Assembly (NCBI GenBank): GCA_945868215.1
Contig: CAMBLN010000013.1
Location: forward strand, 1 to 33,438
DNA length: 33,438 bases
Reading direction: 5' to 3'
Source: Opitutus sp. GAS368
GTDB taxonomy: Bacteria; Verrucomicrobiota; Verrucomicrobiia; Opitutales; Opitutaceae
The translations under genes were made by a program, and so were the position numbers. Shown piece after piece: positions 1-33,438 of the stretch (positions are counted from its first letter, which is position 1; each line of letters starts with the position of its first letter). The notes under the pieces were generated by a model. It saw only the letters and a list, made by a program, of their open reading frames with translations, did no database searches and was not told the origin of the DNA.

Positions 1-161
1 GCAATCTCTTCACCTCCGCGCCCGACCTGCCGGTGCGCCTGCGCCGCGGACGCCCCCCGGTGCCGGCCGAAACCAAGCGAGCGACCAACGCCGCCCGCCA
101 GCGCCGCTTCCAGCAAAAACGCCGCGAATTCCTGCGCGACCTGCTGAAACGCACGGGTTGA
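1..161 (+). CDS. C-terminal end of an unidentified basic protein (5' partial)
   Basis: An open frame enters from the left edge (codons in phase with base 3) and ends at a TGA at 159-161, giving 52 visible residues. The tail is strongly basic and helical in character: it contains RRGRPPVP followed by an Arg/Gln/Lys-rich stretch ending in REFLRDLLKRTG. A GRP motif followed by basic residues can be an AT-hook-like nucleic-acid contact, but that is too little to name a family. The gene stops directly against a dispersed intergenic repeat. That makes a transposase tail conceivable, but I see no transposase domain inside the window. Confidence 0.5.
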   Translation, partial: NLFTSAPDLPVRLRRGRPPVPAETKRATNAARQRRFQQKRREFLRDLLKRTG

Positions 162-182
162 AAGAGAAATTCAAGAAGTTGA

Positions 183-205
183 GGCCCGACCCCATTGGCA
201 CCGAC
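183..205 (+). repeat. Dispersed GGCCC-GACCC element, copy A (single unit)
   Basis: The 11-mer ggcccgacccc (183-193) is preceded by an AT-rich lead (161-182) and continues as one 18-base unit starting GACCC (188-205). It shares 10 of 11 core bases with the copies at 13426 and 15005. Here the second unit is absent and the sequence runs straight into the truncated spermidine-synthase frame. Confidence 0.6.
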
Positions 206-707
206 CGTGGCGCAGGCGCCGTTCACGTATCTGAAGTCCTGCGCGGCGCGGCTCGAAGTGGTCCCGGGCGACGCGCGGCTATCACTGCAGGCGGAGGCGA
301 CGCGGGGCCCAGGGCGGGAGTTCGACGTGCTGGTGCTCGATGCGTTCAGCAGCGACGCGATCCCGGCGCATCTGCTCACGGCGGAGGCGATGGAACTCTA
401 CCTGGGGCATCTCAAACCCGACGGGATTGTGGCGGTGCATGTTTCAAACAACTACCTGGATTTACGCGGGGTGCTCGTGGGATTGTCGCAACGGTTCGCG
501 ATGGACTTCGTGATCGTCGATGACGTGCCGAAGACGGAGGAATTTTGGCTGAGCACGTCGCGCTGGTGTCTGCTGACGCGGGACAAGACGCTGCTGCGGC
601 AGTGGCTGCCGGCGTCGCCGGAGGCGCGGGAGGCGTTGGAGGCGGGATACCATCCGGTGCTTTGGACGGATGATCACGCGAGCTTGTTGAGCGTGCTGTC
701 GCGCTGA
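195..707 (+). pseudogene. Truncated spermidine synthase-like (polyamine aminopropyltransferase fold) C-terminal fragment
   Basis: The frame opens just after a TGA at 180-182 and has only a TTG at 195 as a start. Its 170 residues match the C-terminal half of the spermidine-synthase-like Rossmann domain: VVPGDARL, then FDVLVLDAFSSDAIPAHLLT, then LKPDGIVAVHVSNNYLDL, and the family's closing WTDDHASLLSVL. The N-terminal SAM-binding glycine loop is missing, as is the multi-span membrane region that large fused members carry. The break coincides with repeat copy A, so the 5' part was probably lost by insertion or recombination there. A catalytically complete enzyme cannot be encoded. The alternative is a short cytosolic homologue, but it would lack the cofactor-binding half of the fold. 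Confidence 0.75.
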
Positions 708-737
708 GCGCGAGGTAGGTGGATGACCGGGAGTTGG

Positions 738-752
738 CGGACGGCGCGTCCG
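738..752. terminator. Small hairpin between convergent genes
   Basis: CGGACG-GCG-CGTCCG forms a 6-bp perfect stem between the convergent ends of the spermidine-synthase fragment and the K+ channel gene. There is only a weak T-rich tail (tcttggtt), so terminator function is uncertain. Confidence 0.35.
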
Positions 753-758
753 TCTTGG

Positions 759-1508
759 TTATTTGCCGGGCGGGCGGTTGCGCAGGGCGGCGATTTCCTT
801 TTCCAGCGAGTCGATTTTTTCCAGGAGGAGTGCGTCGGAGGCGGGTTTGTCTTCGTCGTTTTTTCCTCCGAGGAAAAAACTCGCGATGACGCCGCTCAAG
901 GTGCCGAACAGGCCGACGCCGGTGAACATGAGGGCGGCGGCGATGAAGCGGCCTCCGGTGGTGACCGGATAACGATCGCCGTAGCCGACGGTCGTCACGG
1001 TGGTGATGCTCCACCAGACGGCGTCCTCGGCGGAATGGATGTTGGATTCGGGGCTGCGTTCGACGGCGAGGATGCCGACGGTCGCCAGGGACAGCACGAG
1101 GAAGGTGATGGTAAAGACCGAGGCGACCCCGCTCTGCGTGCGTTGCAGCGCGAAAATCGCGAAGAGCCGGCGGATGGATTTCACCGCCCTCAACATGCGC
1201 AGGATGCGGAACACGCGGAACAACCGGCCCCAGCGCAACGCCTCGACCTCCGGGATGCTGGCGAGCAGGTCGATCCAGCCCCACTTCATGAACTCCAGTT
1301 TCGAAGGGGCGCGGAGGAAACGGACGAGAAATTCGATGAAGAACAGGCCGCAGACGGTGTTGTCGATCCAGCGCACCACGCGGCGGGTTTCCGCGGGGAG
1401 GTCAAAAAGGAGTTCGACGCCGAGCAGCACCAGCACGAACAGGGACAGGACAAGGATGAGGATTTGGAACGGGCCGAGTTCGCCCAGTGGTTTGAGTTTC
1501 GTCTTCAT
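759..1508 (-). CDS. Voltage-gated potassium channel (six-transmembrane, Kv type)
   Basis: This inner-membrane K+ channel has the selectivity filter TTVGYGD near residues 172-178, after the pore helix EDAVWWSITT. A charged S4-like segment contains RLFRVFRILRMLRAVKSIRR. Hydrophobic segments S1-S3 (starting LGPFQILILVLSLFVLVLLG) and S5-S6 flank these. The protein ends in a short coiled-coil candidate (LLLEKIDSLEKEIAALRN), which may assist tetramer assembly. I chose the ATG at 1506-1508 (249 residues). An upstream TTG at 1545-1547 would add 13 residues (MTPPALAETLAPG) with no better ribosome-binding site. No regulatory RCK domain is present, so gating is probably by voltage alone. Confidence 0.93.
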   Translation of the reverse strand: MKTKLKPLGELGPFQILILVLSLFVLVLLGVELLFDLPAETRRVVRWIDNTVCGLFFIEFLVRFLRAPSKLEFMKWGWIDLLASIPEVEALRWGRLFRVFRILRMLRAVKSIRRLFAIFALQRTQSGVASVFTITFLVLSLATVGILAVERSPESNIHSAEDAVWWSITTVTTVGYGDRYPVTTGGRFIAAALMFTGVGLFGTLSGVIASFFLGGKNDEDKPASDALLLEKIDSLEKEIAALRNRPPGK

Positions 1509-1651
1509 TCCGGGGGCAAGGGTTTCGGCAAGGGCCGGCGGGGTCAAGGACCCGGCAGGGCGCGCGGCTAATAGCAGTCGCTCTTTTCGGATGCCGCCGC
1601 TAGGTTGGCGGAGCGCCGCGGGATTATTCCATTTTGCGACGCCTTTCTTTT

Positions 1652-2005
1652 ATGGCCCGAATCCACAACCGTCGCACCGTCTCCACCGTCAACCGCGCCT
1701 ACAGCAGCGACCCGCTGGAACGCATCGAGTCCATCTCCGGCGTGAACGCCGACCGCACGCGGTGGTCGTTTTCGCAGGCCGCCGCCGTCGCCCGCATCGA
1801 GGCCGGCACGGATGCGTTTACGATCAAGAGCGGCGACCAGCTCGTGAGGGTCGTGGTGCATGTGCAGGGCGGCGAAAAATATCTCCAGAGCGAGCGCGAG
1901 AAAACGCACCCGGATGATTTGATCCATCTCACGGTCGCCCAAGCCGCCGCGGCGGAAGCGGCCGCCGCACCCGTGGTGCAAACCGGCCGTCGCACGCGGC
2001 GGTGA
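1652..2005 (+). CDS. DUF3892 domain protein
   Basis: The gene encodes 117 residues and starts at the first ATG. An in-frame TTG 18 bases upstream is less likely. The central stretch VVVHVQGGEKYLQSERE and the following DDLIHLTV fit the DUF3892 pattern, a small domain of unknown function that typically reads a charged residue and then a conserved KYL. The C-terminus is a low-complexity Ala run (AQAAAAEAAAAP) followed by TGRRTRR. There is no signal peptide, so it is presumably cytoplasmic. It is divergently arranged with the K+ channel gene across about 140 bases. The function is unknown. Confidence 0.7.
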   Translation: MARIHNRRTVSTVNRAYSSDPLERIESISGVNADRTRWSFSQAAAVARIEAGTDAFTIKSGDQLVRVVVHVQGGEKYLQSEREKTHPDDLIHLTVAQAAAAEAAAAPVVQTGRRTRR

Positions 2006-2366
2006 GACGGTGTGGATAAAGAGGTGGAGGAAATGCAGCGGGTGGAACGCGTTGAGGACAACGCGCTTCACCTGGGAATGCGGCGGCGTTGATCGCCGAG
2101 GCAGTTCTACCGCCGGATTTATTTCGGCAACGACGTGCCGCGTGATGATAGGATTCGATAAGATAATATGACATCGGTGGAATGTTAAAAAATCGGCAGG
2201 CGGTGGGGACGGGCACAAAGGTCCGCAACCACATGAAGCCCCGTCATGTCTTCTGTCCGCGTCACAAAACCCTTCGTTGGGAGAGGTGTGCGCGGTGTCG
2301 TCCGGCGTCGATCGACCCGGGCAGATGACGGATTTGCAGCCTCCCCATCGAACTCACCCCGACCCC
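2006..2366. other. 361-base intergenic region upstream of the PEP-CTERM gene
   Basis: No supportable gene was found. It contains a small hairpin (GCGTTG-AGGA-CAACGC, 2049-2064) after the DUF3892 gene and a conspicuously AT-rich patch around 2140-2190 (gataagataatatgac). The patch is a plausible promoter region for the PEP-CTERM/SGNH pair, but I could not define a -35/-10 pair with confidence. Confidence 0.5.
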
Positions 2367-3242
2367 ATGAAACCACCCCGCAACCCCCACGTCCGCCTGC
2401 TGACCGCCTTGCTGGTCACGGGCATTTCGGGCGCGTTTTCGGCCCGCGCCGACCTCATCGCCTTTGATTCGTTTGAAGATTACTCCACCGGCAACATCCA
2501 CGGGCAGGCCGGCGGCACGGGCTGGAACGGCGCCTGGGCGGTGCAGAACATCAGCGGCGGCGGATCAGGTTCGGCGACGGTCTCCGCGACCTCGATCACC
2601 TACAACCATGGAGGAACGACTCTGGGCGGAGGGAACTCGTTGCAGTTGCTGGCCGCTTCCAACGGCACCCGGCGTGACGTTTTCTCGACCGTCAACACCG
2701 GAGGGAGCGATTTCTACGTCAGTTATATTTTCCAGTTTTCAGGCACGGTTTTCACCGGCTTGCAGGCATTGGACAGCAACCCTGATATCAACAACGACAG
2801 TATCGGTCTGGTGAATACCAATGGATCGGTGGGCGCACGCGTTGACAACGGCACCGGCTCCAGCGCCGCCGGGTTGGTGGTGCAAAACACGACCTATTTC
2901 ATGGTCGTCCAATACACCGGCTGGACCGAGGCCAATCCCGCTTATTCCACGGTGAATCTCTGGATCAATCCGAACACCGGGGCCCAATCCGGAAGTTCGA
3001 TCAGCGCCACCTATACCGACAGCACGCCTTTGGACGGCCATGGTTCGACCGGGTTTCTCGGGATCTATTTCCGCACGCTGATTGATAGCTCGCCCACCGT
3101 TGAAAGTGTCCTGATCGACGACATGCGTGTCGGCAATACCTGGGCGTCTGTCACGGCGATTCCCGAGCCGGGCAGCGCGTCGCTGGCCGCGGCCGGTTTC
3201 GCCGCGCTCTTCACGCTGGCCGGCCGTCGTCGTCGCGCATGA
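2367..3242 (+). CDS. PEP-CTERM sorting-domain surface protein
   Basis: The 291-residue exported protein begins with a signal peptide (basic start, then LLTALLVTGISGAFSARA, cleaved near ARA-D). It ends in a PEP-CTERM anchor: IPEPGSASLAAAGFAALF followed by LAGRRRRA. Family knowledge: PEP-CTERM proteins are processed by an exosortase and released or anchored at the cell surface, often linked to extracellular polysaccharide. The body (FDSFEDYSTG, GGTGWNGAW, NLWINPN) is Gly/Ser/Thr-rich and resembles the concanavalin-like beta-sandwich proteins common in Verrucomicrobia; ligand unknown. I chose the ATG at 2367 because it directly precedes the signal peptide. Its stop overlaps the next start (ATGA at 3239-3242), which implies translational coupling to the SGNH hydrolase. 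Confidence 0.88.
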   Translation: MKPPRNPHVRLLTALLVTGISGAFSARADLIAFDSFEDYSTGNIHGQAGGTGWNGAWAVQNISGGGSGSATVSATSITYNHGGTTLGGGNSLQLLAASNGTRRDVFSTVNTGGSDFYVSYIFQFSGTVFTGLQALDSNPDINNDSIGLVNTNGSVGARVDNGTGSSAAGLVVQNTTYFMVVQYTGWTEANPAYSTVNLWINPNTGAQSGSSISATYTDSTPLDGHGSTGFLGIYFRTLIDSSPTVESVLIDDMRVGNTWASVTAIPEPGSASLAAAGFAALFTLAGRRRRA

Positions 3243-3937
3243 GGTTGCCGTTTTTCATGGCCGCCGTGGTTTCGCTTTTGGCGGCCGTGCACGCGGCCCC
3301 GCCGCCGCATGACGGCAAGCCGGAGCCGGCGGTTTTTATCGAAAAACTGCGGGCCGGTCGCGAGCAGACGATTGTTTATTACGGAACCAGCCTGACCCAA
3401 GCCGGAGCCTGGACCCGGTTCTTAACCGAGGAACTCACGGCGAAATTTCCGGGGCAAGTGACCGCCCGCAATTCCGGCGGCCCGGGGATGCATTCCGGTT
3501 GGGGTCTGCGAAACGTCGATGAGCGTGTGATCGCGCACAAGCCGGACGTCGTGTTCATCGAGTTTGCCATCAATGATGCGGTTGCGCGCTTCAAACTGAG
3601 TCCGGCCAAGGCCAAGGAGAACCTGAACCAGATGATTGACCGCATCCTCGCGGCGCGCCCGGAGTGCGAGATCATCCTGCAGGTGATGAATCCGGTTGTC
3701 GGCAAGCCGGAGGGTGACAGCGGGTGGCGGCCGACGATGGAGGAGTGTCAGAACAATTACCGCGAGGTGGCGAAAGAGCGCGGCTTGAAGTTGATCGACC
3801 ACATGCCGGCGTGGAGCGATGTCTTGGCGAAGGGCGAGGCGCGGTTTCGGGTCTATGTTCCGGACGGAGTGCATCCGGCGCAGGAAGGCTGGCGCCAGAT
3901 CGTGATGCCGGAGTTGCGGCGGCAGCTCGGGCTTTGA
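3239..3937 (+). CDS. Exported SGNH/GDSL-family esterase
   Basis: The 232-residue protein has a signal peptide (MRLPFFMAAVVSLLAAVHAA). SGNH blocks are visible in order: block I YYGTSLT with nucleophile Ser51, block II NSGGPG with Gly81, block III FAIND with Asn112, and block V DGVHP with Asp209 and His212. Family knowledge: such enzymes remove acetyl or other acyl groups from sugars or lipids. The export signal, the coupling to a PEP-CTERM protein and the nearby sugar dehydrogenases make a carbohydrate esterase the likeliest role (inference). The substrate cannot be read from sequence. The start codon overlaps the stop of the upstream gene by four bases. Confidence 0.9.
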   Translation: MRLPFFMAAVVSLLAAVHAAPPPHDGKPEPAVFIEKLRAGREQTIVYYGTSLTQAGAWTRFLTEELTAKFPGQVTARNSGGPGMHSGWGLRNVDERVIAHKPDVVFIEFAINDAVARFKLSPAKAKENLNQMIDRILAARPECEIILQVMNPVVGKPEGDSGWRPTMEECQNNYREVAKERGLKLIDHMPAWSDVLAKGEARFRVYVPDGVHPAQEGWRQIVMPELRRQLGL

Positions 3938-3943
3938 AATGCG

Positions 3944-4840
3944 TCAGCGGAAATGTTCGGGCGTGAGGTGCGTGGTGTGGCCGCCGACCAGCTCGGCCTT
4001 GCGGCGGTAGCGGCGGGGCGTGGTGCCGTGGCGGGCCTGGAAGAGTTTGTAGAAGTGGCCGAGGTTTTCGAAGCCGCACTCCGCCATGATTTCGAGGATG
4101 GGAAGATTCGTGGAGGCGAGCCGCGTGGCCGCGTGGGTGAGGCGGGCCTCGTTGACGATGTCGGTCGGGGTGAGTTGGTAGCGCCGTTTCACCTCGCGGG
4201 AAAGATGCTCCGGCGAACAGCCCGCGAGCCGGGCGAAGGCCCGCGTGCCGCCGGCGAGGTTGCGTGGTTCCTGCATGCGCCGGCGGGCCTCGGCGAGCCA
4301 GCCGGGCGGGCCGCCTTGTTCGTGTTGCCGGGTGAACCGGTCGAGCAGCGCGACGAGCGATGACACGAATGCCTCGGTGCTCAGGTGGTCGCGCTGGCCG
4401 GCGTCGAGATCGGCGGCCAGGTGGCGCAGACGCTCCAGGCGCATCGCGTCCAGGCGGTGCTCGCGTGAACGATGCGCGGGCTCGTCAAACCAGCGTCCGC
4501 GCAGCGAAGGGTGGCGGCGTTTGAGGGCGGCCCACAGGGCGGAGTGGAAGGCGACGTTCACGAACCGCAGCGCGGGCAGGCCGGCGAGGCTGGTGAAACC
4601 ATGCACGTCCTGCGGGCGGATGAGCACGAGGTCGCCGGTTTCCAGCCGGCGGTCCTCGCCGTTGATGATGTGACGGCCGACGCCCTCCGTGACCCAGAAC
4701 AGCTCGAAAAACGTGTGGTCGTGGAGCGGGGGATTTTCGGCCGGCTGGCTGAAAAGCCAGTGCGCGTAGGTGCAGGCCTGGTCGGGGGGCAGTTTTTTGA
4801 GCGTCAGGGTATGCATCAATAAAACGTAGAATTTTGTCAT
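3944..4840 (-). CDS. AraC-family transcriptional regulator
   Basis: With the ATG at 4838-4840 the protein has 298 residues. The N-terminal half is a cupin-like sensor (PPLHDHTFFELFWVTEGVG, then LETGDLVLIRPQDVHGF), typical of sugar-responsive AraC proteins. The C-terminal half carries the two helix-turn-helix units (FARLAGCSPEHLSREVKRRY, then LPILEIMAECGFENLGHFYK) and ends the domain with GTTPRRYRR. An upstream TTG (4867) and a later ATG (4816) are alternative starts. It is divergent from the two Gfo/Idh/MocA genes across about 75 bases, so it most likely controls them in response to a sugar. It is also tail-to-tail with the SGNH gene, six bases apart. Confidence 0.92.
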   Translation of the reverse strand: MTKFYVLLMHTLTLKKLPPDQACTYAHWLFSQPAENPPLHDHTFFELFWVTEGVGRHIINGEDRRLETGDLVLIRPQDVHGFTSLAGLPALRFVNVAFHSALWAALKRRHPSLRGRWFDEPAHRSREHRLDAMRLERLRHLAADLDAGQRDHLSTEAFVSSLVALLDRFTRQHEQGGPPGWLAEARRRMQEPRNLAGGTRAFARLAGCSPEHLSREVKRRYQLTPTDIVNEARLTHAATRLASTNLPILEIMAECGFENLGHFYKLFQARHGTTPRRYRRKAELVGGHTTHLTPEHFR

Positions 4841-4915
4841 TTCGCCATAGGACGAACGACGGGGCAATCGGTTAATGTGGCGGAAGTCTTTTCAACGACA
4901 CCCAACCAAACCCTT

Positions 4916-5971
4916 ATGAGCACTTCCAAATTTCGCGTCGGCATGGTCGGCGCCGGCGGCATCGCCCGAGGCGTGCATATTCCCGCGTGGTTATCCCAGG
5001 CCGATGTCGAGATCGTCGGCGTGACCGACCTGATGCCCGCCGCTTCCGAGCAGGCGGCCAAGCTCGCCGGCGAACGCACCGTCGCTTGCGCGACGATCGA
5101 AGAGCTGCTGGCGCTCAAGCCCGACGCCATCGATGTGTGCACGCCCAACAAGGCGCATCCGCCGGTGGTCATCCGCGCGCTCGAAGCCGGTTGCCACGTG
5201 CTTTGCGAGAAGCCGCTGGCGACCTCGACGGCGGAGATCCGCGCGATGGGCGAGGCGGCCGACAAGGCTGGACGCGTGCTTTGCGCGGTGCAGAACCATC
5301 GTTTTCGCGGCGAGACCCGCGCGATCCGCCAGTGGGCGGAGACGGGCCAATTGGGCGAAGTTTACCACGCGCGGGTGCGCGCGATGCGCCGTGCATTTTT
5401 GCCCACGCCGGCGGGCTTCATCGACGGGACGTTGTCGGGCGGCGGCCCCTGCATGGACATCGGTGTGCATGCGCTCGACGCGGCGATGTGGATGATGGGT
5501 TTTCCGAAGCCGGTGCGCGTGAGCGGCACGAGCAAGGTCAACTTCGCCAAGGGCAACAAAATCCCCGGCAAGTGGGGCGAGTGGGACCGCGCGCGTTTTT
5601 CGGTGGAGGATTTCGCGGCCGGTTTTGTGCATTTCGACAACGGCGCGACGCTCACGTTGGAAGCGGCCTGGCTGGGTCACCAAAAAGAGGATGAAGACTT
5701 CAGCTTCCAACTCTTCGGCACCGAGGCGGGCGTGCAGTGGCCGTCGGGCGAGTTCGCCTCGACCTGCAACGGCACGTTTGTCGACGGCCGCGTCGCGTTT
5801 CCCAACAAGGTTGAGAAGCCCCATGCCGCGTTGATCACGGCGTTCCTCAACGCCTGCCGCAACGGCGGTCCGTCGCCGGTTCCGTGGACCGAGGCCATCC
5901 AGGTCATGGCCATCCTGGAGGCGATCTACACGTCCCAGCTCGAACGGCGCGAAATCACGCTGTCGGTCTGA
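4916..5971 (+). CDS. Gfo/Idh/MocA-family NAD(P)-dependent oxidoreductase (first of two)
   Basis: The 351-residue protein has an N-terminal Rossmann fold (VGMVGAGGIARG, residues 8-19), the family hallmark CEKPLA (97-102) with its catalytic-site Lys, and the C-terminal-domain motif GPCMDIGVHALD with the conserved Asp/His. Family members oxidise or reduce sugars, inositols or their derivatives. I chose the ATG at 4916. An in-frame GTG at 4877 would add 13 residues. It is followed after about 40 bases by a second member of the same family, and together they form a short operon divergent from the AraC gene. The substrate is not determinable. Confidence 0.93.
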   Translation: MSTSKFRVGMVGAGGIARGVHIPAWLSQADVEIVGVTDLMPAASEQAAKLAGERTVACATIEELLALKPDAIDVCTPNKAHPPVVIRALEAGCHVLCEKPLATSTAEIRAMGEAADKAGRVLCAVQNHRFRGETRAIRQWAETGQLGEVYHARVRAMRRAFLPTPAGFIDGTLSGGGPCMDIGVHALDAAMWMMGFPKPVRVSGTSKVNFAKGNKIPGKWGEWDRARFSVEDFAAGFVHFDNGATLTLEAAWLGHQKEDEDFSFQLFGTEAGVQWPSGEFASTCNGTFVDGRVAFPNKVEKPHAALITAFLNACRNGGPSPVPWTEAIQVMAILEAIYTSQLERREITLSV

Positions 5972-6012
5972 TTTTCCATTTCCGCACACGCATCACCCAT
6001 CCCCTTTTTTCC

Positions 6013-7008
6013 ATGTCACGCATCGCCATTCTCTCGACGGCCCACGTTCACACGAAGCCGTTCATCGAAAACATGCTCAAGGCCACCGACGGCCGCAAAG
6101 TCGCCTGCATCTGGGACGACATCCCTTCGCGCGCCCAGCCCTTCGCCGCGCTGGCCGGCGCGCCGTTCGTCGCCGATCTCGATCAAGTGCTCGCCGATCC
6201 GACGGTGGACGGCTTCATCATCTGTTCGGAAAACACCCGCCACCTGCCGCTGCTGCGCAAAGTGCTGCCGGTCGGGAAGCCGGTGTTCTGCGAAAAACCG
6301 CTCGTCACGAATCCGGCGGATCTGGCGGAGCTGCGCGCGTTGATCGCGGCGAATCCGACGGTGCTTTTCGGCGGTTACTTCCAGCCGTTCATGGCGCCGA
6401 TGCAGACGGTGGCGGAGGTGATCCGCTCCGGTGCGTTGGGCGACATCACGCGCATCCGTTATCGCAACGCGCACCATGCGGCCTACGCCCGCTGGTTCGA
6501 TAACCCGGACGTGCAATGGTTTCACAACCCCGAGCTGAGCGGCGGCGGCGCGTTCATGGACATGGGCACGCATGCGCTGCACCTGGTGCGCACGCTGTTC
6601 GGCCCGGTGACGGAGACGTTTGCGATCATTGAAAACCACTCCGCGCAGTATCCGACCTGTGATGATTTCGGCATCGCCCACCTGCGCTTTGCGAGCGGCG
6701 TGCTCGGCACGATCGAGGCGGGTTGGACGCAGACCGGCGGCATCGGCGGACTGGAAGTGGTCGGCTCGAAGAAGACGCTTTGGAACACGGCGGCGGGTTA
6801 TGTCGTCGGAGGTCCGGGCGAGGTGCCCGTGGCGATCGCGCCGGCACCGGCCAACCTGCCCAATCGTGTGGACCGTCTGGTGGCGATCCTGCGCGGGGAG
6901 ATTTCCGCCGACGAACTGCGCGCCGACCTGGAGGCCTCGCTGGATGCGGTGGCGTTGATGACGGCGTGTTACGCGTCGGCCAAAAACGGCGCGTGGACAA
7001 AAGTCTGA
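6013..7008 (+). CDS. Gfo/Idh/MocA-family NAD(P)-dependent oxidoreductase (second of two)
   Basis: The 331-residue protein starts at an ATG 41 bases after the previous stop. Instead of a classical GxGxxG loop the N-terminus reads MSRIAILSTAHVHTKPFIE, a variant seen in some family branches. The hallmark FCEKPLV follows, and GGGAFMDMGTHALHLVRTLF supplies the C-terminal-domain Asp/His. The two dehydrogenases are clearly divergent from each other, so they probably perform successive or opposite redox steps on a sugar rather than being a recent duplicate. They likely share the promoter under AraC control. Confidence 0.9.
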   Translation: MSRIAILSTAHVHTKPFIENMLKATDGRKVACIWDDIPSRAQPFAALAGAPFVADLDQVLADPTVDGFIICSENTRHLPLLRKVLPVGKPVFCEKPLVTNPADLAELRALIAANPTVLFGGYFQPFMAPMQTVAEVIRSGALGDITRIRYRNAHHAAYARWFDNPDVQWFHNPELSGGGAFMDMGTHALHLVRTLFGPVTETFAIIENHSAQYPTCDDFGIAHLRFASGVLGTIEAGWTQTGGIGGLEVVGSKKTLWNTAAGYVVGGPGEVPVAIAPAPANLPNRVDRLVAILRGEISADELRADLEASLDAVALMTACYASAKNGAWTKV

Positions 7009-7056
7009 CCCGCGACGGAAACGGGAAACGCTTTTCGGCGCCGGGAAAACGCACGC

Positions 7057-7083
7057 AAAAAAGCCGTCCGTGAAAGGGACGGC
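7057..7083 (-). terminator. Rho-independent terminator of the small basic gene
   Basis: Stem GCCGTCC (7063-7069) pairs with GGACGGC (7077-7083). On the minus strand the stem is followed by TTTTTT, a textbook intrinsic terminator 35 bases past the stop of the small basic gene. It may also stop plus-strand transcription from the dehydrogenase operon, though its plus-side T tract is weak. Confidence 0.85.
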
Positions 7084-7117
7084 CTTTGCAGGGAGAACGG
7101 TGAACGACGGGAGTCGT

Positions 7118-7237
7118 TCAGGTTTTCATGATGTGCCGGCCGGCGGGACGTTTGGCGACGGGGCCTTTGCCTCCCGGGCTTTTGGCGGCACGTTTTTTGG
7201 CGGCGGTCATGCGACCGCCTCTGCTTTTTTTGGCCAT
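7118..7237 (-). CDS. 39-residue highly basic protein
   Basis: The product starts MAKKSRGGRMTAAKKRAAK and ends RPAGRHIMKT. About a third of its residues are Lys or Arg, with interspersed Ala/Gly/Pro, which suggests nucleic-acid binding. I see no known domain. Support for it being real: an ATG start, its own strong terminator 35 bases downstream, and an AT-rich stretch directly upstream (taatataac near 7255) that could be a promoter. It lies 110 bases downstream of the DUF5069 gene in the same direction and may be co-transcribed with it. Confidence 0.6.
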   Translation of the reverse strand: MAKKSRGGRMTAAKKRAAKSPGGKGPVAKRPAGRHIMKT

Positions 7238-7347
7238 GGTGATATACGGGTTGAGGGTTATATTACTGCCAGTGCGGACGTGCTCCATCCTGCGCCGCGA
7301 CGCGTGAACTGTATATGGGGGATCGTCCGGCTTTGAGCGTGGGTGGC

Positions 7348-7797
7348 TCAACCCAGCATGGCGAGCGGCTGGCGGCCTTCCTCGATGTCGTGCATGTCCA
7401 CGTAGGTTTGAACGTCGGTGCGGTCGGGGATGCCGGCGGCGGTTTTTTCGGCGACCACGCCGGGTGTGCCGCTGTCGCGCCAGCCGCGTTTGAGGAGGAA
7501 GAGATTCCACACGAAAACCTGCTCGGCGTTGAGCGGTTGGCGTCCGGCGAAGAGGTCGTCGAAAATCTCCTCGGCGGTGCCGCCCTTGAGCGTGCGGGCT
7601 TTGACGAGGTCGTAGGTCAGATCCCAGAAGCGGCAGAAGCGCGCGTCGAAACTGGTGACATCGCCGAAGCCGAGGTGGCCGATGTAGTCGGCGGGGAGCC
7701 GGCCGGCGGCGTGGAGGCGGATTTTGTCCACCATGCGGGCGAAGTAGACGATGCCGCGGGTTTTGACGTGATCGCTGACGGGGAATTGCGTGCTCAT
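7348..7797 (-). CDS. DUF5069 domain protein
   Basis: The 149-residue cytoplasmic protein starts at the ATG at 7795-7797; the frame is open further upstream but that part is low-complexity and Arg-rich. The segment VYFARMVDKIRLHAAGRLPA followed by DYIGHLGFGDV is the recognisable start of the DUF5069 family, common in Verrucomicrobia and Planctomycetes. A second conserved part is FWDLTYDLVKARTLKGGT. The end has LFLLKRGWRDSG. The biochemical function is unknown. It precedes the small basic gene in the same orientation. Confidence 0.8.
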   Translation of the reverse strand: MSTQFPVSDHVKTRGIVYFARMVDKIRLHAAGRLPADYIGHLGFGDVTSFDARFCRFWDLTYDLVKARTLKGGTAEEIFDDLFAGRQPLNAEQVFVWNLFLLKRGWRDSGTPGVVAEKTAAGIPDRTDVQTYVDMHDIEEGRQPLAMLG

Positions 7798-7890
7798 GGG
7801 ATGAGAAAAGCACGAATGAGGAATTCGGGAAATCAGGAAACGGGCAGGGATCGCAGATCGAGGATATCCCCGAGGGCGGATGCGACGCGC

Positions 7891-7919
7891 AAAAAAAGAC
7901 GGGCTCCGGAGAGCCCGTC
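7891..7919 (-). terminator. Strong Rho-independent terminator of the GH5 gene
   Basis: A 9-bp perfect stem, GACGGGCTC / GAGCCCGTC (7898-7906 with 7911-7919), has a CGGA tetraloop. On the minus strand it is followed by seven T residues. It lies 36 bases past the stop of the GH5/discoidin/golvesin gene. Confidence 0.92.
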
Positions 7920-7954
7920 TGGTGATGCGGGTCCGCTTTAAGCGAGGGACGACA

Positions 7955-10324
7955 TCAGTTGCCGACACGCTCGAAGCGCACGGCGTCGGCGATCACGTAG
8001 TCATCGGCGTTGATGTTGGTGATGAGAACGCTGCCGGTGGCGGGATTGGAGCCGGCCGCGAAGGTGAACGTGCCGGCCAACTCGTTCCACTTTCCGCCGT
8101 TTTCCTCCTGATTGACGGTGAAAGGCGTCGAGCCGCCGGAGTGATAGACGGTGATGGGTGCGTTCGTAGCCCGGTTGGAGTGTTGGGTCCACCAGACGGA
8201 CACCTTGTATTGACCCGGAACCAGAATGGGGGGTGTGAAGCGCACGGACTTCTCCGCCGAGGAATTGCCCTCGTGGTAGGAGTCGCCTTCGTGTCCGCCG
8301 CTGGTGCTGCTGGACGCCCAGCCGCCGAGGGCGACGATGCCCGGAGTGTCGCCGGGGGCCTTGTCCATGATGATCGGATCGACGGCTGGCTGATAGACAA
8401 ACTTCACGGCGTCGGCGGTGACCCAGCTGGTGGTGCCGGTGTTGCTCACGACGACTTTGCCGGCGTCGCCGGCGTTGAACGTATATGTGCCGAGCGACTG
8501 CCAAGTGCCGCCGTTTTCGCGCTGGTTCTTGGGCACGGTGGTGGAGCCGCCCGCGTGGGTGATCGTGTAGGGCACGGCGTCGGACCGGCTGGTGGGATGG
8601 GCGCTCCAGATGGTGAACACCTCGTATTGGCCGGCCTGCATGAGGGTGGGCGTGTAGGTGATGGACTTGGTGCCCTTGCCGCTGTTGCCGTCGCTGCCCC
8701 AGCGGGAGCCGTGGAAGCCGGAGTCGTTGGCGTTGCTCCAGCCGGCGCTGACGATGCTGCCCGTGCCGCCGTTATCGATGATGATGACGTTGTCGTTCAC
8801 GCCGGGGCCGCTGTCGTCGCCGGTGTAGAAGAGCACGGAGGCAACACGTGAATGTTTGCCGGTGGCTCCCATGTATCGGACATACCGATACGTGCCGGTG
8901 TTGCTCACCGCGGCGGTGGTGTAGGTGCCGATGTTGCCGTTAAAGGTGCCGACGGGCGCGGTGTCGATCGTGTGCAGGATCACCGCGTCGGAGAAGTCGG
9001 CGGTGTTGGCGCCTTGGAAGACGCCGTTGACCATTTCGGCGCTGCCCGTGCCCAGTTTGGCGGGCATGTAGCGGATCTGGGTGATCCGGGTGGGCGTGAG
9101 GAGATCGAGCCCCGTCTAACCTCCGCTGGCGGTGGCCGCGTCGAAGTAGTAGGCGTTGCTGTTGCCGAAGGCGGCAACGGCGCCGTTTCGATCATCGGTG
9201 ATGACTCCGCTGGTCGGATTGAGGCGGGTGCCGGGCGTGCCGATGATGGTGCCGCCGACGACGCGGAGGGCGGTGGGATCGGCGTAGGACTGCATGTGGC
9301 TGCGGGCATACTCGCCCCAATATGAGGTGGGCGTGTAGCTCCAGTCGGTCAGCATGGCGGGGTGGGAGCCTTCGCTGAAATTCCAACCGACCCAGTGGAA
9401 GTTGTTGGTGTTGATCCAGTCCATCATGCGCGGCATCCAGGTATCGGGGAGCTCGAAGGAGTTCTGAATAAAGTCCACCGTGGTGCCTGAAGGATGGCCG
9501 AATTCACCGAGCAAGACGGGATAAAGGAGAGCCGCGTTGCCTGCCCTGAGTTGGATTTCGGGTTTCCACGGATACACATGGGCGTCGTAAACGATGCCGT
9601 TGCCGGAAGCCGTGTCTTCAAGGGCGTAGCCGTCCGGGAGGCCGTTGTAGCCCGGGAGAATACCTCTCAGGTCGAAGGCATAGTCGAGGCCGCCGACCAC
9701 CACGATGTTGTTGGCGCCCTGGGCTCGCACGGTCTCGAGCAGGTCCTGCATGCCCGGGCCGGTGGAGTTGCCGTCGCGCCAGACTGTCCAGGTGGTGCCG
9801 TGAGGCTCGTTGAGGAGGCCGAACAGGACGTGTTTTTTGTTTTTGTAGGTGTTGGCGGCGTGGGTCCAAAACGTGGTGGCGGCCGGCAGGGCCTGTTTGT
9901 ATTTGTGCAGATCGAGGATGACGTAGATGTCCAGTTCGCCGGCCCGATCGATGATCGAGGTCACCTTGGCGCGGTAGGCGTCGCGCACGGTCGTGTCGGA
10001 GTAAAACCAACGCGCGTCATTCACCGCCAGGCGGATGATGTTGGCTTTCCAAGTCCCCTTGAGGATATCGAGCGAATTGAGGCAATTGCGGTCATAGCCG
10101 GCGTCCTTTTCAAGGCCGGTGAAATTAGCGCCGACGAGGCGGATGCGTTCATTGGTGTCTTTGACGACGATCTGGTTGCCCTGGGTTTTGAGTTCGGGCG
10201 GTTCGGCCCGGAGCTGGCCGGTGGCGGCCAAGGTGAGGACGAGTGCGGAGTAGCGGACGGCGCGCGCAAGGGACCGCCGTAGCGAAGGCCTTTGCGTCAT
10301 CGATGGGGTGTTCGATCGAGTCAT
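7955..10324 (-). pseudogene. Exported GH5 glycoside hydrolase with discoidin-like and two golvesin-like modules, interrupted by in-frame TAG
   Basis: A signal peptide (SALVLTLAATGQLRAEP) precedes a GH5 cellulase-type domain with the acid/base Glu in LLNEPHG (about residue 173) and the nucleophile Glu in LLGEFGHPSG (about 274). The frame meets TAG at 9116-9118 after 402 residues, inside a discoidin-like module (NAYYFDAATASGG-stop-TGLDLLTPTRITQIRYMPA). The same frame then continues 386 residues: the rest of that module (MVNGVFQGANTADFSDAV) and two golvesin/xanthan-lyase-type carbohydrate-binding repeats (VIIIDNGGTG... and PIIMDKAPGD..., each ending DAVKF or DAVRF). The expected residue at the stop is Trp, so TGG to TAG would explain it. 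As written, only the catalytic domain and a broken module would be made. I chose the ATG at 10322-10324. Another at 10300 also fits the signal peptide. Confidence 0.88.
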
Positions 10325-10671
10325 GGGTATTTGGGTTTGATGATTCCACGGCGTGATGCCGGAGAAAGGGGAAGGGGCGGCAGGCTGCGGCGGCGGCTGG
10401 CGGGCCGACCGCGAAGGGTGCGTCGGTCGGAGTCGGAAAACGGGGCGGGCGGGGAGTGAAAGCGGAACGTCTTCGGCGAGGCCGGCGGAGCCATCGCGCA
10501 GGGGAGGGGCGAAGAAATTACCTGTATCCAAGCTTTCAACACAGGCCGGAATAGTAACGGAGCTTTCGCTATAAAACCGCGACTACAGCTATGGAAAATT
10601 AACCTCCCTCACGCGGCCGGTTGTTACGCGGCGATGACGGGCGCGCTGAGCGGCGCTTAATAATCCGGCAC
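10325..10671. other. 347-base intergenic region upstream of the GH5 gene
   Basis: No supportable gene was found. It holds the leader and promoter region of the GH5 gene (minus strand). On that strand, AT-rich segments around 10550-10605 are the likeliest promoter location, but no convincing -35/-10 pair was found. The right end abuts the stop of the next minus-strand gene. Confidence 0.45.
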
Positions 10672-11106
10672 TTAGACGGGGATCGCGGCGAATGCCAGCA
10701 ACGCGGCGCGTGCGGTCCATAGCGCAGTGCGAAGCCAGTTGAGGCGGGTGAGGCGCCGCGCGTCGGATTCAGCGGGCGAACGCTGAAGGCGGGTGTGCGC
10801 GGGCACGATCGCGGTAAACGTGAGCAGCCAGATGGCTGTGGCGAGACCGAGGCCGATCTGAGCGGGTATTGAATCAGAGGCGATCCAGACCCAGGCGATG
10901 GCGAGGGTCAGTTCGATGAGCATGAGGGGAGCGGCAACCCAGCCCATGGCACCCATGTAGGTGGCGTGGTGGGCGCGAAAGGCATCCGCGCCCAAGTTGC
11001 GGATCAGCGGGGCGAAGAGCGCATAGACCGCGAGCTGCACCGTCCAGCAAAGCCCGGCGAGTGCGCCGGTAAAGAGGAGTTGGGAGGCGAGAAGGGTGGA
11101 GTCCAT
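10672..11106 (-). CDS. Small integral membrane protein, about four helices
   Basis: With the ATG at 11104-11106 the product has 144 residues. Four hydrophobic segments are visible: LLFTGALAGLCWTVQLAVYA, then MGWVAAPLMLIELTLAIAWV, then IGLGLATAIWLLTFTAIVPA, and a C-terminal TALWTARAALLAFAAI. The RLNWLRTALWTAR motif before the last helix resembles the closing motif of DUF1772-like membrane proteins; this is a weak family suggestion. It is divergent from selO, with the two starts about 125 bases apart. The function is unknown. Confidence 0.7.
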   Translation of the reverse strand: MDSTLLASQLLFTGALAGLCWTVQLAVYALFAPLIRNLGADAFRAHHATYMGAMGWVAAPLMLIELTLAIAWVWIASDSIPAQIGLGLATAIWLLTFTAIVPAHTRLQRSPAESDARRLTRLNWLRTALWTARAALLAFAAIPV

Positions 11107-11230
11107 GGACGGTGGCGACGGAGGCACGGTGGAGCCGAAACCCGGCGGAGCCAAGGAGTCAGGTGGAGGAAGCTTGGGATTTGATGCAGGCCTCACTCGA
11201 CAGCGCGTGGTTTTCGGGGAGCGTTTGGTC

Positions 11231-12715
11231 ATGTCTGAATCCGCGCACCCGTCTTCCGTTCCGTCCGCGTCCGCTTCGGCGGCGGGATGGCGTCTGGAGC
11301 ACTCTTACGCCCGGCTGCCGCAATTGTTTCATTATGCGATCGCGCCGACTCCGGTGCGGGCGCCGCGGGTGGTGATCTTGAACCGGCGGCTGGCGGAATC
11401 CCTGGGGTTGTCCGCCGACGCGCTCGCGGGAAGCGACGGGGCCGAGTGGTTTGCCGGCAACCGCCTGCCGCCGGGTGCTTCGCCGCTCGCGCAGGCGTAT
11501 GCGGGACACCAATACGGGCACTTCACGATGTTGGGTGACGGACGCGCGATTTTGCTGGGCGAACAGATCACGCCCGCGGGCGCGCGCGTGGACATCCAAC
11601 TCAAAGGCTCGGGGCCGACACCCTTTTCTCGGAATGGCGATGGACGCGCCGCGCTCGGGCCGATGTTGCGCGAATACATCATCAGCGAAGCCATGCACGC
11701 GCTCGGCATCCCGACGACGCGCAGCCTCGCGGTCGCGGCCACCGGCGAAGAGGTGTGGCGGCAGGACGGGCCGCTGCCGGGCGCGGTGCTCACGCGCGTG
11801 GCCGCCAGCCACATCCGCGTGGGGACGTTCCAGTGGGCCGCGCAGAATGACGAGGCCGCGCTGCGTGCGCTGGTGGACTACACCTTGCGCCGCCATTACC
11901 CGGAGTCCGCCGAGGCCGAAAACCCGCCGCTGGCTTTGCTCGAGGCGGTCATCGAGCGGCAGGCTGCGCTCATCGCGCAATGGATGCGGGTCGGCTTCGT
12001 GCACGGCGTCATGAACACCGACAACATGGCGCTCTCCGGCGAGACCATCGACTACGGCCCCTGCGCGTTTATCGACGCCTACGATCCGGCGACGGTGTTC
12101 AGTTCCATCGACCGGCGCGGACGTTACGCGTTTGGCAATCAGCCCGCCATTGCGCAGTGGAATCTGACCCGGTTGGCCGAGGCGTTGCTGCCTGTGCTGC
12201 ATTCCGAAGAACAGCCCGCCATCGCGCTGGCCGAAGCGACGTTGGGAAAATTCACGGACCGGTTTCAACACCACTGGCTTGCGGGCATGCGTAAGAAACT
12301 GGGCCTGTTCACCGAGGAGCCCGAAGACGCGACTCTCATCAAAAACTTGCTCGAATGGATGCACCGGACGAAGGCGGATTACACGAACACCTTCGCCGCG
12401 CTGGCGGAGGACGGGCCTCCGCCCGAAGACGAGGAGTTTATCCGCTGGCACCAAAGTTGGACTGAACGCCTCTCGCGTCAGCCGCAGTCGGCGGCCGAAT
12501 CAGTTCAACTCCGCCGTGCGAGCAACCCGGTGTTCATTCCCCGCAACCACCTCGTCGAAGCGGCGCTGACGGCGGCGCAACAAGGCGATTTGGGCCCGCT
12601 GGAGCGCCTCCTGGAGGTGCTGACATCGCCTTACGACTACACGCGCACCGCGCCGGAGTGTCGCCTGCCGGCGCCGGCGGGCGATACCGGCTACAAGACC
12701 TACTGCGGGACGTGA
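11231..12715 (+). CDS. selO: Protein adenylyltransferase SelO (YdiU family)
   Basis: The 494-residue pseudokinase-fold enzyme transfers AMP from ATP to Ser/Thr/Tyr of target proteins (family knowledge). Diagnostic stretches are AYAGHQYGHF, IQLKGSGPTPFSRNGDGRAA, LREYIISEAMHALGIPTTRS, RVAASHIRVGTFQ, and the metal/catalytic region HGVMNTDNMALSG followed by IDYGPCAFIDAYDP. It ends YKTYCGT, with Cys at the antepenultimate position, where eukaryotic SelO has selenocysteine; here it is an ordinary Cys codon. I chose the ATG at 11231; the open frame extends further upstream without homology. It is usually linked to redox homeostasis. No partner gene is evident. Confidence 0.96.
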   Translation: MSESAHPSSVPSASASAAGWRLEHSYARLPQLFHYAIAPTPVRAPRVVILNRRLAESLGLSADALAGSDGAEWFAGNRLPPGASPLAQAYAGHQYGHFTMLGDGRAILLGEQITPAGARVDIQLKGSGPTPFSRNGDGRAALGPMLREYIISEAMHALGIPTTRSLAVAATGEEVWRQDGPLPGAVLTRVAASHIRVGTFQWAAQNDEAALRALVDYTLRRHYPESAEAENPPLALLEAVIERQAALIAQWMRVGFVHGVMNTDNMALSGETIDYGPCAFIDAYDPATVFSSIDRRGRYAFGNQPAIAQWNLTRLAEALLPVLHSEEQPAIALAEATLGKFTDRFQHHWLAGMRKKLGLFTEEPEDATLIKNLLEWMHRTKADYTNTFAALAEDGPPPEDEEFIRWHQSWTERLSRQPQSAAESVQLRRASNPVFIPRNHLVEAALTAAQQGDLGPLERLLEVLTSPYDYTRTAPECRLPAPAGDTGYKTYCGT

Positions 12716-12804
12716 GCGGTGCGTGTCATGTCAGCCGTGGGGGGGGGCTTCAGCAGGCGTTCGCGATCTTGCAAACGCCCGCAGCCCACGCACAGTTTTC
12801 CTCC

Positions 12805-12993
12805 ATGAGCACGCTTGCCAAGACTCGGAAACCCGCCGCCAAAGTCCGCCGCTCGCCTTTACGTCCGATCACAGCCACCCGCATCCCGCCACCCGCTAAT
12901 AACACCCTCGGCGACATCGCCAAAATCAAAGATTTTGGCAAAGGTCTCGATGGTGCTCTGGTCGAAAAGATCGTTGCTGACAGACATCTTTGA
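12805..12993 (+). CDS. Putative antitoxin of a VapC-type pair
   Basis: The 62-residue protein has a basic N-terminus (MSTLAKTRKPAAKVRRSPLR) and a short C-terminal segment (NTLGDIAKIKDFGKGLDGAL). It ends three bases before the GTG start of a PIN-domain toxin. I cannot assign it to a known antitoxin fold; the call rests on size, charge and position. The basic N-terminus would suit operator binding and the C-terminus would suit toxin contact. Confidence 0.6.
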   Translation: MSTLAKTRKPAAKVRRSPLRPITATRIPPPANNTLGDIAKIKDFGKGLDGALVEKIVADRHL

Positions 12994-12996
12994 ACG

Positions 12997-13377
12997 GTGG
13001 TTTTTGACACCAATTTTCTCGTGTCACTGGCAGGGCAAAGCAAACGCCTGCCTCGTTCCCGCGCCCTCGCTTTTCGAGACAGCCATGCCGCAGCCGCGCC
13101 CTACATCGCTCGCGTAACCGCCTTGGAGTTTGAGGCCGGGTTCGCATCTGCCGCGCAAGCCGTTCCCCACCTCTCTCGATTCACGATCCTTCCGGTGGAT
13201 GAAGACGTCTGGAGGATCGGCACCGTATTGTTTCGCGAATTGCGCCGCGACGGCCTGCCCATCGGATTGGCCGATACGCTCATTGCCGCGACGGCCCTTG
13301 CTTACGGACTTCCCCTCGTGACAGACAACGCCGAACACTTCCAACGCGTGCGCGGTCTCAAGGTTTATAGTTTTTAG
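12997..13377 (+). CDS. PIN-domain ribonuclease toxin (VapC type)
   Basis: The 126-residue protein starts at a GTG three bases after the antitoxin stop. The PIN acidic residues are visible: Asp in MVFDTNFLVSL, Glu in ALEFEAGF, Asp in LADTLIAATA, and Asp in TDNAEHF. These form the metal site for RNA cleavage in VapC toxins (family knowledge). The length is normal for a complete toxin. It is the first of three toxin-antitoxin-like pairs in the window. Dispersed repeat copy B follows about 50 bases downstream. Confidence 0.9.
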   Translation: MVFDTNFLVSLAGQSKRLPRSRALAFRDSHAAAAPYIARVTALEFEAGFASAAQAVPHLSRFTILPVDEDVWRIGTVLFRELRRDGLPIGLADTLIAATALAYGLPLVTDNAEHFQRVRGLKVYSF

Positions 13378-13425
13378 CAAAACTCGCTGAAACCCGTCAG
13401 CTGAGGTTAAAATACAACAACACTC

Positions 13426-13466
13426 GGCCCGATCCCATCGGCGTTTGGGACCCCATCGGCGTTTGG
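13426..13466 (+). repeat. Dispersed GGCCC-GAYCC element, copy B (two 18-base units)
   Basis: ggcccgatccc begins the element. Two tandem 18-base units occupy 13431-13448 and 13449-13466 and differ at one base (GATCCC or GACCCC, then ATCGGCGTTTGG). An AT-rich lead (ggttaaaatacaacaaca) precedes it. It lies in the convergent gap between the vapC-like and methyltransferase genes. Confidence 0.7.
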
Positions 13467-13480
13467 GGCCGTCGGCGGCT

Positions 13481-14095
13481 TCAGGTGGTGCCGGCGGGTT
13501 TTTGCACGATGACCACCAAGTGTTTTTCGGGCCACTGGTCGTATTCAAGATGCCGGCACACGCAGCCGCATTCGCCAACGAGGGCGAGAGTGCGAGGTAT
13601 GCCGGGCACGCCGTAGTAAATTTCCGGCCCCATGGCCGTGTCGGTTTTCTCCTCCGGGCGGTCGAGGCCCGCGGTGGTGAAAATGAACACGCCTCCCGGT
13701 TTGAGCGCGTCGAGGATTTTGCGCATGACCGGTTCCTGCGCGGCTAGCGGCAGGTGCCACAGGCTGTCCCAGCCGGTGATGAAGTCGTAACGCCGAGTGA
13801 ACTCCCAGGTGCAGACATCGGCATGGTGAAACGGCGTCCGCGGATGCCGTGCGCGGGCCAGCTCGATCATGCGGGCCGACACATCGAGTCCCTCGACGGC
13901 CAGGCCGTGCGCTGTCAGCAGCTCGATGAAGCGCCCGCTGCAGCCGCAGCCCAGATCGATGGCTTGTCCGCCACCGCCGGCGAGAAACGCGAGGGCGCGC
14001 CGGTGCGCGGCGAGTCCGTTCTTGCGATTGAAGCCGTCGTCGTTCCAGACATCGGCGATCTGGTCGTAACTTTGGCCGGTTTCATGAGGAGTCAT
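13481..14095 (-). CDS. Class I SAM-dependent methyltransferase
   Basis: The 204-residue protein begins at an ATG (14093-14095). The SAM-binding motif I is AIDLGCGCSGRFIELL, followed by the acidic post-I region VEGLDVSARMIELAR, motif II/III region YDFITGWDSLWHLP, and LDALKPGGVFIFTT. The N-terminal YDQIADVWND opening is typical of Methyltransf_11/25-type small-molecule methyltransferases. The substrate cannot be inferred. It sits downstream of a two-gene membrane operon in the same direction but separated from it, and between dispersed repeat copies B and C. Confidence 0.88.
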   Translation of the reverse strand: MTPHETGQSYDQIADVWNDDGFNRKNGLAAHRRALAFLAGGGGQAIDLGCGCSGRFIELLTAHGLAVEGLDVSARMIELARARHPRTPFHHADVCTWEFTRRYDFITGWDSLWHLPLAAQEPVMRKILDALKPGGVFIFTTAGLDRPEEKTDTAMGPEIYYGVPGIPRTLALVGECGCVCRHLEYDQWPEKHLVVIVQKPAGTT

Positions 14096-14111
14096 TAAGC
14101 AACTTACATCC

Positions 14112-14519
14112 TTACATTGATTGGTCGGCGGGTTTCTTTTCAGTCTTTAGTAGGATCACGCCCAATGCGGCCACGCCCAGCATGACCAAGGCTCCGGACG
14201 AATAGGCGCTGAAGAAGTCGAGTGAAGCGGCTGGCATCATCTGCTTGAACTCTTCGGTCATGAGCAGGCACGCGAAGGTGAAGACGATGAAGAACGTGAG
14301 TCCGGCGCCCGACACCAAGACGACTCCGACATCGCGTCTCCATCGCTGGAAACGATTCATGACCAGTCCCAAGCCCATAAAAAAGAGAGCGGGCAGACTG
14401 AACCCGGCCACTATTCCCCACTTCGCCAGCGTCGGTTGATTAACGAAGGCAAGGAAGCAGACCATATAGACGAAGAATCCGCCGATAATATGGAATATGA
14501 TCCCCGCGACCTTACGCAT
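14112..14519 (-). CDS. Membrane protein of unknown function, distal gene of pair
   Basis: The 135-residue protein has about four hydrophobic segments: IIFHIIGGFFVYMVCFLAFV, then IVAGFSLPALFFMGLGLVM, then VVLVSGAGLTFFIVFTFACL, and GALVMLGVAALGVILL. It ends KTEKKPADQSM. The start ATG (14517-14519) overlaps the stop of the upstream gene by 8 bases, which indicates translational coupling. I do not recognise a family. Confidence 0.7.
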   Translation of the reverse strand: MRKVAGIIFHIIGGFFVYMVCFLAFVNQPTLAKWGIVAGFSLPALFFMGLGLVMNRFQRWRRDVGVVLVSGAGLTFFIVFTFACLLMTEEFKQMMPAASLDFFSAYSSGALVMLGVAALGVILLKTEKKPADQSM

Positions 14520-14907
14520 TTTCGGCTCCTTTGGGCGGAACGAAGAAGGCCGTCGCCTTCGGGCGGAACAGGAAAAACACGATGACCGCAAAGATGACGA
14601 AGCCCGGAATCATGGCTGCTTTCATCGGCGCGGTGGCGAGTCCGATCACGAAACCGATCACGCCCCAGATTACATAGAGCAGGCGGGCCCAATTCTTTCC
14701 CTTGAGCATGGCGAGGCCGCAAACAATCGTGATCAGCAGTCCGATGTAGCTGATTGCGTGTTGAACCGGGATGGGGAGAGGGCTCTTGGCCATCAGCTCC
14801 AGCACCGTGGCATTGTTGAGCATGGCAGTCGTCGAAATCAGCGAAATCACGCCGATGACGATGAGAATCCATGAGATGACGGTGATGGAGGTCGGTCGTT
14901 GGTTCAT
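14512..14907 (-). CDS. Membrane protein of unknown function, proximal gene of pair
   Basis: The 131-residue protein has four hydrophobic segments: VISWILIVIGVISLISTTAM, then AISYIGLLITIVCGLAMLKG, then LLYVIWGVIGFVIGLATAP, and MIPGFVIFAVIVFFLF. The KGKNWARLLYVIWG motif after helix two is common in small bacterial membrane proteins of the DUF2127/YrhK-like kind. The tail ATAFFVPPKGAENA resembles the C-terminus of many verrucomicrobial hypothetical proteins. It is translationally coupled to the next gene. The function is unknown. Confidence 0.7.
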   Translation of the reverse strand: MNQRPTSITVISWILIVIGVISLISTTAMLNNATVLELMAKSPLPIPVQHAISYIGLLITIVCGLAMLKGKNWARLLYVIWGVIGFVIGLATAPMKAAMIPGFVIFAVIVFFLFRPKATAFFVPPKGAENA

Positions 14908-15004
14908 TGTGTGTTGGTTTTGTTTCTGGTCTAAAGTTTGAGGCTAACCCTGACGAGCTCGGTCTGACTTCGGTGGCTGGCGCTTCGATTAATTACCAAT
15001 TTAC

Positions 15005-15045
15005 GGCCCGACCCTGTCGCTCGACGTGACCCCCTCGCTCGACGT
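15005..15045 (+). repeat. Dispersed GGCCC-GAYCC element, copy C (two 18-base units)
   Basis: ggcccgaccct begins the element. Tandem 18-base units lie at 15010-15027 and 15028-15045 and match at 16 of 18 positions (GACCC, two variable bases, then TCGCTCGACGT). The AT-rich lead is ttcgattaattaccaattta. The layout matches copy B but the unit core is different. Confidence 0.7.
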
Positions 15046-15099
15046 CGGTTAAGAAGAAATATAGCCTGCGACACGCGACTGTGGGGAGGGGGGCGGAGC

Positions 15100-15113
15100 G
15101 CCTGCGAGCAGGC
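15100..15113 (-). terminator. Hairpin just past the ParE-type toxin stop
   Basis: GCCTGC-GA-GCAGGC forms a perfect 6-bp stem within a GC-rich stretch (ggcggagcgcctgcgagcag), immediately downstream of the toxin stop on the minus strand. It has no T tract. It could be a mRNA 3'-end hairpin or a dispersed repeat. Confidence 0.35.
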
Positions 15114-15116
15114 GGC

Positions 15117-15422
15117 CTACGGGGTTGGCGGGCGTTTGAGTTGGCGCTGGATCCACTTGGGGTCGCGGCGGCAGTCGATGACCCGGTGAACAGTGACTTC
15201 GTCGTTGGCGATTTTGTAGTAGATCGCGTGAGGGAAACGGCGGGCCAGCATCCGGTAATGATCATGTCTGATCGGATGGGTGCCAGCATACAGCACGAGC
15301 GAGTCGATTTCGGCGAAGAGACTGTCGAAGAAGTAATCTCCTACTCCCAGGCTCTGGTGATCGTAAAATGCCCGGCCGGCGGCCAAGTCTTCAATCGCGG
15401 GAGTAAGGATCCGCAGTTTCAC
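15117..15422 (-). CDS. RelE/ParE-family toxin
   Basis: The 101-residue protein starts at a GTG (15420-15422) that overlaps the antitoxin stop as GTGA. The fold signature is VKLRILTPAIEDLAAGRAFY at the start (a helix after the first strand), then SLFAEIDSLVLYAGTHP, then RMLARRFPHAIYYKIANDEV and VHRVIDCRRDP. This is the ParE/RelE_toxE pattern. Family members either inhibit gyrase (ParE) or cleave mRNA (RelE); the sequence alone does not decide which. The overlap with the antitoxin gene indicates tight coupling. Confidence 0.9.
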   Translation of the reverse strand: MKLRILTPAIEDLAAGRAFYDHQSLGVGDYFFDSLFAEIDSLVLYAGTHPIRHDHYRMLARRFPHAIYYKIANDEVTVHRVIDCRRDPKWIQRQLKRPPTP

Positions 15423-15634
15423 TCGAAGCGTTTGCGGAGTGCTTTCTTGGCTTCGTCCCAATCGACTGCAGTCACGCGTCCGGCTTTCAAATCTTCCTCG
15501 GTTTTACGCAGTTCCTCGGCGTGCCAGGCGGGACTTTCGAACGAGGCTTCGTCGGCTGACAGGTCGGCCCACAGCGTCTCAATGATTTTGAGTTTCTCGC
15601 TGTTGGGCAGAAGTCGAAGCTCGGCGATGCTCAT
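15419..15634 (-). CDS. Addiction-module antitoxin (PF09720 type)
   Basis: The 71-residue protein has the typical opening IAELRLLPNSEKLKIIETLW, an acidic middle (ADLSADEASFESPAWHAEEL) and the closing VDWDEAKKALRKRF, where the conserved W-D-E-A-K segment wraps the toxin. This matches the putative addiction module component family (TIGR02574). It is the first gene of the pair and overlaps the toxin start by four bases. It is expected to neutralise the toxin and autoregulate the operon. Confidence 0.9.
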   Translation of the reverse strand: MSIAELRLLPNSEKLKIIETLWADLSADEASFESPAWHAEELRKTEEDLKAGRVTAVDWDEAKKALRKRFE

Positions 15635-15960
15635 GACGAAACCGTGGCGTTGGGAGGATTTTAGTCAATTCCGCCGATGAGTGGAGTCTGCCGTGGGAAG
15701 AGTCCCGTCTTGGCTGGGGCGGGACTGTGGTGCACGGTCTGCGGTAACGTGCCTGACTGGTTTTATAGGACAGTAGCCCAACCCGTTCTCTTTGCCCTGC
15801 CTGACAAGGCGGCGCGGGCGGTGGCGCTTGGACTGACGCGCGGGTATTGTAGGCGGGCCGGATCTAGATTGTGATCGGGGGAGGTGCCCGGACGTGCCTG
15901 GCAAACGTGTCAATGCTTACGGCCTTGCATCAGGGAGGTCGGGAGGGGGGTTTGCAGGTA
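15635..15960. other. 326-base intergenic region with a large imperfect stem-loop
   Basis: No convincing gene was found; short open frames on both strands lack homology or a ribosome-binding site. A stem-loop spans 15691-15737: outer CCGTG (15691) with CACGG (15733), inner AGTCCCG (15701-15707) with CGGGACT (15720-15726). The region holds the promoter and leader of the FG-GAP gene. A purine-rich gggaggtcgggagggggg lies shortly before its likely ATG. Confidence 0.45.
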
Positions 15961-18900
15961 ATGTTTGCGGGTAAACTCGACTTCGGCGGGACGGTGGCGG
16001 GAGCGGCGTTGAAGCTACGCGGGTGCCTGGTTGCGTGTGTTTGGCTCGCCCTGGGCGTGTCGGCCGGTGCGCAGGGAAATACGCCCCCGGATGTGCCTGC
16101 GACGACGATTTTGAACGCGCCGGAGACGATTGTGCCTTCAGGGCTGGGTGGCAGTAATGTTTACAGGGGATCCTATGCCTACGCGGGGAATTATCTGGTT
16201 GAATCCAGCACCTACGATCCGGTGGCGCGCAAGCCGGTGGTTACGTTTACCGTGCGGAGCGCGGCAAATCATGGGGTGAAATACACGTTGAAGCCCGGAG
16301 CGGGGTTTAAGGGGCGGGCGGATGCCGCGGTGGATTCGGATGGCTCGCTTCTGGCGCTCAAGCTGCGCGATACGGACAACGGGCAGGTGCGGGTGAGCGT
16401 GCATACGCTGGCCACGGGCAAGCTTTTGTTCACGTTGCGCCAGCCCGATGCAAAATCCGGTGATTCTTTTGGCGAAACCGTGTGGTTCACGAGCGACCGT
16501 ATTTTGGTCGCCGCGCCGGGTGTGGATCGTCCGCAGGCGAACGGGGGCGGACTTTATGTGTATAACCGCACGAACGGGCGGTTGGTCGGGTTTGCGGGGT
16601 CGGGCGTGAAGAACGCCTATTTTGGCCGGACGCCCTCCAATCAAGGGACGCCCTATTTCCAGGGTTCGGGCAAAGTGGCGGTTTTTCTGCATGGCGACGG
16701 GGTGTTCCGCTTTGCGGGCGACCGGTTGGAGCGGATTTCACTGCCGCCGCAGGGGACCAACAAAGTGACGCCCAGAGGGGCGTTGCTCTCGGGAAATTTT
16801 CTCGTGGTGCGCACGGGCGAACAAAAAGCCGACGGAACGGGGATGCAGGGGCGGGTGATTGTTTATGACGCGTTGAAGCGGACGGTGCTTTACCAGTTGC
16901 GGGCTTCGGGGATGAAGGGCGGGTTTGATTTTCCAAGTGGCATCGCGGTGTCGGGCGGGCGGTTGTTTGTGCACGACGCGTCGGCGGCGTATCCGGATTC
17001 CTCGCGTCGCGGGGCCATCGGGGCATATGCGCTTTCGACGGGTAAATTGACCGGCGTGCGCAGTTTTGCCAAGGCGACCGGGGTTTATCAGGACGGCGGG
17101 TCGTTTGCGCTTTCGGGCGGGTTGCTGTGGATAAAGACGACGGGGGATAATCAAGCGACGCGCTGGCTGGGCGTGGATCCCGCGACGCTCAAGCAGGTGC
17201 GGACGCTCACTCCGCCGGCCGGCAGCCGGTTTGCGGGCCCGGCGGGAGCGCCGCAGCCTTTGGCGGGCAACCGGTTTGGCGTGATCACACTGAGGACCGA
17301 GGAGAACGCGGGGATGTTTTTATCGCCGTTGAGCGGGGCGCGCGGCATGAGCAGCTCGGTTATAATCGTTGCCCCGGGGCCCGGGACCACGAGCACGACG
17401 GCCGGGGTGCTGGTTTACGACATGGCATCCTCCCGGTGGACGCATCGGCTGACCCTGGAGTCCGAGCCGGCGGCGAGTTACGCGGGGTATTTTTTTAATG
17501 GATACGACCGGCTGCTGATCGCCGGGGGGGGGCGGGCGGGTTGTTTCGCGTGGCGCTGGCCGAGGGGGGCACGGAGATTCTGCGGTTTGACACGGTGCTG
17601 CCGGTGCCTGCGCCGGCGGTAACGCTGGAGAGCCGCATCACCTACGTCCCGCAGTTCGGCTATAGCTACGAGCTGTTGCGCCGGGCGGCGGGGGAGGCGG
17701 ATTTCAGTCTGTTCAGGGAGCTGCCGTTTGGCGACGGCGCGACGCAGACGGAAATCCTGCCGTATTCGGATTTTCGTGACGGGACGCAGTATCGGCTGGA
17801 TGGGGTGCAGTTTTCGCGCCGCTTTTCCACGCCGGGTCCGGAGCGGGTTGTGCTGGATGAAGACTCGGAGTCGGCCCTGGCCTCGGGGCGCGGGGACGTC
17901 GTGGCGCTGCGCGTGCGCGGGCCCTTCACCAACTCCAACCAATATTATGGGAACGGCTCGGTAAGGCTGGTCAACGTGCTCACGGGAGCAGAGGTGAAAA
18001 CCGTGTATCCTGCCCGTGGCAACGGCTTGGGGCCGGTGGCGTTCAACGATACTTACATCGTGGTGGGCTCGCCGGGATCGGTCACCGGCGAAATCGAGGT
18101 CTTTGATGCCACGACCGGCAACCTTGTGCGCAGCTTTGCGGGCGGACGGTCGTTTGGTTCGCAGCTGGTGCTCGCCGGTGATCGTCTGGCCACGAGTGCG
18201 ATCACGTCCACCTATCGGGCCGGCGTCTACACCTACACGTCGCAAGTCTTGATTTACAGCCTCACAGGCGGAGGTCTGCTGCATAAAATGCAGCTGGCGA
18301 CGGAGACTTCCAATTCGTCTTATACGTCGCTGCCGGTCAAGCTGGCCGGGGTGAGCGGCAAGGTTGCGGCGCGGAGCTATGCGGAAGGCGGCTCGTTTGC
18401 CAACGCGGGTGAGGTGAGGGTGTTTGACATGGCGACCGGTGGAGAGGTGTTCACGCTTGCCGCGCCGGAGCCCGCGGCGGGGGATTATTTTGGAAGCTGG
18501 CTGGCGGCGGGCGGCAATGCGCTGGCGGTGGGTGCGGCGGGAACCGGCGAGGTGACGGTGTTTGACCTGACGACCGGCGCACTGCGGCACACGCTTGCGA
18601 TCATGGACCGCGCCTCGGCCGCGCGAGTCAGCAACTCCACGCTCTCCATTGATGAAGCGGGGGACTATCTCTCGTGGCTCGTGAACGACGACCGCGAGTC
18701 AGGTGGGTTTGGCCGGGGCAAAGCGGCTTATGTGTTCGATCTCAACACGGGCTTGGAAGAGGTGAAGGTGCTCCAGCCCGACGCCGGAGGGTCGGACGGC
18801 GCAGGCTTGATCACAGAGGTTTTTTTCACGAATCGCGGTCTGGTGGTGCTGACCTCGCAGGAGCGGCTTTTCCACTATGATCTGGTTGATACGTTGGCGA

Positions 18901-19175
18901 CGCCACTGGCCTCAAGCAGCCGGCTGTTGGAGCAGGTCCCCGTGGTGCGTCTGAGATTCCCCGCGCGCAAAGGTGTGAGTTACCAGCCTGAGTTCAGTGC
19001 GGACAACGGTGGCACATGGCAGGTCTTGGGGGGCCGGCATTACGGCGATGGCAGCGCGGCGGATGTGCGCATCCCGCTGGAGGGCGCGGTCTCACCGGAG
19101 ACGTTGCGTTTCCGCCTGAGCACCCGCTGGGAGTCCGCGCCGCCGGCAATCGTGCTTATCGCACCCTCCAGCTAA
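15961..19175 (+). pseudogene. Large exported FG-GAP-like beta-propeller protein, frameshifted at a 9-G run
   Basis: The ATG at 15961 precedes a signal peptide (CLVACVWLALGVSAGAQG). The first frame runs to 17622, but its last 30 residues after the G run are unlike the rest. The homologous sequence resumes in the -1 frame as GGLFRVALAEGGTEILRFDT and continues to 19175. One extra G (ten instead of nine at 17524-17532) would restore a single protein of about 1,070 residues. Repeats such as SGDSFGETVWFTSDRILVAA and GDYFGSWLAAGGNALAVGAA, each followed by a VFDL-type strand, are FG-GAP or WD-like propeller blades; a C-terminal fibronectin-like part ends IVLIAPSS. It is probably a cell-surface or secreted scaffold. 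It may be a real pseudogene, a phase-variable gene, a -1 recoding site or an assembly error. Confidence 0.82.
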
Positions 19176-19305
19176 CTCCGGTGGTGGGAGTGTGGATACA
19201 GACGAGGCGGCGACGTCTTCCCCACCGTTTTCCGCCATGAGGAGAGTAGTGCCGCGTTAAGAGCCGGTGAAGTTGATGCGGGGGTATCAGCGGGAGAATG
19301 CGGAG

Positions 19306-19327
19306 AACGGCGTGAGGCCGTTTTTTT
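19306..19327 (+). terminator. Rho-independent terminator downstream of the FG-GAP gene
   Basis: AACGGC-GTGAG-GCCGTT is a 6-bp stem whose 3' arm runs into a T tract (ttttttt, 19321-19327). It separates the propeller gene from the KaiC-like operon. Confidence 0.75.
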
Positions 19328-19407
19328 CGCCGCACCTTTCCGGTGGATCGCTGTCCGCTTGGGGTAACACGAAAGGCTCCAGCAACAGTTAATGTATTTT
19401 TTTACGT

Positions 19408-20901
19408 ATGAAATCCACGCAAGAAACCCCCAACTGCGCCACCGGGATCGAGGGATTGGATGAGATTCTCCGGGGCGGTTTGCCGCTCAATCGTCTTTAT
19501 CTTTTGAAGGGAGACCCGGGTGTCGGCAAAACGACGCTCGCACTCCAGTTTTTGCTCGAAGGCGTGCGCCACGGCGAGAAGGGCCTCTACATCACGCTTT
19601 CGGAAACCCAAGACGAGATCAACGCGGTGGCGGGTTCGCATCATTGGGATTTGTCGCAGCTGGACATCTTCGAGTTGTCGGCGCTGGAGCACATGCTCGC
19701 GCACGAGGCGCAGAACACGGTGTTTCATCCCTCTGAAATCGAACTCAACAAGACGACCGACATTCTGCTCACGCGCATCGAGGAGGTTAAACCGAAGCGG
19801 CTGGTGATCGATTCGCTTTCGGAGCTGCGGCTGTTGTCGGACACGCCGTTTCGCTACCGTCGGCAGATGCTGGCGTTGAAACAGTTCTTCAGCCAGCGCG
19901 ATGTCACGGTGATGTTGCTGGACGACCACGCGGCGGCGGAAGGCGGCGGAGATCTGCACGTGCAGAGCATCGCGCATGGCGTCGTCACGATCGAACAGAT
20001 GGCATCGGATTACGGGGCCGAGCGGCGGCGTGTGAAGATCAACAAGCTGCTCGGCGTGAATTTTGTCGGCGGTTATCACGACGCGGCGATCGTGCAGGGC
20101 GGCGTGAAGGTTTTCCCGCGTCTGGTGGCCTCGGAGCACGAGGCGCCGTTTGAACCCGGCGTGATCAATTCGGGCATCAGCGAGCTCGATTCGCTGGTGG
20201 GCGGCGGGCTGGACCGCGGCACGAGCTGCCTGCTGCTGGGGCCGGCGGGCACGGGAAAGTCCACCATCGCGCTCCAGTTTGTGGTCAACACGGCGGCGCG
20301 CGGCGAGAAGGTGACGCTGTGTTTGTTCGAGGAGAGCGTGCACACGCTGTTCGAGCGGGCGGAGCTGATCAAAATCCCGGTGAAGCGCTACGTGGACGCG
20401 GGCATGATCGAAATCATGCAGGTGGATCCGGTGGAGCTGACGCCGGGCGAGTTCGTGCACCGGTTGAAACAGCGGGTGCAGGATCACGGCGTGCGCCTGG
20501 TGGTCATCGACAGCCTGAACAGTTACCTGCAGGCGATGCCCAACGTGAAGTTTCTGAACATCCAGCTGCACGAGCTGGTGGCGTTTTTCAGCCGCCACGG
20601 CGTGGTGTCGCTGATGACGGTGGCGCAGCACGGCATCGTGGGCCACATGAACACCCCGATCGACCTGACGTATCTCGCCGACACGGTGATGCTGCTGCGC
20701 TACTTCGAGCAGGAAGGCCGCATCCGCAAGGCGATCTCGGTGGTGAAGAAACGCATGGGTTCGCACGAGGATTTCATCCGTGAGTTCAAATTCGACAAAA
20801 ACGGCATCCGCGTGGGGGCGCCGCTGGAGAAATTCCACGGCGTGCTGACGGGCGTGCCGACCTTCGACGGAAAATCGGACGACATGCTTCCCGAGCACTG
20901 A
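19408..20901 (+). CDS. KaiC-like double-domain RecA-fold ATPase
   Basis: The 497-residue protein has two tandem KaiC domains. Domain 1 Walker A is GDPGVGKTT (35-43), with Walker B-like RLVIDSL. Domain 2 Walker A is GPAGTGKST (278-286), with RLVVIDSL. The catalytic Glu pair is intact in domain 2 (FEES, E308-E309) but reads LSET in domain 1. By eye, the cyanobacterial phosphosites S431/T432 correspond to T421/Y422 here; the following KRMGSHEDFIREF matches the KaiC region near the C-terminus. No kaiA or kaiB is adjacent. It heads a three-gene signalling operon with a histidine kinase and a response regulator, so it probably works as an ATP-driven signalling switch and not as a full clock (inference). 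Confidence 0.93.
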   Translation: MKSTQETPNCATGIEGLDEILRGGLPLNRLYLLKGDPGVGKTTLALQFLLEGVRHGEKGLYITLSETQDEINAVAGSHHWDLSQLDIFELSALEHMLAHEAQNTVFHPSEIELNKTTDILLTRIEEVKPKRLVIDSLSELRLLSDTPFRYRRQMLALKQFFSQRDVTVMLLDDHAAAEGGGDLHVQSIAHGVVTIEQMASDYGAERRRVKINKLLGVNFVGGYHDAAIVQGGVKVFPRLVASEHEAPFEPGVINSGISELDSLVGGGLDRGTSCLLLGPAGTGKSTIALQFVVNTAARGEKVTLCLFEESVHTLFERAELIKIPVKRYVDAGMIEIMQVDPVELTPGEFVHRLKQRVQDHGVRLVVIDSLNSYLQAMPNVKFLNIQLHELVAFFSRHGVVSLMTVAQHGIVGHMNTPIDLTYLADTVMLLRYFEQEGRIRKAISVVKKRMGSHEDFIREFKFDKNGIRVGAPLEKFHGVLTGVPTFDGKSDDMLPEH

Positions 20902-20915
20902 GCCGTATCAATCTT

Positions 20916-22106
20916 GTGAATACTGAAAAACGGGTATTGATCGCGGCTCCATTGGGGGCGGACGCGCGCAACATCGGCGAAGTCCTGGCGGGGGCGGGCA
21001 TCGGCACACGGTTGTGCCGCGACCTGGCGGAGGCGGCGGGGGAGTTCTCCGCGGGGTGCGCGGTGTTGCTGGTCACGGAAGAGGCGATGAACGCGGAACA
21101 CGCGAGGCTGTTTGCGGAGCGGTTGGACGGGCAGGCGCCGTGGTCGGACGTGCCGGTGGTGTTGATCACCTCGGGCGGACAGTTCAGTCCCATAAGCACG
21201 CGGGCGACCACGTTGGTGGGAATGCGGGCCAACCTCACGCTGATCGAACGTCCGCTGCGCGCCGTGACGCTGGTGGCGACGGTCAAGGCCGCGTTGCGCG
21301 CGCGCAACCGGCAATACGAGATCCGCGATCTGCTGAAAGATCGCGAGACGTTGCTCGCGTCGCTCGAGGAACGGGTTGCGGAGCGCACGTCGAGCCTGCG
21401 GCAGATGGTGGAGGAGCTGGAGGCGTTTTCCTACAGTGTGTCGCACGACCTGCGGGCGCCGTTGCGCGTGCTGGACGGGTATGCGCGGGCGTTGCTGGAA
21501 GATTACAGCGAGAACCTGGAACCGGCGGCGAAGGACATGCTCACGCGCATCTCGCGCACGGCGCACCGCATGGACCGCCTGACGCAGGACCTGCTCGCCT
21601 ACACGCGCGTGGCGCGCGGCGAGATCGCATTGGAGCCGGTGGATGTGGAGCAGATGTTGCGGGCGGTGATCGAACAATATCCCTCGCTGATCGCGTCGAG
21701 CCATCTGATCCACCTGCGTCCTCCGCTGGGCGTGGTGCTCGGCCACGGGCCCTCGCTGATCCAGTGTTTTTCGAATTTGTTGGAGAATGCGCTGAAGTTT
21801 GTGCGCAAAGGCGAGGAGCCGTGCGTGGAGATTTATGCGGAGCCGCGCGGAAACCGCATTCGCGTGACGGTGGCCGATCACGGCATGGGCATCGACCCGA
21901 CGCAGCAGCAGCGGATTTTCGGGATGTTTGAACGGGCGGCGGCGCACAAGCACCTGGCGGGGACGGGCATCGGGCTGGCCATCGTGAAAAAAGCGGCCGA
22001 GCGCATGGGCGGATCGGTGGGGGTGGAATCGGAAGCAGGGAGCGGGGCGCGCTTCTGGGTCGAGCTGGCGCGGGCGGAGGAGGACGGAAAGGAGCGGAGC
22101 ATCTGA
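20916..22106 (+). CDS. Cytoplasmic histidine kinase with N-terminal pseudo-receiver
   Basis: The 396-residue protein starts at a GTG 15 bases after the KaiC-like stop. Residues about 5-125 have receiver-like alternation (KRVLIAAPLGADA, then CAVLLVTEEAM, then VPVVLITSGGQ, then LIERPLRAVTLVATV) but lack the phospho-acceptor Asp, so this is a pseudo-receiver. A coiled linker (DRETLLASLEERVAERTSSL) leads to HisKA with FSYSVSHDLRAPLR (His177). The HATPase domain has N-box NLLENALKF, G1 DHGMGID and G2 GTGIGLA. No membrane segment was found. The layout resembles clock-output kinases such as SasA/CikA only in its association with a KaiC-like protein. It likely takes input from the KaiC-like ATPase and phosphorylates the downstream regulator. 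Confidence 0.92.
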   Translation: MNTEKRVLIAAPLGADARNIGEVLAGAGIGTRLCRDLAEAAGEFSAGCAVLLVTEEAMNAEHARLFAERLDGQAPWSDVPVVLITSGGQFSPISTRATTLVGMRANLTLIERPLRAVTLVATVKAALRARNRQYEIRDLLKDRETLLASLEERVAERTSSLRQMVEELEAFSYSVSHDLRAPLRVLDGYARALLEDYSENLEPAAKDMLTRISRTAHRMDRLTQDLLAYTRVARGEIALEPVDVEQMLRAVIEQYPSLIASSHLIHLRPPLGVVLGHGPSLIQCFSNLLENALKFVRKGEEPCVEIYAEPRGNRIRVTVADHGMGIDPTQQQRIFGMFERAAAHKHLAGTGIGLAIVKKAAERMGGSVGVESEAGSGARFWVELARAEEDGKERSI

Positions 22107-22167
22107 GAGACGCCGAGGCGTGGTTGAGATTGACGTTATGCATACCGGTTTCCTGTCTGGACGGCCC

Positions 22168-22563
22168 ATGAAGTCCCCTGTCTCCGTTCTTCTCGCGGAG
22201 GATAACGATGATGATCTTTTTCTGTCGCAACGCGTGCTGGCCAAGGCCGGTGTCGCGCCGGTGTTTCACGTGGCGGACGGGAAGGAGGCGATCGATTATC
22301 TGTCGGGACAGGGTGAATACGCGGACCGCAAGCGGCATCCGTTGCCGGCGGTGATGTTGCTCGATTTGAAGATGCCGGGGTTCAGCGGACACGAAGTGCT
22401 CGAATGGCTGCGGGCCCAGCCGGCGCTGTGTGCGTTGAAGGTGTTCGTGCTGACTTCGTCGGGTGAAACGCGCGACCGCGAGCGGGTGGAGAAGGCGGGT
22501 GCGCAGGGTTATTTTGTGAAGCCGCTGACGTCGGAGCACCTGGCGGTGATACTGGCGGGTTGA
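22168..22563 (+). CDS. Single-domain response regulator (Rcp1-like)
   Basis: The 131-residue stand-alone receiver starts at an ATG at 22168; a GTG at 22120 and an ATG at 22138 are alternatives. The acidic pocket is LLAEDNDDD, the phospho-acceptor is Asp66 in LLDLKMPGFSG, the switch Thr/Ser is VLTSSGETRD, and the conserved Lys is FVKPL (Lys118). The extended EYADRKRHPLPAVMLLD stretch is typical of Rcp1-type regulators that partner phytochrome-like or soluble kinases. With no output domain it probably acts through protein-protein contact. It is the last gene of the KaiC-like operon. Confidence 0.93.
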   Translation: MKSPVSVLLAEDNDDDLFLSQRVLAKAGVAPVFHVADGKEAIDYLSGQGEYADRKRHPLPAVMLLDLKMPGFSGHEVLEWLRAQPALCALKVFVLTSSGETRDRERVEKAGAQGYFVKPLTSEHLAVILAG

Positions 22564-22571
22564 GTGTGCAC

Positions 22572-22591
22572 GGCGGGGACAGCGCCCCGCC
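22572..22591 (+). terminator. GC hairpin after the response regulator gene
   Basis: GGCGGGG (22572-22578) pairs with CCCCGCC (22585-22591), loop ACAGCG. It lies nine bases after the stop of the response-regulator gene. There is no T tract, so it may act in mRNA 3'-end protection or be a dispersed repeat. Confidence 0.4.
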
Positions 22592-22683
22592 CTCCACTTC
22601 GTGCAGAGTGGTGTTGCCCTTTGTCGCGGCGGGGTGTGGGGTGGCGGGCGTTTTTTCCAACAAACCCGCCAACCTCACCACAC

Positions 22684-23307
22684 ATGTCCACTCCCGATAA
22701 CTCCCTCCAAACCGCCGATCAACGCGTCAGCTACGGCATCGCCATGAACATGGGCCGCAACATCGCCCAGCAAGGCGGCGTCGAGATCGACCTGGCGGCG
22801 TTTGTCGTCGGTCTGCAGGACGGTCTGAGCGGCGCGAAATCGCGGGTGTCCGAGAAGGACCTGCGCGCCGCGTTTGAAACCGCGCAGGAGCGCGCCGAGG
22901 CGGTGGCGGCGGAAGGTGCGGCGAAGCAGGCGGAGGCGGGCAATGCGTTTCTCGCGGAGAACAAGGCGCGCAAGGGCGTGGTGACGACCGAGTCGGGTCT
23001 GCAATACGAAGTGTTGGTCGAAGGCAAAGGTGCGAAGCCCACGAAAGACCAGAGCGTCGAGGTGCACTATCACGGCACGCTGATCGACGGCACGGTGTTC
23101 GACAGCTCGGTGGCGCGCGGGGAGACGATTTCGTTTCCCGTGACCGGCGTGATCCCCGGCTGGGTCGAGGCGTTGCAGCTGATGCCGGTCGGCTCGAAGT
23201 GGAAGCTCACGATCCCGGCCGATCTCGCTTACGGCAACCGGGCGCAGGGCGCGATTCCGGCGGGCTCGGTGCTGGTGTTCGAGGTGGAGCTGATTTCGGT
23301 GAAGTAA
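22684..23307 (+). CDS. FKBP-type peptidyl-prolyl cis-trans isomerase (FklB/Mip-like)
   Basis: The 207-residue protein starts at an ATG preceded by caccacac. The N-terminal helical dimerisation region (DQRVSYGIAMNMGRNIAQQG through AFLAENKARKGV) is the FKBP_N type. The C-terminal FKBP domain is clear: TTESGLQYEVLVEGKG, VEVHYHGTLIDGTVFDSS, VIPGWVEALQLMPVGSKW, IPADLAYGNRA, and VLVFEVELISV. It accelerates prolyl isomerisation in protein folding (family knowledge). There is no signal peptide, so it is probably cytoplasmic like FklB. It has its own strong terminator. Confidence 0.95.
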   Translation: MSTPDNSLQTADQRVSYGIAMNMGRNIAQQGGVEIDLAAFVVGLQDGLSGAKSRVSEKDLRAAFETAQERAEAVAAEGAAKQAEAGNAFLAENKARKGVVTTESGLQYEVLVEGKGAKPTKDQSVEVHYHGTLIDGTVFDSSVARGETISFPVTGVIPGWVEALQLMPVGSKWKLTIPADLAYGNRAQGAIPAGSVLVFEVELISVK

Positions 23308-23318
23308 GCACGATCGAG

Positions 23319-23353
23319 AAAAAAGGGGCGGCATCGTGCCGCCCCTTTTTTTT
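23319..23353. terminator. Bidirectional Rho-independent terminator
   Basis: A 9-bp perfect stem, GGGGCGGCA / TGCCGCCCC (23325-23333 with 23337-23345), is flanked by an A tract on the left and eight T on the right. It serves both the FKBP gene (plus) and the convergent TPR gene (minus). Confidence 0.95.
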
Positions 23354-23363
23354 GCCGAAGAAG

Positions 23364-25517
23364 TCACTCCTTGCCGAGGAGGCGGTCGGTGGCGCTGACG
23401 GACCAGGTGCCGTCGCGCTGCTGGAGTTCGAGTTTCACGCCGACTTCGTCGTAGCGGGAAATCGGATACAATTGGATTTCCAGGGTGGCGACGCGCTGGC
23501 CCTTGTCGAAGCGCAGGTCGGGGATGCCGTCGAGGTTGCCGTCGGCGAAGAGGACGTCGCCGACGCCCTTGAAATCGCCGTCGCCGGTGGCGTCGACGGC
23601 CACGACCTTGCCGGTGGCGGCGTCCACGAGTTCCACGCGGCACGGTTGGGTGGTCGTCACGCGCAGGTTTTGCGAGCCGCCGGCGTCGGGGTTCATGCGC
23701 ACGATGTAGTGGTGGAGGGGCACGCTGTAGAACGGGTTTTCGATGGCGAGGTTGGCGTCGATCACGGCGACGTCGCCCTCGATTTTGCCCTGCGTGTAGC
23801 GCCACCAGGCGGTCTGGGGCGCGGACTGACCCTTCCAGGTGAGCTGGATGTCACCGTCTTTCGCGAGAGAGGGTTCGACGGTGAGGACGATGGTCGCCTG
23901 GTCGAGCGGTTGGAGGGTGAGTTTTTGTTTCACCTCGATTTGCGTGCCGGCTTGGGCGGCGTGGACGCGCCAGAGAAGCGTGGCTTCGTCCCAGACGGCC
24001 TCGAGGGCGACGCCCCGGGCGGTGAGCCAGCCGGTTTCGGGGACGGTGCCGGGATTGGTGAGGGTGAAGCGGCCCTTGGCTGACCAGGTTTCGGAAATGC
24101 GGGTGGTGAGTTCGACGGGCTGGAGGTCGCTCGCGCGGGCGGGATCGACGGGGGTGACGGTTTCGGGAACGGGTGGCGGGGTGTCGTCGCGCAAGGTGGC
24201 GACGAGGGGGATCTCGGCGTTGAGGACGGCGCGGAGCGTGGTGTCGGGGAAGTTGTTCAGGCCGGCTTTGGCGCGGGCGATGGTGTTGAGGGCGTCGGTG
24301 GTTTTACCGGCCATGCGGAGGTAGCGCACGTAGTGGACGTAGGCGGCGGTTTCGGCGCGGAGGCCGCCCTGTTGACGATACCATTTGAGCGCTTCGAACA
24401 GATCGAACTGGGCGCCCTTCCACAGGCCGGAGTCGAGGCGAAGCTCGGCGCGGGTGAGGAGGAGATCGGCGAGCAGGCGCGGTTCGTCGAGGGCGCGGGT
24501 CTCGGTGATGGCGGCGTCCATGATGAGGCGGGCGGCGGTGAATTCGCCGGCGTGGGCTTTCATGCGGGCGATCTTGCCGGTGCCTACGAGCCGCCGCTGG
24601 ACCCAGCGGCGTTCCTCGGCGGAGGCGATGGCGGCGAGGGCGTCGTTGAGCAGCGGGGCTGGGTCGGCGCCCTGACGGCGGCGCAGCAAGGCGAGGTCGA
24701 TGCGGGCGCCGAGGATTTCGTCGAAGGCCTCGGACTTGGGGATTTTTTGGAGATCGATGAGCCGGAGGAGCACCTGTTCGGCTTCGGCGGTGCGGCCGGC
24801 GGCAAGGTGGAGTTTGACGAGGGTTTCGAGGATGCCGGCGTAGATGGTGACCTCGCGCGGACGGGTGGTGCCGGAGAGACGGCGGTCGATTTTTTCGGCG
24901 AGGGCGAGGGCGCCGGCGTCGTTGCCGGACTCGAAGCGCAGCCGGATTTAGGTGGCGTAGAGAATACTGATGAAGGCCATGTTCTTGAGCTGCGCCAGTT
25001 GGTCCTCGGGAAGGTCGAAGAGAGGGGTGTCGGCCGGGAGCTTGGACGTGCGCATGAGGTTGAGCCCGGTGGCGGGGATCATGGCCTGGTGGATGCGAAG
25101 GGATTCGCCGCGTTGTCCGCGGCTCTCGTAATTCATGAACAGATTGGCGAGGAGCAGGAGGTGGTTGGCGGTGCCGGCGAAGTCGGCGTCGCGGCTGTAG
25201 GCGGCGAGGGATTTTTCAAACAATTCGATGCTGCCGCTTTGGTTGCCGTCGTCGCCCAGGACCTGGGCTTGTTTCCAAAAGGAGGAGCCGAGCCAGTAGT
25301 TGTTGTTTTTCGCGGTGGCGAGGGCCTCGAGCTCCTTGAACAGCGCCAGGCCGCCCTCGCGGTCGTGCTTGCCGTGGTAAACGGAGCAACCCCGCGAGTG
25401 GAGTTCCCGCAATTCGGGATCGAGCATCTGCTGCTGGGTGGCGGCGGGGCCGGTCAGCGGGAGGAGCGCGGCGATGACCCAAAAGAGAAGCCGGGGCAGG
25501 CGGAGGGGTGAAGACAT
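23364..25517 (-). pseudogene. Exported TPR-type protein interrupted by in-frame TAA
   Basis: The ATG at 25515-25517 precedes a signal peptide (LLFWVIAALLPLTGPAATQ). Helical TPR-like repeats follow (LALFKELEALATAKNNNYWL, IELFEKSLAAYSRDADFAGT). After 189 residues the frame hits TAA at 24948-24950 (LYAT-stop), yet the same frame continues with unmistakable TPR sequence (IRLRFESGNDAGALALAEKI, YAGILETLVKLHLAAGRTAE). It runs for more than 520 further residues through a beta-rich part. Near the end is an Asp-rich, calcium-site-like stretch (DATGDGDFKGVG, DGNLDGIPDL). Uninterrupted it would be about 717 residues. The stop may come from TAC/TAT (Tyr), CAA, AAA or GAA. It is either a recent pseudogene, a sequence error or readthrough. 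An internal ATG at 24771-24773 could start a shorter product without a signal peptide. Confidence 0.85.
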
Positions 25518-25644
25518 GGGGATGCTGATGTCGTGAGCTTAAGCGCTGTGAAGACAGGACAAGCGCCAAACGGCGGCGGGGCGTTATAAAAATGAAGCCG
25601 GGGAACTGAAGTCGGGCGCTAATCGTGCCGATAAGTTTTCCCAT

Positions 25645-26478
25645 ATGACCATCACTACCCTTTCGGAAGAGCGGTTGATCGCCACGGCCAAGTTGTTGCC
25701 CGCCGCCCCGCAGATCATGGCGCGGTTGCACATGATGCTTTTGGATTCGAATTCGGGAATGACCGAAATCGCGGCGCTGCTCAAAAGGGATCTCGCGCTC
25801 ACGACCCGGATCATCCGCGTGGCCAACAGCGCGGCCTACAAAGGCGGAGGCTTGGGCACGATCGAGGAGGCGTTGCACCGCGTGGGGTTTGCCGAGGTGT
25901 TCCGCCTGGTGGGCGTGGTGGCGAATGCGACGCTCACGGACTCGAATCTGCGTTGTTATGGTTACGCGGCGGAAGCGTTTCGGGCGCATTGTTTGTGCAC
26001 GGCGCTCGTGGCCGAAGGCGTGGCGAAAAACACGGGCATGGACCCGCGACTCGCCTACACGGCCGGGTTGCTGGAGGGCATCGGGTGCATTCTGCTTGAT
26101 CGCATTGGACGGGACAGTCTGGAAGGCGCGGAGACCTTTCCGGTGGCCGGGCACGGGCATCTGACGGAGTGGGAACGGCAGACCTTCGGCCTGTCGCACC
26201 ATGACGTGGCGGGGCGGTTGTTGACCGAGTGGGGATTTCCGGAGGCGGTGGTGAAGGCGGTGAGCCATGATGCGACGCTGGCCGAGCCGGCGACACCGCT
26301 CGGGAAAAATCTCCACCTGACCCGCTGCATCGTGCGGCTGGCGGGTTTCGGACTTTCCGGCGAGGACGGCGAGTGGGGCGTGCCGCATGAAAAACTGGTG
26401 GCGGTCGGCCTTTCGAACGGCGATGCGACGCGGATACGCGAAGAAGCGGTCGCGGCTATGCGGACGTTTCAGGCGTGA
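25645..26478 (+). CDS. HDOD domain signalling protein
   Basis: The 277-residue cytoplasmic protein has a single HDOD domain. Characteristic stretches are LLPAAPQIMARLHMMLLDSN, then EIAALLKRDLALTTRIIRVA with NSAAYKGGGLGTIEEALHRV, the classic HDOD core (two-helix unit followed by the NSA motif). Later GLLEGIGCILLDRI and LSHHDVAGRLLTEWGFPEAV mark the second half. HDOD domains are related to HD phosphohydrolases but lack the metal-binding His/Asp pairs; members act in stress, motility and second-messenger signalling (family knowledge). No partner domain is present. It is divergent from the TPR gene and its specific role is unknown. Confidence 0.93.
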   Translation: MTITTLSEERLIATAKLLPAAPQIMARLHMMLLDSNSGMTEIAALLKRDLALTTRIIRVANSAAYKGGGLGTIEEALHRVGFAEVFRLVGVVANATLTDSNLRCYGYAAEAFRAHCLCTALVAEGVAKNTGMDPRLAYTAGLLEGIGCILLDRIGRDSLEGAETFPVAGHGHLTEWERQTFGLSHHDVAGRLLTEWGFPEAVVKAVSHDATLAEPATPLGKNLHLTRCIVRLAGFGLSGEDGEWGVPHEKLVAVGLSNGDATRIREEAVAAMRTFQA

Positions 26479-26501
26479 GCGGGGGGGAGGCGTGAGCGGG
26501 G
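26471..26501 (+). repeat. Short direct repeat over the HDOD stop codon
   Basis: The 14-mer aggcgtgagcgggg occurs at 26471-26484 and again at 26488-26501. The first copy contains the TGA stop of the HDOD gene. It looks like a local slippage duplication. Confidence 0.7.
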
Positions 26502-26588
26502 AGGGGATTCGGAGCGGACGGCTCGGAGTGTAGTCGTCCCTGCCTTAGGGGCTTGGCGTCGGTCAGCGGGCACGGCAAAAAGACGGGG

Positions 26589-28136
26589 ATGCTGTTTTCC
26601 AAATCACCCCTGAAGGTATTTGAACTAGAACTGGAGAAGTCGCTGCGACTGGGTTGGGAAAAACGGGTGGCCGAGGGCGGGGCGGGCGAGGTGATCGCGT
26701 ATGGCGTCATCAGTCCGGAAGGCATGGAGAGCGTGGAGCCGTTTGTGCTGACCAAGGACGATGCGGCGGTGATTTTGAAGGACTGGCAGGCTGAAAAAAT
26801 GGACCTGCGTTGTGCGCTGGCTTTTCCGCCGGGGCGGCATCAAGGGGCTTCGTTGGAGGCGGTGTTCGCGCCGGTGGCGGAGGTTTACGGGAAGCTGGAA
26901 TTGGATGAGCAGGTGGTGATGGAAAACGGCACGTGGAGTCTGATCGAGGAAGTCGTGATCCGTGTGATGAGGAGGATGGATCGGAAAAAGGTTTTCGGGG
27001 ATCGCGCGAAGCAGGGCGGGCCGTTTTTGGGGTTCTTTGGTTATGAAATGAGTTCGGAGCAGTTGGCGGGGCATCTGGCTGAGTTGAATCCGAAGCGGTG
27101 GGTGGAGGAGTGGATCGCAGGGCCGGCGTCGGTGCCGAGCGGCCAGGTGGTGCTCCACGGGAAGGCGAAGACGGACGTCACGGTTGATAATGTGTCGCTG
27201 CAAAATGGCGCGGGGTTGATCGCGACAACGGGCTGGGATGGTTCGGCGAGGGTATGGCGGGTGGGTGACATGAAAGAGCCGTTGTTTGCGAAGACGGATT
27301 GGGATCACGGGATCACGGTGCACGCGCTGTCGGCGGATGGCGCGTGGTTGTTTGTCGCGTGGCGAAATCAATTCACGGGATGCGGGCTGTTTCGGATCGA
27401 TCTGCGGAAGAAGAAGCGCACGGCGTTTGGCATGCCTGAAAAAAGAGAGATGTGGGCGATGGCGTGTCATCCGAGCGAGCCGTGGCTCGCGGTGGGTTTG
27501 GATAACGGGCTGGTTCGGATTTGGGATTATGAGCGCGAGACGGTGATGCGGGAATGGACTGCGCACAGCGCGTGTGTGCGGTCGCTGGTGTTTTCGCGCG
27601 AGGGCGCGGTGTTGTTTAGCGGCACGCGTGAAGACGGGGTGCGGGCGTGGGGCACGTGCGATGGCGGCCAGTTGTTTGCCGCGGCGGGCGACGGGGAGAG
27701 TCTGGTGTTATCGCCGGACGGCGGTGAGTTGGTTGTGTTGTCGTGTGGCGAAGTCCCTTCGCAGACATTGCGGATTCTGGATGCGAGGACGGGTGTGGAA
27801 TTGAGGCGGATTCGCCTTAATCTGGGGGAAGTGGGCAAGGAGTTCGCGCATATGGAGCACGGGGCGCGGTGTGCGGCGATTTCGCATAACGGCGCGGTGC
27901 TGGCGGTCGGGGTGGGGTTTGGCGAGGGGGCGGCGCACGTGCGGATTTTGGATTATGCGACGGGAGAGGAGCGCGAGCGCGCGGTCTTCGGGCATGAGTG
28001 CGTGACGGGGATCGCGTTTGTGCCGGGCAGTGATCGGCGCGTGCTGTTTGCCGGCCGGCATTTTAGGGGGGCGCAGCTTTATGAGTGGATGCCGTCTCCT
28101 CTTGGTCAGCTGCGGGCGAAGGTGAGCAGCGGCTGA
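26589..28136 (+). CDS. WD40-repeat protein with uncharacterised N-terminal domain
   Basis: From the ATG at 26589 the protein has 515 residues; a TTG at 26553 is less likely. Residues 1-190 form a separate domain (FELELEKSLRLGWEKRVAEG, VEPFVLTKDDAAVILKDWQ, KRWVEEWIAGP) that vaguely recalls DUF4303-like proteins; I do not claim that assignment. From about residue 195 a WD40-type propeller follows: ATTGWDGSARVWRVGDM, AMACHPSEPWLAVGLDNGLV with RIWDYE, SLVFSREGAVLFSGTREDGV, and LRILDARTGVELRRI. It has no signal peptide. Its 3' end overlaps the convergent Fic gene by 31 bases. It is probably a protein-interaction scaffold. Confidence 0.82.
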   Translation: MLFSKSPLKVFELELEKSLRLGWEKRVAEGGAGEVIAYGVISPEGMESVEPFVLTKDDAAVILKDWQAEKMDLRCALAFPPGRHQGASLEAVFAPVAEVYGKLELDEQVVMENGTWSLIEEVVIRVMRRMDRKKVFGDRAKQGGPFLGFFGYEMSSEQLAGHLAELNPKRWVEEWIAGPASVPSGQVVLHGKAKTDVTVDNVSLQNGAGLIATTGWDGSARVWRVGDMKEPLFAKTDWDHGITVHALSADGAWLFVAWRNQFTGCGLFRIDLRKKKRTAFGMPEKREMWAMACHPSEPWLAVGLDNGLVRIWDYERETVMREWTAHSACVRSLVFSREGAVLFSGTREDGVRAWGTCDGGQLFAAAGDGESLVLSPDGGELVVLSCGEVPSQTLRILDARTGVELRRIRLNLGEVGKEFAHMEHGARCAAISHNGAVLAVGVGFGEGAAHVRILDYATGEERERAVFGHECVTGIAFVPGSDRRVLFAGRHFRGAQLYEWMPSPLGQLRAKVSSG

Positions 28137-28711
28137 AAGTTGCCGGCGTCGGCGGTTCGCAGGGCAGTCAGGTAGATTTCACGGGTGTCGGTGCGTGCGG
28201 TGAGTTCGGCACCGCCGCCCCAAGTGAAGGGAGGGCGCGCGAGAGCGGTGGCCAGGCGGTCGGCGAGGAGGCGGGCGTGGCGACCGTTGCCGTTGCGCCA
28301 AGGGTGGATGGCGACGAGGCCGTGGTGGAGCCGGATGCAGATTTCGTCAGGCGGGAACGTGCCGTAGGTGATCCACGCCTTGGTGTCATCAAGAAGTGAA
28401 TACAGGCGCGTTTCGACCTCGTGGGGCGGCACGCCGAGATTGAGTTCGCAGTCGCGGAGTTTGCCCGCCCAGCGCCAGACGTGGCGGAACATGCGGCGGT
28501 GCAGGTCGCGCACGAAGAGGTGGTCGAGTAAATCGGTTGAGGTGAGCTTGCGACGCGGGGCGAACAACCAGCGGCGGGCGTCCAGGATGTTTTCGCGTTC
28601 GATCAGGTTGAGTTCGGCCAGCGTCGCCACGCTCGGGATGAGAAACCGTTCCTCGTCGGGGGAGACCGGCGTGGTGCCGGAGCCGTCGCGGTTGGGCGGG
28701 AGCAACGACAT
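28106..28711 (-). CDS. Mobile mystery protein B (Fic domain)
   Basis: The 201-residue protein has the Fic catalytic motif HPWRNGNGRHAR, including the catalytic His and the anion-binding GNGR. The preceding VRDLHRRMFRHVWRWAGKLR is typical of the Fic core, and the opening (GSGTTPVSPDEERFLIPS, then LNLIERENI) is characteristic of the family annotated as mobile mystery protein B (TIGR02613). Fic proteins usually transfer AMP to target proteins. It is the second gene of a coupled pair: its ATG overlaps the stop of the HTH partner (ATGA at 28708-28711 on the minus strand). By layout this is a toxin-antitoxin-like module, with the HTH protein as the regulator. Confidence 0.93.
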   Translation of the reverse strand: MSLLPPNRDGSGTTPVSPDEERFLIPSVATLAELNLIERENILDARRWLFAPRRKLTSTDLLDHLFVRDLHRRMFRHVWRWAGKLRDCELNLGVPPHEVETRLYSLLDDTKAWITYGTFPPDEICIRLHHGLVAIHPWRNGNGRHARLLADRLATALARPPFTWGGGAELTARTDTREIYLTALRTADAGNFQPLLTFARS

Positions 28712-29124
28712 CAGGAAAGGCGCTCTTTGATTTGTTGGTCGAGGTCGTCGCTGCCTTGGGCCTCAAGATTCATCGAATGTTCGGTGGCCTTGAGGTGGGC
28801 GATGTCGGGGTCGCGGGATGCGGCGAGGTCGGTGAAGGTTTGGCCGTCGCGGGGGACCAGCGCGATGACGAGTTCGCACTCGAGCGCGGCGGCGACGCGG
28901 CGAAACGTGGCGAGGGTGATGGTGTCGGAGGCCTCGGCTTTTTCGTAGTCCTGAACGGCAGTCGGTGTGACGCGCAGCGAGCGTGCGAGAGCGGCTCCGG
29001 ACAGGCCGAGGGCTTGGCGGACGGCGCGCAGCCAGCCATGCGCGGGACGGTATACCGGCCGCAGGGATTGCGTGACGGCGGAGAGGCTTTTTAAGGCTAT
29101 AACTTGCTGAGAGGCCTTATTCAT
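28711..29124 (-). CDS. Mobile mystery protein A (helix-turn-helix regulator)
   Basis: The 137-residue protein starts at an ATG (29122-29124). The XRE-type helix-turn-helix is visible in WLRAVRQALGLSGAALARSL followed by RVTPTAVQDYEKAEASDTIT and LATFRRVAAALECELVIALV, which matches the family annotated as mobile mystery protein A (TIGR02612). It always travels with the Fic partner and is presumed to repress the operon and/or neutralise the Fic protein (inference). Three related 10-12-base boxes lie over and just upstream of its start codon and are candidate binding sites. Confidence 0.93.
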   Translation of the reverse strand: MNKASQQVIALKSLSAVTQSLRPVYRPAHGWLRAVRQALGLSGAALARSLRVTPTAVQDYEKAEASDTITLATFRRVAAALECELVIALVPRDGQTFTDLAASRDPDIAHLKATEHSMNLEAQGSDDLDQQIKERLS

Positions 29125-29169
29125 GAGGCTATAACTGTGCTTTTCGGTTTAAATTGCAAGCTATGGCTT
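29095..29169 (-). promoter_or_regulatory. Candidate operator boxes of the mobile mystery operon
   Basis: The 10-mer ggctataact occurs exactly at 29095-29104 (inside the first codons of the HTH gene) and at 29127-29136 (just upstream of its ATG). A related, near-palindromic aagctatggctt lies at 29158-29169. On the minus strand TTGCAA and GTTATA are 18 bases apart over these boxes and could be the promoter, which would give a nearly leaderless mRNA. Boxes overlapping the promoter fit autorepression by the HTH protein. Confidence 0.6.
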
Positions 29170-29202
29170 TATATTTTGAGGATTACAACGAATCCGAATT
29201 AG

Positions 29203-29226
29203 TCCAAATTTATCCTAAAATTTGGA
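29203..29226. promoter_or_regulatory. AT-rich perfect inverted repeat
   Basis: TCCAAATTT-ATCCTA-AAATTTGGA has 9-base perfect arms in the divergent region between the mobile mystery operon and the exported-protein gene. It is a plausible operator. It does not resemble a terminator, since no gene ends nearby. Confidence 0.6.
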
Positions 29227-29276
29227 TTCAGAAGAGTAGGTGGATGGAGTCGAGGTGATGTGTCTGGGAGAATTTT

Positions 29277-30182
29277 ATGGCACATTCTAATAAGGCGGGG
29301 CTCTCATCGTTCTTATCACCTATGAGGCTTTCGCGTTATTTTTATGGGCTGCTGTTTTGTGGGATGATGTCGGGGGCGGTCGGGCTTAGGGCCGAGCCGG
29401 TGATCAGTCGGGACGAAGTCGAGGCGCGGGCGGTGTTGGCGAAGTATGCCGGCGAGTTTGAGGGGTTGACGGACGAACAAGGGAAACTTGCCGAGGCGGC
29501 GAACATGGAGGCGATGGAATCGGTTTCGGTTGAAACGGTGCGTGCGTTTTTGGCGAAGGAGGCGACGTTGGCGGATGTGCTCAAAATGTTTGGCCGGCCG
29601 TTTCATGTTTCGCTGCAAGAGCATGAAGGGGTGCTGTGGTATCGGTTGCCGGATCGACGCGATTTGCGGTTTTGGTTTCAGGGAAACGTGATCGTCGGCG
29701 CGAGTTATGGAGCGGAGCACATCAAGGGGATCGCCCGCGTAAACCAGATGAGCGTGGGAATGAAGGTGGCGACCGAACGGACGGGTTCGGGTGACGTGAT
29801 GTTTACGCCGCAATTTCAGCTTAACGACGAGCGCTTTGATTCGCTGGATGCGTTTAAAGCGAGGCTGCGGAAACTGCCCTCTGGCACCGTGGTAGTTTGG
29901 CAGATCTCATGCGTGATGGTCAGCAAGGATGAGCCGCTGCGGACGGAGGAGCAGCAGAAGGCGTTTAAGCAATTTTGCAGTGAAGCAGGTGTCCGGTTGA
30001 TTGTGCGGGCGGCGGGGTGCGGCACGGAGCGGAGTCCGTGCGCTATCCTTAATCGATTTCCACGCCTTCGACGATCAGGCGGAGGCTGTCGAGGCGGAGG
30101 CGGGCGGCTTCGATGGCGGTGCGGACTTGGAGGACTTGTTTTTTGGCCAAGTCGATTTCCTCGGGGCGGACGTTGTCGTTGA
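29277..30182 (+). CDS. Exported protein of unknown function with probable read-through tail
   Basis: The 301-residue frame starts at an ATG with a good ribosome-binding site (gggag, 29266-29270). A signal peptide follows (RLSRYFYGLLFCGMMSGAVG, cleaved near RAEP); an ATG at 29322 would also begin a signal peptide. Residues about 40-250 form the credible protein (LAKYAGEFEGLTDEQGKLAE, FGRPFHVSLQEHEGVLWYRL, MSVGMKVATERTGSGDVMF); I do not recognise a family. The last 45 residues are Arg/Gly/Cys-rich and lie antisense to the end of the RapA-like gene. A hairpin, GCACGGA / TCCGTGC (30022-30041), sits inside the frame where a terminator would be expected. A stop codon has probably been lost near 30015-30050. 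The full translated end is therefore doubtful. Confidence 0.65.
   Translation: MAHSNKAGLSSFLSPMRLSRYFYGLLFCGMMSGAVGLRAEPVISRDEVEARAVLAKYAGEFEGLTDEQGKLAEAANMEAMESVSVETVRAFLAKEATLADVLKMFGRPFHVSLQEHEGVLWYRLPDRRDLRFWFQGNVIVGASYGAEHIKGIARVNQMSVGMKVATERTGSGDVMFTPQFQLNDERFDSLDAFKARLRKLPSGTVVVWQISCVMVSKDEPLRTEEQQKAFKQFCSEAGVRLIVRAAGCGTERSPCAILNRFPRLRRSGGGCRGGGGRLRWRCGLGGLVFWPSRFPRGGRCR
30022..30041. terminator. Hairpin between convergent genes, inside the extended reading frame
   Basis: GCACGGA (30022-30028) pairs with TCCGTGC (30035-30041), loop GCGGAG, eight bases short of the RapA-like stop. It is terminator-like in position but lacks a long T tract. Confidence 0.5.
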
Positions 30183-33100
30183 GCTTGGAGAGATCGACGA
30201 GGCGTTGGAGGTCGGCGGTGAGGACGGACGCGGCGCGTTCGCGGGCGACTTTTTTTAGGGTGAGCGTGTGGGTTTTCGCGCGGTCGTTGGCGGCTTCGAC
30301 GAGGTTTTTGAGGAGCGTGCCGTTGAAGCCGGGGCGTTCGAGGAAGCGGGGGAGCGGGGCGTCTTCGACGTCGGCGGAGAGGCGCGAGTAGAGCGGGTTG
30401 TCGGTGAGGTCGTTGCCGTGGATGTCCACGAGGACGCGGACGGGCGTGGGGGCGAGGAATTGGTCCACGTGCCACTTGGCGTCGGCGACGGCTTCGAGGA
30501 CGAAAACGGCTTCCAGGAGGAGATTGGGTTTGTCGGCTTCGAGGACGCAGAAGCTGGTGGTGCCGGCGGGCGAGTTCACGAGGAGGTCGATGCTGTCTTG
30601 GACGAGCGGGTGGTCGGCGGAGATGAAGCGGATGTCTTCGCGGGCGATGGCGCGTTTGCGGTCGTAGGTCGCGAGCATGCCGTCGCGGGGGATGGACGGG
30701 AAGCCTTCGACGTAGGCGTGGTTCGCGTCGAGGTTCACGTCGCCGTCTTCGTGTTCGCTGATGCGGACGCCGAAGTGATCGAAGAGATCGGTGAGGATTT
30801 TTTTGAGGAGCGGGTCGGCGTCGGCGGCGCGGACGCGGTCGATCACCTGGCGGGCGACGGCGGGGTTGAAGGAGTTCAACTCGAGGAGGCGGTCGCGGCC
30901 TTGCTTCATCTTCAGCTGGAGTTCGTCGCGGAATTTTTCGGTTTCGGCGATGAAGGCGTCGAGTTGGGCGCGGGCGGATTTCTTGAGTTTGCCTTCGCCG
31001 TAGCTGGTGGCGAGTTCGAGGAGGCGGGTGCGGAAGGCGGTGGCGTAGTCGTTGCCGCCGTGGAGCGGGGCTTCGAAGGCGTTCAGTCCGAAATGATACC
31101 ATTCGGCGACGGCGGCGTCGGCTCCGCCGGCGAGGTAGGGGACGTGGATTTTGATGGTATCCGTTTGGCCGATACGGTCGAGGCGGCCGATGCGTTGTTC
31201 GACGAGGCTGGGGTTGAGCGGGAGGTCCCAGAGGACGAGGTGGTGGGCGAACTGGAAGTTGCGGCCTTCGCTGCCGATCTCGGAGCAGAGGAGGAGCTGG
31301 GCACCGGAGGGCTCCGCGAACCAGGCGGCCTGGCGGTCGCGTTGGACGAGCGGGAGGCCTTCGTGGAAGAGGCCGATGTTGAGGTTGTGCTTTTCTTTGA
31401 TGGCGGCTTCGAGGGCGAGGACCTTGCGCTCGGAACGGCAGATGAGGAGGACTTTGGCGGGGGCGGTTTTTTTAAGGAAGGAGACGAGCCAGTCGAGGCG
31501 GGGGTCGTCTTTGTAGGTGTAGCGGGGGGTGGTGGGGTCCAGCCTCGTGACCTCGGCTGCTTTGGGGGCGGATTTGGCCTTGGGGCCGGGGAAGGCGGTG
31601 AGGGGGGCGGATTTGGCTTTGGGCTTTTTGGCGGCTTTTTTGCGGGTGGGTTTGGCGGGGGCTTCTTCGTCGAGGACGTCGCTGGAGTCGTCGGGGGATT
31701 CTTCGGCGGGGGTGGTGAGGTTGTCGGATTCGGCGCGGTCGGAAGAGTCGTCGTCTTCGGAGGGCTCGGCGGCGAGGGCGGCTTCGGCTTCTGCGGAGAA
31801 GTCGATGGAGATGGGGGCGTTGTCGATTACGGCGGCGGCGCCTTGGATGCGGCTGGCGTTGTGGGCGTTGGCATCGGCGGCGGCTTCCTCGGCCTGGAGT
31901 TCGCGGGCGACGCGGGCGAGAAGGGCGGGCGAGGCGTCGTCGAGGGCGACGGGGCAGTATTGGCGCTTGGGGAAGCCGGTCATCGCGGCGCGGGTGTTGC
32001 GGAAGACGACGCGGCCGGTGCCGTGTTGGTCGAGCAAGGTGCGGAGGAGGGCTTCGCGGGCGCCGGGTTTGCCGGCGTCGAGCGCGGCGAGGTGGGTGGC
32101 GAGGGTTTCGGGGTCGCGGTCGAAGATCTGGCGGAGGGTCTTCTGGTCGGCGTTGGAGAGGGCGCTGTTTTCGACGATTTTTTCGGCGATGGCGGCGATT
32201 TTTCCGAAGTCGGCGGTCTCGTCTAAGAAGGTCTCGTAGTCGTCGTAGCGGTGCGGATCGAGGAGGCGGAGGCGGGCGAAGTGTCCGGCGAGGCCGAGCT
32301 GGGTGGGCGTGGCGGTGAGGAGGAGGAGACCGGGGGCTTTGCGGGCGAGCTGTTCGACGAATTGGTAGTCGGGGCTGGCGTTTTCTGGAGTCCAGCCGAG
32401 GTGGTGGGCTTCGTCCACGATGACGAGATCCCAGCCGGCCTCGACGGCCTGGGTGCGGCGGGTGGCGGCGTCGGGTCCGGCGAGGTAGGCGATGCTGGCG
32501 AGGCCGAGCTGGCTGGAGAGGAAAGGGTTTTTACCGGGCTCGGAGGCTTCGACGGCGAGGCAGCGGGGTTCGTCGAAGATGGTGAACCATAAGTTAAACC
32601 GGCGGAGGAGTTCGACGAACCACTGGTGGGTGAGCGACTCGGGGACGAGGATGAGGGCGCGTTTGGCGCGGCCGGTGGCGAGGAGGCGCTGGAGGATGAG
32701 GCAGGCCTCGATGGTTTTGCCGAGGCCGACTTCGTCGGCGAGCAGGACGCGCGGTATTTGGCGGTTGGATACCTCGTTGAGGATGTAGAATTGGTGGGGG
32801 ATGAGGTCGATGCGACCGCCGAGGAAGCCGCGGACCTCGGACTGGCGGAAACGGTTGGCGGCCTGGAGGGCGCGGAGGCGGAGATCGAAGACCTCGGACG
32901 GGTCGGCCTGGCCGGCCATGAGGCGTTCGGCGGGGGAGGAGACGCTGGTGATGTCGGAGATGGCGTCTTCGCGGACGCGTTGGCCGGCGGGGCCGACGTA
33001 GGTGAGGAGGCCGGCGGTTTCCTCGACGGAGGCGACGGTGAATTTCTCGCCGGTGCGGGGGGCGACGGTTTCACCGGCGGCGAATTGGACGCGTTTGAGG

Positions 33101-33249
33101 ACGGGGGTGCCGCGGGCGTAGATGCGGCGTTCGCGGGTGGCGGGGAATTCGACCGTGATGCGGGCGTGCTCCAAGGCGGCGACCTGGCCGAGGCCGAGTT
33201 CGGGTTCACGTTCACTGACGCAGCGCTGACCGACAAAACCGAGAGACAT
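30049..33249 (-). CDS. RapA/HepA-like SNF2-family ATPase
   Basis: The 1066-residue Swi2/Snf2 protein has helicase motif I ADEVGLGKT (171-179), motif II VDEAHH (from residue 278), and motifs V/VI in CSEIGSEGRNFQFAHHLVL followed by EQRIGRLDRIGQT (about 655-705). The N-terminal FVGQRCVSEREPELGLGQV opening and the long C-terminal part match RapA, the RNA-polymerase-associated ATPase that recycles stalled polymerase (family knowledge; E. coli RapA has 968 residues). An insertion between the two helicase lobes (about 450-570) is low-complexity: acidic SEDDDSSDRAES, then basic RKKAAKKPKAKSAP, with PKAKSAP repeated. This may be a flexible nucleic-acid tether. The start is the ATG at 33247-33249. The gene is convergent with the exported-protein gene. 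Confidence 0.92.
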   Translation of the reverse strand: MSLGFVGQRCVSEREPELGLGQVAALEHARITVEFPATRERRIYARGTPVLKRVQFAAGETVAPRTGEKFTVASVEETAGLLTYVGPAGQRVREDAISDITSVSSPAERLMAGQADPSEVFDLRLRALQAANRFRQSEVRGFLGGRIDLIPHQFYILNEVSNRQIPRVLLADEVGLGKTIEACLILQRLLATGRAKRALILVPESLTHQWFVELLRRFNLWFTIFDEPRCLAVEASEPGKNPFLSSQLGLASIAYLAGPDAATRRTQAVEAGWDLVIVDEAHHLGWTPENASPDYQFVEQLARKAPGLLLLTATPTQLGLAGHFARLRLLDPHRYDDYETFLDETADFGKIAAIAEKIVENSALSNADQKTLRQIFDRDPETLATHLAALDAGKPGAREALLRTLLDQHGTGRVVFRNTRAAMTGFPKRQYCPVALDDASPALLARVARELQAEEAAADANAHNASRIQGAAAVIDNAPISIDFSAEAEAALAAEPSEDDDSSDRAESDNLTTPAEESPDDSSDVLDEEAPAKPTRKKAAKKPKAKSAPLTAFPGPKAKSAPKAAEVTRLDPTTPRYTYKDDPRLDWLVSFLKKTAPAKVLLICRSERKVLALEAAIKEKHNLNIGLFHEGLPLVQRDRQAAWFAEPSGAQLLLCSEIGSEGRNFQFAHHLVLWDLPLNPSLVEQRIGRLDRIGQTDTIKIHVPYLAGGADAAVAEWYHFGLNAFEAPLHGGNDYATAFRTRLLELATSYGEGKLKKSARAQLDAFIAETEKFRDELQLKMKQGRDRLLELNSFNPAVARQVIDRVRAADADPLLKKILTDLFDHFGVRISEHEDGDVNLDANHAYVEGFPSIPRDGMLATYDRKRAIAREDIRFISADHPLVQDSIDLLVNSPAGTTSFCVLEADKPNLLLEAVFVLEAVADAKWHVDQFLAPTPVRVLVDIHGNDLTDNPLYSRLSADVEDAPLPRFLERPGFNGTLLKNLVEAANDRAKTHTLTLKKVARERAASVLTADLQRLVDLSKLNDNVRPEEIDLAKKQVLQVRTAIEAARLRLDSLRLIVEGVEID

Positions 33250-33294
33250 AGCGGGGGAGGAGACGGCTTCGGATGGGGGAGATCAATACTTGGA

Positions 33295-33390
33295 TTTGAT
33301 TAACCGCGAACAGCGCGAAGGGGCGCGAAGACGGAGGGGATCGGAGACGGAGGATTGGCCGCAAAAAGCACAAGAAAGCGCAAAAAGAAG
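33295..33390. repeat. Verrucomicrobial-type intergenic repeats (cgcgaag and gcaaaaag blocks)
   Basis: Two low-complexity blocks lie between the RapA-like start and the window edge. One is taaccgcgaacagcgcgaag followed by gggcgcgaag (33301-33330), a roughly 10-base periodicity. The other is ccgcaaaaagcacaagaaag followed by cgcaaaaag (33359-33388). Such runs recur in intergenic DNA of this phylum as I know it; their function is unknown. No gene is supportable in 33250-33438. Confidence 0.65.
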
Positions 33391-33438
33391 GAGATATGGG
33401 ACGGGGGTGCGGGAGGGGGAGGGGGTTTGTCACTTATT

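Follow-up and report, generated by a model that had tools for sequence, protein, structure and literature searches.

The locus raises the question of which kind of element could place an AT-rich lead in front of a GC-rich head and then repeat, in tandem, part of that head together with the sequence beyond it. In the window, by which we mean the whole 33,438-nucleotide stretch of Opitutus sp. GAS368 analysed here, heads of the form GGCCCGAYCC at 183, 13426 and 15005 lie on the same strand (+) behind AT-rich leads, and tandem 18-base pairs begin at 13431 and 15010, both as the original prediction had described them (Table 1). The pairs, 13431-13448/13449-13466 and 15010-15027/15028-15045, are identical at 17/18 and 16/18 positions, respectively. 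An 18-shift match of at least 16/18 is found at these two sites only in the whole 33.4-kb window, both times on a head, while a 300-kb sample of the genome contains 3 such sites; Tandem Repeats Finder, run at its lowest threshold, listed neither window pair. Site 183 is a single unit with no tandem copy, and to the eye its core at 194-204 is similar to the NTTGGCTCG cores found in sister genomes. The head at 13426 follows the end of the PIN-domain gene by 48 bases, while the 3' end of the methyltransferase gene is reached 15 bases past the array. The best named relatives of this methyltransferase indicate Opitutaceae as the family and Verrucomicrobiota as the phylum. Just past the 15005 array, at window positions 15077-15126 on strand -, stands GTAGGCCGCCTGCTCGCAGGCGC, which we take to be a classical GTAG-type REP-like sequence and to which similar copies exist in G000:C122, G000:C68, G097:C89 and G117:C204.

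Table 1. Parts of the three window sites and the two genes beside the 13426 array.
Feature	Coordinates	Strand	Remarks
Solo end, single unit	166..204	+	lead 166-182, head GGCCCGACCCC 183-193, core-like ATTGGCACCGA 194-204
PIN-domain protein gene	12997..13377	+	PF01850, E 1e-12
AT-rich lead AAAATACAACAACACTC	13409..13425	+	
Head GGCCCGATCCC	13426..13436	+	counterpart at sister-genome transposase ends is GGCCTGACCCC
Core copy 1, ATCGGCGTTTG	13437..13447	+	
Truncated head GGACCCC	13448..13454	+	start of unit 2
Core copy 2, ATCGGCGTTTG	13455..13465	+	
Methyltransferase gene	13481..14095	-	convergent with PIN gene; PF13649 and others
AT-rich lead TTAATTACCAATTTAC	14989..15004	+	
Head GGCCCGACCCT	15005..15015	+	
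Core copy 1, GTCGCTCGACGT	15016..15027	+	
Truncated head GACCCC	15028..15033	+	start of unit 2
Core copy 2, CTCGCTCGACGT	15034..15045	+	

The sites are not free-standing 18-base elements. Leads of these kinds, together with the head GGCCTGACCCC, flank genes for Y1/HUH transposases of ~320 aa in sister genomes, in inverted orientation and pointing outward; where both sides of a gene were seen, the ends point outward and usually carry the same lead on both. A scan of 85 loci covered 170 gene ends, of which 126 have a head (at most 2 mismatches) and 44 do not, the latter including contig edges and some spurious reading frames. For the 164 gene ends long enough for a proximity test, TGACCCY lies within 150 nt at 115, compared to 2 of 86 stretches taken 300-450 nt out, and the strict form GGCCYGACCCC is present at 49/164 gene ends, compared to 1/86 control stretches. 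The window leads belong to the same kinds. The lead at 13409-13425 is of a type shared with the AAATACAACAATACTC lead at G041 and G200 transposase genes, with 91% identity over 35 bases between 13408-13442 and G041:C2:621393-621427, and the lead at 14989-15004 is, by eye, of the TTAATTGCCCATTTAC kind that occurs near G190 and G097 transposase genes. The GGACCCC junction of the 13426 array is found again in L214, where it adjoins a transposase gene.

Transposase genes of this kind were recovered by protein search in 67/100 family genomes, so the kind is common, and a Y1_Tnp search found the domain in 21/28 relatives. For two of the transposase proteins the domain listing at E up to 1 shows Y1_Tnp only, with no entry for the C-terminal HTH or Bac_DnaA_C domain of TIRYT transposases, and the solved structures gave no significant match; matches were present in 14 plasmid records, all of them below 60% identity. 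At L239 (G075:C1:722800-726200), three such transposase genes stand head-to-tail, the last two match starts being 836 bp apart. Short 'MPQSLS' Y1 transposases, our first suspects, were dropped as they looked different, and integron attC sites, weighed by eye only, were dropped once the transposase genes had been found. The GAS368 genome itself, a draft of 220 contigs that is 99.82% complete, gave three weak Y1_Tnp matches and no match to a cognate transposase at E<=1e-20 (4 candidates), so that the window copies look like orphans. The Y1/RAYT-type transposase that had been suggested as a thing to look for is thus present in sister genomes, with no such match in the genome from which the window comes, and the expectation of mobile-element sequence tied to such an enzyme, in a layout beyond simple REP copying, was right. 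We propose, with moderate confidence and although the lack of a cognate match in this genome speaks against it, that the window sites are orphan ends of TIRYT-type Y1/HUH elements, from which they would descend, and that their arrays arose by cutting at a set distance and joining of 5'-truncated copies. The observation itself holds good, agrees with an established class of elements and, through its unusual layout, points to something characteristic of them.

An information profile of the 126 ends carries signal between about -17 and -1, with up to 1.43 bits in the lead, and no more than 0.09 bits from +4 on; T occupies +2 in 121/126 ends. This profile is no test of the heads, which served to find the sites. 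No hairpin was found in nine sequences, whose fold z-scores of -1.30 to 1.63 are no better than those of shuffles, and paired-column covariation, including head-core pairing, gave no clear signal over 117 ends. The strongest column link is between lead positions -8 and -1 (MI 0.54). It does not follow Watson-Crick pairing and would be in keeping with a 4-nt direct repeat within the lead, at a 7-nt step, e.g. TAGC-ATC-TAGC.

The near-zero information from +4 would be expected if the core were simply target DNA beside the insertion, with nick-and-fill repair re-copying the head suffix and the flank in each round. The same is suggested by a pair of G044 copies that differ in their cores although the 14-nt lead and the head are identical, an indication that cores are not always inherited. 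Against this explanation stands a locus in G095, where TTTTGCTTGGT closes a gene-flanking array and the base directly after it is where homology to G073, whose locus is uninterrupted, begins again, as does homology to a second copy within G095. The core was thus either brought in by the element or formed during insertion. This one informative empty-site comparison shows that the core is not native flank. It was proposed originally that the element duplicates its own flank, and of this the duplication of itself, i.e. of its own terminus, holds, while the native origin of the core does not in this comparison. As seen from L316 and L315, the target is directly duplicated over ~197 bp on the flanks of the G095 insertion, which G073 lacks, and this insertion was therefore not a simple event.

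Some cores are, moreover, shared despite different flanks, as in L210/L211 for 11 nt and in L208/L239 for 12 nt, after which the sequences diverge. Identity at +9 to +13 runs 0.78, 0.60, 0.50, 0.38 and 0.25, with about 0.25 expected, in 60 pairs that were picked for identity at +2 to +8 and are not mutually independent. We regard a core of target DNA as rather unlikely on these grounds. Further comparisons yielded no empty site for 13426 or 15005 among methyltransferase orthologues (contexts of six) or genus window regions, and no clean one in the flank searches for L212 and L238; for L312 empty loci were found, but the insertion is rearranged. At that locus, compared with L313, two facing transposon ends enclose different DNA in G095 and G073, and in G132 and G039 only 35 and 52 bp lie between the flank matches; it may be an exchangeable cargo site.

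The arrays themselves are informative on how units are added. At 22/126 ends the sequence just outside the head contains a perfect direct repeat (minimum 10 nt), compared to 6/599 control windows from the same flanks (Fisher p about 6e-13; rank test p 0.0006), and four of the six control repeats are at L214 and L254, where extra copies sit in the flank. Parsing split each unit into two parts, a prefix taken from the outer sequence and a suffix taken from head or lead, with a minimum core of 7, so that shorter edges could be missed. The 28 arrays hold 50 units, of which 37 parse cleanly and 13 were dropped for flank/head mismatch or over-long units. In the 37 units the outer edge is nearly fixed at 11.1 nt past the head (sd 1.26, range 9-14), whereas the inner edge is ragged, with 0 to 37 nt of head or lead included at the start (mean 6.3, sd 6.64). 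Unit length is irregular, spanning 11 to 48 at gene-flanking ends, and the units are equal in none of the 15 multi-unit arrays; the fixed 18-base period suggested by the window pairs is therefore not a property of the family. Since arrays are present in G003, G005, G013 and G049, genomes of one or two contigs, assembly error is unlikely.

The window pairs were read as truncated units by eye. On the 13426 array the parser recovers no more than 3 nt as a suffix of the array's own head (GATCCC vs GACCCC), and it fails on the 15005 array, where the first core base and the last head base differ between units; a suffix of 6 nt, as at 15028-15033, is the commonest length among parsed units (6/37). 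Outside the family and within the same phylum, 44 ends at 22 loci (two ends cut short) were inspected by eye, with eight showing a repeat and their cores likewise chosen by eye. L358 UP, whose genome belongs to the same order, gives an edge of 9-11, while L361 DN, L364 UP, L376 DN, L378 DN and L379 UP, from other families of the phylum, have edges of 4-6 nt, their units taking in between 3 and 55 nt of head/lead. A simple fit was lacking for L378 UP, a more complex end with its edge at 7-8, and in L364 DN parsing failed for two of the three units.

The arrays could also be products of ordinary slippage during replication of GC-rich repeats, in which the transposase plays no part, given that tandem repeats arise that way everywhere, that runs of GACCCC are low in complexity and that 13/28 arrays have one added unit only. 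Like a core of target DNA, this explanation would keep the TIRYT identification, only the mechanism being different. However, slippage copies whole units and is thus a poor fit to a near-fixed outer edge, ragged starts, unequal units and short overlaps, the join overlap being -1 to +1 nt in 30/37 units (a raw count with no chance expectation). Nor does it sit well with the side on which repeats occur, since they lie on the outer side at 22/126 ends and on the lead side at 1/124. We therefore consider slippage an unlikely origin of the arrays.

The exact motif has 8 sites in the GAS368 genome vs 7 of the reversed pattern, and the spaced pattern GGCCCGAYCC-N13-GAYCC matches there only at the two window sites (13426, 15005), while a head excess is seen in the sister genomes G041 (11 vs 3 reversed) and G097 (15 vs 4 reversed). 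The genome search originally proposed for the motif thus returned an excess in some sister genomes, but rarity in the source genome. Summed by hand over 13 genus genomes, the total is 85 vs 73 reversed, which makes the head alone weak evidence for a family, and exact-head counts were discarded as too weak a proof of one. Among the 79 of these 85 sites that were read (six in G202 were left out), 23 have a 20-nt lead of at least 55% AT by hand count, three of them in the GAS368 genome and not all intergenic; lead types such as AAATACAACAATACTC and TGTATCCATGTAAC are common to several. In 200 family genomes the spaced pattern gave 46 matches vs 25 reversed (hand tally), a result of little weight, as several matches are near-identical sequence across genomes, as might be expected of a conserved gene. 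One GAS368 head, L052 1651 (G000:C98:10150), is followed by a near-mirror image, GGCCCGACCCCCGGTGGTCGGGCC, and the 12-mer GTTTGTCACTTA has 10 counts, over both strands together, in a 355 kb sample of this genome.

An iteron-like site for a replication or regulatory protein, which had also been suggested and would account for short direct repeats between genes, is very improbable with a unit length that varies within arrays (0/15 equal) and with such ends at both sides of transposase genes. Equally remote are chance matches in a GC-rich genome, as the genus-wide and own-genome head counts might by themselves imply, in view of lead and head together at transposase genes, the AT-led sites in sister genomes and the fact that the window's only two 18-shift pairs of at least 16/18 both fall on heads.

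We return to the proposal of orphan TIRYT-type ends that are cut at a set distance. Under this model an end would consist of a lead (~17 nt, specific to the transposase lineage), a head ending in TGACCCC and a hypervariable core of ~11 nt, the outer edge of which would be the element terminus. Cleavage by the transposase would most likely be on a single strand, at a set distance measured outward from TGACCCC (about 11 nt in the window's family, about 5 nt in several others of the phylum). At this cut, further copies of the end would be joined on, all sharing the 3' side it defines but raggedly truncated on the 5' side, so that a full unit is followed by truncated ones, and the 18-base pairs of the window would be two such additions of about 6 nt head plus 12 nt core. 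The pattern of the arrays fits repeated action at one site, from which we infer cleavage at the edge, after which truncated ends would be joined on or copied anew. According to PMC8266576, cleavage by a Y1 enzyme yields a 3'-OH and a 5'-tyrosine link, and to the latter a different 3'-OH can be joined.

A more general and more tentative proposal is end-reiteration of TIRYTs, in which the cut may be placed past TGACCCC by a lineage-specific ruler of about 11 or about 5 nt, in any sequence, with 5'-truncated copies repeatedly added. Within it, joining could possibly require little microhomology, and termini might grow and change like the product of a stuttering polymerase, a picture we put forward with some reserve. 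If true, end-reiteration would be a mode of end processing for which the literature examined holds no description among HUH transposons. The cut position derived from the arrays, +11 vs +5, is a precise and testable prediction, and the arrays would be a sequence signature of past transposase action in genomes that lost the gene. The proposal also bears on how ends are recognised and cut, as PMC6006769 reports no REP-like structures near transposases of subclass 2.1.

Among known systems, TIRYT/TIRtron elements come closest. These were named together with a GGGGWSAS motif (Di Nocera et al. 2013, PMC3733652), and 20/26 TIRYTs are placed in TnpAREP subclass 2.1 (PMC6006769). Shared with them are terminal inverted repeats on either side of a Y1/HUH gene, as observed in sister and family genomes, the absence of an identifiable hairpin, the occurrence of solo copies and clusters, and GGGGWSAS itself, which at the transposase ends here takes the form GGGGTCAG on the opposite strand. 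On that strand the heads in the window are GGGGTCGG, GGGATCGG and AGGGTCGG and are off GGGGWSAS by one, two and two bases; the resemblance to GGGTCGGGCC-type sequences noted originally agrees with the published motif of TIRYT ends (PMC3733652), but only with one to two mismatches in the window copies. Two features of the elements here are absent from what the available sections of PMC3733652 and PMC6006769 say of TIRYTs/TIRtrons, namely a hypervariable core whose outer edge is nearly fixed, and arrays of 5'-truncated units. The RAYT/TIRYT/TIRtron/TnpAREP/IS200 literature searched, which included few subscription papers and some sources in part, held no account of truncated terminal arrays.

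GTAG-type REP/RAYT (TnpAREP) REPtrons have a related transposase (NF047646 REP_Tyr_transpos, 66.3 bits, below the cut-off of 80), inverted copies at both gene ends and dispersed orphans in common with the present elements, which differ from them by having neither a GTAG or GTGG foot nor, by sequence, folding and covariation, a palindrome. Characterised REPtron enzymes cut beside REPs, mainly at CT (PMC8266576). The Y1 transposase domain is shared with IS200/IS605 as well, where the cut site is also set relative to a subterminal structure (PMC6006769 and PMC8266576, each in part); those elements, however, have hairpins and, according to the text available of PMC2817692, no terminal inverted repeats, whereas the ends here are inverted and no hairpin was found in them. 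Similar in layout to the arrays are the tandem REPIN clusters of Pseudomonas fluorescens SBW25, in which tandem units by RAYT genes include flanking sequence. In the part of PMC3116915 that describes them, these are whole, near-identical and larger REPINs, in contrast to the units found here, which are mostly 11-25 nt long and truncated on one side only.
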